Below are positions 1-64,000 of a DNA stretch of 64,000 nucleotides, in pieces. Under the pieces are notes generated by a model. The model was not told the DNA's origin, searched no databases, and worked only from the letters and a program-made list of their open reading frames with translations. Each line of letters opens with the position of its first letter. Position 1 is the first letter of the stretch. Source of the stretch: Haloarchaeobius amylolyticus (GTDB lineage: Archaea > Halobacteriota > Halobacteria > Halobacteriales > Natrialbaceae); the NCBI RefSeq assembly GCF_026616195.1, contig NZ_JANHDH010000001.1, positions 1,054,001 through 1,118,000 of the forward strand, read 5' to 3'. A program made the translations under genes and the position numbers.

Positions 1-87
1 GCTAGCCGTTCGCACCTTCTTCACTGGCCGACCCCGACCAGATAGATTATAGACCAGCAACGAGACGACGCATCCAACGAGGCACAC

Positions 88-831
88 ATGAAGGTCGAAC
101 TACTCGAGGCGACGGAGGACCCGGAGGAACTCATCTGCAAGGCCGCGCGCAACGACTACTACAGCGACTTCGTGGGCGAGGACGACTTCGAGACGGTGAT
201 GGGGAGCATCGACGGCGACACCATCGAGGACAAGCAGGAGACCCTCATCGGCCACCTGCTCGCCCACGGCCACTACGGGCCGTTCGAGCACCCGCAGGCG
301 ACGTTCGCCGTCAAGGGCATCAGCCGCTCCTGCATGGCCCAGATCACCCGCCACCGCCACGTGAGCTTCGACGTGCAGTCGATGCGCTACGTCTCCTTCG
401 ACGACGTGGACCCCGACGACGTGCGCGAGGGCGAATTGGTCGTGACGCCGCCCTCGGCGTCGGACCCGGACTGGGTCGGGCGGAACCAGAAGACCGGTGC
501 GGTCGACGAGGACGTCGTCGCGGAGCGCGAGGAGGTCTTCCGGGAGTCCGTCAGCCGGAGCGTCGAGGAGTACCAGCGCCTGCTCGACCTCGGCATGCCG
601 CCGGAGGACGCCCGCTTCGTCCTGCCCATCGGGACGAAGGTGAACATGGTCATGTCGATGAACGCCCGGATGCTGATGCACGTCGCCGACATGCGCGCGG
701 CGGCGGACGCCCAGTGGGAGATCCGCCAGCTCACCGAGGAGGTCCTCGACCTCGCGGCGGAGTGGTGTCCCATCACCTTCGAGTACTACGAGGAGAACAT
801 GCGCAACCGGAAGAACCGGCTCGCCCCCTGA
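88..831 (+). CDS. thyX: FAD-dependent thymidylate synthase ThyX
   Basis: Makes dTMP from dUMP using methylene-folate, with FAD/NADPH as reductant, in the cytoplasm. The ThyX signature is visible around residues 90-102 (RHRHVSFDVQSMRY, matching the RHRx7S pattern), and the C-terminal half carries the conserved ITRH and RxxLP-type segments (RFVLPIGT near residue 176). Length of 247 residues is normal for the family. The ATG at 88 is preceded by an AT-rich TATA-like stretch at 41-52, so the leader is short. It stands alone; no folate genes are adjacent. No sign of truncation. Confidence 0.95.
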   Translation: MKVELLEATEDPEELICKAARNDYYSDFVGEDDFETVMGSIDGDTIEDKQETLIGHLLAHGHYGPFEHPQATFAVKGISRSCMAQITRHRHVSFDVQSMRYVSFDDVDPDDVREGELVVTPPSASDPDWVGRNQKTGAVDEDVVAEREEVFRESVSRSVEEYQRLLDLGMPPEDARFVLPIGTKVNMVMSMNARMLMHVADMRAAADAQWEIRQLTEEVLDLAAEWCPITFEYYEENMRNRKNRLAP

Positions 832-1055
832 GCCGCGACGCTTGCGTGTGCAAGGTCGGCTTGAAGGCTTCAGGCACGACCATCCGCGCGTACCACTGCC
901 GATTCGAGAGACGTGACGGCCGTGAACAGTTCGGAACTGAGAGACATAACCGCGTGTTAGCGCGGTTCGAACCGCCGGTTCCGTGAACGTTCTGAACGGT
1001 ACCACGTGACAATGGGCACTTACTAATGAGTCAGTAGGGTGAATACTCTCTCGAG

Positions 1056-1346
1056 ATGGGGGAGATCTGGGGAGACGTCGTGGAGGCGGTCGCGGGGCTA
1101 CACCCGCGGGTCCGCCGCCGCCGACGCGAATACCGGGAGATAGCACAGGCAATCGACCAGCAGGACGTTCCGGCACGGTCCTTCCGCTGTGACGGCTGCG
1201 GCCGCGTCCAGTCTCGACACGCGGCGTCGGCGCTCGTCACCGACGGCGGGGGCGAGGGTGCCCCTGGCGTCTGGTGTGTGACCTGCGTCGAAGAAACAGC
1301 GCGAAACCAGAGCCAGACCCGAACGCTGGCCGGTATCGAACGCTAA
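1056..1346 (+). CDS. small zinc-ribbon-like hypothetical protein
   Basis: A 96-residue protein that I do not recognise as a named family. Two Cys pairs, CDGC (about residue 44) and CVTC (about residue 75), are spaced like a zinc ribbon or zinc finger. The N-terminal half is basic and probably helical (RVRRRRREYREI). A TATA-like cttactaatg at 1019-1028 lies about 27 bases before the ATG, which fits a leaderless transcript and supports this start. The stop codon abuts the end of an in-frame extension of the convergent regulator gene. Function unknown; nucleic-acid binding is a guess from the basic and Cys content. Confidence 0.6.
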   Translation: MGEIWGDVVEAVAGLHPRVRRRRREYREIAQAIDQQDVPARSFRCDGCGRVQSRHAASALVTDGGGEGAPGVWCVTCVEETARNQSQTRTLAGIER

Positions 1347-1400
1347 TCAGTCGTCGTCTTCGTTCTCGTCGTCGTCGTCACCGCCACGGACCATCTGGCC

Positions 1401-1718
1401 CTAGGCCTGCGACCCGGCCTGCGGGTCGCTGGCGTGCGGCCCTTCGATGAGGGAGCCGAAGTCGTCGACCTCGTCGTACTGGTCCTGGTACATCAGGGCG
1501 ATCTTGCCCTTCTTCGTGATCTCGTAGAGACCGGACCGCTCTGCCGGCCCGATCTTCTCGACGAGACCGTAGTCCGCGAGGACCGGTAGCCGGCTGTTGA
1601 TGTTCTTGCGACTCTTGCCCGTGTGGTGGGCGAGGTTGGTCGCGACGTTTCTCCCCTGTGCCTGTAGTGCTTCCAGTATCAGGAAGTCGGTTGGTTGGCG
1701 TAGTCTCACTGTATACAC
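1401..1718 (-). CDS. phiH1-repressor-like winged-helix transcriptional regulator
   Basis: A 105-residue winged helix-turn-helix protein of the haloarchaeal phage-phiH1-repressor-like type. The N-terminal helix RQPTDFLILEALQ, a recognition region (TGKSRKNINSRLPVLADYGLVEKI) and a wing (GLYEITKKGK) are visible in order. Start is a GTG at 1718 or 1709; a TATA-like tgtatatac lies at 1736-1744. An inverted repeat taatggc/gccatta at 1772-1802 could be its operator. Odd point: it ends in TAG, after which the same frame stays open for 17 codons giving an acidic tail (GQMVRGGDDDDENEDDD) to a TGA at 1347. This looks like a nonsense change that removed a natural C-terminus. Confidence 0.8.
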   Translation of the reverse strand: MYTVRLRQPTDFLILEALQAQGRNVATNLAHHTGKSRKNINSRLPVLADYGLVEKIGPAERSGLYEITKKGKIALMYQDQYDEVDDFGSLIEGPHASDPQAGSQA

Positions 1719-2193
1719 ACTCCCGGCTGAGCCGTTGTATATACTACTTGGGCGCTCCTTTTATTTCTATCTAATGGCAATTTCACGGTTCGATGGCCAT
1801 TAGTAATCGGCACCGGTGATTTTATGGTGGTCGCGCAACAAGTGTGCGACAGGGTGTGACGGCAGCACCACCCACGTTGCCGACACCCTGACTGGACGAC
1901 CCCCACCCACCCCCCCATCACTGCCCCGTCAGAGGCACACACCCACCCACCCGAACCACCCAGACTACCCGAACCAGACCACCACAGCACACCAACCCAC
2001 CCGCACCCACCCATGCGACGGTTGGTCCGACCGTGTGAGTCGTCATCCTACACGGGTCGGTTTTTTCGTGTTCCTCCGTGAACCGGACAGGCATGACCCC
2101 GGTCCACGGCACACTCTCGCAGCCGAGCACCGCCCGCCAGCGGCACCAGCCGCCCAGCGACGCCCCCGCCCCGAACCCCACGGAGGGTCGTCG
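1719..2193. other. divergent intergenic region with C-rich strand and G-quadruplex motif
   Basis: Spacer of 475 bases between the minus-strand regulator and the plus-strand amidohydrolase. It holds the regulator's TATA-like box (1736-1744), the 7-base inverted repeat at 1772-1802, and a strongly strand-biased block (about 1885-2013) rich in CCCACCC on the plus strand. On the minus strand bases 1900-1916 read as G7-T-G3-T-G5, a G-quadruplex-type motif. A T6 run follows ggtcgg near 2058. No convincing gene is seen here. Confidence 0.6.
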
Positions 2194-3390
2194 ATGACCA
2201 CGCACGTCTTCCGCGGCGGCGTCGTCGTCGACGCTGACGGCGCGCGCGAAGCCACCGTCGTCGTCGAGGACGACCGCATCACGCAGGTCGCCCCGGTCGA
2301 CAGCGATACCGGCCACGGCGACGACCTCGACCCCGACGGCGCCGAGGTCCACCACCTCGACGGGGCCTACCTCGCGCCCGGCCTCGTGGACGCACACGTC
2401 CACCTCATGATGGACGCCGGCCCCGACCCCGCCGCGAACGTCGACGCCTCGACGGCCAGCCTCACCTACCAGGCGACCCGCAACCTCCGCGACGCGGTCG
2501 AGGCGGGCGTCACCACCGTCCGGGACCTCGGTGCCCCCGACGGGATCGCACTCGACGCCCGGGCCGCGGTCGCCGACGGGACCGTCGCCGGCCCGCGGGT
2601 CCACGCCTGCGGCCAGAACGTCGTCATGACCGGCGGGCACGGCCACTGGTTCGGCCGCGAGGCCGACGGCCCCGCCGAGGTACGCAAGGCCGTCCGCGAG
2701 CAGCTCAAGGCCGGCGCGGACGTCGTCAAGTGCATGGCGACCGGCGGCGTCCTGACCGAGGGCGCCCAGACCGGCGCGCCCGAACTCACGCCCGACGAAC
2801 TCGCCGCGCTGGTCGACGCCGCGAGCGCGAAGAACGTCCCGACCGCCGCCCACGCCCACGGCACCCGGGGCATCGAGAACGCCGTCGCCGCCGGCATCAC
2901 CAGCGTCGAACACGGCACCTACATGGACGAGAACGCGGCCCAGATGATGGCCGACGCGGGCACCTACTGGGTTCCCACGGCCAGCGCGGTCCACGGCATC
3001 GTCGACAACGCGGACGCGGGGACCATCCCCGAGTGGGCCGTCGAGAAGGGCGAGCACGCCCTCGAGGCGTTCGCGGAGGCCTTCGAGCACGCGCTCGCGG
3101 CCGGCGTCACCGTCGCGATGGGCACCGACGCCGGCACCCCGTACAACCGGTTCGCGGACATCCCGCAGGAACTCGAACTGCTCGTCGAGTACGGTCTGAC
3201 GCCCGCAGAGGCACTTACGGCCGCGACGCGCAACGCCGCGGACCTTCTGGGCGTCGACGCCGGCCGCATCGCGCCCGGCCTCGCGGCCGACCTCGTCGTC
3301 CTGTCAGCCGACCCGACGGACGACGTGACCGCGTGGCGACACCCGGACCGTGTCGTGGCGCGCGGCCGATTCGTCAGTAACATGGCCTAG
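2194..3390 (+). CDS. metal-dependent amidohydrolase (imidazolonepropionase/prolidase-like)
   Basis: A 398-residue amidohydrolase-superfamily enzyme that hydrolyses a C-N bond in an unknown substrate in the cytoplasm. Metal ligands are visible in order: HVH in DAHVHLMMD (residues 68 and 70), a Lys in VVKCMATGG that may be carboxylated, HAHG, VEHGTY and GTDAGTP. The N- and C-terminal beta-sandwich strands (GVVVDADGAR; AADLVVLSADP) are present. The reading frame is open further upstream, but ATG 2194 is chosen because GGAGG sits at 2182-2186 and the family begins here. Closest in type to the Xaa-Pro dipeptidase/Sgx9260-like group; exact substrate cannot be told. Confidence 0.88.
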   Translation: MTTHVFRGGVVVDADGAREATVVVEDDRITQVAPVDSDTGHGDDLDPDGAEVHHLDGAYLAPGLVDAHVHLMMDAGPDPAANVDASTASLTYQATRNLRDAVEAGVTTVRDLGAPDGIALDARAAVADGTVAGPRVHACGQNVVMTGGHGHWFGREADGPAEVRKAVREQLKAGADVVKCMATGGVLTEGAQTGAPELTPDELAALVDAASAKNVPTAAHAHGTRGIENAVAAGITSVEHGTYMDENAAQMMADAGTYWVPTASAVHGIVDNADAGTIPEWAVEKGEHALEAFAEAFEHALAAGVTVAMGTDAGTPYNRFADIPQELELLVEYGLTPAEALTAATRNAADLLGVDAGRIAPGLAADLVVLSADPTDDVTAWRHPDRVVARGRFVSNMA

Positions 3391-3412
3391 CGTTCTTTAC
3401 CCCTCCCCGAGA

Positions 3413-4675
3413 ATGGGTAGGCGAATGCGTCGGTCACTTGGTGTCGGAACACTGGTCCTCCTCGTCGTGGGCGCGACCATACTGGCAGGTACGGGCCCGA
3501 ACACGGACGTCGCGCAGGCCCCGACCCCGTCGGTAGACGGCCCACGGGGAGATCTCGCAGGCGCGCAGCAGTTCGACCGCACACAGTTCCAGATACAGCT
3601 ATACGAGAACGGGTCGGCGCGCTTCGCCATCCACTACGAGCGCAACCTCAACGAGTCCGAGCGCTCGCAGTTCGAGGAGTTCGCCGAACGCTTCGAGAAC
3701 AACGAGACGGAGCTCTGGACGGACTTCCAGCGTCGCGCCCAGAGCCTCGTCGCCAACGGGCAGAACCAGACCGGGCGCGAGATGACGGCGACCGCCTTCC
3801 AGCGGCGCGCCAACATCCAGACCGGTTTCAACGACATCGGCGTCGTCGAGATGTCGTTCCTCTGGACCGGCTTCGCCAGTGAGTCCGGCGACCGCGTCGT
3901 CGTCGGCGACGTCTTCGAGGGCGGCCTCTACATCGGCCCCAGCCAGTCGCTCGTCGTCCAGACCGGCCCGAACGTCACGTTCGCCGCGGTCACACCCGAG
4001 GGCACCGTCTCCGGCGACTCGCTGGCGACCAGCGACTCCGTCACCTGGCAGGGCGAGAAGCAGTTCTCGGACGAACGCCCCCGCATCGAACTCGTCCCGA
4101 AGGGGACGGCTGGCGGCACGACCGCCGGCGGCGGCGACGGTGACGGTGGAACCACCGCGCCCGGGCAGGGTGGCGACGGGGCAGACAGCGGCCTCCCCCT
4201 GATGCCCATCCTGCTCGTGGTCGCGCTGGTCGGCGTCGGCGGCGTCGTCGTCTGGTGGCGCGCCCGCGAGGAGGGCGTCACCGGCGACTCGACCGCCGGC
4301 CCGACCACGACCGACCGCCCCGCCGAACCCGAGTCGCCCCAGATGAGCGGCGGCGCCCCCGCAGAACCCGACCCCGCGACCGACACCGAACCCGCGCCCG
4401 AACCCGCCGTCAGCGACGAGGAACTGCTCACCGACGAGGACCGCGTCCGCAAGCTCCTCGAGGACCACGGCGGCCGCATGCGCCAGTCCAACATCGTCGA
4501 CGAGACCGACTGGTCGAAGTCCAAGGTCAGCATGCTCCTCTCGGACATGGAAGAGGAGGGCGACATCAGCAAACTCCGCGTCGGCCGCGAGAACATCGTC
4601 AGCCTCGCCGGCCACGAACCCGACGCCGCCGGCTCGCCGTTCGAGGACGAGAACGACGAGGGTGGCGAACGGTAA
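3413..4675 (+). CDS. membrane-anchored winged-helix regulator
   Basis: A 420-residue protein built as signal peptide (residues 5-30), an extracytoplasmic domain of about 230 residues, a Gly/Thr-rich linker, one membrane span (LMPILLVVALVGVGGVVVWW, about residues 262-281), a Pro/Glu/Thr-rich linker and a C-terminal winged helix (about 340-400; RMRQSNIVDETDWSKSKV). The outside sensor-like domain and cytoplasmic DNA-binding domain on one chain suggest a one-component membrane regulator, a layout common in haloarchaea (DUF7343/DUF7345-like). Start 3413 gives the signal peptide; the upstream in-frame start overlaps the amidohydrolase. Ligand and targets unknown. Confidence 0.8.
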   Translation: MGRRMRRSLGVGTLVLLVVGATILAGTGPNTDVAQAPTPSVDGPRGDLAGAQQFDRTQFQIQLYENGSARFAIHYERNLNESERSQFEEFAERFENNETELWTDFQRRAQSLVANGQNQTGREMTATAFQRRANIQTGFNDIGVVEMSFLWTGFASESGDRVVVGDVFEGGLYIGPSQSLVVQTGPNVTFAAVTPEGTVSGDSLATSDSVTWQGEKQFSDERPRIELVPKGTAGGTTAGGGDGDGGTTAPGQGGDGADSGLPLMPILLVVALVGVGGVVVWWRAREEGVTGDSTAGPTTTDRPAEPESPQMSGGAPAEPDPATDTEPAPEPAVSDEELLTDEDRVRKLLEDHGGRMRQSNIVDETDWSKSKVSMLLSDMEEEGDISKLRVGRENIVSLAGHEPDAAGSPFEDENDEGGER

Positions 4676-4692
4676 ACCGCCACAGGGCGGCG

Positions 4693-4715
4693 TCGAAACG
4701 CAAGGGTTTTTAGTA
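4693..4715 (+). promoter_or_regulatory. probable tRNA-Glu promoter
   Basis: cgaaacgcaagg followed by gtttttagta resembles the BRE-TATA arrangement of haloarchaeal tRNA promoters, about 65 bases before the mature tRNA 5' end. Inferred by pattern only. Confidence 0.45.
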
Positions 4716-4775
4716 TCCCTGCTAAACGAAGTAATGCGAAGAACGCACCGCTCAGACGCGAGCAGGCGGATGCAA

Positions 4776-4850
4776 GCTCCGTTGGTGTAGTCCGGCCAAT
4801 CATCTTGCCCTCTCACGGCAAGGACCAGGGTTCGAATCCCTGACGGAGCA
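4776..4850 (+). tRNA. tRNA-Glu (anticodon CTC)
   Basis: A 75-base cloverleaf. Acceptor arms gctccgt and acggagc pair fully and A is the discriminator base. The anticodon stem ttgcc/ggcaa encloses the loop ctctcac, giving anticodon CTC. The T-arm is ccaggg-ttcgaat-ccctg. CCA is not encoded and no intron is seen. It is followed by a palindromic region whose arms resemble this T-arm. Confidence 0.96.
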
Positions 4851-4912
4851 CTTCTCTCGAACTCAGACCGACGAGCGATAGCGAGTCGTGTCTGATGCTG
4901 TCAATGCGGAAG

Positions 4913-5018
4913 CAGGGATTCGAGCAGTGAGCGGTGCGCGGTTCGAAGTGAAACGAGAACCGCGAGGCGAACGGCGTAGCCGTGAGCAACACGGAGCGAG
5001 TGAGTTCGAATCCCGACG
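4913..5018. repeat. palindrome with tRNA-Glu-like T-arm sequences
   Basis: Left arm cagggattcgag (4913-4924) and right arm ttcgaatcccg (5005-5015) are inverted and match the T-arm of the tRNA-Glu just upstream. The interior holds two smaller hairpins (gcggttc/gaaccgc and acggc/gccgt) and ends in ggagcgagtga, the same end as the other tRNA-linked palindromes in this window. Confidence 0.7.
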
Positions 5019-5139
5019 ACCACTTCTCACGAAGCAAGTTCCCGAGCGATAGCGGTGGATTTGCGAAGATCGCGTTACTCGGTCTGGGTCTGGAGACGTG
5101 TCTACTGGGAGATCCGTCTTCGACTATAACGGATAGATT

Positions 5140-5197
5140 GGGCAGATTTGAACCAGCGAGCACCGCGAAGCGGTGCGAGTGAGGTCCAAATCTCCCC
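5140..5197. repeat. palindrome with tRNA-Val-like T-arm sequences
   Basis: Left arm gggcagatttgaacc (5140-5154) pairs with ggtccaaatctcccc (5183-5197); both copy the T-arm of the nearby tRNA-Val. The interior agcgag-caccgc-gaa-gcggtg-cgagtga forms a second perfect inner stem. It lies downstream of tRNA-Val in that gene's direction. Confidence 0.75.
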
Positions 5198-5206
5198 GTG
5201 TTCCAT

Positions 5207-5268
5207 CTTACGAAACACGAACTTCTCGCTCGCTACGCTTCGCTCGAAGGGATTGTGTTTCGTAAAAG
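5207..5268 (-). repeat. hairpin directly after tRNA-Val, possible terminator or processing element
   Basis: Perfect 11-base arms ttacgaaacac (5208-5218) and gtgtttcgtaa (5255-5265) enclose a core containing tcgctcgctacgcttcgctcg, the reverse complement of the GCGAGCGAAGCG-type core of the other palindromes. It starts immediately after the 3' end of tRNA-Val, and on the minus strand begins with a short T-run, so it could terminate or define the 3' end of that transcript. Confidence 0.6.
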
Positions 5269-5343
5269 TGGGTTGGGGCAGATTTGAACTGCCGACTTCC
5301 TCCGTGTGAAGGAGGTGTCATAACCGGACTAGACCACCAACCC
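5269..5343 (-). tRNA. tRNA-Val (anticodon CAC)
   Basis: On the minus strand a 75-base cloverleaf begins GGGTTGG and ends CCAACCC-A. The anticodon stem cctcc/ggagg encloses ttcacac, giving anticodon CAC. The T-arm is ggcag-ttcaaat-ctgcc. No intron, CCA not encoded. A TATA-like cttaagttt on the minus strand at about 5376-5386 is a plausible promoter. Confidence 0.96.
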
Positions 5344-5396
5344 GGGTTCGCACTCTCGGCTACCCGGTTGTCAAACTTAAGAGTTGCTTTCCGTGA

Positions 5397-5657
5397 CTAC
5401 GCTTCCTGCTTGCGGTAGCCCTCGAGTTTCTTGCGGGCTTCGCGCACGTTCTCCTTGACCTTGCCCTCGGCCTTCTTCTCGTAGGACTTCAGGTCCTTCT
5501 GGAACTTCTCGACGCGGGAGGGCTCGGGTTCGGCCTCCTTGCCGCGGAGGTCGTCGAACTTCTGCTGGAGGGCCTCGAACTCCTCTTTGGCGCCCTCTTT
5601 GGTGTGCTCGCCTGCTCGCTTGAGGTAGTACTGGGCGTCTTTAAAATGCTTGTTCAT
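5397..5657 (-). CDS. small coiled-coil haloarchaeal protein (DUF7553-like)
   Basis: An 86-residue, highly charged, mostly helical protein (QYYLKRAGEHTKEGAKEE... VRKLEGYRKQ style heptads) with no Cys and no membrane span. Likely a helical bundle or coiled coil; it resembles the haloarchaeal DUF7553 family by sequence feel. ATG 5657 is chosen over upstream starts because the family-like sequence begins MNKHFKDAQ. A TATA-like ggttaaactcttatc on the minus strand lies at about 5674-5690. Function unknown. Confidence 0.75.
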   Translation of the reverse strand: MNKHFKDAQYYLKRAGEHTKEGAKEEFEALQQKFDDLRGKEAEPEPSRVEKFQKDLKSYEKKAEGKVKENVREARKKLEGYRKQEA

Positions 5658-5753
5658 ACACATCAATACGCATGATAAGAGTTTAACCCTTTCCCCTCCC
5701 GGGGTCGACCACACCTTGGATATCTTATACTATATCCCTGCCCCACCCCGCTT

Positions 5754-5802
5754 TTAGGCCAACCAAAACCACAGCCTTTTTCTAATTGTTAGGCAGACCT
5801 AA
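5754..5802 (+). promoter_or_regulatory. two DtxR/IdeR-like operator boxes
   Basis: TTAGGCAGACCTAA (5789-5802) is a near-perfect palindrome of the TTAGG-N-CCTAA type bound by DtxR-family metal regulators, and TTAGGCCAACCAAA (5754-5767) is a one-mismatch second copy 35 bases upstream. An AT-rich tttttctaatt lies between them and could be the promoter of the plus-strand unit starting at 5851 or 5979. Inference from motif only. Confidence 0.45.
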
Positions 5803-5850
5803 AACCACGGCCGGCGCCACACTCCCATAGCGAGCCAGACAAGCGCGTCG

Positions 5851-5940
5851 ATGAAGGTGCGACGCGCCGCGACTACCGTGGGCATCATCTCGGTGGTCCC
5901 CCTGTCCTGCTTCTCGCCGGCCGCCTGCTTCCGGAGCTAA
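5851..5940 (+). CDS. possible 29-residue Cys-containing micropeptide
   Basis: ATG to TAA frame encoding a 29-residue peptide with a basic start (MKVRR), a hydrophobic middle (TTVGIISVVPLSCF) and two Cys. Third-position GC is about 26 of 28 codons, as in real genes here. It lies between the DtxR-like boxes and the metallo-hydrolase gene, ending 38 bases before that gene's ATG, so it may be a leader peptide or a small membrane peptide. No clear ribosome-binding site. It could be chance in GC-rich DNA. Confidence 0.35.
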   Translation: MKVRRAATTVGIISVVPLSCFSPAACFRS

Positions 5941-5978
5941 GCCAAGGATTTACCAGAGGGCGGTCCAACTGGGGAGGT

Positions 5979-6926
5979 ATGTTCGAGCGGTTCGCTATCC
6001 CGACGCCGTTTCAGGTCGGTCCGGTCAACGCCTACCTCGCCGGCCGGACGCTGGTCGACCCGGGCCCCGACAGCGAGGAGGCCTGGTCGACGCTCCTGTC
6101 TGCACTGGAGACGCGTGAGCTCACGCCGGAGGACGTAGAGCGCGTGCTCATCACGCACCCACACCCCGACCACTTCGGGCTGGCCCACAGGTTCCGTGAC
6201 CTCGGCGCGGACGTCTACGCCAGCGAGCAGTGCGCGGATATCATCGGGGACTTCGAGGGGCGCTGGGAGTACGAACGCGAGTTCTTCGTCGACTTCTTCG
6301 AGCGCAACGGGATGGCGGCCTCGACCGCCGAGTCGGTGACCGACCTCCCGGAGGTGTTCCTGCGGTACGCACCCGACGTCGAGGCGGACGCCGTCATCGC
6401 CGACGGCGACGACATGACCGTCGACGACACGCTGGTCGAGGTGGCGAGCGTCGAGGGGCACGCCGCGGGCGAGCTGACGTTCTCCTACGAGCGCGACGGC
6501 GAGTACGCCGCAGTCGTCGGCGACAACGTCCTGCCCGACATCACGCCGAATCCGTTCCTCCAGCCGCCGCCGGAGCCGGGCGCCGAGCGACCGCGGGTCC
6601 TCCCGCGGTACAACGCCGCACTGGAGCGCCAGCGCGACGCGGGCTACGACCGGCTCCTGCCCGGCCATCGCGAGGCCATCACCGACCCCGCCGGTCGCAT
6701 CGAGGAGATACTGACCGCCCACGAGGCTCGCACGCAGGACGTGGCGGCGCTGGTCGAGGGCCCGACGACCGCGGTCGACGTGATGCACGGCCTCTTCGAG
6801 GACCTGCCCGTCACCGAGCAGTTCTCGGGGATGAGCGAGGCCGTCGGCCATCTGGACGTGCTCGAAGCCCGCGGGGACGTCACCCGACGCGAACAGGGCG
6901 GGATGGTCGTGTACGAACAGGCCTGA
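5979..6926 (+). CDS. metallo-beta-lactamase-fold hydrolase with C-terminal winged helix
   Basis: A 315-residue MBL-superfamily enzyme, most like the LACTB2/glyoxalase-II-type branch. The metal motif THPHPDHFG (about residues 51-59) matches HxHxDH; later ligands EGHAAGE (about 157), GDNVLPDI (about 180) and LPGHREAI (about 227) follow in the expected order. The last 70 residues look like a small winged helix (EILTAHEARTQDV...REQGGMVVY), as in LACTB2-like proteins. ATG 5979 follows a GGGGAGGT site. It may lie in the transcription unit starting near the DtxR-like boxes. Substrate unknown. Confidence 0.85.
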   Translation: MFERFAIPTPFQVGPVNAYLAGRTLVDPGPDSEEAWSTLLSALETRELTPEDVERVLITHPHPDHFGLAHRFRDLGADVYASEQCADIIGDFEGRWEYEREFFVDFFERNGMAASTAESVTDLPEVFLRYAPDVEADAVIADGDDMTVDDTLVEVASVEGHAAGELTFSYERDGEYAAVVGDNVLPDITPNPFLQPPPEPGAERPRVLPRYNAALERQRDAGYDRLLPGHREAITDPAGRIEEILTAHEARTQDVAALVEGPTTAVDVMHGLFEDLPVTEQFSGMSEAVGHLDVLEARGDVTRREQGGMVVYEQA

Positions 6927-6944
6927 CCCGGGCGACCGGCCCAC

Positions 6945-7520
6945 TCAACAGAAGTTCTGCGTGACGTAGACCGAGGTGTTGCCCATCGTCTCGTCGACCT
7001 CGACGACCACGCCGACGCCCTCGCGGTACCAGTAGTCGGAGAGGAGGTTCTCGCGGTGGCCGGTCGAGTTCATCCAGCCCTCGACGGCGCGGGTCGCGAT
7101 GTCCTCGTCGCTGTAGTTCACGCCCGTAAAGGAGACGTAGAAGACGTTCTCGCCGCCGTAGACGACGCTCTCACCGTCGGCACGGATGCGGCAGTCGTAC
7201 CGGAACTCGAGGTACCGGTCGAGGACGCTCTCGCCCGCGGGCGAGACGTGACCGACGTAGTCGTTCTCGGCCATGTCGCCGCTGTGGTAGCGGCTCACCT
7301 CGGCCAGTGACGAGTCGAAGACGAGCGGCCGGAGCCCGCGCTCGGCACGGACGTCGTTCACCTGGGCGTGGATGGCCGCCTCGATGGCCGCGCTATCCAG
7401 TTCCGCGGGCGTCTCCGGTGGTGGCGCATACTGTGCCTCGACGGGGACGAGCGACGGGTTCAGCGCCAGGACGAAGGCGCCGATGGACAGGACGAGCAGG
7501 AGTCTGGCCAGTGAACTCAC
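6945..7520 (-). CDS. secreted CAP (SCP-like) domain protein
   Basis: A 191-residue exported protein. A hydrophobic signal (LARLLLVLSIGAFVLALN, residues 4-21) is followed by a CAP domain: AQVNDVRAERGLRPLVFD, HVSPAG and a late HRENLLSDYWYREGVGV, with the CAP His (YHSG...) and Glu positions present. CAP proteins act outside the cell; roles range from proteolysis to ligand binding and are rarely known in archaea. Two Cys (in YDCRIR and at the C-terminal NFC) could form a disulfide. It converges on the metallo-hydrolase with 18 bases between stops. Confidence 0.85.
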   Translation of the reverse strand: MSSLARLLLVLSIGAFVLALNPSLVPVEAQYAPPPETPAELDSAAIEAAIHAQVNDVRAERGLRPLVFDSSLAEVSRYHSGDMAENDYVGHVSPAGESVLDRYLEFRYDCRIRADGESVVYGGENVFYVSFTGVNYSDEDIATRAVEGWMNSTGHRENLLSDYWYREGVGVVVEVDETMGNTSVYVTQNFC

Positions 7521-7583
7521 GTGAGAACGGAGGCGACCGCGCCGAATAAGCGCGCGCTGGGGCCGCAGTAGCGCCCTACGGCG

Positions 7584-8117
7584 TCAGTAAGTCGGGTTCT
7601 CCTCGGGAACGCCGTCACGTTGGTTGACGACGCGCGCCCAGACGAACAGCCCGTCCGAGAGCCGGTTGAGGTACTGGATGGCCTCCTCGTTGACCGGGTC
7701 GTTGGCGGCCATCGCGACCGCCCGGCGCTCGGCGCGCCGACAGACCGCCCGGGCGTGGTGGAGCCGCGACCCCTTCTCCGAGCCGGTCGGGAGGATGAAC
7801 GACTGGAGTGGCTCCAGCTCGTCGTCGTAGGCGTCGATCCAGTCCTCGACCTGGTCGACGTGCTCCTCCTCGATGACGGGGTCGTCCTCGTCGGGGTCGG
7901 GGTTCGCGAAGTCCGCCTGGACGATGTGGAGGTGGTTCTGGATGCCCTCTAACTTCTCGTCGACGTCGTCGTGGCCGGTCGGGCGGACCGTCCCGATGAG
8001 CGCGTTCAGCTCGTCGACGGTCCCGTAGGCCTCGATGCGCGGGCTCGTCTTCGAGATGCGCGACATGTCTCGGAGGTCGGTCATGCCGTCGTCGCCACGG
8101 CCGGTGTATATCTTCAT
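7584..8117 (-). CDS. PduO-type cob(I)alamin adenosyltransferase
   Basis: Transfers the adenosyl group of ATP to cob(I)alamin or cobyrinic acid diamide to form the B12 coenzyme. The 177-residue protein shows the PduO N-terminal ATP motif KIYTGRGDDGMTDL, the helix with VDELNALIG, and the C-terminal SRLHHARAVCRRAERR and YLNRLSDGLFVWAR segments typical of this five-helix bundle. ATG 8117 starts the conserved MKIYTGRGD; longer upstream frames are not family-like. No other cobalamin genes are nearby. Confidence 0.93.
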   Translation of the reverse strand: MKIYTGRGDDGMTDLRDMSRISKTSPRIEAYGTVDELNALIGTVRPTGHDDVDEKLEGIQNHLHIVQADFANPDPDEDDPVIEEEHVDQVEDWIDAYDDELEPLQSFILPTGSEKGSRLHHARAVCRRAERRAVAMAANDPVNEEAIQYLNRLSDGLFVWARVVNQRDGVPEENPTY

Positions 8118-8359
8118 GTCCGTGCCTTCGGCCGGCCGGCACTTAACTTGGGACGCGACGGAAGCCGTTGCCCGTTCGTCGAGACCCCTGCTGGACACCG
8201 GAAGGAGATTTGGTATCGTGGCATGCGGTTTAATCTGGTCGCGAGGACGAAACCGGCGCGAATCCCACCATACGAGAGTACGCCCGGGAGACGCCCGCTG
8301 TGTATCGTCTGCCAATCGTCTGACGTAAATTGATATGCATGGCAATCACAGACAATGCT

Positions 8360-8596
8360 ATGGCACTCCCGAACGCCCGCGTCTCGCCGGAGGAGGTCTT
8401 CGAGTCGTTCGCCGAGGACACCGTCGCGGAGGTGATCGCGCTCGCGGACGAGGACGATACCCCTGGCACGACAGCCGTCGAGTCGGACGAGTTCGAGGGC
8501 TTCCTCGCGGACGAACAGCGAGACGAACCCGTGGCGGTCGCCGGCCCCGAGGCGGACCCGGCCGAGGAGCTCGACCTCGACGAACTCTTCTCGTGA
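8360..8596 (+). CDS. short acidic hypothetical protein
   Basis: A 78-residue acidic protein (MALPNARVSPEEVFESFAED...) ending in an Asp/Glu-Leu motif (EELDLDELFS). No known domain seen. The ATG at 8360 lies about 27 bases after an AT-rich gtaaattgatat (8325-8336), as expected for a leaderless start; an upstream in-frame ATG at 8339 is the alternative. It precedes the zinc-ribbon gene by 48 bases. Function unknown. Confidence 0.6.
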   Translation: MALPNARVSPEEVFESFAEDTVAEVIALADEDDTPGTTAVESDEFEGFLADEQRDEPVAVAGPEADPAEELDLDELFS

Positions 8597-8644
8597 GCGC
8601 CGCGGACCGAATCCATAAAGTTCCACGGCGTCCGAGCGCACCGT

Positions 8645-8812
8645 ATGAGTCTTGAGATCGACCACTACTGTCCCGACTGCGAGGACGACGAGACCTTCTA
8701 CCGCGCCGCGAGCACCGAGATGCACCTCGGCGAGAAGGTGAAGTGGCACTGCACAGAGTGCGACTACGGGTTCGTCAAGATCGGCGCGAACGTCGACACC
8801 AGCGAAGCCTGA
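8645..8812 (+). CDS. 55-residue zinc-ribbon protein
   Basis: A 55-residue protein with two CxxC knuckles: CPDC (residues 9-12) and CTEC (residues 38-41), separated by a charged segment with TFYRAASTEMHLGEK and followed by DYGFVKIGAN. This is a classical zinc-ribbon layout, and small proteins of this kind (DUF7838-like) are widespread in haloarchaea. ATG at 8645 follows a short gap after the preceding gene; GC bias at third positions is high. Probably binds one zinc; partner unknown. Confidence 0.8.
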   Translation: MSLEIDHYCPDCEDDETFYRAASTEMHLGEKVKWHCTECDYGFVKIGANVDTSEA

Positions 8813-8885
8813 ACCGTCATCTTCTGCCGTCGAAGCCGGGGTCTACGTCGGTACACCGGCATCTTCCCACCGGAAAACGAGAGTG

Positions 8886-9575
8886 CTACTCCTCCAGCGC
8901 CGCCTGCAGCCCGGTGTCGACGGTGTACCACCAGGACTTCTCGGGGACGAGTTCCTGCCCGTTCACGAAGAACGTCGGCGTCCCCCGGACGCCCCGGTCG
9001 ATGCCGGACTGCCGGTCCGCCGTCACGGTCGGGCGGTGTGTGCCGGCTTTCGCCTCGGCGACGACCGCCTTCGGGTCTGCCCCGACCGTGCGGGCGGCGT
9101 CCTCGATAGTCTTCCAGCTCATCGCCGATTGGCGCTCGTAGGCCGCCTTCGAGAACGCGAAGAAGGCGTCCATCCCCTCGCTCGCCTGCACGCTGCGGCC
9201 GGCCATCGCGACGTTCCAGGACCACTCGTTCAGCGGAATCGGGAAGTCGCGGTGGATGTAGTAGACGTCGCCCGTCGAGAGGTACTTCTCCTCGACCTTC
9301 GGGAGCGTGTCGAGGTGGAAGGTGCTGCAGTGGCCGCACATGTAGTCGGTGTAGGCCTCGATGACGACCGGGGCGTCCAGGTCACCGAGGGTCGGTTCCG
9401 CGAGCAGCGACGCCTCGCCGGACCCGGGTGTCTCGGCGCCCTGTGTGTCACCTGTCGGTCCATCCGCGGCCGGGGCCGAGCCGTTCGTCAGATTGCCCGT
9501 ACAGCCGGCGAGCGCGGTGGCCGCGCCGACGCCGAGTCCCCGGAGGAGCCATCGTCGTGAGGTCTGCTTCGTCAT
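8886..9575 (-). CDS. Tat-exported DsbA-like thiol-disulfide lipoprotein
   Basis: A 229-residue protein with a Tat motif (SRRWLLRGLG), a lipobox LAGC (Cys about residue 25) and a DsbA/thioredoxin-fold domain. The redox centre CGHC lies in YTDYMCGHCSTFH (about residue 78), and the cis-Pro loop is GVRGTPTFFVNGQ near the C-terminus, as in DsbA/BdbD proteins. It would act on the outer face of the membrane in disulfide formation or exchange. Anchoring through a lipid at the Cys is inferred. No DsbB-like partner is adjacent. Confidence 0.9.
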   Translation of the reverse strand: MTKQTSRRWLLRGLGVGAATALAGCTGNLTNGSAPAADGPTGDTQGAETPGSGEASLLAEPTLGDLDAPVVIEAYTDYMCGHCSTFHLDTLPKVEEKYLSTGDVYYIHRDFPIPLNEWSWNVAMAGRSVQASEGMDAFFAFSKAAYERQSAMSWKTIEDAARTVGADPKAVVAEAKAGTHRPTVTADRQSGIDRGVRGTPTFFVNGQELVPEKSWWYTVDTGLQAALEE

Positions 9576-9821
9576 ACCTGTAGTAACGTGTCGGTCAGCG
9601 ATAAGGGGTTACAGTGGCGTAGTGAGCTATCACACCCTACAGCAGCCAGATATAAACCGCATACTGCGATAGCAAATCCGGGTTCCGAGTGAACGCGGAG
9701 GCTCCAGAGAACCGGGTCGAGAAGCGCTCTCCGTGGTGAAACGCGTCGCTACGGCTCGAGAACAGGGCCAGCTGAACGGAACAGGAACGACGAGAACGAA
9801 CCGGACGGGGTGCGAGTGGGC

Positions 9822-11240
9822 TTACTCGTCGGGCAGCGACTGCCAGGAGAGGCGCAGGTCGCGGGCCGCCGAGGTCTGGTCGATACGGCGGGCCGTGGTG
9901 CGCTCGGGGGCCGCCGCCAGCGTCTCGTCGTCCTCGGCCGCGACCGCGTTGAACGCGTGGGCGAGCTGGTCGAGCGTCCCCTTGTTCTCGATCTCGGTCG
10001 GCTCGGTCATCAGCGCCTCGCTGACGATCTCGGGCCACTTCGTCGTCGGCGGGTGGACGCCGTAGTCCAGCATGCGCTTTGCCACGTCGGCGGCGTCCTG
10101 GTCGCCCGCGCTCGCGACGAACTCGTGGTGGAACGGCCCGTAGGGGACCTCGTAGTCCACCTGGGTCGCCAGGTAGTTGGCGTTCAGCACCGCCTTCGCG
10201 CTGGCGTCACGCAGGCCGGGGTCGCCCAGCCGGGCGATGTAGGCGTACGTCTTGAGCAGGACGAGCCAGTTGCCGAGGTAGCCGTGGACCTTCCCGACGG
10301 AGTGCTCGGGGTCGACGAGTTCGTAGGTGCCGTCGTTTCGCGCGACCTGCGGCCGCGGGAGGAACGGCGCGAGGTCGTCGACCACACCGACCGGGCCGGC
10401 GCCGGGGCCACCGCCGCCGTGGGGCGTCGCGAACGTCTTGTGGACGTTGTAGTGCATGATGTCGAAGCCCATGTCGCCGGGGCGGGCCCGGCCGAGCAGG
10501 GCGTTGAGGTTCGCGCCGTCGTAGTAGAGGAGCCCGCCCGCGTCGTGGACCATCTCCGCGATGGTCTCGATGTCGCGCTCGAACAGCCCGAGGGTGTTCG
10601 GGTTGGTGAGCATGAGCAGGGCGGTGTCCTCCGAGAGCGCGGCCTCGAGCGCCTCGAGGTCGACCCGGCCGTCGTCGCCGCCGGGGAGTTCGACCACGTC
10701 GAAGCCGGCGAGGGCGGCGCTGGCGAAGTTCGTCCCGTGTGCGCTCTCGGGGACGATGATCTCCGAGCGGTCCTCGCCGTTGTGCTCGTGGTAGGCCTTC
10801 GCGACGAGGACGCCGGTGAACTCACCGGCCGCGCCCGCGGGCGGCTGGAGCGTCACCGCGTCCATCCCGCCGATACGGCCGAGGTAGTCCTGCAGGTCGT
10901 AGAGGATCTCCAGGGTGCCCTGGATGCTCCCCTCCGAGCGGTCCGGGTGGACCGCGCCCGAGTCGAGGGCCGCCACGTCCTCGGTGAACTTCGGGTTGTA
11001 CTTCATCGTACAGGACCCGAGGGGGTACGGCCCGGACTCGACGCCGTAGTTCATCTCCGAGAGCCGGGTGTAGTGCCGGGCGATCTCGGGTTCGGAGAGG
11101 ACTGGGAGTTCGAGCGAGTCCCGGGTCAGGTCGTCGGGCAGCGGCGAGTCGTCGAGGTCTGCCTCGCTGGTGTGCTTCTCCGAGAGCAGCGGTTCGTAGC
11201 GCTCCTCGTCGTGGGTCCAGCGCGCCTGGTCGAACTTCAT
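9822..11240 (-). CDS. gcvPB: glycine dehydrogenase (decarboxylating) subunit 2, P-protein
   Basis: The 472-residue C-terminal half of the split glycine cleavage P-protein, which decarboxylates glycine with PLP and passes the aminomethyl group to lipoyl-GcvH. The PLP Lys is in [16 protein letters not shown] (about residue 270), with the usual Gly-rich loop after it. The start ATG overlaps the gcvPA stop by 4 bases (ATGA), implying coupled translation. The in-frame upstream extension inside gcvPA is not used. Length and motifs are complete. Confidence 0.95.
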
Positions 11241-12577
11241 CGTGCCACCTCCGCGAGGGTCTCGACGAAGGCATCCAGTTGCGCGTCGGTCGCGCCCGTG
11301 ACACACACCTGAATCTCGTGTTCGCCGACGACGTGGACCGCGAAGCCCTCCGCTTCGAGGTCCTCCGCGATAGCCTTCGCGGGCTGGTCGGTGTGGGCGA
11401 CGAACTCCCGGAAGTGATGCCGGTCGTGGACCGGCGCCTTCACGCCGACGATGTCCGAGACGCGGGACGCGAGTTCCTCGGCGCGGGTGACCGACTCGTT
11501 CGCGAGGTCGGCCAGCCCGTCGGGGCCGAGGACGGCCGCGTGCATGGCCGCCCGGAGGGCGACCCACGCCTGGTTCGTACAGATGTTCGAGGTCGCACGC
11601 TCCCGGCGGATGTGCTGTTCGCGGGTCTGGAGCGTGAGGGTGTAGGTCCGCTTGCCGTCGGCGTCCTCGCTGGCGCCGACGAGGCGGCCCGGCACCTGCC
11701 GGACGTAGTCCTCGCGGGTGGCGAACAGCCCGAGGCCCATCCCGTAGCTGGTGGGCATCCCGAGCACGTCGGCCGCGCCGACGACCACGTCCGCGCCGAC
11801 GCTCGCCGGTTCCTGGAGCAGGGCGAGCGCGACCGGATCCGAGCCGAGGGTGAACAGCGCGTCGTTCTCGTCGGTCAGGTCGCCGATGGCCGCGAGGTGC
11901 TCCTCCACGCAGCCCCGGACCGTCGGGTTCTCGGCGTACACCATGACCGTGTCGTCGCCGACGCGCTCTGCGAGGGCGTCGAGGTCGACGTTCCCGTCGG
12001 CCATCGGGTACGACTCGACGACGAGGTCGGTGCCGGCGACGTAGTTGGCCAGCACCTCGCGTCGGCCCTCCGCGAGCTGGTCGGGGACCAGCACCTGCGT
12101 CCCCGAAGTCTGGCGCAGGCGGTCGGCGAGCGTCGCCGCCTCGCCGAGCGCGGTCGCGGCGTCGTACATGGAACAGTTCGCGACACCGAGGCCGGTCAAC
12201 TCGACCAGCATCGACTGGTACTCGAACAGCGCCTGCAGGAACCCCTGCGTGATCTCCGGCTGGTACTGCGTGTAGGAGGTGAGGAACTCCGAGCGAAGCG
12301 AGAGGTGGTCGACCACCGACGGGACGTAGTGGCCGTAGTGGCCCCGCCCCAGGAGTTCGGTCAGGTCCTCGTTGCGGTCGAGTGTCGCTGCTACTTCGGC
12401 CCGAACGGTCCGTTCGTCGCGTGCCTCGATACCGAACTCGCCGTCGAACAGGACGCTCTCCGGGATGTCGAAGAGGTCGTCCTCGCTGTCGACGCCGATG
12501 GCATCGAGCATCGCCTCGGTGTCCGCCCGGGTGTGCGGCGCGAATGGGCTGCCCTGTGTCGTGTCGTGTCCACTCAT
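11237..12577 (-). CDS. gcvPA: glycine dehydrogenase (decarboxylating) subunit 1, P-protein
   Basis: The 446-residue N-terminal half of the split P-protein; it forms the heterotetramer with GcvPB and shapes the glycine/PLP pocket. Family segments [42 protein letters not shown] and [17 protein letters not shown] are present. It lies 266 bases downstream of gcvH, a gap with its own TATA-like cttacttatcc on the minus strand (about 12729-12739), so gcvPA-gcvPB may have a separate promoter from gcvT-gcvH. Confidence 0.95.
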
Positions 12578-12843
12578 GGTGTCACTGGTGTGCTACGGTG
12601 TGCGCGTACTCGCCCGCTGGTGCCCCGCGTGAGCGTCCAGCGACCGATGTTTCGATTCACAATAGCGCGCTTGGGACTACTGGCATATGATTGCCGTGGT
12701 TCGCCCCGCGAGTGTGTGCACGTTAGTGGATAAGTAAGGGCCAGTCCTCGAAGAGATACGCTCGTTCCTGCACACTCACCGGCAAGATTTTCACGACTCG
12801 CGACCGGTGCGGTCGGCAGGACCGTGCGAGAGCGGTCCGTCGG

Positions 12844-13227
12844 TCAGGCGACCTGGTCGGCGTACTCGTCCGCGCTCAGCAGGTCCGCCAGTTCGGACTC
12901 GTCCGCGAGGGCGACCTCGAGCATCCAGCCGTCGCCGAAGGGGTCGTCGTTGACGAGTTCCGGCGCGTCGAACAGCTCCTCGTTGACCTCGGTGACTTCG
13001 CCGGAAACCGGCGCGTAGAGGTCCGAGACCGCCTTGATGGACTCGATGACGCCGAACGCCTCGCCCTGTTCGATCTCGTCGCCCGCCTCGGGGAGTTCGA
13101 CGAACACCACGTCGCCCAGTTCGTCCTGTGCGAAGTCCGTGATGCCGATGCGGACGGTGTCGCCGTCGCGCAGTGCCCATTCGTGCGATTCCTCGTACTT
13201 CCGGTCGTCAGGTGTCTCGAAGCTCAT
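12844..13227 (-). CDS. gcvH: glycine cleavage system H protein
   Basis: A 127-residue lipoyl carrier that shuttles the aminomethyl group between P-, T- and L-proteins. The lipoylated Lys is Lys65 in [20 protein letters not shown], and the family hallmark ESHEWA is at residues 13-18. The start overlaps the end of gcvT by 4 bases. The acidic C-terminus is typical of halophiles. No lipoate-attachment gene is adjacent. Confidence 0.96.
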
Positions 13228-14333
13228 TGGTTGCGTTCGTAGAAGGGGAGTGGTTCGACGACTGCCTTCTTGGCCCGGCCGCGGACCATGATATGCAGCC
13301 GGGTCTCGGGGTCGGCGAAGTCGGTCGGTACGTAGCCGAGGCCGATGGGTTCGTCCAGCGTCGGACTCATCGTCCCGCTGGTGACGGTCCCGATGACGGT
13401 GTCGTCCGTGTCGGCGATGTCGTAGCCGTGGCGGGGGACGCCGCGGTCGACGAGCCGGAAACCGACGAGTTCCTCCTCGACGCCGTCCTCCCTGGCGGCC
13501 TCGAGGGCGTCACGGCCGACGAACTCGGTGTCGAGTTTGACGGTGAAGCCGATACCGGCCTCGTAGGGGTTCCGGGGCTGGTCCTCCGGGTGGAAGTCCT
13601 GCCCCGAGAGGAGCAGGCCGGCCTCCAGCCGGAGGGTGTCACGCGCCCCGAGCCCGCAGGGCTGGACGTCGTCGAACGTCTCCCACACGTCGACGGCGTC
13701 GTCCCACGGGACGACCAGTTCGAACCCGTCCTCGCCGGTGTACCCCGTCCGGGCGACCAGGCACTCCGCGCCCGCCACGTCTGTGTAGCGGGCCGAGAAG
13801 CGCGAGAGGTCGGCCACGCTGTCGGCGGCCGCCTCCGCGACGTGGTCGACCGCGTCCGGCCCCTGGACCGCGAACATCGCGTAGTCCTCGGTCCGGTCGG
13901 TGACCGTCGCGTCGAGGTCCCACTCGTCGCGGTGGTCGGTCCACCGCGACAGCATCTCCTGTTCGTGGCCCGCGTTCGGGACGAACAGGTACGTCGGGTC
14001 CTCGTCGTCAGCCTCGTCCGGGTAACGGTACAGGACCGTGTCGTCGAGGATGACCCCGTCCTCGCGGCAGATACAGGCGTACTGCGAGTCGCCGGGACCG
14101 AGTCGCTCGACGTCGTTGGTGGTCAACCGCTGCATCAGCCGGGTCGCGTCCGGCCCGGACACTTCTATCTCGCCCATGTGCGACACGTCGAAGATGCCGA
14201 CACTGGTGCGAACGGCCTCGTGTTCGGCGCGGATGCCCGCGAACTCGACGGGCATGTCCCAGCCGCCGAACTCGGTGAACGTCGCGCCGGCCGCGTCGTG
14301 TTGCTCGCGCAACGGGGGTGTCCTCAGGGCCAT
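13224..14333 (-). CDS. gcvT: glycine cleavage system T protein (aminomethyltransferase)
   Basis: The 369-residue T-protein moves the methylene group from aminomethyl-lipoyl-GcvH to the folate carrier, releasing ammonia. Folate-domain segments [38 protein letters not shown] and [12 protein letters not shown] are in order; the C-terminal barrel is complete. ATG 14333 fits the family start MALRTPPL; a longer upstream frame is not conserved. It is the first gene of the gcvT-gcvH pair. Confidence 0.95.
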
Positions 14334-14546
14334 ATCGGCACCCACTCTCGCCGGCAAGTAATGTTTTCGTATCCCGGCCGACCGGTCACCGGTTCTTCCG
14401 TTCGTTCCGAGGTGTTCCGGCGTGAATCGGTGGGGTATCCGGGTCACCGACCCCACCGGGTGCGGGTGGCCGCAGGGGAACCCGACACCGACCGGAATCA
14501 GAACCCACTACAGGACCGCACCACCAACCCCACAGCAAGACCACGC

Positions 14547-14945
14547 ATGACACGCTTCGACGCGACGACGGAGCCGACCCGCATCGAACTGGTCGCCGAC
14601 GCCATCGCGGCTCACCGCGAGCGCGGCAGTGCCGCGACGACGCTGACGGTCGAGCCGACCGACGCGGACCGCGAGATCGGCCACGGGGCGCCGTGGATCC
14701 AGTACTTCGAGGGGACGGTCGCGCTGGACTGCACCGACTACGAACTGGAGCAGCTGAAGAAGTTGCTCGACGACTTCCCGTCGTTCAGCATCGACGAGCT
14801 GGTCACGCCCGAGGAGGCCGAGGGGACCCACGCCCGGGTGACGGCCCGAACTGACGACGAACGGATCGGTCAGTTCGTCGACCGTGTGTTCCGGGAAGTG
14901 TTCGACAGGTCCGAGGGGTACCGGCTGTGGGTCGCTGAAATTTGA
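14547..14945 (+). CDS. conserved haloarchaeal hypothetical protein (DUF7975-like)
   Basis: A 132-residue soluble acidic protein (TRFDATTEPTRIELVADAIAAH... DRSEGYRLWVAEI) with no catalytic motif that I recognise. Segments APWIQYFEGTVALDCTDYELEQLKKLLDDFPSF and FVDRVFREVFDRS suggest an alpha/beta fold. ATG 14547 is chosen because the upstream frame is poorly coding. It precedes the UspA-permease unit but is separated by a TATA-like box. Function unknown. Confidence 0.7.
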   Translation: MTRFDATTEPTRIELVADAIAAHRERGSAATTLTVEPTDADREIGHGAPWIQYFEGTVALDCTDYELEQLKKLLDDFPSFSIDELVTPEEAEGTHARVTARTDDERIGQFVDRVFREVFDRSEGYRLWVAEI

Positions 14946-14958
14946 CTCGAAGACAGAG

Positions 14959-14966
14959 AACTATTT
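14959..14966 (+). promoter_or_regulatory. TATA-like box for the UspA-permease unit
   Basis: aactattt lies 26-33 bases before the ATG at 14992, the spacing expected for a leaderless haloarchaeal transcript that would start at the short leader frame. Confidence 0.45.
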
Positions 14967-14991
14967 GGTCGGTGGGCTTCTAGGCCCGACC

Positions 14992-15075
14992 ATGAGACAT
15001 ACCCTGAGAGGCAAGACTATCGCCAAGCCGGAGCGCCGGTGCGACCATTCGATCGCGGACGGGGGTGGTGGGTGA
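14992..15075 (+). CDS. possible 27-residue leader peptide coupled to UspA gene
   Basis: ATG to TGA frame of 27 residues (MRHTLRGKTIAKPERRCDHS...). Its TGA (15073-15075) shares its last base with the ATG of the UspA gene, so translation of the leader would deliver ribosomes to that start. The ATG sits at leaderless distance from a TATA-like box. Third-position GC is lower than in long genes here, so either a recently evolved or a regulatory peptide, or chance. Confidence 0.4.
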   Translation: MRHTLRGKTIAKPERRCDHSIADGGGG

Positions 15076-15506
15076 TGGAGTCGGACCTGCTCTCCCACCC
15101 GGTCGTCCCCGTCGCGGGCGAGAAGGACGCCCACGCGACGCTCGACGCACTTCTCCCGTACCTCACCGAGGAATCGCGGCTGACCATCGTCCACGTCGTC
15201 GAGAAGGCCGGCGGCGCGCCCGACAAGGCCTCCGTCGAACAGCGCGAGGAGTACGCCCAGGAGGCCTTCGACGCCGCGGCCGAGCACTGCGAGGAGGCCG
15301 GTATCGAGTACGAGACGAGACTGGCCTACGGCCGGAACGTCTCGAAGGCCATCTTCGACGCCGCGACGGAGGTCGACGCGACCGCGGTCGCGTTCGTCCC
15401 GCGGAAGGGGAGTCGCCTCCTGCGGTTCATCACCGGCGACACGACGCTGGACCTCGTGACGGAGGCCGAACTGCCGGTCATCGCGCTTCCCGGGGGTGAC
15501 GGATGA
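15075..15506 (+). CDS. universal stress protein (UspA domain)
   Basis: A 143-residue single UspA domain (HPVVPVAGEKDAHATLDALLPYL... VEKAGG... AYGRNVSKAIFDAA... EADLPVIALPGG-type ending). The classical nucleotide-loop GxGxxG(S/T) is replaced by PRKGSRLLRFITGDTTLDLV, so ATP binding is uncertain. The stop overlaps the start of the APC permease by 4 bases (ATGA), so it is co-translated with that transporter and probably modulates it, as the permease itself carries UspA tails. Confidence 0.85.
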   Translation: MESDLLSHPVVPVAGEKDAHATLDALLPYLTEESRLTIVHVVEKAGGAPDKASVEQREEYAQEAFDAAAEHCEEAGIEYETRLAYGRNVSKAIFDAATEVDATAVAFVPRKGSRLLRFITGDTTLDLVTEAELPVIALPGGDG

Positions 15507-17749
15507 CAGACGAGGAACTCGCGAAAGACCTCGGCCCACTCGCGGCCCTGACCATCGGGGTCGGGACGATGATCGGTGCGGGTATCTTCGTCCTGCCCGG
15601 CGACGCCATCCTCCAGGCCGGCTCGCTGGCGGTCGTCTCGTTCGTCATCGGTGGGGCCATCGCGTTGCTGACGGCCCTGTCGGCGTCCGAACTCGGCACC
15701 GCGATGCCGAAGTCCGGCGGCGCGTACTACTACGTCAACCGGGCGCTCGGGCCACTGTTCGGTTCCGTCGCCGGCTGGGCGAACTGGATGGGGCTGGCGT
15801 TCGCCTCCGCGTTCTACATGGTCGGCTTCGGCCAGTACGTCAGCAACATCTTCGGGCTGGCCGACGGCTACGCGCTGGCCGGCCTCACCATCCCGTCGGT
15901 GAAGATCGTCGCGCTCGCGGGGGCGGCCCTGTTCGTCCTCGTGAACTACATCGGGGCGAAGGAGACGGGGCGCCTGCAGAACATCATCGTCGTCATCCTC
16001 GTCGCCATCCTGACCGTGTTCACCATCGTCGGCGCGATGCGGGCCGACCCGGCCAACCTCCCGGAGAGCAAGGGCTTCGGGCCGATGATGACGACGACCG
16101 GGCTCATCTTCGTCTCCTACCTCGGCTTCGTCCAGATCACGAGCGTCGCCGAGGAGATCAAGGACCCCGACCGGAACCTCCCGCGGGCGGTCATCGGGAG
16201 CGTCCTCATCGTGACGGCCATCTACGCGCTCGTCCTCGTCGTGATGAGCATGGCCGTCGAGAAGGGGTTCATCGCGGACCTCGCACGCGGCACCGACAAG
16301 ATCGCCGTCGTGGAGGTCGCCCGACTCCTGCTCGGGCCCGCTGGCGCCATCGCGATGCTCATCGGTGGCCTGCTGGCGACCGCCTCCAGCGCGAACGCGA
16401 GCATCCTCGCGTCCTCGCGCATCAACTTCGCGATGGGGCGTGACCGCATCGTCACGCCGGAACTCAACGAGATACACAACCGGTACGGCACGCCGTATCG
16501 CGCCATCGGCATCACCGGGGCGCTCATCCTGACGTTCATCGTCATCGCCCCCATCGAGACGCTGGCGACGATGGGCAGCGTGCTCCACCTCATCATCTAC
16601 GGGCTGCTCAACCTCGCCCTCATCGTGATGCGCGAGGCCGAGGTGCCCGAGTACGACCCGTCGTACCGTGTCCCCCTCTACCCCATCACGCCCATCGTGG
16701 GCGCGTTCGTCTCGTTCGCGCTCATCGCGTTCATCGACCCGACCATCATCCTCCTGAGCGTCGGGTTCGTCGTCTTCGCCGGCCTGTGGTACCTCGGGTA
16801 CGCGCGCTCCCGGACGACCGAGGGCGGCGAGCTCTCCGAGTGGATCCTCTCGCGCTCGGACGAGATGCCGGACTCCGCGGTCAACGCCGCGAACACGGTC
16901 GCCCCCGACGGCGGCCAGTTCCGGGTGATGGTCCCGCTGGCGAACCCCGAACACGAGAAGGACCTCGTCTCGCTCGCGGCCGCCATCGCGAAACAGCGCG
17001 GCGGGACGGTCGTGGCGACCCACATCGTGCAGGTCCCCGACCAGACCTCGCTGGCGTACGCGAAGGACCACGTCGACGAGATGGACCCGGACAACAGGGA
17101 GTTGCTCGACTCCGCCCGCGCCGACGCCGAGGCCTTCGACGTCCCGGTCGAGACCCACACCATCCTCTCGCACCGCTCGTTCGAGGAGGTGTTCGACGCG
17201 GCCCGCGACCACAAGGCGGACCTCGTCGTGATGGGCTGGGGGCCACACTCCCACGGCCGCGCCGAGAGCCGGGTCGACGAGCTCACCCAGGACGTGCCCT
17301 GTGACTTCCTCGTGCTGAAGGACCGCGGCTTCGACCCGGAGCGTATCCTGGTGCCCACCGCGGGCGGCCCGGACTCCGACCTCTCCGCCGAGGTCGCCCA
17401 GTCGCTGCAGGCACAGTACGGCTCCGAGATCGAGTTGCTGTACGTCCGCCGACCCGACGAGGAGACCCAGGAGGAGGCCGAATCTTTCCTTCAGGACTGG
17501 GCCACCGACCACGACCTGTCGGACGCGACCTTCATCGTCGACGACGGCGGCGACGTCGAGGCGGCCATCGAGCGCCACGCCCGCGACGCGTCGATGCTCG
17601 TCGTCGGCGCGACCGAGCGCGGCCTGCTCTCGCGCCTGCTCCGTGGCTCGCTCGTGATGGACGTCATCGACGACGTGGACTGTTCGGTCCTGCTCGCCGA
17701 GAAGCAACGCAAGACGAGCATCCGCGAGCGCCTGTTCGGCCGGCGGTAG
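15503..17749 (+). CDS. APC-superfamily amino acid permease with C-terminal UspA domains
   Basis: A 748-residue fusion. Residues 1-430 form an APC transporter with about 12 spans and the substrate motif GVGTMIGAGIFVLPG (residues 19-33). Residues 450-590 and 605-735 form two UspA-like domains (FRVMVPLANPEHEKDLVSLA; RILVPTAGGPDSDLSAEVA; the last has a VVGATERGLLSRLLRGS nucleotide loop). Such fusions are common in haloarchaea and probably let stress or nucleotide signals gate amino acid uptake. Substrate cannot be told. The gene is translationally coupled to the separate UspA gene before it. Confidence 0.9.
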   Translation: MTDEELAKDLGPLAALTIGVGTMIGAGIFVLPGDAILQAGSLAVVSFVIGGAIALLTALSASELGTAMPKSGGAYYYVNRALGPLFGSVAGWANWMGLAFASAFYMVGFGQYVSNIFGLADGYALAGLTIPSVKIVALAGAALFVLVNYIGAKETGRLQNIIVVILVAILTVFTIVGAMRADPANLPESKGFGPMMTTTGLIFVSYLGFVQITSVAEEIKDPDRNLPRAVIGSVLIVTAIYALVLVVMSMAVEKGFIADLARGTDKIAVVEVARLLLGPAGAIAMLIGGLLATASSANASILASSRINFAMGRDRIVTPELNEIHNRYGTPYRAIGITGALILTFIVIAPIETLATMGSVLHLIIYGLLNLALIVMREAEVPEYDPSYRVPLYPITPIVGAFVSFALIAFIDPTIILLSVGFVVFAGLWYLGYARSRTTEGGELSEWILSRSDEMPDSAVNAANTVAPDGGQFRVMVPLANPEHEKDLVSLAAAIAKQRGGTVVATHIVQVPDQTSLAYAKDHVDEMDPDNRELLDSARADAEAFDVPVETHTILSHRSFEEVFDAARDHKADLVVMGWGPHSHGRAESRVDELTQDVPCDFLVLKDRGFDPERILVPTAGGPDSDLSAEVAQSLQAQYGSEIELLYVRRPDEETQEEAESFLQDWATDHDLSDATFIVDDGGDVEAAIERHARDASMLVVGATERGLLSRLLRGSLVMDVIDDVDCSVLLAEKQRKTSIRERLFGRR

Positions 17750-17815
17750 GCGCACACCCGGTCGTTCTTCTCGCTGTCGGCCCCATCAGCCCGTTACGGG
17801 CCGGTGCCTGCCCCG

Positions 17816-17873
17816 CTCAAACGTCTGTGACGACTATGTGTCACTATCCGAAGGAGGGGGAGACGTGGACGAG
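17816..17873 (+). repeat. leader repeat, copy 1
   Basis: About 58 bases upstream of the first membrane-protein copy (gacgactatgtgtcacta plus a GGAGG-rich stretch and ending cgag) match the leader of the second copy at 19440-19496. The duplication therefore included upstream regulatory DNA. It contains the inverted pair gtgac/gtcac. Confidence 0.65.
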
Positions 17874-17932
17874 ACAAGCAGTAGGGGCACCGGGAGCGGT
17901 CGCACCGCCGCCACCGACCGCCGGAGACGGCC

Positions 17933-19399
17933 ATGAGAGACGTCCTCCGGTCGGCGAACGCGGTCCTGACCTGGACGCTGGTGTTCGCGCTCCTCGCGCT
18001 GGCGGGGTTCGCGTACACCCGCGACACCGTCGTGGTGGCCGGACTCGCCGCCGTGCTGGCCGTGCTGGCCGTGGGGCCGGCGCTCACCCGCGGGTCGCCG
18101 GTGCAGGTCGCCCCGTGGCCACTCGTCGGCATCGCCTGCGTGCCACTGGCCACCCGGGCGTTCGGGCCGGAGGCCGTCGTCGCGGCCGGACGAACCCTCA
18201 AACTGTGGGTCCTCGCGACCGCCCCCGAGTCCGGCCTCGACGGGCTCGTCTGGACCGCCCGTGACGCCAGAGTGTGGGTGCTCGCCGTGGGCGACCGCGT
18301 CGGTGTCGACCTCTCGTACTACCTGTCGGCCGAGTTCGTGGCGTACCTGCTGGAGAGCGCCGCGAACAGCGGGTTCGAACCGGTGTTCGTCTTCGTCGAC
18401 GCGGCCACGCTGGCGGCGGTCGCCCTGCTCGGGGTGGCCCTGCTCCAGCAGTTCACGAGCCTGCGCATGACGGCGAGTTTCGGCCGGCTGTTCGTCGCCG
18501 TCGCGACGATGGGGCTGACCGGCTGGTGGGGCATCGTGCGCTGGTTCGCGACCGACGCCTTCGGCGTGGCGCTGGTGACGACCAACGACGCGCTCATGTG
18601 GGAGTTCGCCATCGCCAGCCTCGCCGGCGTCCTCGTCGCCGTGCTGTTCGCCCGGTACATCTGCCGGACGCGGCCCGAGGAGCGTGCCGACACGCCGGCC
18701 CCGGCGACGGTCGCGACCGACGGTGGCGACGGGGGAAACCGACCGGTAGCCGAGACTGGCCGGGCATCCCCGCCCGCGCCACGCGTGACCGAGTACGCGG
18801 CCGGCATGCTCGTCCGGTTCATGCAACTCACGTTGCTGACCATCGCCTACGTCGGGTACCACCAGCAGAGCCTCGGCATCGTCGTCAACGCCCTCGGCGC
18901 GTTCGCCGTCACCTTCCTGCCGGCGGTCCTCGGTCGGGACCGACGGTTCACGATGCACGTCTACCTGACGTTCTGGCTGACCGCGGCAGTCCTGTTCCAC
19001 GCGGCCGGGACGCTCGGCCCCTACGGCGACATCGTCTGGTACGACGACCTCGCGCACACGCTCTCGGCGTCGGTCGTCGCCGCGGTCGGCTACGCCACGG
19101 CCCGGTCGCTGGAGGCCCACAGCGACCAGCTCCGGCTCACGCCGTGGTTCACCTTCGTCTACCTGCTGCTGTTCGTCATGGCCGCCGGCGTCCTCTGGGA
19201 GCTACTGGAGTTCGCCGTCATGTTCGCTGCCGAGCGCGCCGGCCAGCCCGCTCCACTCGTCCAGTCGGGGCTCGACGACACCGTCTCCGACCTCATCTAC
19301 GACTCCATCGGTGGCGTCGTCGTGGCGCTGTTCGGGTCGGTCCACCTGACCGACACGGATGCAGAGGACCGGCGACCGACCGACGAACGCTCGGCGTGA
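17933..19399 (+). CDS. multi-span membrane protein, fused copy (C-terminal DUF2238/YjdF-like)
   Basis: A 488-residue integral membrane protein of two halves. Residues 1-245 have about five or six spans; a disordered Gly/Ala/Pro/Asp linker (about 246-285) follows; residues 290-470 have about five spans and polar motifs GRDRRFTMH, WYDDLAHTLSAS, LWELLEF and VQSGLDDTVSDLIYDSIGG that recall DUF2238/YjdF membrane proteins. ATG 17933 follows a ccggagacgg site. The next two genes are a split version of the same protein. Function unknown; conserved Asp/His residues inside the membrane suggest ion or metal handling, which is only a guess. Confidence 0.75.
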   Translation: MRDVLRSANAVLTWTLVFALLALAGFAYTRDTVVVAGLAAVLAVLAVGPALTRGSPVQVAPWPLVGIACVPLATRAFGPEAVVAAGRTLKLWVLATAPESGLDGLVWTARDARVWVLAVGDRVGVDLSYYLSAEFVAYLLESAANSGFEPVFVFVDAATLAAVALLGVALLQQFTSLRMTASFGRLFVAVATMGLTGWWGIVRWFATDAFGVALVTTNDALMWEFAIASLAGVLVAVLFARYICRTRPEERADTPAPATVATDGGDGGNRPVAETGRASPPAPRVTEYAAGMLVRFMQLTLLTIAYVGYHQQSLGIVVNALGAFAVTFLPAVLGRDRRFTMHVYLTFWLTAAVLFHAAGTLGPYGDIVWYDDLAHTLSASVVAAVGYATARSLEAHSDQLRLTPWFTFVYLLLFVMAAGVLWELLEFAVMFAAERAGQPAPLVQSGLDDTVSDLIYDSIGGVVVALFGSVHLTDTDAEDRRPTDERSA

Positions 19400-19439
19400 G
19401 CACGCCTTGAACCCCACTTACCGCGGGGTACGCGCTACT

Positions 19440-19496
19440 CTCAAGAGACTGGGACGACTACGTGTCACTAGCAAGGGGGGAGGAGACTTGCACGAG
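19440..19496 (+). repeat. leader repeat, copy 2
   Basis: Second copy of the leader (gacgactacgtgtcacta with a G-rich stretch after it). It differs by scattered substitutions from 17816-17873; a short reading frame in copy 1 is stopped here, so conservation is at DNA or RNA level rather than of a peptide. Confidence 0.65.
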
Positions 19497-19555
19497 AGCC
19501 ACAGCACCAGCAGGGGGAGAAGCATCGCCAGTGAACACGCCGACCGGAGGTTCGG

Positions 19556-20272
19556 ATGAGCGGGCTTCGTCGGTCGACGAACGCGCTGCTCACGTGGCTG
19601 CTCGTCGCCGGCCTCGTCGTGCTCGCGGTCGTCGCCTATCGACAGGAGAGCGTGCTCTGGGCCGGGCTGGCGGGGGTCGTCGCGCTGCTCGCCGTCGTGC
19701 CCGCGCTGCTCGGCCGGTCCGCGACCCGGGTCCCGCCGTGGCCCCTGCTCGTCATCGCGGGCGTGCCGCTGGCGACCCGGACGGTCGGCCCGGAGACGCT
19801 CGGTTCGACCGCGGGAGACGCGACCGCCAGCGGCCTCGCGATGGCCGGCGACCTCGGCCTCGACCTCGCGTGGCTGGTCACGCCCGCGCTCGTGGGGCAG
19901 GGGTTCGAGACGGTCGGGACGTTCGCCGACGCCGCGGCCCTGGCGGCCATCGCGTTGCTCGCGGTCGCCATGCTCCAGGGGTTCACGAGCCTGCGCATGA
20001 CCACCGGTTTCGGGATGCTGTTCGTCCTCGTGGTGACCATGGGACTGACCGGCTTCTGGGCGGTCGTCCGGTGGGCCGGCGCCGACGCCCTCGGCGTCAC
20101 CTTCGTCGCCACGAACGAGACGCTGATGCACGAGTTCGCCGCCGCCAGCCTCGCCGGCTTCCTCGTCGCCGTCTTCTTCGGCCCGTACTTCTGTCGAGCG
20201 CGCCCGCGAGAGCGGACGCAACCCCAGCCCTCGCTGCTGACCGACGGCGGCGCCGGAGGTGACCACCAGTGA
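19556..20272 (+). CDS. membrane protein, split copy, N-terminal half
   Basis: A 238-residue membrane protein aligned with residues 1-245 of the fused copy (PWPLLVIAGVPLATR, FTSLRMTTGFGMLFVLVVTMGLTG, MHEFAAASLAGFLVAVFF) but missing about 50 residues of the loop region found there at about residues 85-145. It ends in the linker region at a TGA that overlaps the GTG of the next gene. It presumably works as a two-subunit complex with the next gene product. Confidence 0.75.
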   Translation: MSGLRRSTNALLTWLLVAGLVVLAVVAYRQESVLWAGLAGVVALLAVVPALLGRSATRVPPWPLLVIAGVPLATRTVGPETLGSTAGDATASGLAMAGDLGLDLAWLVTPALVGQGFETVGTFADAAALAAIALLAVAMLQGFTSLRMTTGFGMLFVLVVTMGLTGFWAVVRWAGADALGVTFVATNETLMHEFAAASLAGFLVAVFFGPYFCRARPRERTQPQPSLLTDGGAGGDHQ

Positions 20273-20898
20273 GCCTGCTCGGCCCGGTCGAACGCGCCGC
20301 CGGCCTGCTGGTCCGGGTGATGCAACTGGCGTTGCTGGCCATCGCGTACGTCGGCATCGAGGCGACCGACCTCGGCATCGTCGTGAACGCGCTCGGGGCG
20401 CTCGGCATCACGTTCCTGCCGGCGGTCCTCAGGCGCGACCGCCGCTTTACCATGCACGTCTCGCTGACGCTCTGGGTCACCGGGGCGGTCCTGCTCCACG
20501 CGGCCGGGACGCTCGGGCCCTACCAGACCGTCCCCTGGTTCGACAACCTGACCCACGCGACCTCGGCGTCGGTCGTCGCCGCGGTCGGCTACGCCGCCGC
20601 CCGGTCGCTCGACGTCCACAGCGAACAGCTCCGGCTCACGCCGTGGTTCACCTTCGGCTACCTGCTGCTGTTCGTCATGGCCGCCGGCGTCCTCTGGGAG
20701 CTGCTGGAGTACGGCGTCACGCTCGCCGCGGTCGAACTCGGCCAGCCGACGCCACTCGTCCAGTCCGGGCTGGACGACACCGTCTCCGACCTCGTCTACG
20801 ACACGGTCGGGGCGCTCGTCGTCGCCCTGTTCGGCACGATGTACCTCGAGAACGCGGTGGGTGAGCGACCCGCGAGCACCGACGGCCGACACGCCTGA
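20269..20898 (+). CDS. membrane protein, split copy, C-terminal DUF2238-like half
   Basis: A 209-residue membrane protein equivalent to the C-terminal half of the fused copy, with the same motifs RRDRRFTMH, WFDNLTHATSAS, LWELLEY and VQSGLDDTVSDLVYD. The start is a GTG at 20269 overlapping the preceding stop (GTGA); ggaggt at 20255-20260, 8 bases upstream, is a strong ribosome-binding site and argues that the split is genuine and not a sequencing frameshift. DNA around 20635-20706 is almost identical to 19135-19206 of the fused copy. Confidence 0.75.
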   Translation: MSLLGPVERAAGLLVRVMQLALLAIAYVGIEATDLGIVVNALGALGITFLPAVLRRDRRFTMHVSLTLWVTGAVLLHAAGTLGPYQTVPWFDNLTHATSASVVAAVGYAAARSLDVHSEQLRLTPWFTFGYLLLFVMAAGVLWELLEYGVTLAAVELGQPTPLVQSGLDDTVSDLVYDTVGALVVALFGTMYLENAVGERPASTDGRHA

Positions 20899-20988
20899 CC
20901 GTCGTCCCCGGACACCGGACTCGACAGCCGAACTTCGTTTCTCGCTGGCGGAGTGCCCATTCGACCACGGGTCGTACTAACACGCACC

Positions 20989-21870
20989 ATGAGCGACGAA
21001 CCCCGGTACACGTCCCAGTCGGGGGCCGCGGACCCGACAGCCCGCGACACGCCGAAACGCATCGAACCGGTCCGACCACGACGGGTCGACAGGCGCGCGG
21101 TACTCCTCGCGCTCGGGAGTTCGGGAGTCCTCGCCACCGCAGGCTGTCTCACCCGCCGGCCCCAGGAGCCCGTGGGTGACCCCGCCCCGGCCGGCGAGAC
21201 CCCGTACCCACCCGACGCCAGCGTCCGGTTCGTCACGCCCACCGACGGCGCAGTCGTCGCCGGCTACGTCTCGGTCGTCCTCGCGGCCGAGAACGTCCGG
21301 CTCGAACCCGCCGGACGGGCCAGGGCCGGGGCTGGGCATCTGCACCTGCTCGTCGATACGGACCCGGTCACTCCCGGTGAGATGATCCCCGACGACGCGC
21401 GGCACTTCCACCTCGGTGAGGGGTCGTCCGAGACCGTCCTCGCCCTCGACCCCGGGCAGCACCGGCTCGTCTGCCAGCTCGGCGACGGCGACCACCGCGC
21501 GACCGCCATCACCGACACGGTTACCGTCACCGTCGTCGGCGGGGCGAGCATCAGCATCGTCGAGCCCGCCGACGGCGCGACCGTCACGAACCCGTTCGTC
21601 GTGCGCTGGGCCACGGAGAAGGTCCGGCTCGAACCCGCCGGCCAGGTCAGGCAGAACGCCGGCCACGCCCACCTCCTCGTCGACACCGACCCGCTTCCGG
21701 TGGGCAGACTCATCCCTGCCGGCCCGAAGCACCTCCACTACGGCGGCGGCGAGGACGAGGCGACGCTGGACCTCTCCCCGGGCGAGCACCGGCTCGTCTG
21801 CCAGGTCGGGAACGGGACCCACCTCGCGACGCCGCTGGTCGACGAGGTGACGATCACCGTCGCCGGGTGA
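20989..21870 (+). CDS. lipoprotein with two DUF4399 domains
   Basis: A 293-residue exported protein. A twin-Arg-like signal and lipobox (RRAVLLALGSSG...TAGC, Cys about residue 46) precede two tandem repeats of about 105 residues. Each repeat has the DUF4399 pattern: PxDGAxV, AENVRLEPAG, AGHLHLLVDTDP, HxHxGxG, LDPGQHRLVCQLGDG and ending in a beta-strand ITVAG. The conserved His pairs (HLHLL; HLHYG) suggest a surface ligand or metal site. The role is unknown. It converges on the GH97 gene with 18 bases between stops. Confidence 0.82.
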   Translation: MSDEPRYTSQSGAADPTARDTPKRIEPVRPRRVDRRAVLLALGSSGVLATAGCLTRRPQEPVGDPAPAGETPYPPDASVRFVTPTDGAVVAGYVSVVLAAENVRLEPAGRARAGAGHLHLLVDTDPVTPGEMIPDDARHFHLGEGSSETVLALDPGQHRLVCQLGDGDHRATAITDTVTVTVVGGASISIVEPADGATVTNPFVVRWATEKVRLEPAGQVRQNAGHAHLLVDTDPLPVGRLIPAGPKHLHYGGGEDEATLDLSPGEHRLVCQVGNGTHLATPLVDEVTITVAG

Positions 21871-21888
21871 GGACTCCGGCACTCGGGG

Positions 21889-24800
21889 CTACAGCTGTTC
21901 GAAGGTCCACTGCTGGCTGTCGGCGGCGACGTAGTCCGACTGCTCGACGTTCGCGCCGTCGGTCGTCGCCTCGTCCGCGACGGTGAGGGCCTTCCCGCTG
22001 TGCCGGGCGACGACCCGGAACGTCCCGTCGTCGTTCTCGGTGACCGCCCACTGCTGGTTGGCCGCGCCGACGTAGCCCCACTGGTGGACGTTCGCGCCGT
22101 CCGCGGTCGCGGCGTTCTCGACGTCGAGGACCTTCCCGCTGTGGACCGCCTCGAGGGTGTAGTAGCCGTCCTCGACCTCGGTGACGACCCACTGCTGGTT
22201 GTCGCCGCCGACGTCCGCCCACTGGTGGACGTTCGCCCCGTCGCTGGTCGAGACGTTCTCGACGTCGAGGACCTTGCCACTGTTCACGTTCCTGACGACG
22301 TAGGTCTCGCCGGAGACGACGCTCGAGACGCCGTCGCCGGCCGGGACGATGCGCATCGCGGCACCACCGCTGGCGCCCATCGAGACGTCGACCGCGTCAC
22401 CGCTGGTCACGTCGTACTCGCTGACGGTGACCGCGGTGGGGTCGGTGTCGACGTCCGAATCGGTGGCGTCCGCGTACTCCGTGACCGTCCAGCCGTCGGC
22501 CGTGCTGGCCAGGAAGTCGAGCGAGACGGTCAGCTCCCGGGCCGTGTCGTCGGTCATCGCGCCGAGGTACCACTCGTTCCCGCTGCGTTTCGCCACGACG
22601 AGGTACTCGCCGATGGCCGCCTCGAGCACGTGGGTCTCGTCCCAGCTGCCGGGGACGTTCTCGACGAAGTCGAACTCCGGGACCGTGTCGTAGTTCTCTC
22701 TGGCCGGGTCGACGTCGCCGAAGGCGGCCGGGACGGGCGAGCCGGCGCCCGCCTCGCTGATGCCGAGCGCGTTCAGGTTGAACCCGCCGACGTCGTCGGC
22801 GCCGAGCCGGACCGCGACCGTGTTGTCGCCGGCGTCGAGGTCGACCGAGACCGTGTGGACGGCCCAGTCGTCCCAGTAGTCGGTGAACGACGGGGTGAGC
22901 TGGCGCGCCGACCCGTTCACGACGAGGGTGGCCTCCGGGTTGCCGTTGTCGACGACCGCCTGCGTGTTGTCGCTCCCGTCGCTGGCGTAGCGCAGGTGGA
23001 CGTCGTAGGTCCCCGCGCTCGGGACGTCCGTGACGGTGAAGGTGACCGTCGCCCCCTCGGGCTCGCGGTTCGTGTCGACCGGGACGTAGTGCGCCCCGTA
23101 GGCGTCGCGCCAGGTGTCCGCGGTGATCATCCCGTCGAGTTCGCCGGCGGCGGCGTGGACGAACTCGTCGACGCCGACCGTCGGGTCGACGTACGCCTCG
23201 ATGCGGTCGGCGGCCATCTGGAGCCCGCCGAGGTAGATGGGGTACATCGCCAGTTGCTTGGCCCGGGTCGTCTGGATGCGGTCCGGCGAGTCGTCGTTGA
23301 ACGTGATGTCGAAGGTCCCGGGCTGGTAGCTCGTCGGCCCCGCGAGGTTGCGGGTGAACGGGAGGGTGACGTGGTGGTCGCGCCCGACGTCCGAGCCGAG
23401 TTCGCCGAACCCGTCGTACTCCTGTGCCTTGACGACCTCGCGGGCCGCGACGTTGGGGTAGGTCCGCATCTCGCCGGTCGGCTTGATACCCTCGTGTATC
23501 TCGAGCATCTGCCGGTGGCGCGCCGCCTCCCGGATGACGTAGCGGTGGTGGTTGACCGCGCGCTGGCAGTGCTGGTTGTGGGTCGCGTACGACCCGTCTC
23601 CCTCGAAGCCGAGTCCCGGGTCGGAGACGTAGCCGTTCTTGATGGAGCGGATGCCCTGGGCCTCGTAGCCCTGGAAGATGTCGTTGTCCTGGACCTCGTC
23701 CTCGTAGTTGACGACGTTCCCGGCCGTCTCGTTGTGGATGGTCATCTCGACGGCCGGGGAGAGGTTCGCACCGTACTCGGTGACGGTCGGCACGTCGAAG
23801 TCCGGGTAGGAGTCGGCGACGCCCATCTCCAGGCCCGTCCCGTCGCCCGGGTAGGTGTCCCAGCCCTCGTTCCAGCCCTCGACGAGGACGCTGTCGATGC
23901 CGTGCTCGCTCGCGAACGCCATGTGGCGTTGCATCCGCTCGGTGCGGGCGCCGTGGACGTGCTTCGCAGGGTCGCCGCCGTCGTCCGAGATCGCCGCGTC
24001 CGTCCGGTACTCCCAGTTGGCGTTGCCCGCGATCATCATCCACCAGATGCCGACGTACTTCCGGGGCGTGATCCAGGAGGTGTCGACCCCGCCGTTCCCG
24101 TCGCCCGGCAGGACCGAGTCGTCACGCTCGGGGGCCAGCAGCGGGACCAGCTGTGACTCGAGGAGGTCGCCCGGACTTGTCCCGATCTGGATGGTCCGCC
24201 AGGGGGTCATGTGGGGCGCCGACGCCTGCACCTTCGTCCCGTCGGGGAGCGGTGCGAGTTCAACCGCCATCTGCTCGCTGCCGGCGTCGGACTTCGCGGC
24301 CACCGACATCGAGGCGTAGTCGTCGAGGTTGGACTCGTGGACGCTCAGGTAGGTCCCGTCGCTCGCCCGCATGGTCAGTGGCGTGTGCGCACCGTCGCGG
24401 ATGGTGTTGTCGTTCGGCCGGATGGTCCGCGACCCGGCCGGCACCTCGCTCAGGTTCGTCTCGCGGTACTCCTGCTCGAAGCGCGGGTTGACGAACTCGT
24501 TGCGGATCCACCACGCGGTGTAGTCCTCGCTGAAGTTGAACTCGGTGTTCTCCGAGGTGATGGCGAAGTCGCCGAACTCGTCGTCGAACACCCAGCGAAA
24601 GCCGAACCCGTCGTCGAAGACGCGCACCTGCAGGTTCGCCGAGCGACCCGGGCTGGCGGTCTCCTCCAGCCCGACGGTCAGGTAGCCGTAGTCCTCGGCG
24701 ACCGACGCCACGTCGCCCCACTCGGGGTCCCACGTCTCGGTCGCGACGCCACTGTCGTTCCCCGTGACCGTGACCTCCGGACCGGACCCGCTGACGGCCG

Positions 24801-25119
24801 TCCCGAAGGCCGCCTGGTCCGCGAAGTCGAACCCCAGGGGGGAGGGGTCGACGTAGGTCGTCCCGTTCGCCGCGACGCCGTAGGTCGGCACGCCCGAGGA
24901 GACGTCGACCGTCACCTCGATGCTGCCGTCGGGCGAGGTGACCCGCTGGACCGCCGAATCGTCGCCGGAGGTCACCTGTGCCGCGACCTCCTCGGGGACG
25001 GCCAGCGAGTACGCCGCGACCGCGCCCGCGAGTCCCGTCAGGAACGACCGCCTGCTCCGCCCGTCGCGGTCGTCCGAGGCTGCGTGTCTGTCATGCCCAG
25101 CCGTGTCAGTGTCCCGCAT
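21889..25119 (-). CDS. secreted GH97 glycosidase with inserted CBM and C-terminal ricin-type lectin
   Basis: A 1076-residue Tat-exported enzyme (DGRSRRSFLTGLAGAVAAYS near residues 20-40). Order: GH97 N-terminal beta-sandwich (about 55-330), TIM barrel (about 340-640), a CBM35/6-like domain (about 650-800), the GH97 C-terminal domain (about 812-930) and a beta-trefoil with three QxW repeats (NQQW, NQQW, SQQW; about 945-1076). Glu464 (IHNETAGNVVNYE), Glu543 (HEGIKPTG) and Glu567 (KAQEYDGF) match the inverting alpha-glucosidase branch of GH97 (SusB), so alpha-glucan cleavage is predicted. ATG 25119 is preceded by a palindrome over the TATA region. Likely acquired by transfer. Confidence 0.88.
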   Translation of the reverse strand: MRDTDTAGHDRHAASDDRDGRSRRSFLTGLAGAVAAYSLAVPEEVAAQVTSGDDSAVQRVTSPDGSIEVTVDVSSGVPTYGVAANGTTYVDPSPLGFDFADQAAFGTAVSGSGPEVTVTGNDSGVATETWDPEWGDVASVAEDYGYLTVGLEETASPGRSANLQVRVFDDGFGFRWVFDDEFGDFAITSENTEFNFSEDYTAWWIRNEFVNPRFEQEYRETNLSEVPAGSRTIRPNDNTIRDGAHTPLTMRASDGTYLSVHESNLDDYASMSVAAKSDAGSEQMAVELAPLPDGTKVQASAPHMTPWRTIQIGTSPGDLLESQLVPLLAPERDDSVLPGDGNGGVDTSWITPRKYVGIWWMMIAGNANWEYRTDAAISDDGGDPAKHVHGARTERMQRHMAFASEHGIDSVLVEGWNEGWDTYPGDGTGLEMGVADSYPDFDVPTVTEYGANLSPAVEMTIHNETAGNVVNYEDEVQDNDIFQGYEAQGIRSIKNGYVSDPGLGFEGDGSYATHNQHCQRAVNHHRYVIREAARHRQMLEIHEGIKPTGEMRTYPNVAAREVVKAQEYDGFGELGSDVGRDHHVTLPFTRNLAGPTSYQPGTFDITFNDDSPDRIQTTRAKQLAMYPIYLGGLQMAADRIEAYVDPTVGVDEFVHAAAGELDGMITADTWRDAYGAHYVPVDTNREPEGATVTFTVTDVPSAGTYDVHLRYASDGSDNTQAVVDNGNPEATLVVNGSARQLTPSFTDYWDDWAVHTVSVDLDAGDNTVAVRLGADDVGGFNLNALGISEAGAGSPVPAAFGDVDPARENYDTVPEFDFVENVPGSWDETHVLEAAIGEYLVVAKRSGNEWYLGAMTDDTARELTVSLDFLASTADGWTVTEYADATDSDVDTDPTAVTVSEYDVTSGDAVDVSMGASGGAAMRIVPAGDGVSSVVSGETYVVRNVNSGKVLDVENVSTSDGANVHQWADVGGDNQQWVVTEVEDGYYTLEAVHSGKVLDVENAATADGANVHQWGYVGAANQQWAVTENDDGTFRVVARHSGKALTVADEATTDGANVEQSDYVAADSQQWTFEQL

Positions 25120-25139
25120 ACCAATGGCGATTGGTCGCC

Positions 25140-25163
25140 CACGAATAAGCATTATGATTCGTG
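25140..25163 (-). promoter_or_regulatory. GH97 promoter with palindromic operator over the TATA box
   Basis: Perfect inverted repeat cacgaat (25140-25146) and attcgtg (25157-25163) flank aagcattatg, whose minus-strand sequence cataatgctt with the neighbouring ttattcg is the likely TATA region, 21-44 bases before the ATG. A repressor bound here would block TBP. A smaller palindrome ccaat/attgg lies at 25121-25134. Confidence 0.6.
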
Positions 25164-25479
25164 ATGTAGTCGTTCTTCATACGATGCCCTCCCGTGGTCT
25201 CACGGGGCTCGACCGGTCCCGAACTCCCCCATCGACGCCCCGGCCGGAACGGGCCACGCTACCGTCACCGACCACTGACAGTACCGGGTAACCTCTCGCT
25301 GCCATGGGTACCACCGCGATAACGGGTCCATAGCTATGGCCATCAAGGCTGTAGGCTGGAACGGGACGGCAGGGTCGATACGTAACCGGTCGACCGTGCG
25401 TGTCCCTGGTATCCCACCACTCCCGATCACCGTTCCCTCCCCCCACCGGATTTCGGTGTCGCCACTCGCGACGTGACTC
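25164..25479. other. intergenic stretch without recognised gene
   Basis: Between the GH97 promoter and the secY terminator. Short reading frames occur on the minus strand, but none has convincing start signals or recognisable product. I see no RNA gene or repeat here. Confidence 0.5.
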
Positions 25480-25513
25480 GAAAGAAAAACCGCCGAGCGG
25501 CCGGTGTGGCCGC
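25480..25513 (-). terminator. terminator of the S10-spc-secY cluster
   Basis: On the minus strand, just after the secY stop, the hairpin gcggcc-acacc-ggccgc (25497-25513) is followed by gctcggcgg and a T5-C-T3 run (25481-25489). The position at the end of 25 co-directional genes supports a terminator. Confidence 0.65.
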
Positions 25514-25530
25514 GAGGGTACCAGTGCCGG

Positions 25531-27000
25531 CTAGTTGCCGAACATCTGGCGCATCATCGGATGCATCTCCATGAGCTGCTCCTCGGCGATCTCCTCGTAC
25601 AGTTTGTACGTGATGGAGACCGTCAGCAGCAGCCCGGTCCCGGTGACGCCACCGACGGTGCCGAGCATGTTCGCCAGCACCGCCAGCAGCCCGACCAGGG
25701 CACCACCGATGACGGTGACCTGCGGGATGTACCGCTCCATCACCTTCTCGATGACGCCGACGTTCTGGCGGAAGCCGGGGATCTGCATCCCGGAGTTCTG
25801 GATCTGCTTCGCGGTGGCCTTCGGGCCCATGTCGGTCGTCTCGACCCAGAAGATCGCGAACACCGCACCGCCCGCGATCATGAACGTCAGGTCGACGCCG
25901 ACCCGGAGGAGCACCTGCCAGATCTCCATGCTGGCCGCCTGCCCGGTCCCCCACCACATCCAGTCACCGGGCGACTGGATGGGCGCGAGGTAGTAGAACA
26001 GGCCACCGGTGGCCTGTCCACCACTGTACTGGGCTGCCCAGCCCGGGAGGCCGACCGTGCTGTTCAGGCCGCGCCCCAGGAACTGGATGTTCGCCTGCAG
26101 GGCGCGGACCAGGATCATCGGCAGGACGCTCGCGTAGATGAGCTTCACGGGGAAGCGACCGCGTGCGCCCTTGACCCTGGCGTGGCTGAGCGGGATCTCG
26201 ACCCGCACGGACTCGGCGTAGACGACGATGGTGAAGATGAGTATCGTCGTCGCGAGGGCGATGAGCTGGCCCTCCGGCCCGAGCAGCCGCGCGAAGCCGT
26301 CCGCCGTCAGGACGTTGAAGTCGACGTTGCCGGCGACGATGGCGAACCATCGGCCGAACATGTCGAAGAAGCCGGTGACGAGGCTCTGGCTCACGCCTGC
26401 CACGATGAACAGGCCGATACCGGAGCCGACGCCCCACTTGCTGACGATCTCGTCCATGAAGAGGACGAGGACGCCGCCGACGAGGATCTGCGCGAAGATG
26501 AGCAACTGGACGGCGAGTCCGGCGTTCGCCTGTCCGACGATGCCGGCCATCGTCGTCGCCGCCGCCTGCTCGACCGGCAGGATGGCGTTCGAGAGGAACA
26601 CCATCGGGAGGCCGGTCAGGCAGATCATCACCAGCACCAGCAGCTTCTGGAGGCCCTGGTAGAGCACCTGGTCACGCGGATCGTTGGTGTCGAGTCCGAG
26701 CAGGTTCGCACCGCCGAGCAGTTGCAGGACGATGCTCGCCGTGACGATCGGACCGATACCGAGGTGCAGTATCGAGCGATTCGCGCCCGCCAGTATCGAG
26801 CGGAACTGGCCGAACGCGTCGCCGCCTCCTCCCGCACCGACCGGGACCGTCCCGAAGACGGTCACGGTGGTGAGGAAGAAGTACAGCACCAGCACGCCAC
26901 CCGTCCAGCCAAGCTTACGCTTGAACGGGACGTGGCCTTCTGGTCGCTGCACTGCGGGCATCCGCGTCAGGACCGGTTCGGCAGCCTCCTTCCATCCCAT
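25531..27000 (-). CDS. secY: preprotein translocase subunit SecY
   Basis: The 489-residue central channel of the Sec translocon with ten spans. Recognisable parts include RMPAVQRPEGHVPFKRKLGWTGG at the N-terminus, the plug and lateral-gate helices, the cytoplasmic loop ESVRVEIPLSHARVKGARGRFPVKLIY and the C-terminal YEEIAEEQLMEMHPMM. It is the last gene of the ribosomal cluster, 3 bases after rpl15, which is its standard archaeal position. Confidence 0.97.
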   Translation of the reverse strand: MGWKEAAEPVLTRMPAVQRPEGHVPFKRKLGWTGGVLVLYFFLTTVTVFGTVPVGAGGGGDAFGQFRSILAGANRSILHLGIGPIVTASIVLQLLGGANLLGLDTNDPRDQVLYQGLQKLLVLVMICLTGLPMVFLSNAILPVEQAAATTMAGIVGQANAGLAVQLLIFAQILVGGVLVLFMDEIVSKWGVGSGIGLFIVAGVSQSLVTGFFDMFGRWFAIVAGNVDFNVLTADGFARLLGPEGQLIALATTILIFTIVVYAESVRVEIPLSHARVKGARGRFPVKLIYASVLPMILVRALQANIQFLGRGLNSTVGLPGWAAQYSGGQATGGLFYYLAPIQSPGDWMWWGTGQAASMEIWQVLLRVGVDLTFMIAGGAVFAIFWVETTDMGPKATAKQIQNSGMQIPGFRQNVGVIEKVMERYIPQVTVIGGALVGLLAVLANMLGTVGGVTGTGLLLTVSITYKLYEEIAEEQLMEMHPMMRQMFGN

Positions 27001-27003
27001 GGC

Positions 27004-27495
27004 TTATTCCTCGTCGGATGCGTCGTCTTGAGTGTCTTCCGGTTCGGGCTCCTCGGCGCGGTCGGTCAGGACGGCCTCGCCGCCGGCCTCCTCGATGAGG
27101 CCGCGGGCGCCAGCCGTGAACGCGTCCGCGTGGACTTCGAGCTCGTTGCGCACCTGGCCGCCACCGAGGACCTTCACGACGTCGGCCTCGTGACCGTCCT
27201 CGACGACGTCGCGAGCGTCGACGACGTAGCTGTCGCCGTTCTCCTCTGCGACGCCATCGGCGACGTACAGGGCGATGTCCTCGTCCAGTTTCTGGACGTT
27301 GATCTCGAGGACCTCGTCCTGGACGTCCTGCGGGCGCTTGAACCCGTGCTTGCCGAGCGGTTCGTAGTTGTGGAACTCGTGCTTGTCACGGCCAGCACGA
27401 CCGCGGCCACCACGGTGACCGGCACCACGTCGGTTCTTGTGGGTGCCGCCGCCGTGTGTGCGCGAGCCGCGCTGGCGTCGTTTCTTGCTCGTCAT
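27004..27495 (-). CDS. rpl15: 50S ribosomal protein L15 (uL15)
   Basis: A 163-residue large-subunit protein. The basic Gly/Arg-rich N-terminus (RGSRTHGGGTHKNRRGAGHRG) threads into 23S rRNA; the C-terminal tail (EEPEPEDTQDDASDEE) is acidic as in halophiles. ATG 27495 starts the conserved MTSKKRRQRG; the longer open frame upstream overlaps rpl30 and is not used. Confidence 0.96.
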   Translation of the reverse strand: MTSKKRRQRGSRTHGGGTHKNRRGAGHRGGRGRAGRDKHEFHNYEPLGKHGFKRPQDVQDEVLEINVQKLDEDIALYVADGVAEENGDSYVVDARDVVEDGHEADVVKVLGGGQVRNELEVHADAFTAGARGLIEEAGGEAVLTDRAEEPEPEDTQDDASDEE

Positions 27496-27497
27496 GG

Positions 27498-27962
27498 TTA
27501 TCGCATTGCCTTGAGGAGCTTGTCGATCTCCTCGGTCGTGTGCTTGCCGAGCTCGCCACCCTCCTTGGTCGGGTGCTTGATGCCGTCGTGCCCCTTCCGC
27601 GGCGGGTGCAGGCGCAGCACCGGGGAGAGACCCTGCTCGCGCAGCGTCGTCTCCTCGGCCAGCAGCGCCTCGGCGAGACTGGCGATGTCGTCGTACTCTG
27701 TGTTCTCGGCGAGCCACTCGTCGTCCACGTCGGCGTCGCCCTCGAGGGGCTCGGCGCGCTTGGCCAGCACGGTCTCGAGGACCGCCTGGCTCGGCTCGCC
27801 CATCGCGACGTAGTCGTTCACCTTCGTGAGCATCCCACGGTAGGTGGGCTCCTCGGGAACGAGGGTGGCGTGGTTGACACGGTGGATGTTGAGCATCTTC
27901 AGCGTGTCGTGGATGTCGCCGGACATGTCGACCTCACCGCGGAGCTGGACGACTGCCTGCAT
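27498..27962 (-). CDS. rpl30: 50S ribosomal protein L30 (uL30)
   Basis: A 154-residue protein of the archaeal/eukaryotic long L30/L7 form: QAVVQLRGEVDMSGDIHDTLKMLNIHRVNHATLVPEE and the C-terminal KEGGELGKHTTEEIDKLLKAM. It overlaps rps5 by one base and is followed by rpl15 after 2 bases. Confidence 0.96.
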   Translation of the reverse strand: MQAVVQLRGEVDMSGDIHDTLKMLNIHRVNHATLVPEEPTYRGMLTKVNDYVAMGEPSQAVLETVLAKRAEPLEGDADVDDEWLAENTEYDDIASLAEALLAEETTLREQGLSPVLRLHPPRKGHDGIKHPTKEGGELGKHTTEEIDKLLKAMR

Positions 27963-28612
27963 TATTCGGCCACCTCCTCGGGCTCGTTCTGCGTGCGGGC
28001 ACGGCGCGACTGCGACGCGTTCTCCAGGGCGTTGAACGTCGCCTTGGCGAAGTTGACCGTCGTGCGCGTGTTCCCGTAGCTCTTGGTCCAGGCGTCCTCG
28101 ATGCCGGCGAGTTCCAGCACCTTGCGGACCGTGTCACTGGCCGCCAGACCCAGCCCGAGCGGGGCGGGGATGAGCTCGACCTCGACGGACCCGGCCTTGC
28201 CGGACGTCCGGTGGGTGAGCGAGTGCGGCTTCGTGGAACGGTCCTCCCACGAACCGGAGCCGCGGGGGACGTCGATGATGTTCAGTTTCGCGATGCTGAT
28301 GGCCTTCTGGATGGCAGCCCCGACCTGGTCGTCACGGCCTTCGGCGTACCCGACGTACCCGTCGCGGTTGCCGATGGCGACGACGCAGCGGAACTTCACA
28401 CGGCGGCCAGAGTCGGTCATGCGCTGGACCATGTTGATGTCCAGCACCTCGTCGTCCAGTCCGGGAAGGAGCTGGTCGACGACCTCGGGCTCCTTCAGCG
28501 GGAGACCCGAGTTGAGGGCGGCTTCCATCGAATCGATGTCGCCCTCCTGTACCTTCTTGCCGAGTCGTGTGACGGGCTCCCAGCCGTCGTTGTAGCTGTT
28601 GTTTCGACTCAT
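27962..28612 (-). CDS. rps5: 30S ribosomal protein S5 (uS5)
   Basis: A 216-residue decoding-site protein. The N-terminal dsRNA-binding-like domain has [28 protein letters not shown] and the C-terminal domain has [29 protein letters not shown]. Standard archaeal length and position between rpl18 and rpl30. Confidence 0.97.
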
Positions 28613-28615
28613 CGG

Positions 28616-29167
28616 TTAGAGCTCCATGAGGGTCTCGCGCACGTCGTCGAAGTGCGCGGGGAGGTCTGTTGCGTCGAAGTCGCCGCTGTACAGCGGCTCG
28701 TCGAGTTGCTCTGCGTACTCCGCGATGTGCTCGCCGCGGTTACGCGGCCAGTCAGCCAGCACGGCATCGTTGTGCGGGATCTCGAGACCGGCGTCGATAG
28801 CGCCCTCCTGGACGGCGAACACCTTCGAACCGGGCGTCGCCGTGTTGAGGCCGATGTCGAGCACGGCTTCTTCGAGACCTGCGTCGATGGCGCGCTTGCC
28901 CGCGAGGAGTCCGGTCAGGTACGCCGCCGGAAGGTTCCCCGTGGGAGCCTCCCAGCCGTACTCTGCCAGGTCCTCGGAGTGCGCACTCGCGAGTGTGTTG
29001 TCGCCGTCAGGGCCGGGGGTGACCAGCTGCGCCGTCATGTGCTTGTTGCTCTTGCGAGCAACGAGCCGGGGTTTCCCGGATTTCAGCAGGCGCAACCTCT
29101 GATGGTAGTCGGTCCGGACCTCGCGGCGACGCCGCATCGGAACCTTGTATCGTGGTCCTGTCGCCAT
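28616..29167 (-). CDS. rpl18: 50S ribosomal protein L18 (uL18)
   Basis: A 183-residue 5S-rRNA-binding protein. MATGPRYKVPMRRRREVRTDYHQRLRLLKSGKPRLVARKSN-type start and the AYLTGLLAGKRAIDAGLEEAVLDIGLNT core are clear. Its start codon directly follows the rpl19e stop with no spacer. Confidence 0.97.
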   Translation of the reverse strand: MATGPRYKVPMRRRREVRTDYHQRLRLLKSGKPRLVARKSNKHMTAQLVTPGPDGDNTLASAHSEDLAEYGWEAPTGNLPAAYLTGLLAGKRAIDAGLEEAVLDIGLNTATPGSKVFAVQEGAIDAGLEIPHNDAVLADWPRNRGEHIAEYAEQLDEPLYSGDFDATDLPAHFDDVRETLMEL

Positions 29168-29617
29168 TTATTCGTCACCGTAGTTGTTGTCGATGTAGTT
29201 CAGCAGGTACTGGACGCTGCGGAACTCCCCGCCACGGGCCTTGTTGTAGAGTTCACGGTACTGCGTACGCGTGATCTCCCCGTTGCCGCGGAGTTCGTTG
29301 AGCTTCTTTCGCTGCGCGCGAATCCGCTGTTGCCACTCCTTCTTGGAGTCGGAGCGCCCGCCTTTCTTGCCCTTGCGCTTGCCCGGGCCCTTCTGGTGGC
29401 CGTAGGCACGCTTGGCCTTGCGCTCGCGGGAGCGCCCCTTGGAGTTGCCTTTCTTCTCTTCCGCTCGGATCGAGCCCTCGTCGACGAGCTCGCGGATGTC
29501 CTCCCGGGTGATCGCTTCCGCGATGTCACCCTGGGACTCGGGGTCGAACCAGACGCGGTTCTTCCCGCAGTCGAGGACGTCCGCGGCCAGTCGCTTCTGG
29601 GCGGACAGATCAGTCAT
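29168..29617 (-). CDS. rpl19e: 50S ribosomal protein L19e (eL19)
   Basis: A 149-residue archaeal/eukaryotic protein: [26 protein letters not shown], a long basic helix region ([29 protein letters not shown]) and a C-terminal helix. It overlaps the end of rpl32e by 8 bases. Confidence 0.97.
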
Positions 29618-30323
29618 CCTGTTCCACCTCGACTTCCACGTATGTCGGGTTCAGCACCCGGATCTCCTCGTCCTCTGCCTGTTCCTCGATGCGCTCGCGC
29701 TTGCGAGCGCCGACGGTCGAGGCGATGCGCACGGCCTGGGTGTCGCCGTCGACGCCCTCGAGGTCGTCCGTGTTGTGGACACGGACCTCCTCGAAGCCCG
29801 ACGGGTGCTTGCCGCGAACCTCGGTCGGCGTGCGGTAGCCGGCCTCGACCTTCGGGCCCTTGCCCTTGATGCCACGGCGCTGCTTGGACAGGCCGCCGCG
29901 GGGCTTGCGCCACGAGGTCGGGGTGCGCTTCTTCTTGTGGTAGTCCTGGCGGTTGAACTGCGGCTTGCCGTCCTTGCGACGCTTCTGGAGCAGGCGCTCC
30001 GTCTCGTCGTCGAGTTCGGGCGTCTTGTCGGCCAGCCCGCGGGGCTGCAGTTCGGTCTCGACGTCCTCGGCCTCCTCGGCCTCGGCCTCGTCTTCCTCGT
30101 CGCCTTCGATCTCTGCTTCGGTCTCCTCGGTGACTTCGAGGTCGCCGACGTCGGCCTTGATACGCGCAGCGAGCGCGTTCCCGATGCCTTCGACCTCTGC
30201 GAGGTCGGACTGGGAGGCCTTCTTGATGTCTTCGACGGTCTCGAAGCCGGCGTCGCGAAGGGCTTCCGCCTTCGTCTCGCCGACGCCGCTGATGTCTTCG
30301 AGTTCCTGGGGTTCGTCTGCCAT
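29610..30323 (-). CDS. rpl32e: 50S ribosomal protein L32e with N-terminal helix-hairpin-helix extension (eL32)
   Basis: A 237-residue protein. The eL32 core begins about residue 110 ([34 protein letters not shown]). It is preceded by a helix-hairpin-helix domain ([19 protein letters not shown]... [13 protein letters not shown], residues 7-56) and a Glu-rich linker (about 57-95). This extension is known from haloarchaea and roughly doubles the protein relative to other archaea; the HhH may add nucleic-acid contacts. Confidence 0.95.
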
Positions 30324-30326
30324 GCG

Positions 30327-30860
30327 TTAGGCACCTCCCTTGCGAGGCTTCTGCGTGATGTACACGCCGTCCTGGAAGACACGCGTGTCCTTGCCGCTGA
30401 CGCGTGTCAGCTGCTCGATGTCGGCGGCGGTCTGCCCGACGTCCTCCTTGCTGGGGCCGCTCAGGGTCAGCTCCTCGCCGTCCACCTGGACCTGCGTGTC
30501 GCCGTGGATGTTCGTTCGTCGCGGTGCGCGCTCACCGAGGAAGTTCTCGATGACGACCTCGCTGCCCTCGACGTTCACCTGCATCGGGAAGTGAGAGTAG
30601 AAGACTTCCATCTCGTACTCCCATCCCTCGGTGACGCCGTGGAACATGTTCGTGACGTGGCTCTCGAAGGTCCCGACGGTCGAGTTCGTCTTCGCGTTCT
30701 CGACCTCGGACTCGATGACCACCTGGTCGTCCTCGACGCTCACGGTGATGTCGGGGTACCAGAGGCGTCGTGTGACCGACCCCTCGGGACCCTCGACGGT
30801 GAGATCGAGATGGTCCACCTCGGCGCTTACTTCGTCCGGAATGTCCAGTTCTACTCGCAT
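30327..30860 (-). CDS. rpl6: 50S ribosomal protein L6 (uL6)
   Basis: A 177-residue protein with two L6 folds: VELDIPDEVSAEVDHLDLTVEGPEGSVTR in the first and the conserved QVDGEELTLSGPSKEDVGQTAADIEQ in the second, ending DTRVFQDGVYITQKPRKGG. Located between rps8 and rpl32e, gaps of 3-4 bases. Confidence 0.97.
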   Translation of the reverse strand: MRVELDIPDEVSAEVDHLDLTVEGPEGSVTRRLWYPDITVSVEDDQVVIESEVENAKTNSTVGTFESHVTNMFHGVTEGWEYEMEVFYSHFPMQVNVEGSEVVIENFLGERAPRRTNIHGDTQVQVDGEELTLSGPSKEDVGQTAADIEQLTRVSGKDTRVFQDGVYITQKPRKGGA

Positions 30861-30864
30861 TGTT

Positions 30865-31257
30865 CTAGTAGACGTATGCGATCACCTGGCCGCCAACGCC
30901 CTGCTCGCGTGCTTCGTAGTGGCTCATGACGCCCTGACTGGTCGTCACGATGAGCGCACCGTAGTCACGCGCGGGGAGGTATCGCTTCTCCCACTTCTCG
31001 TACTCGTCTGCCGCGACGGAGTAACGAGGCTTGACGGGGCCGCATTCGTTGATCGCGCCTTTCAGTTCGACCTCGAACCGACCGGACTTGCCGTCGTCGA
31101 CGTACTCGAAGCCGTCGATGTACCCGTGGTCGTAGAAGACCTCGAGGACGGAGCCGATCTGGTTCGAAGCGGGCTTTACCGTGTGTGTGAGATGCCCGAC
31201 ACTCTCGGCGTTGTTCACACCGGAGAGCGCGTTGCTGAATGGGTCGTTCGCTGTCAT
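30865..31257 (-). CDS. rps8: 30S ribosomal protein S8 (uS8)
   Basis: A 130-residue central-domain 16S-rRNA binder: NDPFSNALSGVNNAESVGHLTHTVKPASNQIGSVLEV and the C-terminal ALIVTTSQGVMSHYEAREQGVGGQVIAYVY, where the S-T-S/QG(V/I) signature is seen. Three bases after rps14. Confidence 0.97.
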   Translation of the reverse strand: MTANDPFSNALSGVNNAESVGHLTHTVKPASNQIGSVLEVFYDHGYIDGFEYVDDGKSGRFEVELKGAINECGPVKPRYSVAADEYEKWEKRYLPARDYGALIVTTSQGVMSHYEAREQGVGGQVIAYVY

Positions 31258-31260
31258 GGA

Positions 31261-31437
31261 TTATCGGTACTTTTTGAAGCCCATCTCACGGGCGATCTCC
31301 CGGAAGCACTGCCGACACAGCCAGATGTCGTACTTGCCAACGAGGCCCTGCTTGCGGCCACAGCGCTGGCACTCCTCGTACTGGCCGGTGCGTTTGGCAG
31401 CCTGCTCACCGGTCTCTTCTTGTTCGCTTTCACTCAT
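31261..31437 (-). CDS. rps14: 30S ribosomal protein S14, zinc form (uS14)
   Basis: A 58-residue protein. Four zinc ligands Cys23, Cys26, Cys41 and Cys44 are visible in ECQRCG and WLCRQC, followed by the conserved [14 protein letters not shown]. The ATG at 31437 lies inside the end of rpl5 (8-base overlap) and the stop is 3 bases before rps8. It is too short for many gene finders but unambiguous. Confidence 0.96.
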
Positions 31438-31954
31438 CTGTGTTCACCTCGACGTCGAACTCGGATTCGAGGAACGCGATGGCGTCCTCGGGGGTGAGGC
31501 GATGGCCCGACGGGATCTGCCGCGAGCGCTTGTCACGCTTCGTCACGCGGTAGCCCGGGCGGACGAGGTTGACCGTCACGTCCAGCCCGAAGATACCGAC
31601 GTTCGGGTCGTACTCCTGGGACGGGAACTCGGTGTGCTCTTCGACACCGAAACTGAAGTTCCCGGTCTGGTCGAACTGCGTCGCGGAGATCTCCGCGAGG
31701 GGCAGCGCCGTCTCGAGGAACTCGACCGCGTCGTCGCCGCGAAGGGTGACCTTCGCGCCGATGGGGTCGCCCTGGCGGATGCCGAAGTCCGGGAGGGTCT
31801 CCTTCGCCTGCGTGCGAACGGACTCCTGCCCGGTGACCTCCTCGAGGATGCCTTCAGCGTTCTGGAGTGCGCGGCCACCTTCGCCGACGCCCATGTGGAC
31901 GACGACCTTCTCGATGGTGGGTGTGCGCATCTCGTGCATCTCGGCCTCGCTCAT
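31430..31954 (-). CDS. rpl5: 50S ribosomal protein L5 (uL5)
   Basis: A 174-residue 5S-rRNA-binding protein: [35 protein letters not shown] start and [31 protein letters not shown] core. It overlaps rps4e upstream by 4 bases and rps14 downstream by 8 bases. Confidence 0.97.
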
Positions 31955-32652
31955 TCGTCATCACCCGTGAAGTTCTCGTCGATGACGACGACGTACTCCT
32001 CGATGGTCTCGAACGAGCCGTCGTCCTGCTCGACGACGACGGTGTTGTTCCCGGAGCCCATCGTCACCTGGATCTCGGAGATCTCGCCGACCTCGCCCGC
32101 GTGACTGCCCTTGACGGCGGTCACGAGCGCGCCTTCCTCGTACGGGAAGTGGGCGACGATCTCGTTGGTCTCGTTGTCGATGACGACGGAGTCCTTCGTG
32201 CTGTACTCGCTGGCGTCCGCGAGCTGCAGGTTCTGACCGTCGTGGAGCGAGACCTGCGTCTCGCCACCGGTGACCTGCTGCTTGTCGACGATCTTGCCGA
32301 GCTTCGAGTCCGCCGCGTCCTCGTCGATGGGCGAGAGGGCCAGTCGGCCGCCCTCGTCCGGGAAGACGCGGTAGTACTCGTCACGCTCGGTGAACGCGAC
32401 GATGTCGAACATGCCGATGGGGCGCTGTTCGTCGGAGACCGCCTTGCCGTTGACCAGGACGGTGCCCTGGTTGAGGGCGTAGCGGGCCTCCTTCTTCGAG
32501 TCGACGTAACCGAGGACGTCGCGGAGCAGGATGACCAGCGGGACACCCTCCTCGCCGTGCGGGCCGGCGTCGGCCTTCACGGTGAACGTCTCGGTCTTAC
32601 GCTCGACGGGCCAGGACTTCGGAACGGAGAGTCGCTTCTGGTGCTTCGTCAT
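31951..32652 (-). CDS. rps4e: 30S ribosomal protein S4e (eS4)
   Basis: A 233-residue archaeal/eukaryotic protein. [19 protein letters not shown] start, an S4-like RNA-binding segment ([30 protein letters not shown]) and a C-terminal KOW-like segment ([17 protein letters not shown]). The 4-base overlaps with rpl24 and rpl5 point to coupled translation. Confidence 0.97.
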
Positions 32653-33005
32653 TCTGCATCACCTTCCAGACGCGCCTGCCGACGCTCGTCGTCGAGGTCG
32701 ACCTCCGTGATGCGGACGTTCGAGGGCTCCAGACGGCGGGGAACCTCCTCGCCGTCGGCCTTCTCGAGCGTGACGCCCTCGACCGAGATGGTCGTGGACT
32801 TGAGGTCGACGTCGAGGACTTCGCCCTCTTCGCCGGCGAAGTCGCCGCGCATGACCTCGACCGTGTCGCCCTCGTTGACGCGGGCGCGACGACGGCCGTA
32901 CTCCTCACGGAGGTCCTCGGACAGCGTCGAGCGGACCTGCTTCTGCTTCTTGTGCAGGGGGGCGCGTGCTGCCTGGTTGCGCTGTTTGCGTGGTTGTCGT
33001 GTCAT
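32649..33005 (-). CDS. rpl24: 50S ribosomal protein L24 (uL24)
   Basis: A 118-residue protein with the KOW motif near residue 48 ([25 protein letters not shown]) after a basic N-terminus ([23 protein letters not shown]). An assembly-initiator protein of the large subunit. It overlaps rpl14 by 4 bases. Confidence 0.97.
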
Positions 33006-33400
33006 ACTATCATCGTAGCCGTGGATGCGATGCTTCCGAATCGCTCTGCCACTTCACGCGCGATGGGGCCCTTGATCTCCGAGCCCTGCGGTTCCTCGTT
33101 CTCGTTGATGAGGACGGCCGCGTTGTCTTCGAACTTCACGCGCGTTCCGTCGGGACGACGGATCGGCTTGCGCTGCCGGATGATGACGGCTTCCTTGACC
33201 TGGCGACGCTCTTCGGGCGTCCCCTTGGTCACGGAGACGGTCACCTTGTCACCGATACCCCCCTTGGGGTGTCGGTTCTTGGTTCCGTGGTAGCCGGCGA
33301 TGGAGATGATCTTCACCTCACGCGCGCCGGTGTTGTCGGAACACGTCAGCAGCGAGCCCTTCTCGAGGCCCTGGGTGACGTCGGCTTTGAGGGCCTCCAT
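33002..33400 (-). CDS. rpl14: 50S ribosomal protein L14 (uL14)
   Basis: A 132-residue protein: [34 protein letters not shown] and the C-terminal [40 protein letters not shown] one codon upstream could serve, but ATG 33400 gives the family start; its A is shared with the rps17 stop. Confidence 0.97.
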
Positions 33401-33753
33401 CACTCCTCACCTCCTCGGGGCTGGTAGGTGTCGTCGTGAGCGAGCTGCTCGACGACGACGTGGGCTTTCGTCTTCGAAAGTGGTCGTGTCTCTGCGATGC
33501 GAACCGTATCGCCAACCGTGAGGTCCATGCACGTCGGTGCATGGGCCGGGACCCGCGAACGCCGCTTCATGTAGCGGTCGTACTTGGGAACCCGGACGTC
33601 GTACTCACGTTCGACGATGACGGTTTTGTCCATGTCTGTGGAGGCTACCGTCCCTTCGAGTGTCTGGCCGCGCACGGCGAGCTCGCCGTGGAACGGACAG
33701 TCGTCGTCGGAACAGGTACCCTCCGGTTCGGGTACGTTCAGTCCTATCGCCAT
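33400..33753 (-). CDS. rps17: 30S ribosomal protein S17 (uS17)
   Basis: A 117-residue OB-fold protein: [36 protein letters not shown] start with archaeal Cys pair, then [26 protein letters not shown] and [23 protein letters not shown]. It overlaps the rnp1 gene by 10 bases. Confidence 0.97.
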
Positions 33754-34109
33754 TTCGAATCACCTGTGGTTTCGGTGCGAAGGGCGGGTCGTGAGAGCAG
33801 TCTGACTCCATCCACCGTAACGTAGGCGACGTCGTCGCCGGTAGGGATGCCCGGTTTCGACGTCGTCCCCGACCCCTTCGCGGGGTCGGCGGTTTCATCT
33901 GTGAGTCGGAACTCGAATACCGTGCCTTGCTTCGGCACCTGGCGCACCCGAGAGTCCCCATCGACACGGTCCTCCACGTGGAGGGTCTGCATCGTCTCGA
34001 TGACGATGCGACCCGCTATCCCGACGAGGTCGGGGTTCGCGGCGTCGACGACCTCCACGTAGAGGCCGTTGAGTTCGTGTCGTGGGAGCGTCTCGGGTGT
34101 CAGCGCCAT
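33744..34109 (-). CDS. rnp1: ribonuclease P protein component 1 (Rpp29/Pop4)
   Basis: A 121-residue protein subunit of archaeal RNase P, which matures tRNA 5' ends. The Sm-like barrel is seen in [33 protein letters not shown] and [10 protein letters not shown]. Its place between rpl29 and rps17 is the standard archaeal arrangement. A haloarchaeal insert ([16 protein letters not shown]) lengthens the C-terminal half. Confidence 0.93.
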
Positions 34110-34114
34110 GTGAT

Positions 34115-34333
34115 TTATTCTTCGTCTGTCTCGAAGTCGCCTTCTTCCTGCTGGATCGTCTTGATCCGCGCGATGGTCTTGCGCAGCTCGCCGATGCGAC
34201 CCGGGTTCTCCGGGGCACCACCAGCGGCCTGCACGGCCTTCGCGTTCAGGAGTTCGGTCTCCAGTTCTTCGAGCTCTTCTTCGCGCTCACGCGGGGTGAG
34301 CTCGCGGACTTCGTCGGGGTGGAGAATCGCCAT
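34115..34333 (-). CDS. rpl29: 50S ribosomal protein L29 (uL29)
   Basis: A 72-residue two-helix protein at the exit tunnel: [37 protein letters not shown] and [22 protein letters not shown]. Located between rps3 and rnp1. Confidence 0.96.
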
Positions 34334-34336
34334 GAT

Positions 34337-35260
34337 CTACTCCTCCTCGTCTTCGTCGTCCATCTCCTCGACCATCGCGGCCGCCTCCTCTTCGACGGCC
34401 TCGTCGAGTTCTTCCAGTTCGTCTTCGATGTCCTCGTCGCCCTCCGGGACCTCGACGTCGTCGAAGTCCTCGGTGGCGTCCTCGTCGAGGACCTCCTCGA
34501 CGACCTCTTCCTCCTCGGGAGCGCCCGGTTCGGCGGCCTCGCTGGGCTCGCCCTCCTGGGCTTCCTCGACGATCTCGTCGAGTTCCTCTTCGTCGGGCTC
34601 CTCGAGCAGTTCCTCGACGGCCTCGTTGGCCTCGACGGCCTCGGGGGCGACCTCGTTGACGTCCTCGCCCTCGTAGATCTCGAAGTCGTCGGGGAGCTCG
34701 GCCTCCGGCGGGATGATCTTCACCGTGACGCCGATGGTACCGAGCTTCATGACGGCGACACCCTGGCCTTCGTCGACGATCTCCTCTGCGGGTTCGCCGT
34801 TGTGCTTGATGTAGCCGTCGTTGAACTTCTCGACGCGCGAGCGCGCGCCGGTGACCTTCCCGGAGAGGACGATCTCGGCACCGAGGGCGCCGGCGTCCAT
34901 GATGCGTTCGAGCGTCGTGTGGCCGGCCTTGCGGAAGTACCAGCCGCGCTCGAGCGCGTTCGCCAGACGGTCGGCGACGATGCGTGCGTTGAGGTCGGGT
35001 TCTTCGACCTCCTGCACGTCGATCTGGGGGTCCTCGAGGTTGAACTTCTCCTCGAGCATCGTCGTGACCTTCCGGATGTTCTCACCGCCCTTGCCGATGA
35101 CCATACCGGGCTTCTCGGCCTTGAGCACGATCTGTGTGCCCATGGGCGTCTTCGCGACCTCCATGCCGCCGTAGCCAGCTCGACCGAGTTCCTCTGCGAA
35201 GAACTCGTCGATCTGGGACCGCTGCATGCCGTCTCGGATGAACTGATGTTCGTCTGCCAT
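34337..35260 (-). CDS. rps3: 30S ribosomal protein S3 with long acidic C-terminus (uS3)
   Basis: A 307-residue protein. The KH domain has [22 protein letters not shown], and the S3 C-terminal domain runs to about residue 200. The last hundred residues are almost only Glu, Asp, Ala and Pro ([20 protein letters not shown]...), a haloarchaeal extension. ATG 35260 starts [12 protein letters not shown] and shares a base with the rpl22 stop. Confidence 0.96.
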
Positions 35261-35721
35261 TAGTTCTCGACCTCCTCGACGATGATCTCGACGTCGACCT
35301 GCGGCGTGTTCCACGCCGTGGCACGCCCCATCGCGCGGGGCTTGCGACCCGGCGACTCGCCGACCTTGTGGGCGGCGACGTGGACGATCTCCATCGTCTC
35401 GCCGTCGAAGCCCTGGTGGTCGGCGTTGGCTGCGACGTTCTCCAGCAGGTCGAGGAACGCCTTGCTGGCCTTCTCGGGGTAGCGGCCGGCGTCCCAGCCG
35501 TCGATGTCGCCCTTGTGGCCGACGCCGCTGTTGTGCTGCTTGAACGGAACGGACCGCTCGCCCTTGATGACCGCGTCGAGGTACTCCTGTGCCTCGCCGA
35601 CGGTCTTGCCCTTGATCTCTCGGGCGATGGCCTTGCTGTGCTTGTTGCTCATGTGACGCTCCCGGAGCATGGCCTTGGCCGTCTTCTCCGGGTCCGCGTC
35701 GACGCTGTAGTTGATTCCCAT
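35260..35721 (-). CDS. rpl22: 50S ribosomal protein L22 (uL22)
   Basis: A 153-residue tunnel protein: [44 protein letters not shown] and the beta-hairpin end [26 protein letters not shown]. The ATG at 35721 matches the family; an upstream in-frame ATG at 35733 would overlap rps19. Confidence 0.96.
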
Positions 35722-35729
35722 GGTTTCGA

Positions 35730-36161
35730 TCACTTCAGGGGCACGAACTTCGAGGAGCGCGTCGCACCGATACCTGCCTGTCCGTGGGTGACGGACGAGC
35801 GTGTGAGCTGGAACTCGCCGAGGTAGTGGCCGATCATCTCGGGCTTGACCTTGACGCGTTCGAACTCCTGACCGGTGTAGACGGCGAACGTCAGGTCGAC
35901 GAACTCCGGCAGCACCGGCATGTCGCGCAGGTGCGTGCGGATCGGGTCGTTCGCGCTCTGTTGTTCGTCGTACTCACGGGCCTTCTCGAGAAGCTTCTGC
36001 TTCTCGACGGAGAGACCACGCTTGATGCTTCGCCGCTGGCGTGCGGGCAGCTGTTCTGCGACCTCTTCGAGGTCCATCTCCTGCAGCTCGTCGAGCGTGT
36101 AGCCGCGGTAGGTGAACTCCTCGTCGTCGTCGCGGCCGGTTCTGTAGTCGGTCTGGGTCAT
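35730..36161 (-). CDS. rps19: 30S ribosomal protein S19 (uS19)
   Basis: A 143-residue protein; the conserved C-terminal part is [35 protein letters not shown]. The N-terminal extension with [32 protein letters not shown] is the archaeal/eukaryotic form. It overlaps rpl2 by 4 bases. Confidence 0.97.
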
Positions 36162-36880
36162 TTGTTACCACCTCGGCCGGTACGCCGAGACGCGATGTCA
36201 CCGACCTTCCGTCCCGGCGGTGCGTCGCGGGAGACGGACTTCGGTCGGCCCGGGTGCTGGCGGCCACCACCACCGAACGGGTGGTCGACGGCGTTCATCG
36301 CCACGCCACGCACGTTCGGCCACTTGGTGCCGCGAGCCTTCATCTTGTGATACTTGTTCCCTGCCTTCACGAACGGCTTCTCCGTACGCCCACCACCCGC
36401 GACCACGCCGACGGTGGCGCGGCACTGCGGGTCGAGGCGCTTCATCTCGCCGCTGGGCAGCTGGACGACCGCAGCCTTGCGGTCGTGGGTGATGAGGTCG
36501 GCGCTCGTCCCGGATGCGCGGGCGAACTTGCCGCCGTCACCGGGCTGGCGCTCGATGTTGCACACCGGGACCCCCTCGGGGATCTCGGCGAGCGGGAGCG
36601 TGTTACCCGGTGCGATTTCGGCGGAGACACCGACCTGTATCTCGTCGCCCACGGTGATGCCCTCGGGCGCGAGCACGAGGCGCTGGTCGCCGTCCTCGAA
36701 CTCGACGGCCACGACCGGTGCGGACCGGGCGGGGTCGTGTTCGATGTCGACGACGGTACCGCTGACGACGTCCGATTCCTCAGGCGTCTTGTGCGAGAGC
36801 TCAGCCTTGTAGCGGTGCGAGGGGGCACGGAACGTCGGCCCACCACGACCACGTCGCTGGCCCTGGATTCTTCGTCCCAT
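36158..36880 (-). CDS. rpl2: 50S ribosomal protein L2 (uL2)
   Basis: A 240-residue peptidyl-transferase-centre protein. [28 protein letters not shown] start and the C-terminal [33 protein letters not shown], which holds the universally conserved His, are intact. Confidence 0.98.
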
Positions 36881-36882
36881 TC

Positions 36883-37134
36883 TTAGAACACCCCGATGCG
36901 AGAGGCGACTTCCTGTGCGTCGTCCTCCTCGGAGAGGCGGACGATGGCCTTCTTCTGGCCCTTCATGGTGACCTGTGTGTTCACCTTCTCGACGCTGACG
37001 TCGAACTGCTCCTCGACGGCCTCCCGGACGTCCGGCTTGGCCGCGTCGAGGTCGACGACGAACTGGAGCTTGTTCTCGAAGTCCATGTCGTTCATCGCCT
37101 TCTCCGTCACGAGCGGGTACTGGATGACGCTCAT
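36883..37134 (-). CDS. rpl23: 50S ribosomal protein L23 (uL23)
   Basis: An 83-residue exit-tunnel protein: SVIQYPLVTEKAMNDMDFENKLQFVVDLDAAKPDVREAVEEQF, then VNTQVTMKGQKKAIVRL. It overlaps rpl4 by 4 bases. Confidence 0.97.
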   Translation of the reverse strand: MSVIQYPLVTEKAMNDMDFENKLQFVVDLDAAKPDVREAVEEQFDVSVEKVNTQVTMKGQKKAIVRLSEEDDAQEVASRIGVF

Positions 37135-37883
37135 CGGTCAGCCACCTCCGCGATCGCGGACTCGGTGAACACGGTCAGTCGACCACCCTGTGCGCCGGGC
37201 GCGAGGTCCTCGACGTTCACGTTGTCTGCCGTCGCCACGTCGGCGCCGGCGAGGTTGCGTGCGGCCTTCGACGGGCCGGCCTCGCTGGAGGTGACGAACA
37301 GGATGGACTTGGGCTGCTTGTACTTGCGGCCACGGGTGGTCCCGCGACCGGCACGGACCGTCTTGCCCTCGTCTGCACGGTCGATGTCGTCGTGTGCGCC
37401 GACGGCCTCGAGGAAACTGACGACCTCCTTGGTCTTCAGCAGCTCCTCGAAGTCGTCGGAGACGACGAGCGGCAGGTCGACGTCGTCGTCGAACGCGTGA
37501 CCGCGCTCGGCGACGCGTTCGGCGTCGACGGTCGCGGCGAGCGCACTGCGGAACGCAAGCTTGCGCTCCTTCTTGTTGATCTGCTCGCCGAGGTCCTTCT
37601 CTTCTTTCGGCGGGTGCGCCTTGCGACCACCGACGGTCTGCGGGACGCGAACACCCTGGCCGTTCGAGCGCGGCACGTGTGCCATGCCGCGGCCCGAACC
37701 CATCGATTCGCCGGACGTACGCATGCCGGCGTAGTCGTCGGCACCGTACGGCTGTTTTCGGTTGGCCTGGGCGGCGCGGACCGCACGCGTGATGAGGTCC
37801 GGACGGAAGGCCGTCTCGAAGACCTCGGGGAGGTCGAGCGTGTCGGCCTCGGAGCCGTCCAGGTCGTAGATTGTTGCCTGCAT
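37131..37883 (-). CDS. rpl4: 50S ribosomal protein L4 (uL4)
   Basis: A 250-residue protein: MQATIYDLDGSEADTLDLPEVFETAFRPDLITRAVRA, the tunnel loop GMRTSGESMGSGRGMAHVPR and the C-terminal FVTSSEAGPSKAARNLAGADVATADNVNVEDL. In archaeal L4 family size range. Confidence 0.97.
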   Translation of the reverse strand: MQATIYDLDGSEADTLDLPEVFETAFRPDLITRAVRAAQANRKQPYGADDYAGMRTSGESMGSGRGMAHVPRSNGQGVRVPQTVGGRKAHPPKEEKDLGEQINKKERKLAFRSALAATVDAERVAERGHAFDDDVDLPLVVSDDFEELLKTKEVVSFLEAVGAHDDIDRADEGKTVRAGRGTTRGRKYKQPKSILFVTSSEAGPSKAARNLAGADVATADNVNVEDLAPGAQGGRLTVFTESAIAEVADR

Positions 37884-37886
37884 GGT

Positions 37887-38912
37887 TTATCCCTGGTTCG
37901 ATGCTGTGGACACGTAGCGCACCTCGGGGTCGAGGCGCGGCTGGTCGTTCGGTCGGATAGCCGGGCGGAAGCGCAGGAGGCGCTTGTCCGGACCGGGAAG
38001 CGAGCCCTTGACGAGGGTGAACGGACCGCCGACCTCGCCGTAGTTGACGAGACCGCCGTCGACGTTCACGTCCTCGACGTCCTCACCGTCGCCGATGCGG
38101 ATGACGCGCTTGTTGAGTTCCGTGCGCTGGTGGTACCCCATCTGGCCCTGCTGGGGAACGGTCGAGCGAACGCGGCTCGGGTTCCACGGGCCGAGGTTAC
38201 CGATGCGACGCCGCCATCCCTGGCGGGCGTGCTTGCCCTTGCGCTTCTGGACGCCCCAGCGCTTGACCGGGCCCTGGGTGCCCTTCCCCTTCGTGACGCC
38301 GGAGACGTCGGTGTACTCGCCGGCGCGGAAGGTGTCTTTCATCTCGTGCACGCCGCCGTCCTCGATGAGCTCGAGGCCGTAGTCGACGCGGTCCGCGAGG
38401 GAGCCACCGCCGATGCGGGTCTCCATCACGTCGGGCTTCTTCTTCGGTACCGACGGGACGTCGCTGGGGACGGTGTGCGTGATTGCACGAACGTCCGCGA
38501 CCTTGCCTGCCTCGACGGCGTCGCGGAGTTCCTCCGCGTCGGCCTCGGGGCTGGCGTCCTCGGGGAGGTCCAGAACGCGGTCGAGTTCGTCGTGGAACTC
38601 GCCGGTCCAGACCTCGGTGAGGGGCTTCTTCCCGTACGGTGTGTCTTCGTACGCTCGCAGGGCGACCGCCCGCATGGGCGGGGTCTCCACGATGGTGACG
38701 GGGACGGTCTCCTCCATCCCTTCACGGGGGGAGTCGGACTCGTCGTTGATCATCACCACGTGGGTCATGCCGGCTTTGTAGCCAGCGAAACCCTGCAGCG
38801 TCGGCTGTCCGTCGTCGTCCGGCCACGAGTTGAAGCGCGGGACCTCGGAGGTCGCACGCTTGCGCGGGCCGAACCCGAGCGAGCCTTTGCGTGGTCTGCT
38901 AGGTTGTGGCAT
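37887..38912 (-). CDS. rpl3: 50S ribosomal protein L3 (uL3)
   Basis: A 341-residue archaeal L3: MPQPSRPRKGSLGFGPRKRATSEVPRFNSWP, YKAGMTHVVMINDE, the tunnel-facing loop KGKGTQGPVKRWGVQKRKGKHARQGWRRRIGNLGPWNPSRV. It is the first ribosomal gene, 4 bases after the SPOUT methyltransferase gene. Confidence 0.97.
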   Translation of the reverse strand: MPQPSRPRKGSLGFGPRKRATSEVPRFNSWPDDDGQPTLQGFAGYKAGMTHVVMINDESDSPREGMEETVPVTIVETPPMRAVALRAYEDTPYGKKPLTEVWTGEFHDELDRVLDLPEDASPEADAEELRDAVEAGKVADVRAITHTVPSDVPSVPKKKPDVMETRIGGGSLADRVDYGLELIEDGGVHEMKDTFRAGEYTDVSGVTKGKGTQGPVKRWGVQKRKGKHARQGWRRRIGNLGPWNPSRVRSTVPQQGQMGYHQRTELNKRVIRIGDGEDVEDVNVDGGLVNYGEVGGPFTLVKGSLPGPDKRLLRFRPAIRPNDQPRLDPEVRYVSTASNQG

Positions 38913-38916
38913 TGTA

Positions 38917-39774
38917 TCACTCGTTGAGTGTCAGGCAGGCAAGCGTCGCGAACAGAGCTTCCTCCGTTCTGACGACCTTGCTGCCCTGGTTCGGAATCGA
39001 GTTCAGCCAAAGGTCGAACCCTCCGGCGTTGGGTTCGGTGGCGTCCTCGTTTCGAGCGGCCTGTACATCGGCCACGTCGATGCCGAGTATTTCAGGCAGC
39101 CCTCTGCCCGGCGACCCGAACACGACGGTCATCCCGTCGTGCCGGATCTGCCCGGTCAGGCTCGCGAGTCGCCCCACGGTGAGTTCTTCACCGTGGCGCG
39201 AGGTCGCGATGCATAGCCCGGCGTCTTCACGCCCGAGCGCTGCCTGGAGGCCCGTGCGTTCGACGACGAGGCCCTCGATGGGCTCGTCGGCGAGTCGCGC
39301 ACGGACCGGACGTCGCGAAGATACCCTGACGGTTACGCGTTCTCCCTCGTCGGGCACCTCCATATCGGGTGGTGCGACGAGCGAGATCGGGTGTTGCAGT
39401 CCGCAATTGACCCGGACGCGCCTGTCAGGTCCGACCTCGGTCACGATTCCCTGTCTTAACGACCCCGAACCGTCTGATTCGGAGCCGGTCTGCGACGAGG
39501 CGCGGAGCGGCGGCAAGATACCGGCGTACTCCAGTTCGCTTCGATGCCCCCACGCCTCCTTTCGGAGGTAGGGGGGTGTCGTCGCGTATTCGAGTACGGT
39601 GCTGACGAACCCGCCACCCCATCTGGTCTCGCCGTCTTCGTCGGGGAAGACGACCAGCCTGTCTGCCCGGAAGACCGTCGCCGCACGGGCGACGTAGCCG
39701 ACCTTGCGAGTTGCCTCGCGTTTGTCTTCGGCTTCCCGGACGAGGGATGACGGCACGAGCACGCTGGTGGTCAT
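38917..39774 (-). CDS. SPOUT-family RNA (uridine) methyltransferase-like protein at head of S10 cluster
   Basis: A 285-residue protein of the SPOUT1/C9orf114-like (DUF171) family. VLVPSSLVREAEDKREATRKVGYVARAATVFRADRLVVF begins the alpha/beta-knot half; an OB-like insert (about residues 95-170) follows; the SAM-binding knot end has VVFGSPGRGLPEIL and WLNSIPNQGSKVVRTEEALFATLACL. It probably methylates rRNA N3 of a uridine, fitting co-expression with ribosomal genes. ATG 39774 starts MTTSVLVPSS. Assignment to the exact position on rRNA is not possible from sequence. Confidence 0.85.
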   Translation of the reverse strand: MTTSVLVPSSLVREAEDKREATRKVGYVARAATVFRADRLVVFPDEDGETRWGGGFVSTVLEYATTPPYLRKEAWGHRSELEYAGILPPLRASSQTGSESDGSGSLRQGIVTEVGPDRRVRVNCGLQHPISLVAPPDMEVPDEGERVTVRVSSRRPVRARLADEPIEGLVVERTGLQAALGREDAGLCIATSRHGEELTVGRLASLTGQIRHDGMTVVFGSPGRGLPEILGIDVADVQAARNEDATEPNAGGFDLWLNSIPNQGSKVVRTEEALFATLACLTLNE

Positions 39775-40049
39775 GCCGTGACGCTTCGACGCCTCGCCAC
39801 TAGACTGTGCCGAATTTATTCTGGCCCATCGTAAAAGGGTGCCGGATTGGAATTCCGGTTGTGACGGCGACTCACGCCCCAATGAGGGTGTTTAGCGTTC
39901 ACATGGGCTGTCATGCTCGCGTACGTGCGGGAATCAAGATACTACTGGTGGTGAGGCGGCCGCAGTCTGGTGGTTTCTCTCTCCCACGGACCGTCCGATT
40001 CAGAAGCCTTATATTACGTCCAGCAGTTACGTTTGAATGCAGACGAAGC
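39775..40049. other. divergent spacer: S10 cluster promoter and tRNA-Gly promoter
   Basis: On the plus strand agccttatatta (40004-40015) is a good TATA box 35-46 bases before the first tRNA-Gly. On the minus strand a candidate TATA region lies at about 39810-39840 (ccttttacgatggg and agaataaattcgg) for the S10 cluster. No gene seen. Confidence 0.5.
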
Positions 40050-40120
40050 GCACTGGTAGTGTAGTGGTATCACGTGACCTTGCCATGGTCACAACCTGGG
40101 TTCAAATCCCAGCCAGTGCA
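40050..40120 (+). tRNA. tRNA-Gly (anticodon GCC), copy 1
   Basis: A 71-base cloverleaf with acceptor gcactgg/ccagtgc and discriminator A. The anticodon stem tgacc/ggtca encloses ttgccat, giving GCC. T-arm ctggg-ttcaaat-cccag. Identical base for base to the gene at 41528. Confidence 0.97.
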
Positions 40121-40195
40121 TTTCTCCGAAACTCACACCCAAGAGCGACCGCTTTGCGTGTCGCGAGCATGGTCGAGTTTCGGTGGATGCGTGAC

Positions 40196-40254
40196 GCTGG
40201 AATTTGAACCAGCGAGCGAAGCGCCAGCGGAGCGAGTGAGGTTCGAATCCCAGC
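40196..40254. repeat. palindrome with tRNA-Gly T-arm copies (copy A)
   Basis: Left arm gctggaatttgaacc (40196-40210) and right arm ggttcgaatcccagc (40240-40254) are inverted with two mismatches and copy the T-arm of tRNA-Gly. The core is agcgagcgaagcgccagc followed by ggagcgagtga. Confidence 0.8.
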
Positions 40255-40347
40255 CAGCCGGTTCACAATCCCGGCCCACCCAGCCACCCGACTCCTCGTT
40301 TCGCTTCGGTAACCCGTATCAACGATTCTCTCCTCTCTCTACCTGTC

Positions 40348-40647
40348 ATGAGCGCGCTGTTCGCGGGGGGGTGGCGACCGTTCGTCAGGGACCTCCTGCT
40401 CATCTTCGCCGTGTTGGTTCTCGTCAGCGTCACCTTCGCCGGCTACAACACGCTGACCTACGTCGCGGTGCTGGCCGCCCGGGTCACCCGGGACATGTTC
40501 CTCACCGGCCTCGGGGACGGCATCGAGATGTACCTGCTCGTCGGCGGGTTCCTCTTCGTCGAGGCGCTGATCGCCGCGACGGGCCTCGCACTGGTCAAGC
40601 GTCGCCTCCGCCGACTGTTCCGGTCGCCGCCGTCGTCGGCCGGGTGA
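40348..40647 (+). CDS. small two-span membrane protein
   Basis: A 99-residue protein with two membrane spans (LLLIFAVLVLVSVTFAGYN, about 16-34; YLLVGGFLFVEALIAATGLAL, about 62-82) and a basic C-terminus (VKRRLRRLFR). No known family recognised. It is the first of three genes between the tRNA-Gly repeats. Codon bias is normal for the genome. Confidence 0.65.
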   Translation: MSALFAGGWRPFVRDLLLIFAVLVLVSVTFAGYNTLTYVAVLAARVTRDMFLTGLGDGIEMYLLVGGFLFVEALIAATGLALVKRRLRRLFRSPPSSAG

Positions 40648-40700
40648 CTGCACGGTATAGCATGGCGCTGGCTTTAGCTGTGGGACGAGTACGGGACGGT

Positions 40701-40988
40701 ATGCACGAGACGTCCTCCCACTCGCGCTCGTTCGCCGCATCGGTCCTGCGGCTGACGGCCATCCTGCTCGGTCTCGCCCTGTTCGTCCCCGTCACGTTCT
40801 TCGCGTGGTACTTCGGCATCGTCGCCGCGGACCTGGTCCAGTTACAGCTGGGCCTGCCGGACGGCCTGTGGTTCGAGGTGGTCGCCGGGGTGGTGTTCGT
40901 CCTCGAGCTGCTGCTGGTCGCGACCGTCGTGGTCGCGTCCTCCCGGGTGGTGACCGACCTGACGGACCGGGCCGGCTCGGCACGCTGA
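40701..40988 (+). CDS. small two-span membrane protein
   Basis: A 95-residue protein with spans at about 15-37 (LRLTAILLGLALFVPVTFFAWYF) and 57-80 (FEVVAGVVFVLELLLVATVVVAS). The frame is open far upstream through the tRNA-Gly repeat, but ATG 40701 is the only credible start. Similar in architecture to the preceding gene, though not clearly homologous. Function unknown. Confidence 0.6.
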   Translation: MHETSSHSRSFAASVLRLTAILLGLALFVPVTFFAWYFGIVAADLVQLQLGLPDGLWFEVVAGVVFVLELLLVATVVVASSRVVTDLTDRAGSAR

Positions 40989-41025
40989 CACAGGCTTTTT
41001 ACCGTCCTCCCGAGTCGGAACGGGC

Positions 41026-41454
41026 ATGTCCTGGCGCGACATCAGACCGACAGCCCTGGGCCTCATCTGGCGCGACGACGAGCTGTTGCTCCAGCGGTAC
41101 GACGCGGCCGAGACGTTCTACCGGCCACTCGGCGGCGGGCTGGAGTTCGGCGAGCAGGCACGGGACGCGCTGGTCCGGGAGTTCCACGAGGAACTCGACC
41201 GGGAGGTCGTCCCCCGGGACCGCGTCGGGGTGCTGGAGAACGTCTTCACCTTCGAGGGGACGCCGGGCCACGAGGTGGTGTTCGTCTTCGAGGCCGAGTT
41301 CGCCGACGACGGCGCCTACGAGCAGGAGACGTTCGAGGGCGTCGAGGACGACGGGTCGGGGACGTTCACCGCGAGCTGGGAGCCTGTCTCGCGGTTCGTC
41401 GAGGGCTCGGCGACCCTCTATCCCGACGGCGTCGTCGACCTGCTCGACGCTTGA
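41026..41454 (+). CDS. Nudix hydrolase
   Basis: A 142-residue NUDIX protein that cleaves a nucleoside-diphosphate-linked substrate. The Nudix box GGGLEFGEQARDALVREFHEEL (about residues 37-58) matches Gx5Ex7REUxEE, with the metal-binding Glu pair present. The start follows a TATA-like ctttttaccg about 30 bases upstream. It is the last gene between the two tRNA-Gly repeats. Substrate unknown. Confidence 0.88.
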   Translation: MSWRDIRPTALGLIWRDDELLLQRYDAAETFYRPLGGGLEFGEQARDALVREFHEELDREVVPRDRVGVLENVFTFEGTPGHEVVFVFEAEFADDGAYEQETFEGVEDDGSGTFTASWEPVSRFVEGSATLYPDGVVDLLDA

Positions 41455-41527
41455 CCACCCCGCCGTCGCCGAGTCATATCGTAGGGTATTAGAAGGCTCG
41501 GCCCATCGGTTGAGGTGTAGTCGAAGC

Positions 41528-41598
41528 GCACTGGTAGTGTAGTGGTATCACGTGACCTTGCCATGGTCACAACCTGGGTTCAAATCCCAGCCAGTGCA
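41528..41598 (+). tRNA. tRNA-Gly (anticodon GCC), copy 2
   Basis: Identical in all 71 bases to the tRNA-Gly at 40050-40120. Its upstream region differs from copy 1 and has its own TATA-like tcatatcg/gtattag region at 41474-41492, so both copies may be expressed. Confidence 0.97.
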
Positions 41599-41672
41599 TT
41601 TCTCCGAAACTCACACCCACGAGCGACCGCTTTGCGTGTCGCGAGAACGGTCGAGTTTCGGTGGATGTCACA

Positions 41673-41729
41673 CTGTGATTTGAACCCGCGAGCGAAGCGC
41701 CAGCGGAGCGAGTGAGGTTCAAATCCCAG
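41673..41729. repeat. palindrome with tRNA-Gly T-arm copies (copy B)
   Basis: Left arm ctgtgatttgaacc (41673-41686) and right arm ggttcaaatcccag (41716-41729) pair with one mismatch. From 41716 the sequence ggttcaaatcccagccagt equals the 3' end of the tRNA-Gly gene over 19 bases. The core is cgcgagcgaagcgccagc then ggagcgagtga. Confidence 0.8.
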
Positions 41730-41862
41730 CCAGTCGAATCAAGAATGCAGCCACCGATATCCAGTTCCTGTTACCATCCGTGACACTCTCCACGATGGAC
41801 CTATAGGCCCGCTAACAGCCCTGTGCAAGGTTTTCCGGGTTTTCACATTCACTCCGGGGTGG

Positions 41863-41879
41863 GGCTTTTTATCGAAGCC
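41863..41879 (+). promoter_or_regulatory. promoter with TATA inside a small palindrome
   Basis: ggctt-tttatcg-aagcc places a TATA-like tttttatc (41866-41873) inside a perfect 5-base inverted repeat, about 27 bases before the GTG at 41897. Confidence 0.45.
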
Positions 41880-41896
41880 CGCGAGTCTGAAAGACT

Positions 41897-42481
41897 GTGA
41901 AACTGCTCCAACGACTCACCGGACTCTTCGGAAGCGAAGACGGGGGTCAGTCGCCGGACGCCGCGACCGAACAGGCGGCGACACCGTCGTCTCCCTCCGA
42001 CACAGCAGCGGCGGCCGACACGGGCGCTGAGGCGGCGCCGGAGCCTGCTGACGAGACCGAACCGACGCAGGCGGACGACGACGCCGGCCACGAGGCGGAC
42101 GCCGACGAGGCCGACCCGGAGCCGCGCGACCGGACCGAGGTGTTCCGCGAGCAGGCGGCCGCCTGTGTCGCGGCGTGGCCCGAGGCCGACCTGGACTACT
42201 CGCCGGCGTCGCTGGAGCGACTGGACGAGGTCGCCGCAGAGCTCGCCGACGAGGGGGCGAACGACAAGCAGCACGTGCTCTCGCTGGGGAGCTACTTCGG
42301 GGAGACGCTGCTGCGCCAGACCGAGGGCGAGTGGCGGAAACCGGAGAGCGGGGCCTGGGCGGTCGTGCTCACCGGTGAGGAGACCGACGTGACCCTGAAC
42401 GTCTTCCAGATCGCCGACGGCGCGCTCTCGGGGACGAGCGGGTTCGCGGCGACCTACCGGTCGGTCGAGCGCCGGTTCTGA
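41897..42481 (+). CDS. haloarchaeal hypothetical protein with acidic linker
   Basis: A 194-residue protein starting with GTG at leaderless distance from a TATA box. A short N-terminal helix (KLLQRLTGLFGSED) is followed by a disordered Ala/Asp/Glu/Pro region (about 20-80) and a folded domain (about 85-194) with RTEVFREQAAACVAAW, LSLGSYFGETLLRQTEGEW and TYRSVERRF. The segment GSYFGETLLRQTEGEW resembles a motif seen in DUF3806-type proteins, but I cannot assign it. Function unknown. Confidence 0.65.
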   Translation: MKLLQRLTGLFGSEDGGQSPDAATEQAATPSSPSDTAAAADTGAEAAPEPADETEPTQADDDAGHEADADEADPEPRDRTEVFREQAAACVAAWPEADLDYSPASLERLDEVAAELADEGANDKQHVLSLGSYFGETLLRQTEGEWRKPESGAWAVVLTGEETDVTLNVFQIADGALSGTSGFAATYRSVERRF

Positions 42482-42604
42482 CGCACGCGTCGTCCGTCGG
42501 GCATCGACGCTGGTGCCCCTCGACCGCAAGCCGTGGCCGGGGTGGGAGTGACACTGTGTCCCTCGGGCAACCTTTTTTTCACCCCCTGTCGAACATCGGT
42601 GGAT

Positions 42605-43057
42605 ATGGAACGCGCACTTGCCGTCATCCGGAACGACTCCGAACAGACCCAGTCCCTCATCCGAGAGGCCGGCGAACTCGCCGCCGGGGTCGACGCCGAC
42701 CTCTCCCTGCTCCACGTCCTGCCGGAGGAGGAGTACGAGGAGATCATGTCCTCGCGACTGGAGACCAAGGGGAAGAGCTTCCCCCTCGACGAGGCCGAGA
42801 TGGAGGCCGAGCACTTCGCGACACAGGTCGGCCACAGGGCCCTGGAGAACGTCGACATCGAGTACGAGGTACTGGGGACCGTCGGCCGCGAGGAGCACGC
42901 CATCCTCGACGTCGCCGAGGAACTGGAGTGCGACCACCTCTTCATCTCGGGACGCCGCCGGTCCCCGAGCGGGAAGGCCCTGTTCGGTGACCTGACCCAG
43001 CGCATCCTCCTCAATTTCGACGGGCGGGTGACCGTCCAGCTCCACGAGGAGGAATGA
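42605..43057 (+). CDS. universal stress protein (UspA domain)
   Basis: A 150-residue single UspA domain: MERALAVIRNDSEQTQSLIREAGELAAGVDADLSLLHVLPEEEYEE, DIEYEVLGTVGREEHAILDVAEELECDHLFISGRRRSPSGKALFGDLTQRILLNFDGRVTVQ. The GRRRSPSGKALFGDL segment is the nucleotide-loop region. ATG 42605 is chosen over an upstream frame. The stop overlaps the MTH1187 gene by 4 bases. Confidence 0.88.
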   Translation: MERALAVIRNDSEQTQSLIREAGELAAGVDADLSLLHVLPEEEYEEIMSSRLETKGKSFPLDEAEMEAEHFATQVGHRALENVDIEYEVLGTVGREEHAILDVAEELECDHLFISGRRRSPSGKALFGDLTQRILLNFDGRVTVQLHEEE

Positions 43058-43371
43058 CGGTCGTCGCCTTCCTCTCGGTCGCCCCCGTCGTCGAGGGGAG
43101 CATGGCCGGCGAGGTCGCGAAGGCGGTCGCCGCCCTCGAGGACTTCGACGTGACCTACGAGACGACCCCGATGGGGACGACCATCGAGGCCGACGACGTG
43201 GCGACGGTGTTCGCCGCCGCCCAGGCCGCCCACGAGGCGGTCGACGGCGACCGCGTCTCGACGTTCCTGAAGATCGACGACAAGCGGACGAAGACGACCA
43301 CGGCGGACGACAAGGTCGCCGCGGTCGAGGGACACCTCGGACGGCCCGCCCGGAGCGACCCGGACGAGTAA
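43054..43371 (+). CDS. MTH1187/YkoF-family thiamine-binding protein
   Basis: A 105-residue protein of the MTH1187 (DUF77) family, which binds thiamine or its precursor. Family features: VVAFLSVAPVVEGSMAGEVAKAVAALEDFDVTYETTPMGTTIEAD and a C-terminal KIDDKRTKTTTADDKVAAVEGHL. The start overlaps the UspA stop (ATGA), implying co-translation, but no thiamine genes are adjacent. Confidence 0.85.
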   Translation: MTVVAFLSVAPVVEGSMAGEVAKAVAALEDFDVTYETTPMGTTIEADDVATVFAAAQAAHEAVDGDRVSTFLKIDDKRTKTTTADDKVAAVEGHLGRPARSDPDE

Positions 43372-43405
43372 CCAGACTTTTGACCTGTCGGGTCGTCGGG
43401 GGAGT

Positions 43406-43855
43406 ATGCGCAGACGGTCCCTGCTCGCAGCCCTCCCCGGTACCGGTCTCGCCCTCCTCGCCGGCTGTTCCGGCAGCGCGTCCAGTAACGACCCCGGCGT
43501 GAGACGGTGTTCGAGCGACAACGTGACACACGGTGCGGGCGACCTGCTCGACGGTGGTGTCCAGGTCGCCGACGTCGACGACCACGCGGCGGTCCTCGTC
43601 CCCATCCCGGGCGACCGCATCGACGAGGTCTCACGGCTCGTCGTCGAGTGGGACGGTGAACGTGCCACGGTCCCGGTCGAACCGAAGACCGAGACGACGA
43701 CGGGTGGGGCGAGTCGCTTCCCCGTCGACGGACCGGTCTACCACCAGCGACTCGGCGACCCCGACTGGACCGGCAGTCTGACCGTGACGGCGTACGGGAC
43801 CGACGACGCGGTCCTCGACTCCTTCGGATTCAGCTGGCACTGCGACGAGAACTGA
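43406..43855 (+). CDS. small Tat-type lipoprotein of unknown function
   Basis: A 149-residue exported protein with RRRSLLAALPGTGLALLAGC as signal and lipobox (Cys about 22). The mature part has Cys35 (RRCSSDN) and a C-terminal Cys in WHCDEN and reads as a beta-sandwich (VSRLVVEWDGERATVPVE; LTVTAYGTDDAVLDSFGF). Similar haloarchaeal lipoproteins are of unknown function. Confidence 0.75.
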   Translation: MRRRSLLAALPGTGLALLAGCSGSASSNDPGVRRCSSDNVTHGAGDLLDGGVQVADVDDHAAVLVPIPGDRIDEVSRLVVEWDGERATVPVEPKTETTTGGASRFPVDGPVYHQRLGDPDWTGSLTVTAYGTDDAVLDSFGFSWHCDEN

Positions 43856-43888
43856 AGCCATTTATCCGGAGGCGCACAACCCTCGCGC

Positions 43889-44821
43889 ATGGAGAGTCTC
43901 AACCGGATGGCCATCGAGCTCGTCGACGAGGCCATCGACTTCGCGGAGGTACTCGATATCGGGGCGTACGAACTGGAGAACGAGGCGACGGTCCTCGACT
44001 TCGGCGTGGACTTCCACGGGGGCGTCGAGGCCGGCGTCCTCCTCGCCGAGATACAGACCGGCGGCCTCGCGACCGTCCAGTCCCGCATGGGCGAGGTGGC
44101 GGGCGCGCCGATGCGCTACGTCGACGTGACGAGCGACCACCCAGAACTCGCCCTGCTGTGCTCGCAGAAGGCCGGCTGGGAGGTCAGCGTCGAGGACTTC
44201 GAGGGGCTCGGCAGTGGTCCCGCCCGCGCCCTCGTCGGCGCCGAGGACGTGTTCCAGCGCGTCGGCTACCACGACGCCTTCGACCTCACCGTCCTGACCA
44301 TCGAGTCCGACGCCCTCCCGGGCGAGGCCGTCGCCGAGCACGTCGCCGAGATGACAGAGACGAACACCTCGAGCGTCTTCCTCGCCGGCTTCCACACCGC
44401 GAGCCTCGCCGGCAGCATCAGCATCGGTGCCCGCGCCGCCGAACTGGCGGCGTTCCGACTCTCGGAACTGGGCTACGACCCGCTGAACCTCGTCTCGGTC
44501 TCGGGCACCGCCCCTGTCGCCCCGGTCGCCCCCTCGGAGGAGGAGGCGATGGCGCGGACCAACGACGCGCTGGCCTACGGCGGGCAGGTCACCCTCACGG
44601 TCGAGGAGGACTTCGACCGCTTCGACGAGGTCGTCTCCAGCGCGAACGACCAGTACGGCGAGCCCTTCGCCGACATCTTCGAGACCATCGACTGGGACTT
44701 CCACGAGCTCGACGAGAGCGTGTTCGCGCCGGCACAGATAACGGTCGACGTACTGGGCGGCCCGACCCACGTCTACGGCGAGACCGACGAGGAACTGCTC
44801 GCCGAGTCGTTCGGACTGTGA
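43889..44821 (+). CDS. mch: methenyltetrahydromethanopterin cyclohydrolase
   Basis: A 310-residue enzyme that hydrolyses a methenyl-pterin to the formyl form; in haloarchaea it serves folate-linked C1 metabolism, not methanogenesis. Family features: ESLNRMAIELVDEAIDFAEVLDI, GVDFHGGVEAG, the segment PEPPEL-type loop replaced by VTSDHPELALLCSQKAGWEV and GSGPARAL. Full length. The GTG start of the next gene overlaps its TGA, so the two products are co-translated. Confidence 0.93.
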   Translation: MESLNRMAIELVDEAIDFAEVLDIGAYELENEATVLDFGVDFHGGVEAGVLLAEIQTGGLATVQSRMGEVAGAPMRYVDVTSDHPELALLCSQKAGWEVSVEDFEGLGSGPARALVGAEDVFQRVGYHDAFDLTVLTIESDALPGEAVAEHVAEMTETNTSSVFLAGFHTASLAGSISIGARAAELAAFRLSELGYDPLNLVSVSGTAPVAPVAPSEEEAMARTNDALAYGGQVTLTVEEDFDRFDEVVSSANDQYGEPFADIFETIDWDFHELDESVFAPAQITVDVLGGPTHVYGETDEELLAESFGL

Positions 44822-45306
44822 AGTTCAAGCACGTCCCCCCAGCGCCCGACTCGCTCGACTTCGTCGAGACCGCCCAGCGCGCGGTCCCCCTCGTCCCCGG
44901 CAGCGAGGACGACTGCTGTGCCCGCATGCTCCAGCGCACCGACCTCGTCTCGCGCGACCAGGCCGCGACGTGGCTGACGTTCCTCCGGGCGGTCGGCCTC
45001 GCCGAGGAGGGGCCGAGTGGCTTCAGCCGCATCCGGCAGGAGCCGACGCGTGAACACCTCCAGGAGGCGTTCCTTGCGGGCGTCTTCGGCGCCGAAGACG
45101 TGCTCACCATCCTCCGCGAGGCGGACGAGCCCCTCACCGCCGACGCCGTGTTCGAGCGCTACCGCGAGCAGGTACCCCAGTGGGAGCGCCACAAGAACCC
45201 GAACACGTGGGAGGAGGTCTGGTCCGAGAAGGTCGAGTTCGAACTCGGCTGGCTCGCCCTGCTCGACCTCGCGGAGCGGACCGACGACGGGTACCGGGCG
45301 GCCTGA
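44818..45306 (+). CDS. hypothetical protein coupled to mch
   Basis: A 162-residue protein beginning with GTG in a GTGA overlap with the mch stop. It is largely helical: SRDQAATWLTFLRAVGLAEEGPSGFSRI and ILREADEPLTADAVFERYREQVPQWERHKN look like helix-turn-helix or winged-helix units. No DNA-binding wing is clear. Tight coupling to mch suggests a C1-pathway-related role, which is inference. Confidence 0.7.
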   Translation: MKFKHVPPAPDSLDFVETAQRAVPLVPGSEDDCCARMLQRTDLVSRDQAATWLTFLRAVGLAEEGPSGFSRIRQEPTREHLQEAFLAGVFGAEDVLTILREADEPLTADAVFERYREQVPQWERHKNPNTWEEVWSEKVEFELGWLALLDLAERTDDGYRAA

Positions 45307-45308
45307 GT

Positions 45309-45350
45309 CCGGGACGGCCCCAGACCGGGACGGCCCCAGTCCGGGGCGAC
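45309..45350. repeat. short tandem repeat (16-base unit, about 2.5 copies)
   Basis: ccgggacggccccaga, ccgggacggccccagt and a partial third ccggggcga lie between a stop codon and the HAD gene start. No function evident. Confidence 0.7.
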
Positions 45351-45416
45351 GAGGCTCGGGACACCGTCTCACCCCTGCCCTGTGATTTATCTCGCTGGAC
45401 GGCCCACTCTCGCCCG

Positions 45417-46100
45417 ATGACTGCCCCCGTCGACACCGTCCTGTTCGACCTCGACGACACCCTCTGTACCTACCGCCGGTCGGTCCCGGAGATGCTCGAC
45501 GTCGCCTTCGAGGCCGTCGGCGTCGACCCCTTCTTCGCGGCCCCGGACTACTACGAGCGCTACGACCGGTTCGTCGACGACTGCTCGGGGATGCGCGAAC
45601 TCCGTGCGACCTGCTTCGCCAGCCTCGCCGAGGAGACGGGGTACGACCCCGACCTCGGCCGGGAACTCGCGGCGGCCTACGCCGACGAACGCGACCACGG
45701 GAACGTCGAGCCACTCCCGGGCGCCGGTTCGGCGGTCGAGGCGCTCGCGGGTGACCACCGGCTCGCGGTCGTCACGAACGGCGCGCCGGAGATGCAGGGC
45801 CAGAAGCTTTCGGCCCTCCCGTTCGCCGACGCCTTCGAGCACGTCGTCCACGCCGGGTACGACACGCCAGCGAAGCCGGCCCCCGACGCCTTCCACCACG
45901 TCCTCGACCTGCTCGGGAGCGATTCTGCGAGGACGGTCCACGTCGGGAACTCGCTGCGCTCGGACGTGGCGGGGGCCCAGGCTGCCGGCGTCCGGGCAGC
46001 GTGGCTCGCCGGCGAGGCTGGACAGCACCCGGGAACGGACGAACCGACCCCCGAGTACGTCCTCGAATCCCTGGGCGAGTTGACCGACCCGCCCTGGTGA
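45417..46100 (+). CDS. HAD-superfamily hydrolase
   Basis: A 227-residue haloacid-dehalogenase-type phosphatase. Motif I is LFDLDDTLCTY (Asp about 12 and 14), motif II VVTNGAPE, motif III Lys in TPAKPAPDAFHH and motif IV HVGNSLRSDVAGAQ. An inserted helical cap (about residues 20-85) puts it in the C1-cap group. ATG 45417 is chosen since the upstream frame is not coding-like. Substrate unknown. Confidence 0.9.
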   Translation: MTAPVDTVLFDLDDTLCTYRRSVPEMLDVAFEAVGVDPFFAAPDYYERYDRFVDDCSGMRELRATCFASLAEETGYDPDLGRELAAAYADERDHGNVEPLPGAGSAVEALAGDHRLAVVTNGAPEMQGQKLSALPFADAFEHVVHAGYDTPAKPAPDAFHHVLDLLGSDSARTVHVGNSLRSDVAGAQAAGVRAAWLAGEAGQHPGTDEPTPEYVLESLGELTDPPW

Positions 46101-46137
46101 CCGGCGAACGAACCGTGAACCGGCGAGAAAAGCCGGG

Positions 46138-47088
46138 TTACTGTATCTCGATGCGCTGCCAGGCGGACTCCGCCTCCTCGACCAGGCGCTCGATACGTTC
46201 CTGCATCGGGGGATGGGTCGCCAGCAGTCGGGTGAGCGTCCCCTCCTCGGAGCCGTGGATGTACAGCGACGACAGCAGTCCACCCGGCGGCTCGGAGGCG
46301 CGCTGGATACGGGCGAGCGCCCGGGCCAGCGTCATCGGGCTGCCGGTGAGTTCGACCGCCCGGTCGTCGGCCGCGATCTCCCGGCGGCGCGAGTGCGCCC
46401 GCAGTGCCAGCGTCAGCACCAGCATCACGACGACCACCGCGGAGGCGACCTGCGCGTGGGTCCGGCGGAGGTGCTCGCCGAAGGGCCGGGGGCGCTCGCC
46501 ACGGATCCACCGCAGCGACCGCCGGAACCCGGCCACGAGGAGCCCGACCGGGAGCAACAGGAGGAAGACGAACCCGCTGACGGTCTGGGCGACGCTGAAC
46601 CCGAGCGTCTGGACGAGGCTGTCGCGGCTCTCCAGGTGGGCGAGTTCGTGGGCGACGATGGTCTCCAGTTCGTCCAGCGAGAGGATGCGGAAGAGGCTCG
46701 CGTCGAGGACGACCACCCCACGCTTGCGACCGCCGAGCGCGAGCGCGTTCGGGGCGTGCATCCGGGCGACGAGCAACTGCGGGCGCTCGACGTCCAGTTG
46801 CTCGCTCAGGCGGTCGACCCGGGCGTGGAGCTGCGGGGCTCGCTCCCGGGGCAGGTCGACGGCGTCCAGCGACCGCAGGATGCGGGCGGTCCCGCCGCGG
46901 TAGCTCGCGTAGCCGAACAGGAGCGCGGACGCGAGCATCGCGGCGACGAACAGGACCGGGTCGGGCCGACTGGCCCAGAGCGACGCCGCGACCTCGGCCA
47001 GCAGCGACCCGACCAGCAGGTAGCAGCCGACGAGGACCAGCCCGGTCACCGCCATGGAGAGGCGGACCGCGGACGAGCGACTATCCAT
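46138..47088 (-). CDS. M48-family membrane zinc metalloprotease (HtpX-like)
   Basis: A 316-residue membrane protease. Two N-terminal spans (about 9-30 and 42-60), then the active-site motif IVAHELAHLESRD (about residue 148-160, HExxH), a further span pair (about 172-192 and 225-242) and a later Glu in RREIAADDRAVEL that supplies the third zinc ligand. Likely degrades misfolded membrane proteins. ATG 47088 gives MDSRSSAVRLSM. Confidence 0.88.
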   Translation of the reverse strand: MDSRSSAVRLSMAVTGLVLVGCYLLVGSLLAEVAASLWASRPDPVLFVAAMLASALLFGYASYRGGTARILRSLDAVDLPRERAPQLHARVDRLSEQLDVERPQLLVARMHAPNALALGGRKRGVVVLDASLFRILSLDELETIVAHELAHLESRDSLVQTLGFSVAQTVSGFVFLLLLPVGLLVAGFRRSLRWIRGERPRPFGEHLRRTHAQVASAVVVVMLVLTLALRAHSRRREIAADDRAVELTGSPMTLARALARIQRASEPPGGLLSSLYIHGSEEGTLTRLLATHPPMQERIERLVEEAESAWQRIEIQ

Positions 47089-47167
47089 CTGTGCTACCTG
47101 TTCGACCGCCAGCAAAAAACGTGTGTCGGGCGACCGTGTCCCCCGGTTGCAGTGTGACGGCAGGTGG

Positions 47168-48811
47168 TCACTCCCGGTAGACGTTGGTGACCGTCCCGAC
47201 GCCCTTGGACTGGCCCTCGCGGAAGACGAAGCGCTGGCCCTCCTCGACCATGTAGGGCTTGAACTTGAACCGGACGCGGGTGCGACCCTTGTCGCCGGGC
47301 AGGAGCCGACCCTCCTCGGGCGTGAAGACCGACGCCTCGCTGATGGTCTCCAGGTGGACGACGGGCTCGTATCCCTCGCCGATGCGGGTCGGGTGGTTGA
47401 GCACCATCACCTCGGCCTCGAACTCACGGACGGTCGCGGGGTCGCTCTCGCGGGGGACGAGCGCCATTCCACGCTCGATCTCGTTCTCGGCGACGCCCTT
47501 GAGCGCGATGCCGACGATGCGGCCGGCCTTGGCCTCGTCGACGCGGTGGTAGTGCATCTCGATGGACCGGGCCTCCACCTCGCGCCAGGAGCCGTCGGGC
47601 ATCGGGCCGAGCAGGAGTTCGTCGCCGGCCTCGACCTCGCCGGACATGATGGTGCCGGAGGCGACCGCGCCGACCCCGGTGACGGAGTAGGTCCGGTCGA
47701 TGTACATCCGGAAGTCGCCCTCGGTCCCGGCGGTCTTGGGCAGGCGCTCGAACAGCTCGTCGAGGGTGTCGAGGCCGTCCATCGTGACCGAACTGGTCGT
47801 GAGGATGGGGACGACCGTGTCGCTGATCTCCTCGACGGCGGCGTCGACCCCGTGGCGGTCGACCCGCAGGGGCGTCTTGCCCACGTCGCGGAGCAGGCGC
47901 TCGACCTCGCGTTCGACCTCCTCCAGACGCTCCTCGTCCACGATGTCCTTCTTCGTGAGGACGACCATCGTGGGCAGGTCGGTCGCCAGCAGGACGCCGA
48001 GGTGTTCCCGGGTCGTCTTCGTCGGGCCGTCGTCGGCCGCGACCGTCAGCAGGCCGTAGTCCAGTTTCTGGCCGACCAGCCCCCGGATCGTGGTGCGGAG
48101 CCACGGCTCGTGGCCGACCGTGTCGACGAACGAGACCAGCCGGTCGGACTCCGTGACGATGCGGGCACGGTCCTGCTTGCGGTGCGGGTTGTTCATGTGG
48201 ACCGGGCCGTCGTCGTTGAAGCCGTAGACGGCGTAGGAGAGGTCCGCCGAGAGGCCGCGTTCGACCTCGTGCGGCTTCACGTCGAGGTAGCCGCGGGTCG
48301 CCCCGTCGCCGTCGTCGGCCTGGCCGGTGACCAGCGAGCCGACGAGTGTGGACTTCCCGTGGTCGACGTGGCCCGCTGTCCCGACCACGATGTGCTCGTC
48401 GTCGGTCTCCAGCACGCCGCCCTCGCGGATCTCGGCGACGCCGACGATGCCTCTGGTGGCCTCTGCATCCTCGGTGGTCCCGCGGTGGACACCGGAGTCG
48501 CTGACGCCCCACGTCTGGACGTTCTCGATGTGTGCACCCGCCTCTTCGGCCAGCAGGCTCAGCACGTCCATGGTCTCCGAGAAGACGTCGGGTTCGATAC
48601 CGGCGAGGCCGCCATCGTCCGTGACGCCGACGACGTACATCGCTTCGCCGTCGCCCGAGAGGACGCGGTGGCGCAGTTGCGCCGCCAGACTCTCCCGCCG
48701 GCCGTCGGCGAGGTGGACGTCCTTCGAGAGTCGCTCCTTGAATTCGACGTTACCGCCCTCCTGTTCACCGCGCTCGAGGGCTCGCTCCAACACGGCCCGG
48801 TCAGGGCTCAT
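47168..48811 (-). CDS. GTPBP1-family translational GTPase
   Basis: A 547-residue EF-Tu-like GTPase of the archaeal GTPBP1/GTPBP2 type. The N-terminal 130 residues (ERALERGEQEGGNVEFKERLSKD...) precede the G-domain: G1 GTAGHVDHGKST (about 143-154), G3 DTVGHE, G4 TKKD. The C-terminal beta-barrel domains read DRTYSVTGVGAVASGTIMSG and TRVRFKFKPYMVEEGQRFVFREG. Probable role in ribosome quality control or mRNA surveillance. The promoter region has a palindromic acaattgt at 48857-48864. Confidence 0.88.
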   Translation of the reverse strand: MSPDRAVLERALERGEQEGGNVEFKERLSKDVHLADGRRESLAAQLRHRVLSGDGEAMYVVGVTDDGGLAGIEPDVFSETMDVLSLLAEEAGAHIENVQTWGVSDSGVHRGTTEDAEATRGIVGVAEIREGGVLETDDEHIVVGTAGHVDHGKSTLVGSLVTGQADDGDGATRGYLDVKPHEVERGLSADLSYAVYGFNDDGPVHMNNPHRKQDRARIVTESDRLVSFVDTVGHEPWLRTTIRGLVGQKLDYGLLTVAADDGPTKTTREHLGVLLATDLPTMVVLTKKDIVDEERLEEVEREVERLLRDVGKTPLRVDRHGVDAAVEEISDTVVPILTTSSVTMDGLDTLDELFERLPKTAGTEGDFRMYIDRTYSVTGVGAVASGTIMSGEVEAGDELLLGPMPDGSWREVEARSIEMHYHRVDEAKAGRIVGIALKGVAENEIERGMALVPRESDPATVREFEAEVMVLNHPTRIGEGYEPVVHLETISEASVFTPEEGRLLPGDKGRTRVRFKFKPYMVEEGQRFVFREGQSKGVGTVTNVYRE

Positions 48812-48931
48812 ATCTCCGGGTTAGGAGACAGGTGGCAAAAGACTTCTCGTCTTATGACAATTGTTATCACAATACGTTCTGAGGGGTCGCGGGGGACACC
48901 CCGGCCCCGTGAGTAGTCTTTCCGGCGTGCA

Positions 48932-49504
48932 TCACCAGTCGTCCTTGAGCCGCTCGTAGGCCGCGTTCACCCGCTTGAACGCCTCCTCGTCGCCGTCGGG
49001 GCGGTCCGGGTGGACGTCCTTGACCTTCTCCCGGTACGCCGCCCGGATGGCGTCCTCGTCGGCGTCCGGCCGCAGGCCGAGCCGGGAGAGCGCCTGCTTG
49101 CGCGTCGGGCCGTCCGACATCTGGACGGTGCGGCGCTGTCGCTGGCGTCGGCGACGCTCGTCGGAGACGCGGCCCGCCTGCTGGAACCGTGCCCGGCGGC
49201 GGCGCTCCTCGGCGGCGCGGCGGGCCTCGCGGGCGAACCGGCTCCGGCCGCCGCGGGCCCCTTCCTGGGCCTTCTGCTGGGCGGTCCGGCGGCGCTCCCC
49301 GAACCCGTCGGCGTGTGTCGCGGCCGCGACGCGCTCGCGGAGCTTGCCGCTCGCCTGGAACCACATGAAGTACGTCGTGGCGGCGAACGGGAGCGCGACG
49401 CCGAGGACGACGAACTCGCGGGTCACGATGGCGACGACCGCGAGGACCGTCGTCAGCCCGGCGAAGACGGCTGCCAGTCCGAACAGGAGTGGCGAATCTC
49501 GCAC
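48932..49504 (-). CDS. membrane-anchored J-domain protein
   Basis: About 190 residues starting with GTG 49504 (RDSPLLFGLAAVFAGLTTVL); an upstream ATG at 49558 is the alternative. Two N-terminal spans (about 7-45) are followed by a basic Arg/Ala/Gln-rich helix and a C-terminal J domain (about 130-190) with QALSRLGLRPDADEDAIRAAYREKVKDVHPDRPDGDEEAF, in which HPD is intact. It would recruit DnaK to the membrane. Confidence 0.8.
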   Translation of the reverse strand: MRDSPLLFGLAAVFAGLTTVLAVVAIVTREFVVLGVALPFAATTYFMWFQASGKLRERVAAATHADGFGERRRTAQQKAQEGARGGRSRFAREARRAAEERRRRARFQQAGRVSDERRRRQRQRRTVQMSDGPTRKQALSRLGLRPDADEDAIRAAYREKVKDVHPDRPDGDEEAFKRVNAAYERLKDDW

Positions 49505-49666
49505 GCTGTGACGATACGTGCCACGCGACCCTAAACGACTCGGTGCGCTGGGGGGCACGGTTCGGAAGTAGGCGGGCAGCAGGTACAGGGTGGCGGATGG
49601 AGGGTGGGAGTGCAGGTGGCGGGTGCAGGGCGGGAACCTAAGGCCTGCGGCGTGCTACTCTCTCGC

Positions 49667-49846
49667 ATGAGCGTCGCAGGCCTCTGCCAGATATGCGAGG
49701 ACGCCAGAGCCCGCCAGCACTGCAACCGCTGTGGGGCGATGGTCTGTGAGAACCACTTCGACCGCGACCACGGCATGTGCCTCGACTGTGCGAGCCGGGC
49801 CGACCCCCGTGGCGTCGACGAGGGCGCAGACACCTACCAGTTCTGA
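49667..49846 (+). CDS. HIT-type zinc-finger protein (59 residues)
   Basis: A 59-residue Cys/His-rich protein: CQIC, HCNRCG, CENHF and DHGMCLDC supply eight ligands, as in HIT or B-box type fingers that bind two zincs. ATG 49667 is chosen after a TATA-like aacctaagg; the region upstream is G-rich. Probably a protein-interaction module; partner unknown. Confidence 0.75.
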   Translation: MSVAGLCQICEDARARQHCNRCGAMVCENHFDRDHGMCLDCASRADPRGVDEGADTYQF

Positions 49847-49861
49847 GTCCGGCGAAGAAGC

Positions 49862-49889
49862 GGGGCCGGGGGCCGGGGGGCCGGGTGGG
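49862..49889 (+). other. G-quadruplex-type motif between convergent genes
   Basis: Plus-strand runs of G4, G5, G6, G3 and G3 separated by one or two bases lie between the stops of the zinc-finger gene and pyrF. It would be in the 3' part of the zinc-finger mRNA. Whether it is a terminator or chance in GC-rich DNA cannot be told. Confidence 0.5.
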
Positions 49890-49909
49890 CGGTCGCGGGA
49901 CCGTCCGGT

Positions 49910-50716
49910 TCAGTCGCGGTACCGGTTCAGCCGGGTCTTGAGCCGCTTCGCCGACTGGCCGGCGGCCTGGAAGAACCCCTTCTCGTCGTGGGCGTTCTCA
50001 CCCGCGAAGATGATGCCCCGCGAGGAGTTGACGAGGCCGACCCCGTCGGCGAGGCCGTACTCGACCGCGGCCTCGGCGTCGCCACCCTGTGCGCCGACGC
50101 CGGGGACGAGGAACGGCAGGTCCGGTACCTGTTCGCGCAGCTCCTCGAGTTCGTCCGGCGTCGTCGCACCGACGACCAGTCCGACGTTCCCGTGCTCGTT
50201 CCAGAGGTCCGCGAGGGCCGCGACGCGCTCGTAGAGGGGCTCGCCGGAGGCGAGTTCGAGGTCCTGCAGGTCGGCGCCGCCGGGGTTCGAGGTGCGACAG
50301 AGGATGAACACGCCCTTGTCGGCCCGCGAGAGGAACGGGTCCAGCGAGTCCCGGCCCATGTACGGGTTCACCGTGATGGCGTCGGCGTGGTCGAGCAACT
50401 CGGCGTACTGCCGGGTCGTGTTCCCGATGTCGGCGCGCTTGGCGTCGAGCAGGACGGGGACGTCCTTCCCGTGGGCGTAGGCGATGGTCTCGCGCAGGGC
50501 CGCCCAGCCGTCGCCGTCCTCGTAGAACGCCGCGTTCGGCTTGAAGCAGGCCGCGTGTTCGTGTGTCGCGTCGATGATGCGGCGGTTGAACGCCCACCGG
50601 GGCAGGTCGTGGTCCGCGAGGAACTCGGGGATGCGGTCCGGGTCGGGGTCCAGCCCGACCGAGACGACGGTGTCCTGCTCCCGAATCCGCGCGCCGAGAC
50701 GCTCGAAGAAGCTCAT
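49910..50716 (-). CDS. pyrF: orotidine 5'-phosphate decarboxylase
   Basis: A 268-residue TIM-barrel enzyme making UMP from OMP. The catalytic Asp-Lys-Asp set is in VLLDAKRADIGNTTRQYAE (about residue 88-100), and LVPGVGAQGGDAEAAVEYG near the end is the phosphate loop. Long-form (family 2) length. Its promoter is a mirror of that for the divergent DUF389 gene. Confidence 0.95.
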   Translation of the reverse strand: MSFFERLGARIREQDTVVSVGLDPDPDRIPEFLADHDLPRWAFNRRIIDATHEHAACFKPNAAFYEDGDGWAALRETIAYAHGKDVPVLLDAKRADIGNTTRQYAELLDHADAITVNPYMGRDSLDPFLSRADKGVFILCRTSNPGGADLQDLELASGEPLYERVAALADLWNEHGNVGLVVGATTPDELEELREQVPDLPFLVPGVGAQGGDAEAAVEYGLADGVGLVNSSRGIIFAGENAHDEKGFFQAAGQSAKRLKTRLNRYRD

Positions 50717-50734
50717 TTGATTGGCGTGGGACTG

Positions 50735-50816
50735 GGCCGATTAAGAGGGTTGCTATCGCCGGTCGTCGGACCGTGACCGTGAGGTATCAGCGGCTCGAAT
50801 ATCGGCTTAATCGGCC
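50735..50816. promoter_or_regulatory. mirrored divergent promoters of pyrF and the DUF389 gene
   Basis: The 11-base core cttaatcggcc occurs on the minus strand at 50735-50745 and on the plus strand at 50806-50816. Each copy ends exactly 18 bases before its ATG (50716 and 50835), as expected for leaderless TATA boxes. The exact symmetry suggests a shared control. Confidence 0.6.
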
Positions 50817-50834
50817 GACCGACCTATTCTCTGC

Positions 50835-52175
50835 ATGCGACTGGTTCAAGCGCTCATCCCGGAGGGCAAGCGCGACAGCGTCCTCACCGTTCTCGAACGG
50901 GAGGGCATCGACTACGCACTCTTCGAAGAGACAGGCCGCGGAGACTTCGAGGCGATGGTCCAGTTCCCGGTCCCGACGAACGGCCTCGAACCCGTCCTGA
51001 AGAAGCTCCGCATCGCGGGTATCAGGGACGACTCCTACACCATCGTCCTGCCCGTCGAACTGGTCATCTCGCGTCGGTTCGAGGCGCTCCGCGAGAAGTA
51101 CGCCGGGCTCCGCGTCTCGCGAGAAGAACTCAGCTCCCGGGCGTACGACCTCGCCCCGGTCGACGAGACGTTCTTCCCGATGCTGTTCCTGAGTACCCTC
51201 ATCGCCGCGACGGGGCTGCTCCAGAACTCGGCGGCGACCATCATCGGCGCGATGGTGGTCGCCCCGCTGATGGGGCCGGCCATCGCGGCAAGTGTCGGGG
51301 CCGTTCTCGAAGACGCCGAGCTCGGGAGCCGCGGGCTGTTCCTGCAGGTCACGGGTCTCGTCGGAGCCATCGCACTCGGCTTCCTGGTGGGCGTCGTCGT
51401 CCAGCAGACCGTCCTCGTCGAACCGGACCTCGCCATCAGGGACGTTCCGCAGATCATGGAGCGGGTGCGGCCGGGAATCCTGTCGCTGGTCCTCGCCCTC
51501 GGTTCAGGTGCCGCCGGCGCAATCAGTATCATGCGGGGGTCCGGGTCGACGCTCGTCGGGGTCGCCATCGCGGTGGCGCTCGTCCCGCCAGCTGCGACCG
51601 CTGGTATCGCCCTCGCCTACGGCGAACCGCTCCTGGCACTGGGCGGTACCGCCCTGGTCGTCGTCAACCTGCTCGCCATCAACCTCTCGGCGCTCGTCCT
51701 CTTCTGGGTCGCCGGTTACCGGCCCGAGCACCGGCTGGAGGCGGAACGGGCGAGAGCCGCTGTCAGGATGCGGACCGCGAAACTCGTCGTGGCCATCGCC
51801 GTCCTGACGGTGCTCCTCGGGGTCGTCACCGTCACCACCCACGAGGTGCAGTCGCTGGAGAAGTCGATGATCGCGGACCTCGAAGAGACGTTCGACGCCG
51901 GCGAGTACGGTCGGATGGCCTACCTGGACTCGGACGTCGAGTACCTGCCGGTCGACCACTTCCTCGGAAAACCCGTCAGAGCCCGCGTGATACTGGGCTA
52001 CCACGTCGACACGACCCCGCCGCCGGGCCTCGCGCACGAACTCGCCGACCGACTCGAGGCGAAGTACGGCCGCGAGTTCCGCCTGGAGGTCGTCTACGTG
52101 GCAGGCGAACGGTCCTGGGTCGACCCCGGCACGCCCGGCCCCTCTGGCGAGACGACCCCGTCGTCGCTGGCCTGA
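50835..52175 (+). CDS. DUF389/TIGR00341 multi-span membrane protein
   Basis: A 446-residue protein. The N-terminal 90 residues (MRLVQALIPEGKRDSVLTVLEREGIDYALFEETG) resemble a ferredoxin-like regulatory domain; then come about six or seven spans with the family core LIAATGLLQNSAATIIGAMVVAPLMGPAIA and GISLVVALVPPAATAGIALAYGE-like segments. The C-terminal 80 residues are cytoplasmic or extracellular. The role of the family is unknown. Confidence 0.85.
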   Translation: MRLVQALIPEGKRDSVLTVLEREGIDYALFEETGRGDFEAMVQFPVPTNGLEPVLKKLRIAGIRDDSYTIVLPVELVISRRFEALREKYAGLRVSREELSSRAYDLAPVDETFFPMLFLSTLIAATGLLQNSAATIIGAMVVAPLMGPAIAASVGAVLEDAELGSRGLFLQVTGLVGAIALGFLVGVVVQQTVLVEPDLAIRDVPQIMERVRPGILSLVLALGSGAAGAISIMRGSGSTLVGVAIAVALVPPAATAGIALAYGEPLLALGGTALVVVNLLAINLSALVLFWVAGYRPEHRLEAERARAAVRMRTAKLVVAIAVLTVLLGVVTVTTHEVQSLEKSMIADLEETFDAGEYGRMAYLDSDVEYLPVDHFLGKPVRARVILGYHVDTTPPPGLAHELADRLEAKYGREFRLEVVYVAGERSWVDPGTPGPSGETTPSSLA

Positions 52176-52242
52176 CGTGAGGTCGGGGTGCCCGCCACCG
52201 CGTGACGACCCTTTATGTCACAGCCGCCCGCCATCTTCGGGT

Positions 52243-52725
52243 ATGACGGTGTACGAGACGGACGTGCCCGGTGTCGGGCGGAAGTTCGAGGTCGAACTCG
52301 ACGGCGGCGGTCGACTGGTGGTGCTCATCCACCACGACGGGCGCCGCGAACTGTTCCACCGGGCGGACCCGGAGGCGGACAGCAGCCGCATCGCCAGCCT
52401 CTCCGGCGAGCAGGCCCGCCAGCTCGGGGCCATCCTCGGCGGCGCGTACTTCCAGCCGGTCGAACTCCAGCAACCGGAGGTCCCGCTGGGTGACGCCATC
52501 ATCGAGTGGGTGACCATCGACGCGGACTCCACGCTCGCGGGGCAGACCCTGGAGGCCTGTGGCGTCCGGACCGAGACCGGCGTCTCCGTCATCGCGATCC
52601 AGCGCGACGAGGAGACCGTCGCGAACCCCAACCCGGACTTCGAGCTACAGGCCGAGGACATCCTCGTCGCCCTCGGGACCCGCGAGGAGCAGCAGGCGTT
52701 CCGCGACTTCGTCCACAAGGACTGA
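52243..52725 (+). CDS. TrkA-C domain regulatory subunit of cation/proton antiporter
   Basis: A 160-residue cytoplasmic protein. The first 75 residues form a small N-terminal domain (YETDVPGVGRKFEVELDGGGRLVVLIHHDGRRELFHRA) and residues 85-155 form a TrkA-C (RCK_C) domain with EWVTIDADSTLAGQTLEACGVRTETGVSVIAIQRDEE and EDILVALGTREEQQAF. ATG 52243. It lies 2 bases from the antiporter gene and is the probable gate. Confidence 0.9.
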   Translation: MTVYETDVPGVGRKFEVELDGGGRLVVLIHHDGRRELFHRADPEADSSRIASLSGEQARQLGAILGGAYFQPVELQQPEVPLGDAIIEWVTIDADSTLAGQTLEACGVRTETGVSVIAIQRDEETVANPNPDFELQAEDILVALGTREEQQAFRDFVHKD

Positions 52726-52727
52726 CG

Positions 52728-53936
52728 ATGGCCGGACTACTGCTGGAGGCCGGTATCACCCTGACAGTGCTGGCCGTCGGCGGCGTGCTGGCCCGCCAGC
52801 TCCGGCTGTCGGTCATCCCCGCCTACATCGTCGCCGGGCTGCTCATCGGGCCCAACGCGCCCATCGCCGACGGGTTCTCGCTGAAGCTCATCGAGAACGA
52901 GGCGTTCGTCGACCTGTTCGCGGAACTCGGCATCGTCCTCCTGCTCTTCTTCATCGGGATGGAGTTCAGCGTCGACCAGTTGCTGGCCCGCCGTGACAAG
53001 CTCAGCGTCATCGGCGGCATCGACCTCGTGGTGAACGCCGGGGTCGGCGTCCTGCTCGGGGTGGCGTTCGGCTTCTCGCCGCTGGAGACCGCCTTCGTCG
53101 TCGGTATCGTCTACATCTCCTCGTCGGCCATCATCACGAAGACGCTCATCGACCTCGGCTGGGTCGCCGACCCCGAGAGCGAGGTCGTCCTCGGCACCCT
53201 CGTCGTCGAGGACATCGTCATCGCGGTGTACCTCGCGCTGCTCTCGGCGGTCGCCATCGGCGACGGCGGCTTCGCCGCGGTCCAGTCCGTCGGCATCGCG
53301 CTCGCGGTGCTCACCGCCCTCGTCGTCTTCGCCCGGTTCGGGACGCCGCTGCTCCAGCGCGCCCTCGCCATCGACTCCGACGAACTGCTCCTGCTCGGCT
53401 TGCTCGGCGTGACGACGGTCGTCGCCGCGGTCGCGCTCGACCTCGGCGTCAGCGAGGCCGTCGCGGCGTTCTTCGTCGGTACCGCGGTCAGCGAGACCGA
53501 CGCGGTCCACCGGGTCGAGCGCGTGCTGACGCCGGCCCGGGACCTGTTCGCGGCGGCGTTCTTCTTCGCCATCGGGCTCCAGACCGACGTGAGCCAGCTC
53601 CAGGGGACCGCGCTCGTGCTCCTCGTCGCCGCGGTCGTCCTGACCACGGTGAGCAAGCTCGCCAGTGGCTACCTGAGCGGGCAACGCTACGGCCTGAGCC
53701 AGCGGCGGTCGCTCCGGGTCGCCGTCGGGCTGGTCGCCCGCGGGGAGTTCTCGCTGGTGCTCGCGGCGCTGGCGACCTCGGTCGGGACCGGCGCGCTCGC
53801 AGACGTGATTCCGGCGTTCGCCGTCGGCTACGTCCTCGTGATGAGCGTGCTCGGGACGGGCCTGATGCGGGCCTCGCCCCTGCTGGAGAAGTACGTGGTC
53901 TCGGAGTCCAGCTCCGAGCCGACGCCGGGTACCTGA
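52728..53936 (+). CDS. CPA2-type cation/proton antiporter (Kef-like)
   Basis: A 402-residue transporter with about 12 spans: LLEAGITLTVLAVGGVLARQLRLSVIPAYIVAGLLIGPNAP, ELGIVLLLFFIGMEFSV and LVARGEFSLVLAALA. Motifs typical of the NhaA/KefB fold (GxxxGP; LxVARGE) are present. It works with the TrkA-C protein upstream; a second KTN/RCK domain is absent from the chain. Confidence 0.9.
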   Translation: MAGLLLEAGITLTVLAVGGVLARQLRLSVIPAYIVAGLLIGPNAPIADGFSLKLIENEAFVDLFAELGIVLLLFFIGMEFSVDQLLARRDKLSVIGGIDLVVNAGVGVLLGVAFGFSPLETAFVVGIVYISSSAIITKTLIDLGWVADPESEVVLGTLVVEDIVIAVYLALLSAVAIGDGGFAAVQSVGIALAVLTALVVFARFGTPLLQRALAIDSDELLLLGLLGVTTVVAAVALDLGVSEAVAAFFVGTAVSETDAVHRVERVLTPARDLFAAAFFFAIGLQTDVSQLQGTALVLLVAAVVLTTVSKLASGYLSGQRYGLSQRRSLRVAVGLVARGEFSLVLAALATSVGTGALADVIPAFAVGYVLVMSVLGTGLMRASPLLEKYVVSESSSEPTPGT

Positions 53937-53958
53937 GTCGGGTCGCGATGACCCGGCC

Positions 53959-54345
53959 TCACTCGTCGTCGGCCGCCTGACTCGCCGCGTCGACCACGTC
54001 GGTCGCGCGCTTGACCTCGGCCCCGTCCTCGACGAAGACCAGCGTCTTCGGCGGCTGGGTCGCCTTCGGCCGGACGCGCAGGCCGACCCGCTTCGCCTCC
54101 TCGACGGCCGCGTCGAGCCCCTGGGCCAGTTCGAGACGGATGCGGTCGGGCTGGACGAACACGGCCGCGAAGGGCTCGCCGTCCCGGGTCACGTCGTAGG
54201 CGCGGGTGCCGTCGTCGGTCGGTTCCACGTCGCGGTCGGCGTTCTCGACCGCGAAGCGGGCGAACTCGCCGTCCTCGCGTCCGTCGAGTTCCGAGGAGAG
54301 TAACTGTGCGAGTCGGACGCCGTCGGTGGTGCGGTCTTCGACCAT
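53959..54345 (-). CDS. haloarchaeal 'rnhA operon' type hypothetical protein
   Basis: A 128-residue acidic protein (MVEDRTTDGVRLAQLLSSELDGREDGEFARFAVENAD... TLVFVEDGAEVKRATDVVDAAS). It resembles haloarchaeal DUF7108 proteins annotated as rnhA-operon protein, here without rnhA in the window. One base after the DUF2240 gene in the same direction. Function unknown. Confidence 0.65.
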   Translation of the reverse strand: MVEDRTTDGVRLAQLLSSELDGREDGEFARFAVENADRDVEPTDDGTRAYDVTRDGEPFAAVFVQPDRIRLELAQGLDAAVEEAKRVGLRVRPKATQPPKTLVFVEDGAEVKRATDVVDAASQAADDE

Positions 54346-54346
54346 C

Positions 54347-54796
54347 TCAGACCTCCAGGAGTTCGCCGCGGGCCTTCGTCCGGGCCTCCGAGACGTCGAG
54401 GCCCTGCTGTCGCGCGTACACCAGCGCGGCGGCCGCGATGGTCACGTCGAGTTCCTGCTGGAGCTGGTTGATGGCCCCGACGGCCTCGTGCTTCTCGTGG
54501 CCCGACGCGACGAGGTCGTCGAGCACCTGTTCGAACGCCGAACGCTCCTGGAGCACGTCGTCCGCGGGGACGAAGTCCTCGGGTATCTGGACCTCGTTCG
54601 GGTCGAAGGTACACCGGAGGTCGGTGCCGTCCTGCTCGAGCAGCCCCTCGCCGGTCGCGACGTCGACCAGCCGCTTGGCCTGGTCCGGCGAGAACCAGTC
54701 GCGGTCGAGCGAGAGCGCGACGACGAACTCGTTCTGTTCGAGTTCGCGCTTCCCGCGCTGGCGGAACGGCGCGGCGACGGCGACACGTAGACTCAT
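54347..54796 (-). CDS. DUF2240 family protein
   Basis: A 149-residue archaeal protein: SLRVAVAAPFRQRGKRELEQNEFVVALSLDRDWFSPDQAKRLVDVATGEGLLE, with FDPNEVQIPEDFVP and a C-terminal helical part. It has a winged-helix feel (WFSPDQAKRLVDVATGEGLLEQDG). It begins the two-gene unit with the preceding entry. Confidence 0.75.
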   Translation of the reverse strand: MSLRVAVAAPFRQRGKRELEQNEFVVALSLDRDWFSPDQAKRLVDVATGEGLLEQDGTDLRCTFDPNEVQIPEDFVPADDVLQERSAFEQVLDDLVASGHEKHEAVGAINQLQQELDVTIAAAALVYARQQGLDVSEARTKARGELLEV

Positions 54797-54966
54797 ATGC
54801 AGGTCGGTCGGCCGACGACGGCCTAAACGCTACGATGTGCTCGTCCGTGGGTCGTCCGTGGTGCGCCCCGGTCGCACGCCACGTGGCCCCTGTCGCGCAC
54901 GAGACGGGCGTGCCGACCCCGGTTCAAGTCGAGCGATTCAAGTAGCTGCTGGAACTGCTTCCGGGT

Positions 54967-55344
54967 ATGCAAGACCAGGGACGCTCCACGCGCAAGCGTA
55001 CCGGCGGGCGACTCCGTCCGATCCGGAACCGAAAGAAGCACCAGCTCGGCCGTCTCCCCACGGAGACCCAGGTCGGCGAACCGCGCTTCCGCGTCATCGA
55101 GACGCGCGGCAACACGACGAAGACCCGTGCCCTCGCGACCGACGTCGCGAACGTGAACAAGGGCGGCGAGACGGTCCACGCGACCATCGAGGACGTCGTC
55201 GAGAACGACGCCAACCCGAACTACGTGCGCCGGAACATCATCACGAAGGGCGCCCTCATCGAGACGGACGCCGGCACGGCCCGCGTCACCTCCCGTCCCG
55301 GCCAGAACGGGCAGGTCAACGCCGTCCTCGTCGACGACGAGTAA
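54967..55344 (+). CDS. rps8e: 30S ribosomal protein S8e (eS8)
   Basis: A 125-residue archaeal/eukaryotic small-subunit protein: MQDQGRSTRKRTGGRLRPIRNRKKHQLGRLPTETQVGEPRFRVIETRGNTTKTRALATDVANV and the C-terminal NIITKGALIETDAGTARVTSRPGQNGQVNAVLVDDE. It stands alone away from the main ribosomal cluster, as usual in haloarchaea. Confidence 0.97.
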   Translation: MQDQGRSTRKRTGGRLRPIRNRKKHQLGRLPTETQVGEPRFRVIETRGNTTKTRALATDVANVNKGGETVHATIEDVVENDANPNYVRRNIITKGALIETDAGTARVTSRPGQNGQVNAVLVDDE

Positions 55345-55492
55345 CCACCTTCTCCCTCTGCGTTCTCACGGACCGGACAGTCGCGACGCCGCGCGTCTCG
55401 ACAGGTAGCGATGGCACTGTCGGCGGTGACGACCGGGAGCAACTGAAGGAGAGGAGCGGCGGAAACGAAACGGGTCGAGACGGTCGGCTGTC

Positions 55493-56488
55493 CTACGGAC
55501 TCGGTGCCGCCTTCTGGAGTGCCGTCTCGGCGATATTGCCGGCGTAGTCGGCGCTCCGGGAGAGCGAGTCGACGACCAGCCCGAGGGACTGGGCCGCCTG
55601 CGGTTCGCGCTCGCGAAGGAGTTCGTCGATGGTGCGGGTGTGTTCGTCGATGTTGCGGACCGACTCGCGGGCCGCGTTGGCGAGCTGGGTCGCCTCGTCC
55701 GGGTCGTCCGCGAAGAGGGCGTCCATCGCCTTCTCCAGAACCTCGGCGGAGTCCTCGTGGAGCTCGCGGAGCGCCTCGCCCACGTCGTCGTCTATCTCGC
55801 CGAGTTCGACCGCGATGTTGGCGATCTTGGCGGCGTGGTCGCCGATGCGTTCGAGCTGGCGGGCGCTGGAGTGGTAGTCGAAGCAGACCTCGCGGGGGAC
55901 GCCGAGTTCCTCGGCGGCGCGGGGCGAGCGCAGGGTCGCCCGGAAGATACGGGAGACGACGTACCAGAGGCGGTCCACGTCGTCGTCGCGCTCGCGCACG
56001 TCGCGGGCCATGTCCTCGTCGTTCTCCAGCAACGCGGTGAGCGCGTCGTTGAGCATCGACTGCGCGATGAGGCGCATCCGGGTGACGGCGTTGTGGATGC
56101 TGAGCTCCGAGGAGTCGAGCAGGTCCTGGATGACGACGCTGTCGCTCGTCTCCTCTAACACCTCGACGCCGACGAGGCTCTGGGTCGCCGACCGGATGGC
56201 GCGGCGCTGGTCGGTGGTGATGCGGTTGGCCTCCAGCGAGATGATGTCGAACCCGGAGACGTACATCGTCATCACCGCGCGCGTGAGTCGCTGCCCATCG
56301 AGGTCGGAGACGTCGAGCGTGCCCTCGGTTCGATTGGTCTCGCTCTTGGGAGTGAGCAACAGCGAGTCCTCCTCCGGATAGAACTCGACGGTCGTCCCGG
56401 CCGAGACGCCGTTGTCTGTCGCCCACGACTTCGGCAGCGAGACGGTGTAGGTGGACCCACCCGTCACTTGCACCTTTCGCGTTTCCAT
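55493..56488 (-). CDS. AbrB-PhoU fusion phosphate regulator
   Basis: A 331-residue protein with an N-terminal AbrB/SpoVT swapped-hairpin domain (ETRKVQVTGGSTYTVSLPKSWATDNGVSAGTTVEFYPEE, residues 1-45) and a C-terminal PhoU part with two helical bundles (LRLIAQSMLNDALTALLENDEDMARDVRERDDDVDRLWY; HSSARQLERIGDHAAKIANIAVELGE). The first would bind DNA, the second senses phosphate status through Pst. It is transcribed divergently from pstS. Confidence 0.88.
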   Translation of the reverse strand: METRKVQVTGGSTYTVSLPKSWATDNGVSAGTTVEFYPEEDSLLLTPKSETNRTEGTLDVSDLDGQRLTRAVMTMYVSGFDIISLEANRITTDQRRAIRSATQSLVGVEVLEETSDSVVIQDLLDSSELSIHNAVTRMRLIAQSMLNDALTALLENDEDMARDVRERDDDVDRLWYVVSRIFRATLRSPRAAEELGVPREVCFDYHSSARQLERIGDHAAKIANIAVELGEIDDDVGEALRELHEDSAEVLEKAMDALFADDPDEATQLANAARESVRNIDEHTRTIDELLREREPQAAQSLGLVVDSLSRSADYAGNIAETALQKAAPSP

Positions 56489-56797
56489 ACTGGGGAATGC
56501 GGACAGGTAGAAAATAAATGTACGTGTTTCTATATAGCAGCCCCGTCTACCGGAAGAAAGGAAGCTCCAACCGGGAGAGAGGTGGCCCGACCGACGACCG
56601 TCCCGGGGAATCGAGGCGTTCGACGGCCCCAGACAGTTTATTCTAACATGACCACTCATGGAACCACCGCATTTCGACCGTCGCTACCGCCGAATCGTGC
56701 TACTTGCCACCACGAACCTCGAGATTCTATTGCGTTATTTACGAATATATAGCTATCATAGCGAGGTATTTATTCGTATCAGCATGTCTTCCACTCG
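56489..56797. promoter_or_regulatory. divergent pst / AbrB-PhoU control region
   Basis: A 309-base spacer. On the pst side an inverted pair acgaata (56741-56747) and tattcgt (56771-56777) brackets tatatag and a TATA-like box and lies 20-57 bases before the pstS ATG, a likely phosphate-regulator operator. On the other side catttattttc (minus strand, about 56508-56518) is a TATA candidate. The middle holds no credible gene. Confidence 0.6.
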
Positions 56798-57814
56798 ATG
56801 ACGGAGAACACCGAGACAGGTACCGATGCGATCTCCAGGCGGAAGTTCGTGACAGCTGCCGGCGCCGCGGGTCTCGCCGGTCTCGCGGGTTGTGCCAAGC
56901 GTGGAGCGTCCGGCGGTGACACCACCAACGGTGGCGGCGGTGGTGGCGACGAGCTCACCGGGAACATCGATATCTACGGGAGCTCGACGGTCTTCCCGCT
57001 CGCGACGGCGGTCAAGGAGGGCTTCGAGGACGAGCACTCCAAGGTGAAGGTGTCCATCAGTTCGACCGGATCCGGTGGCGGGTTCTCCAACTACTTCTGC
57101 AAGGGCGACGCCGACTTCAACAACGCCTCGCGCCCCATCAAGGACAGCGAGAAGCAGAAGTGCAAGAGCAACGACGTCGACTGGGTTGAACTCAAGGTCG
57201 CCACCGACGCCCTCACGGTCATCGTGAACAAGGAGGCCGACTGGGTCGACTGCATCACCGTCGACGAACTCAAACAGATCTGGGAGCCCGACGGCGCCCA
57301 GAAGTGGAGCGACGTCCGCTCGGAGTGGCCCGACAAGGAACTCGACCTGTACGGCCCGACCTCGGCATCCGGCACCTTCGACTACTTCACCGAGGCGGTC
57401 ATCGGCGAGGAGGACAGCCACCGACAGGACTACTCCGCGACCGAGCAGGACCGCCAGATCATCACCGGCGTCAAGGGCTCCTCGACCGCGATGGGCTACC
57501 TCGGCTTCGCGTACTACTCCGAGAACACGGACGAGGTCAAGGCGCTCGCCGTCGACAACGGCGACGGGAAGTGCGTCAAGCCGTCCATCGAGACCGCAAA
57601 GAGCGGCGAGTACAAGCCGCTCTCGCGCCCACTGTTCACGTACCCGCGCGTGCAGTCCATGCAGGAGGAACCGCAGGTCCGCGCGTTCGCCGAGTACTTC
57701 GTCGAGCAGTCCGCCGAGCGGTCCCTTGTCGCCGACAAGGTCGGCTACGTGCCCAACTCCGAGGAGGAGATGCAGGCACAGATGGACAAGCTCTCGGAGT
57801 ACCTCGAGGAGTAA
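56798..57814 (+). CDS. pstS: phosphate ABC transporter substrate-binding lipoprotein PstS
   Basis: A 338-residue exported protein. Twin-Arg-like ISRRKFVTAAGAAGLAGLAGC has a lipobox (Cys about 32). The PstS fold: GNIDIYGSSTVFPLATAVKEGFEDEHSKVKVSISSTGSGGGF (phosphate loop), DFNNASRPIK, YGPTSASGTFDYFTEAVIGE and TGVKGSSTAMGYLGFAYY. It delivers phosphate to PstCA. A T-run (57840-57844) and a TATA-like box (57851-57862) after it suggest partial termination and a second start at pstC, so more PstS than channel. Confidence 0.95.
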   Translation: MTENTETGTDAISRRKFVTAAGAAGLAGLAGCAKRGASGGDTTNGGGGGGDELTGNIDIYGSSTVFPLATAVKEGFEDEHSKVKVSISSTGSGGGFSNYFCKGDADFNNASRPIKDSEKQKCKSNDVDWVELKVATDALTVIVNKEADWVDCITVDELKQIWEPDGAQKWSDVRSEWPDKELDLYGPTSASGTFDYFTEAVIGEEDSHRQDYSATEQDRQIITGVKGSSTAMGYLGFAYYSENTDEVKALAVDNGDGKCVKPSIETAKSGEYKPLSRPLFTYPRVQSMQEEPQVRAFAEYFVEQSAERSLVADKVGYVPNSEEEMQAQMDKLSEYLEE

Positions 57815-57836
57815 CCCGCCCCGGCGCAGAGTAGAA

Positions 57837-57862
57837 GCGTTTTTCGGCCTCTCTAAATAGTT
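57837..57862 (+). promoter_or_regulatory. internal T-run terminator and pstC promoter
   Basis: gcgtttttcgg (57837-57847) could end many pstS transcripts; ctctaaatagtt (57851-57862) is TATA-like, about 27 bases before the pstC ATG, giving a leaderless second transcript. Confidence 0.45.
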
Positions 57863-57882
57863 CCCTACATAGACCCAATCGC

Positions 57883-58947
57883 ATGAGCACGGACAGGGTG
57901 ACACAGGACATCACGGAGACCGCCAGCGACACGCCGGAGGAGAAGGTGATGAACGCCTTCTTCTTCGCGTGTGCGCTGCTCTCGGTGATCACGACGGTAA
58001 GTATCGTTCTCCTGCTGGCCTCGGAGACGGTGAAGTTCTTCGGGCTGACGGCAGGACTGGTGGGCTACGCCGGCGAGACGACCTCGCTCGGTGAGTTCTT
58101 CCTCGGAACCAACTGGGCGGCCGGGTTCAAACCCTACGCCTTCGGCGTGATTCCCCTGATACTCGACACGCTCGTCATCACCATCGGCGCCGCCATCGTG
58201 GCGATGCCGCTCGGGCTGGCGACCGCCATCTACCTGAGCGAGTACGCGAGCAAGCGAAAGCGCGCCATCCTCAAGCCCGCACTCGAGATACTGGCAGGCA
58301 TCCCGACGGTCATCTACGGGTTCTTCGCGCTCGTGTACGTCACGCCGTTCCTCGACGGGGTGTTCAGTTTCCTCAACAACGGCGTGCCCGGGCTCTCGGG
58401 GACCGTGTTCAACTTCCCCGAACTGGGGACGTTCAACGCCCTGTCCGCCAGCATCATCGTCGGCATCATGATCATCCCGATGGTCTCCTCCATCAGCGAG
58501 GACGCCATGAGCGCGGTCCCGGACGACCTCCGGCGCGCCAGCTACGGGATGGGCGCGACGAAGTTCGACGTCTCCGTCGGCGTTGTCGTCCCCGCCGCCG
58601 TCTCGGGCATCGCCTCGTCGTTCATCCTCGCGCTCTCGCGCGCAATCGGGGAGACGATGATCGTCGCGATGGCCGCCGGGTCGACCCCGACGATGCCGTC
58701 GTTCGGCCAGCTCACGCTGTTCGGCACGCAGATCCCGTACCCGAACCTCGGCACCCTCGCCATCTACTTCGAGCCGGTCATGCCGATGACCTCCGCGATG
58801 GTCAACATCGCGACCGGTGACATGCCGACCAGCGGCGTGACCTACCACAGCCTGTTCGCGGTCGGGTTCACCCTGTTCGCGATGACGCTCGTGATGAACG
58901 TGATCAGTGACCTCATCGCCAGCCGCTACCGGGAGGAGTACGAGTAA
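57883..58947 (+). CDS. pstC: phosphate ABC transporter permease PstC
   Basis: A 354-residue permease with about six or seven spans: a first span (FFACALLSVITTVSIVLLLA), then the periplasmic loop and the EAA-type coupling motif in GVVVPAAVSGIASSFILALSRAIGETMIVAMAAG. It has the standard PstC LEILAGIPTVIYGFFALVYVTP segment. The stop TAA overlaps the pstA ATG. Confidence 0.95.
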   Translation: MSTDRVTQDITETASDTPEEKVMNAFFFACALLSVITTVSIVLLLASETVKFFGLTAGLVGYAGETTSLGEFFLGTNWAAGFKPYAFGVIPLILDTLVITIGAAIVAMPLGLATAIYLSEYASKRKRAILKPALEILAGIPTVIYGFFALVYVTPFLDGVFSFLNNGVPGLSGTVFNFPELGTFNALSASIIVGIMIIPMVSSISEDAMSAVPDDLRRASYGMGATKFDVSVGVVVPAAVSGIASSFILALSRAIGETMIVAMAAGSTPTMPSFGQLTLFGTQIPYPNLGTLAIYFEPVMPMTSAMVNIATGDMPTSGVTYHSLFAVGFTLFAMTLVMNVISDLIASRYREEYE

Positions 58948-60542
58948 TGGCGGTCGACCGCAAGCACATCGAGAGCTTCGGCGAGGTCAGCCGGACCGTC
59001 GGCACCGTCTTCCGGTACCTGCTGCTCGCCTCGACGCTCATCGGAATCGTCTCGCTGGGCGTCCTGCTCGCCTACGTCGGCGTCCAGGCGGTCCAGCCGT
59101 TCACCGCCGACCCCGCGTGGTACGTCTTCTTCGCGGCCACGTTCGTCCTGCCGACCCTCGGCACCGGGGCGTGGGTCTGGTACAACCACAGACACGCCGT
59201 CCCGACCGTCCTCGGTGGCCTCGGCATCCCCTTCGGCGGCCTCTTCCTCGGGGCGGCCATCGTCATGCTGTTCCTCGACGTGTTCGCCCCGACGGCCTGG
59301 CTCGGCTACTGGCTCGCGCTGGTGCTGGCTGGTGGGAGCCTCGCGCTCTACCGCCGGCAGCGCCGGGCGGGCTTCCTCGAGGAGGTCGTCGTCGGCATCG
59401 TCGCCTTCGCCCTCTTCGTCGCCGTCGTCCCCCGGCTCGTCGCCGCGTTCCCCTTCTACCTGCTCCCGTGGTCCATCATGTGGGTGACGTTCACCCTGCC
59501 GATGGCGGCCGGCGTCACCTGGTTCGTCGGCGGCCAGCTCGAGGACCAGCGGACCGGCCGCATCGCCGGTGGCGCGGCCGCCGCCCTCGGGCTGCTGGCC
59601 GCGTTCGTCGGCCCCTACCTGTGGTTCTTCCCGATGCCGAGCGTCGTGCTCGCGACGTTCGTCGTGATTCCGACGACGGCGTACGCCTTCGTCGTCGTCC
59701 GCGACCGACCGACGCAGGTACCGGGACTCGTGGTCGCCGGGGCGTTCATCCTCGGCGTGCTCGGTATCCGGTACCTCGCGCCCGTGCTCGGCCTCGCCGG
59801 GCCGGAGTCCTGGGTCGACTGGCAGTTCCTGACCAGCGCCCACTCGAACACCGCGGCCGACGCCGGGCTCTACCCGGCCATCGTCGGCTCCGTGCTGCTG
59901 ATGCTGGTCGTGACGCTGATGTCGTTCCCGGTCGGTATCGGCGCGGCCGTCTACCTCGAGGAGTACGCGCCGGACAACCAGCTCACCCGCATCATCCAGG
60001 TGAACATCTCCAACCTCGCAGGCGTGCCCTCGGTCGTCTACGGCCTGCTCGGCTACGGCGTGTTCATCAACACGATGAACCTGCCCGTCGGGTCGGTGCT
60101 GGTGGCCGGGATGACGCTGTCGCTGCTCATCCTGCCCATCGTCATCATCTCCGCACAGGAGTCCATCCGGTCCGTCCCCGACTCGACCCGCCAGGCCTCC
60201 TACGGCCTCGGCGGGACGAAGTGGCAGACCGTCCGCCGTATCGTGCTGCCCCAGGCCATGCCGGGCATCCTGACGGGGACCATCCTCGCACTCGGCCGCG
60301 CCATCGGCGAGACCGCGCCCCTCATCTTCGTGGGGCTCGCGGCCGTGGCGCCGGTGCCGGGCGGCTTCCTCGGCAAGGGGAGCGCGATGCCCATGCAGCT
60401 GTACTCGTGGGCGTCGCTGTTCGCCAGCGAGGAGTTCTACACCACCGCGCTCGCGGCGGGTGTCGTGGTGTCCCTCGTCGTGCTGCTCACGATGAACGGC
60501 ATCGCAATCGTACTGCGCAACAGGTATCAGCGAGAAGCGTGA
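58947..60542 (+). CDS. pstA: phosphate ABC transporter permease PstA with N-terminal membrane extension
   Basis: A 531-residue protein. The usual PstA permease occupies about residues 280-531 (YLEEYAPDNQLTRIIQVNISNLAGVPSVVYGLLGYGVFI; coupling RRIVLPQAMPGILTGTILALGRAIGETAPL). The first 270 residues add about seven or eight spans not found in bacterial PstA; this long form is known in haloarchaea. The start shares a base with the pstC stop. Confidence 0.93.
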   Translation: MAVDRKHIESFGEVSRTVGTVFRYLLLASTLIGIVSLGVLLAYVGVQAVQPFTADPAWYVFFAATFVLPTLGTGAWVWYNHRHAVPTVLGGLGIPFGGLFLGAAIVMLFLDVFAPTAWLGYWLALVLAGGSLALYRRQRRAGFLEEVVVGIVAFALFVAVVPRLVAAFPFYLLPWSIMWVTFTLPMAAGVTWFVGGQLEDQRTGRIAGGAAAALGLLAAFVGPYLWFFPMPSVVLATFVVIPTTAYAFVVVRDRPTQVPGLVVAGAFILGVLGIRYLAPVLGLAGPESWVDWQFLTSAHSNTAADAGLYPAIVGSVLLMLVVTLMSFPVGIGAAVYLEEYAPDNQLTRIIQVNISNLAGVPSVVYGLLGYGVFINTMNLPVGSVLVAGMTLSLLILPIVIISAQESIRSVPDSTRQASYGLGGTKWQTVRRIVLPQAMPGILTGTILALGRAIGETAPLIFVGLAAVAPVPGGFLGKGSAMPMQLYSWASLFASEEFYTTALAAGVVVSLVVLLTMNGIAIVLRNRYQREA

Positions 60543-60545
60543 CCA

Positions 60546-61430
60546 ATGACACAAGAGATGAGCAACGAACAGGCTGAATCGACCACGACCACCGACCCCG
60601 TCGACGACGACGGTTCGGTCCTCGAGACCGACGTGACCGCGGGCCTCGACGACGACGAGGCCGGGAGCGCCGGGACGGCACAGACCATCGTCGAGGCCCA
60701 GAACGTCAACGTCTGGTACAACGACGACCAGGCGCTCCAGGACATCTCGTTGCAGGTCCCCGAGAACAAGGTCACCGCGATGATCGGCCCCTCGGGCTGT
60801 GGGAAGTCGACGTTCCTGCGCTGCATCAACCGCATGAACGACCTCATCGACGCGGCCCGCGTCGAGGGCGAACTCTACCTCGGCGACAAGAACGTCTACG
60901 ACGACGACGTCGACCCGGTCGCGCTCCGTCGCCGCGTCGGGATGGTGTTCCAGAAGCCGAACCCGTTCCCCAAGAGCATCTACGACAACGTCGCCTACGG
61001 CCTGGAGATCCAGAACAAGGAGGGCGACTACGACGAGATCGTCGAGGAGTCGCTCAAGCGTGCGGCGCTGTGGGACGAGGTCAAGGACCGCCTCGACGAG
61101 TCCGGCCTCGAACTCTCCGGTGGCCAGCAACAGCGGCTCTGTATCGCCCGCGCCATCGCGCCCGACCCGGAGGTCCTGCTCATGGACGAGCCGGCGTCCG
61201 CGCTCGACCCGGTCGCGACCTCGCAGATCGAGGACCTCATCGACGAACTGGCCGAGGACTACACGGTCATCATCGTCACGCACAACATGCAGCAGGCGGC
61301 CCGTATCTCCGACAAGACCGCCGTCTTCCTGACCGGCGGCGAACTCGTCGAGTTCGGGGACACCAAGCAGATCTTCGAGAACCCCGACAACCAGCGGGTC
61401 GAGGACTACATCACCGGCAAGTTCGGGTAG
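60546..61430 (+). CDS. pstB: phosphate ABC transporter ATPase PstB
   Basis: A 294-residue ATPase. An acidic 40-residue N-terminal tail precedes Walker [10 protein letters not shown] (about 80-88), Q-loop [16 protein letters not shown], signature LSGGQQQR and Walker [14 protein letters not shown], then the H-loop [12 protein letters not shown]. Complete and fourth in the pst operon, 3 bases after pstA. Confidence 0.97.
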
Positions 61431-61489
61431 TCCTGTCCAGCAACCGATAGACGAAACCGTTTCAAACGCCCCCTGATTCCACTGAACCA

Positions 61490-62155
61490 ATGGCACGCGA
61501 GAGCTATCAAGAGAAACTCGACTCCCTCGAAGAGGACGTCCTCTACATGGGGGAGGTCGTTCTCGACCGACTGCGCGACACGCTGGTCGCACTCGAGAAC
61601 AAGGACGAAGAGACCGCCGAACGCATCATCGAGACCGACGACGAGGTCAACCAGCTCTACCTGGACATCGAACAGCAGTGCATCGACCTGTTCGCGCTCC
61701 AGCAGCCGGTCGCGGGCGACCTGCGCTTCATCGCCGCCTCGTTCAAGATTATCACCGACCTCGAACGCGTCGCCGACCTCGCGACCAACCTCGGGCAGTA
61801 CACGCTCGACGCGGAACGCGACGTCTTCCCCGAGGTCGACATCCAGGAGATCGGCGCCCAGACCATCGCGATGATCGAGGACGCCCTCGACGCCTACGCC
61901 GAGTGGGACACCGAGGCCTGCTACGAGGTCGCGGCCCGCGACGACGAGGTCGACGAACGGTGTACGCGGGCGAGCGAACTGGTCGTCCGCGACCTCATCG
62001 AGGGCGAGCACGACGCACCCATCGAGGACGTCCTCAGCGACGTCTCCCGGCTCCTGCTCACCATCCGTGACCTGGAGCGCGTCGGCGACCACGGCGTCAA
62101 CATCGCCGCCCGTGCGCTCTACATGATCGAGAACGACGACGAACTCATCCTGTAG
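61490..62155 (+). CDS. phoU: phosphate signalling protein PhoU, copy 1
   Basis: A 221-residue PhoU with two three-helix bundles: ARESYQEKLDSLEEDVLYMGEVVLDRLRDTLVAL, then the metal-cluster motif QPVAGDLRFIAASFKIITDLERVADLATNL and the second repeat LERVGDHGVNIAARALYM. It links Pst to phosphate-response control. Likely in the pst operon (60 bases after pstB). Confidence 0.93.
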   Translation: MARESYQEKLDSLEEDVLYMGEVVLDRLRDTLVALENKDEETAERIIETDDEVNQLYLDIEQQCIDLFALQQPVAGDLRFIAASFKIITDLERVADLATNLGQYTLDAERDVFPEVDIQEIGAQTIAMIEDALDAYAEWDTEACYEVAARDDEVDERCTRASELVVRDLIEGEHDAPIEDVLSDVSRLLLTIRDLERVGDHGVNIAARALYMIENDDELIL

Positions 62156-62252
62156 CTCCCACAGCTCCTTTCGTCGCCGCCCCGGGCGGCCGCCGATGGC
62201 CCTGACCTGACCGGACGCAACACCGATAGGTCAGTAGGCGAAACGTTCGAGC

Positions 62253-62924
62253 ATGCCCCGCGAGAGCTTCCAGCGGAAACTCGATTCGCTGGAGTCGGAG
62301 GTCCTGTACATGAGCGACATCGTCGTCGACCGCCTCAGGACGGCGCTCTCGGCGATGGAGGCCGGAGACGAGTCCGTCGCCTGGCAGGTCGTCAGGGGAG
62401 ACGGCGAGGTGAACCAGCTCTACCTCGACATCGAACAGCAGTGCATCGACCTGCTCACGCTCCAGCAACCGGTCGCGGGCGACCTGCGCTTCATCGCCGC
62501 CTCGTTCAAGATAGTCACCGACCTCGAACGCGTCGGCGACCTCGCGACGAACCTCGCGCAGTACACCATCGACGCGGACAGGGACGCCTACCCGGAGGTC
62601 GACGTCCAGGACATCGGGAGCGAGACGGTGGCGATGGTCGAGCAGGCGATGGAGGCCTACGCGGGGCACGACGTCGAGGCCTGCTACGACATCGCGGCCC
62701 ACGACGACGAGGTCGACGCGATGTGCGAGCACGCGAGCCAGGTCGTCGTCCGCGACCTCATCGAGTCCGACGCCGCCGAACAGCCGGACATCGACGTGGC
62801 GCTTGACGCCGTCTCGCGGTTGCTCCTGACGGTCCGGGACCTCGAACGCGTCGGGGACCACGCCGTGAACGTCGCGGCGCGCACCCTCTACATGGTCGAG
62901 AACGACGACGAACTCCTCTACTGA
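62253..62924 (+). CDS. phosphate signalling protein PhoU, copy 2
   Basis: A 223-residue paralogue of the preceding gene: PRESFQRKLDSLESEVLYMSDIVVDRLRTAL and the core QPVAGDLRFIAASFKIVTDLERVGDLATNLAQYT. The middle segments and even the DNA around residues 62-90 are nearly identical to copy 1, so a tandem duplication with continued exchange is likely. Three PhoU proteins then serve one Pst system. It overlaps the convergent next gene by 7 bases. Confidence 0.92.
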   Translation: MPRESFQRKLDSLESEVLYMSDIVVDRLRTALSAMEAGDESVAWQVVRGDGEVNQLYLDIEQQCIDLLTLQQPVAGDLRFIAASFKIVTDLERVGDLATNLAQYTIDADRDAYPEVDVQDIGSETVAMVEQAMEAYAGHDVEACYDIAAHDDEVDAMCEHASQVVVRDLIESDAAEQPDIDVALDAVSRLLLTVRDLERVGDHAVNVAARTLYMVENDDELLY

Positions 62925-63499
62925 GCGTCGAACGTCCAGGTCTCGTCTTCGGTATCCTCGTCCGTCGCCGGCGGTGACACGCCGGGGAGGCACGCGAGGC
63001 GCTCTGCGACCATCGCCCACCACGGTTCCTCGTCGTTGTAGCCCGCGGAGTGGGCGGGGTACACCGACGAGACGAGGTTCTCGGTGGTCGCCTCGCCCTC
63101 CTCGCGGAGGAACTCGTAGGCCGCGCGGACCGCGTCCCGGCGCCAGTCCCGCATCATCTCGCTGGCGCCCGGAACCGACAGCGACGCGATGACGCGCTCG
63201 GCCCGTGCCTCCGGCGACGAGTCGGCTCCCTCGGCGGGCCGGTACCAGACCGTCATGGTCGCCTCCTGCGACCGGAGTTCCTTCCGGCGCAGGTCGCCGC
63301 GCTCGACGAGGTCCGCACACAGCGACCGCGTGGTCGCCTCGTCGAGACCGACCGCGTCCGCGAGTTCCGCCGTCGTCCCCGGTTCCCCGACCGCCAGCTG
63401 TTCGAGCACCAGCACGGCGGGAACGCTCTCCCCCTCCTGCAGCATCGACCGCGTCTCGTTCGCACCCATACCACCCTCTTCGCATCGCACGCACATCAT
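62918..63499 (-). CDS. winged-helix regulator-like protein
   Basis: A 193-residue (or 183, from the ATG at 63469) acidic protein. The first half is a winged helix (VPAVLVLEQLAVGEPGTTAELADAVGLDEATTRSLCADLVERGDLRRKELRSQEATMTVWY), the second half is helical with EFLREEGEATTENLVSSVYPAHSAGYNDEEPWW. It faces the pst/phoU genes and could control them; no evidence beyond position. Two Cys near the longer start are probably not part of the protein. Confidence 0.7.
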   Translation of the reverse strand: MMCVRCEEGGMGANETRSMLQEGESVPAVLVLEQLAVGEPGTTAELADAVGLDEATTRSLCADLVERGDLRRKELRSQEATMTVWYRPAEGADSSPEARAERVIASLSVPGASEMMRDWRRDAVRAAYEFLREEGEATTENLVSSVYPAHSAGYNDEEPWWAMVAERLACLPGVSPPATDEDTEDETWTFDAQ

Positions 63500-63657
63500 T
63501 GTTCCCCGACAGACCTGTTACAATAAAAGACATATATCGGTGTTGTTTACTAAGTTTTAGATAGGGTGAACCCGTGATTTAGCCCGATGACGACTTCGAG
63601 CCGACGTGGGCGATGGCCACGGGTAGTGGTCCTGACAGGCGAACGGGGTGTGTGTCG

Positions 63658-64000
63658 ATGAGTTCGATAACAATCGAGGTCGACGACCCGGCGACGGCCT
63701 ACGAGAACGTCCTCGAACTGTTCGAGGCCGCGCCTGTGGACTTCTCGCAGGTGACCTCGGTCCGGCTCGAGATAGAGTACGAGTCCGAGGACGGCGCCGA
63801 GCCGGCCGAGTCCGACGCCGAACCCGGTATCGGCGCGAGAGACGACGAGTCGAACCCCTCCATCGCCGACGCCGAGGGCGGGACGGTCGCGCCGGCGTTC
63901 GACACCGACGGCGACGACACACCGGCCGACGGCTTCGGCGCGATCTCCTTCGACGACGCCGATGACAGCGACGCGGACGACGACCCCTTCGGCGACGCCG
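63658..64000 (+). CDS. acidic low-complexity protein, 3' end outside window
   Basis: An ATG at 63658 opens a frame that runs to the window edge (114 codons visible). Residues 1-46 look folded (MSSITIEVDDPATAYENVLE, SQVTSVRLEIEYE), then it turns into a long Asp/Glu/Gly/Ala-rich region (DDADDSDADDDPFGD). Third-position GC is high. The AT-rich DNA at 63520-63560 is a likely promoter area. The C-terminus and any domain there are unseen. Function unknown. Confidence 0.6.
   Translation, partial: MSSITIEVDDPATAYENVLELFEAAPVDFSQVTSVRLEIEYESEDGAEPAESDAEPGIGARDDESNPSIADAEGGTVAPAFDTDGDDTPADGFGAISFDDADDSDADDDPFGDA

Follow-up and report, generated by a model that had tools for sequence, protein, structure and literature searches.

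Short non-coding units behind many tRNA genes of Haloarchaeobius amylolyticus and other haloarchaea repeat the 3' end of the tRNA that they adjoin, both as a direct copy and as a reverse-complement arm pairing with that copy. At a probability of roughly 0.5, we consider these units to be integrative cassettes without coding sequence, each restoring the 3' end of its tRNA and depending on a recombinase acting in trans, which would probably recognise a folded single strand.

Four tRNA genes and their trailers

The window, a stretch of 64,000 nucleotides, contains exactly four tRNA genes according to ARAGORN, which was run on the whole 64 kb. The sequence-only reading had placed a palindrome behind each of them, and ARAGORN together with the coordinates of the inverted and direct repeats confirmed all four positions. 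The first host, tRNA-Glu(CTC) (4776..4851, plus strand; ARAGORN and RF00005), is followed by a trailer hairpin, HP1, read from the sequence as cagaccgac-gagcgatagcga-gtcgtgtctg (4865..4895, plus strand), and by a second hairpin, HP2 (4913..5015, plus strand). The latter consists of an anti-T arm at 4913-4924, a long core that includes two inner hairpins, and a copy of the T-arm from 5004 onwards; its fold z is -4.3 on the plus strand, and positions 4913-4923 are 100% complementary to 4832-4842 within tRNA-Glu. The direct but diverged copy of the 3' end of tRNA-Glu (5004..5033, plus strand; direct repeats D7 and D2) continues into the displaced older trailer and resembles the distal trailer in a relative, genome G293.

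The second unit lies on the minus strand behind tRNA-Val(CAC) (5268..5343, minus; ARAGORN and RF00005). Its HP1, TTTTACGAAACAC...GTGTTTCGTAA, was recognised in the sequence at 5208..5267 (minus), and its HP2 occupies 5140..5197 (minus; repeats I5 and D4), with the 3'-end copy of the tRNA at 5137-5154 and an inverted repeat, 5140-5154/5183-5197, that is 87% complementary. The HP2 core, AGCGAGCACCGCGAAGCGGTGCGAGTGA, is inverted in orientation relative to the tRNA, whereas its G293 orthologue is oriented in the usual way.

Units 3 and 4 adjoin two copies of tRNA-Gly(GCC) on the plus strand, at 40050..40120 and 41528..41598 (both ARAGORN and RF00005). Behind copy 1, HP1 was identified by RNA folding at 40122..40187 (plus) and HP2 by repeats and RNA folding at 40196..40257 (plus), the latter divided into anti-T (40196-40210), core (40211-40239) and direct copy of the tRNA 3' end (40240-40257, repeating 40099-40116). 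Behind copy 2, HP1 (41600..41665, plus) is nearly identical in sequence to that of unit 3, and HP2 (41673..41734, plus; repeats and fold) comprises anti-T at 41673-41687, the core and a direct copy at 41716-41734, which matches 41577-41595 of the tRNA with 19/19 identity; the inverted repeat 41673-41686/41716-41729 is 93% complementary. Throughout 40050-41734 both genes and their trailers are near-identical and 1.4 kb apart, separated by an ORF judged by eye to be NUDIX-like (~41027-41453). This tRNA-Gly(GCC) pair is a local duplication in which the unit was copied along.

Over the whole window, GTTCRAATCC was observed six times against 0.19 expected, with every occurrence inside a tRNA or the palindrome behind it. 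An Rfam search of the window returned tRNAs and a ribosomal-protein leader and no family for the units; the leader, on the minus strand at 39326-39428, is of the L4-Archaeoglobi type (RF03135, 76.9 bits), here in a haloarchaeal genome. Right past the window end (G000:C1:1118200-1119000, locus L197) another unit stands behind a tRNA-like 3' end that is not among the RF00005 matches.

Organisation of the units

The units follow the order tRNA, HP1, short spacer, anti-T (the reverse complement of about nt 53-66), core and direct copy of nt ~53-73. HP1 abuts the tRNA, frequently in the frame C-GA-AC...GT-GA-G, and thus forms a separate hairpin between tRNA and palindrome, while HP2 is closed by pairing of the 3'-end copy with its reverse-complement arm. 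The direct copy, present besides the inverted arm, extends through the acceptor strand and sometimes into the trailer, by up to 11 nt (L197). Since the arms differ by tRNA, the earlier view that this is not one repeat inserted four times holds. Of the shared core that had also been proposed, the motif pair AGCGAG...GAGTGA does recur, but it represents only one of several core classes and is not itself palindromic.

Across this and related genomes we listed 112 candidate units with a median length of ~121 nt (range ~70-225 nt), a list that includes a few whole duplicated tRNA genes or weak matches. The units contain no gene. Arrays contain up to four units; the one behind tRNA-Lys(TTT), with the order M1-M2-M1'-M2', is a 221 bp tandem duplication. 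A second, shorter class occurs behind Ala and some Arg tRNAs; its arms derive from the acceptor strand, and its core has the reverse orientation. That the arm might be a copy of the 5' T-stem strand and not a true reverse complement was rejected where the T-stem has G-U pairs, as in Lys-TTT, whose arm reads gagga against ggggg.

Two peculiarities of the copies were seen. Many T-loop copies, in L133, L135, L139, L143, L144, L187 and others, have exactly one extra base (TTCACAATCC, TTCAACATC), which gives a bulge in the hairpin arm and recurs across different tRNAs. In two Haloferax Val-GAC loci (L074 and L086) the 3' arm of the unit is swapped for another hairpin, CACGCGAGCG(G/A)AGCGAGCGTG, after GGTTCA/GGTACA, possibly a nested insertion in the T-loop copy.

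Repeated 3' ends in the host genome and across haloarchaea

The host genome of 4.6 Mb yielded 50 tRNAs by RF00005, 49 of which were used in a 3'-end copy test that sought a tRNA's own nt 53-73 at 25-320 nt downstream with a local score of at least 14. The own 3' end was repeated behind 26 of the 49 tRNAs, compared with 1.7% for the ends of other tRNAs, and the maximum in 20,000 permutations was 8. Both the 5'-end control and the upstream control on these 49 tRNAs were null, and an ungapped 20-nt version of the test gave the same picture. With the acceptor part only, 19/49 tRNAs matched against 0.17% with other tRNAs, by which chance or generic T-loop likeness was rejected as an explanation. 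The proposal of an element family that copies the 3' half of its host tRNA is well supported by this tracking of the adjacent tRNA by arms and copies. Sequences were read in stretches around tRNAs and at a few checked sites; among these, an odd-tRNA cluster on a 754 kb contig (G000:C3:597400-599300; L025, L026, L032) contains Lys and Gly tRNAs that carry units.

The palindromes are not scattered away from tRNA genes in this genome, as all eight sites of the core I pattern, CAGCGAGC..GCGAGTGAG, lie behind a tRNA. In a scan of 84,980 species the Haloferax matches to the same pattern, and several of those in other haloarchaea, stood behind tRNAs of various kinds; the non-haloarchaeal matches, and some haloarchaeal ones lacking T-arm flanks, were not linked to tRNAs. 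The core III pattern, AGTCGCAGC..GACCGTCT..GTTCRAATC, specifies only a generic T-loop and no particular tRNA. It was present in 160 of 293 haloarchaeal genomes and 60 of 87 genera, with 0 matches for the reversed control. Same-strand tRNA ends were located less than 600 nt upstream at 30 of the 31 sites read, and at 29 of these 31 sites, which were found independently and come from 30 other genomes, the copy matched the adjacent tRNA's own 3' end, so that the arm tracking set out beforehand as a check extends to other genomes. Direct reading of tRNA flanks placed units in six haloarchaeal families, and none were found behind 32 tRNAs of other lineages in the phylum, a small sample. Core likeness above 0.9 was reached by 11% of pairs from the same tRNA in different genomes, against 1.3% when a pair came from different tRNAs of a single genome. 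The idea that identical cores spread strongly from tRNA to tRNA inside a genome was accordingly rejected, the signal being weak; movement between tRNAs thus appears to be rare, and most units look vertically inherited.

Integrated elements of haloarchaea are marked by duplications of tRNA 3' ends (PMC3119063, PMC8371274, PMC7921747), and a unit might on these grounds be the attachment-site scar of a provirus or plasmid that integrated at the tRNA and lost its interior by deletion. We regard this as distinctly unlikely. The 44 GTTCRAATCYC sites of the genome lie in tRNAs, in units within 300 nt or, for about four of them, are due to chance, and no T-arm copy is distant from its tRNA. Scans of 2.9 million viral contigs found no core class, and a viral origin was rejected; together, the two results indicate that the units cannot simply be terminal parts of larger known elements. 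Their size and internal plan are also too uniform for random deletion remnants.

Structure of the cores

The cores are conserved in their folding. A set of 20 hairpins of one core class, drawn from various tRNAs and genomes, shows pairing in 86% of cells and 71 double changes; its covariation score is 0.368, compared with 0.133 for shuffles and a maximum of 0.123 when structures were slid. Beside a conserved internal loop of core III lie helices with 82% and 85% pairing, for which shuffles did not exceed 61% and 64%. The AGCGAG and GAGTGA strands are mutually non-complementary, and folding as a single strand places them in tandem G.A mismatches; these do not form a palindrome in double-stranded DNA, and they point to recognition of a folded single strand. 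The apical loops, in the frame GA-RC-n-GY-GA, are GNA in 57 of 94 triloops, while 14 of 24 tetraloops are GNNA with a pyrimidine in third position and none is GNRA. Exceptionally stable DNA mini-hairpins are as a rule built on GNA and GNNA loops closed by G-C pairs (PMC4686876), and the loop types would thus indirectly favour DNA over RNA.

A functional RNA is a rival reading. If the trailer is co-transcribed with the tRNA, HP1 and HP2 could set 3' processing, termination or dosage, with the 3'-end copy as a decoy or toggling partner of the tRNA's own T-arm. Consistent with this, the pre-tRNA plus unit folds as cloverleaf, HP1 and HP2 (z -4.4), T, anti-T and T' are predicted to pair in two nearly equal ways, compensatory changes conserve the structure, and orthologous tRNAs partly share units. 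However, about half of the tRNAs have no unit, and whole blocks vary between close species. The G.A strand is antisense in the Ala/Arg class and in the Val unit of the window, which argues against a required transcript. Scrambling of anti-T had no consistent effect on predicted tRNA folding (mean acceptor pairing 0.19 in the wild type and 0.13 when scrambled), no Rfam family matches, and the loops fit DNA mini-hairpins better than RNA tetraloops. The scrambling test, in which 68 pre-tRNAs were folded, also gave no support to a shielding role, with HP2 preventing the copy from disturbing the tRNA. The suggestion of the sequence-only reading that an RNA structure processes the 3' end of the tRNA or competes with it gained no positive support, this one thermodynamic test of a protective role being negative, and we judge a role as RNA modules to be unlikely.

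Variation among related genomes

Species of the same genus differ by one whole unit at Val-GAC (119 bp), Thr-CGT (98 bp) and Val-TAC (107 bp). A same-genus pair also differs by one unit (110/111 bp) at Lys-TTT, where two units occur in opposite order. At all four loci the extra unit lies between the tRNA and a trailer that, in the other species, adjoins the tRNA directly; identity over the displaced part is 84-93%. Within Haloferax, H. marisrubri and H. denitrificans have a 133 bp unit, bounded by a 26-nt direct repeat, behind tRNA-Ser(CGA); four other species lack it, and H. gibbonsii has a hybrid form. Within arrays, the proximal copy was the better match to the tRNA in 11 pairs and the distal copy in 1, with 17 ties, the pairs being partly non-independent. 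The unit differences and this proximal bias fit stacking at the tRNA followed by decay, and we infer gain of units; the presence/absence pairs are also compatible with loss via recombination between the direct repeats. Neither a circular form nor a strain-level event was seen.

Events of this kind could also arise without a dedicated enzyme, as by-products of replication or recombination in which template switching at the symmetric T-loop combines with tandem duplication. Core inversion does occur, as the Val-CAC unit and its orthologue demonstrate, tandem duplication formed the Lys array, and direct repeats explain the loss of units. Such processes cannot, however, create conserved cores such as AGTCGCAGC...GACCGTCT, present in more than half of the genera searched, nor can they confine cores to the 3' sides of tRNAs in Halobacteria (0/32 tRNAs elsewhere in the phylum). 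We consider this explanation improbable.

Discussion

In the reading that we favour, each palindrome forms the right end of a small integrative cassette without coding sequence. The cassette would consist of a copy of the tRNA's own nt ~53-73, HP1, a spacer, the reverse complement of nt ~53-66 and a structured core. Its entry into the tRNA gene would take place in the T-loop or close to it, and the old 3' end and old trailer, displaced by the cassette, would become the 'copy' that closes HP2. As the cassette would bring a new 3' end, tRNA function would be kept. Successive entries would stack units behind the tRNA, and units could be removed via recombination between direct repeats of 20-30 bp. 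Since the cassettes have no enzyme of their own, active mobility would require a recombinase in trans. This would most likely be a tyrosine recombinase of the type targeting tRNA 3' ends, and the hairpin would probably be recognised in its folded form, as single-stranded DNA. In archaea, tRNA 3' ends are the preferred targets of tyrosine recombinases, of which several families are restricted to Halobacteria (PMC8371274). A search of the genome with the generic PF00589 gave nine matches, none of which adjoins an array. A double-stranded circle of 95-130 bp would be strained, which makes the classical double-stranded integrase route awkward.

A wider version of this reading would be an integron-like haloarchaeal system, in which tRNA genes are landing sites for hairpin-folded, single-stranded non-coding cassettes moved by a host or viral recombinase. 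Each insertion, into the T-loop, would restore the tRNA, and arrays would accumulate across the class. This wider version is offered tentatively and is rather doubtful.

If the cassette reading is true, tiny elements of a common but undescribed class occupy the 3' flanks of tRNA genes throughout Halobacteria, and these would account for the 'partial tRNAs' of genome annotations. With arms fixed by the host gene, the units would allow archaeal recombination on folded single-stranded DNA to be tested cleanly, as well as the survival of tRNA genes under repeated invasion. The cassette arrays would also provide a handle for strain typing and for enzyme discovery in the genetically tractable Haloferax.

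No published description of the unit family was found in searches of open-access full texts. The main text on Haloferax gibbonsii LR2-5 reports 11 partial tRNAs, several of them directly adjoining the full copy (PMC7921747), which are probably the same objects; that main text counts partial tRNAs only, with no hairpin, unit, array or family. In Methanopyrus kandleri a palindrome lies 10 bp behind tRNA genes (PMC5217627). Unlike the units, it has a single invariant sequence and includes no copy of a tRNA. REP/REPIN, MITE and the haloarchaeal PATE/SMR elements share with the units that they are short, non-coding, palindromic and non-autonomous. The units differ from them in being found only at tRNA 3' flanks, with arms that vary by host gene; genome-wide dispersal was absent, core I and core III lying behind tRNAs at 8/8 and 30/31 sites. 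The t-elements of Haloferax likewise resemble tRNAs in sequence; they differ from the units in being tRNA-like RNAs used for processing.

The units resemble integron cassettes and CALIN arrays in forming arrays behind a fixed site, in which the proximal unit appears newest, and, as in attC, in their variable hairpin ends, complementary arms and strand asymmetry. The units, however, have no ORF, and their arms are tRNA sequence. The R-box consensus of attC is GTTRRRY / RYYYAAC, whereas the unit arms end in GTTC / GAAC, with C in place of R as the fourth base (alignment A1).

With elements that use tyrosine recombinases to target tRNA genes (SNJ2, pNOB8 and SSV types) the units share the restored 3' end and the direct repeat of that end beside an intact tRNA, and such elements are known to target the T-stem-loop and the 3' end (PMC8371274). 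At ~120 bp (~70-225 nt), the units differ in having neither integrase nor cargo, in forming arrays with no distant attR and in a reverse-complement arm that tracks the tRNA. As every defined family departs from the units in at least one tested feature, we class them as working like tRNA-targeting integrative cassettes and assign them to no family.
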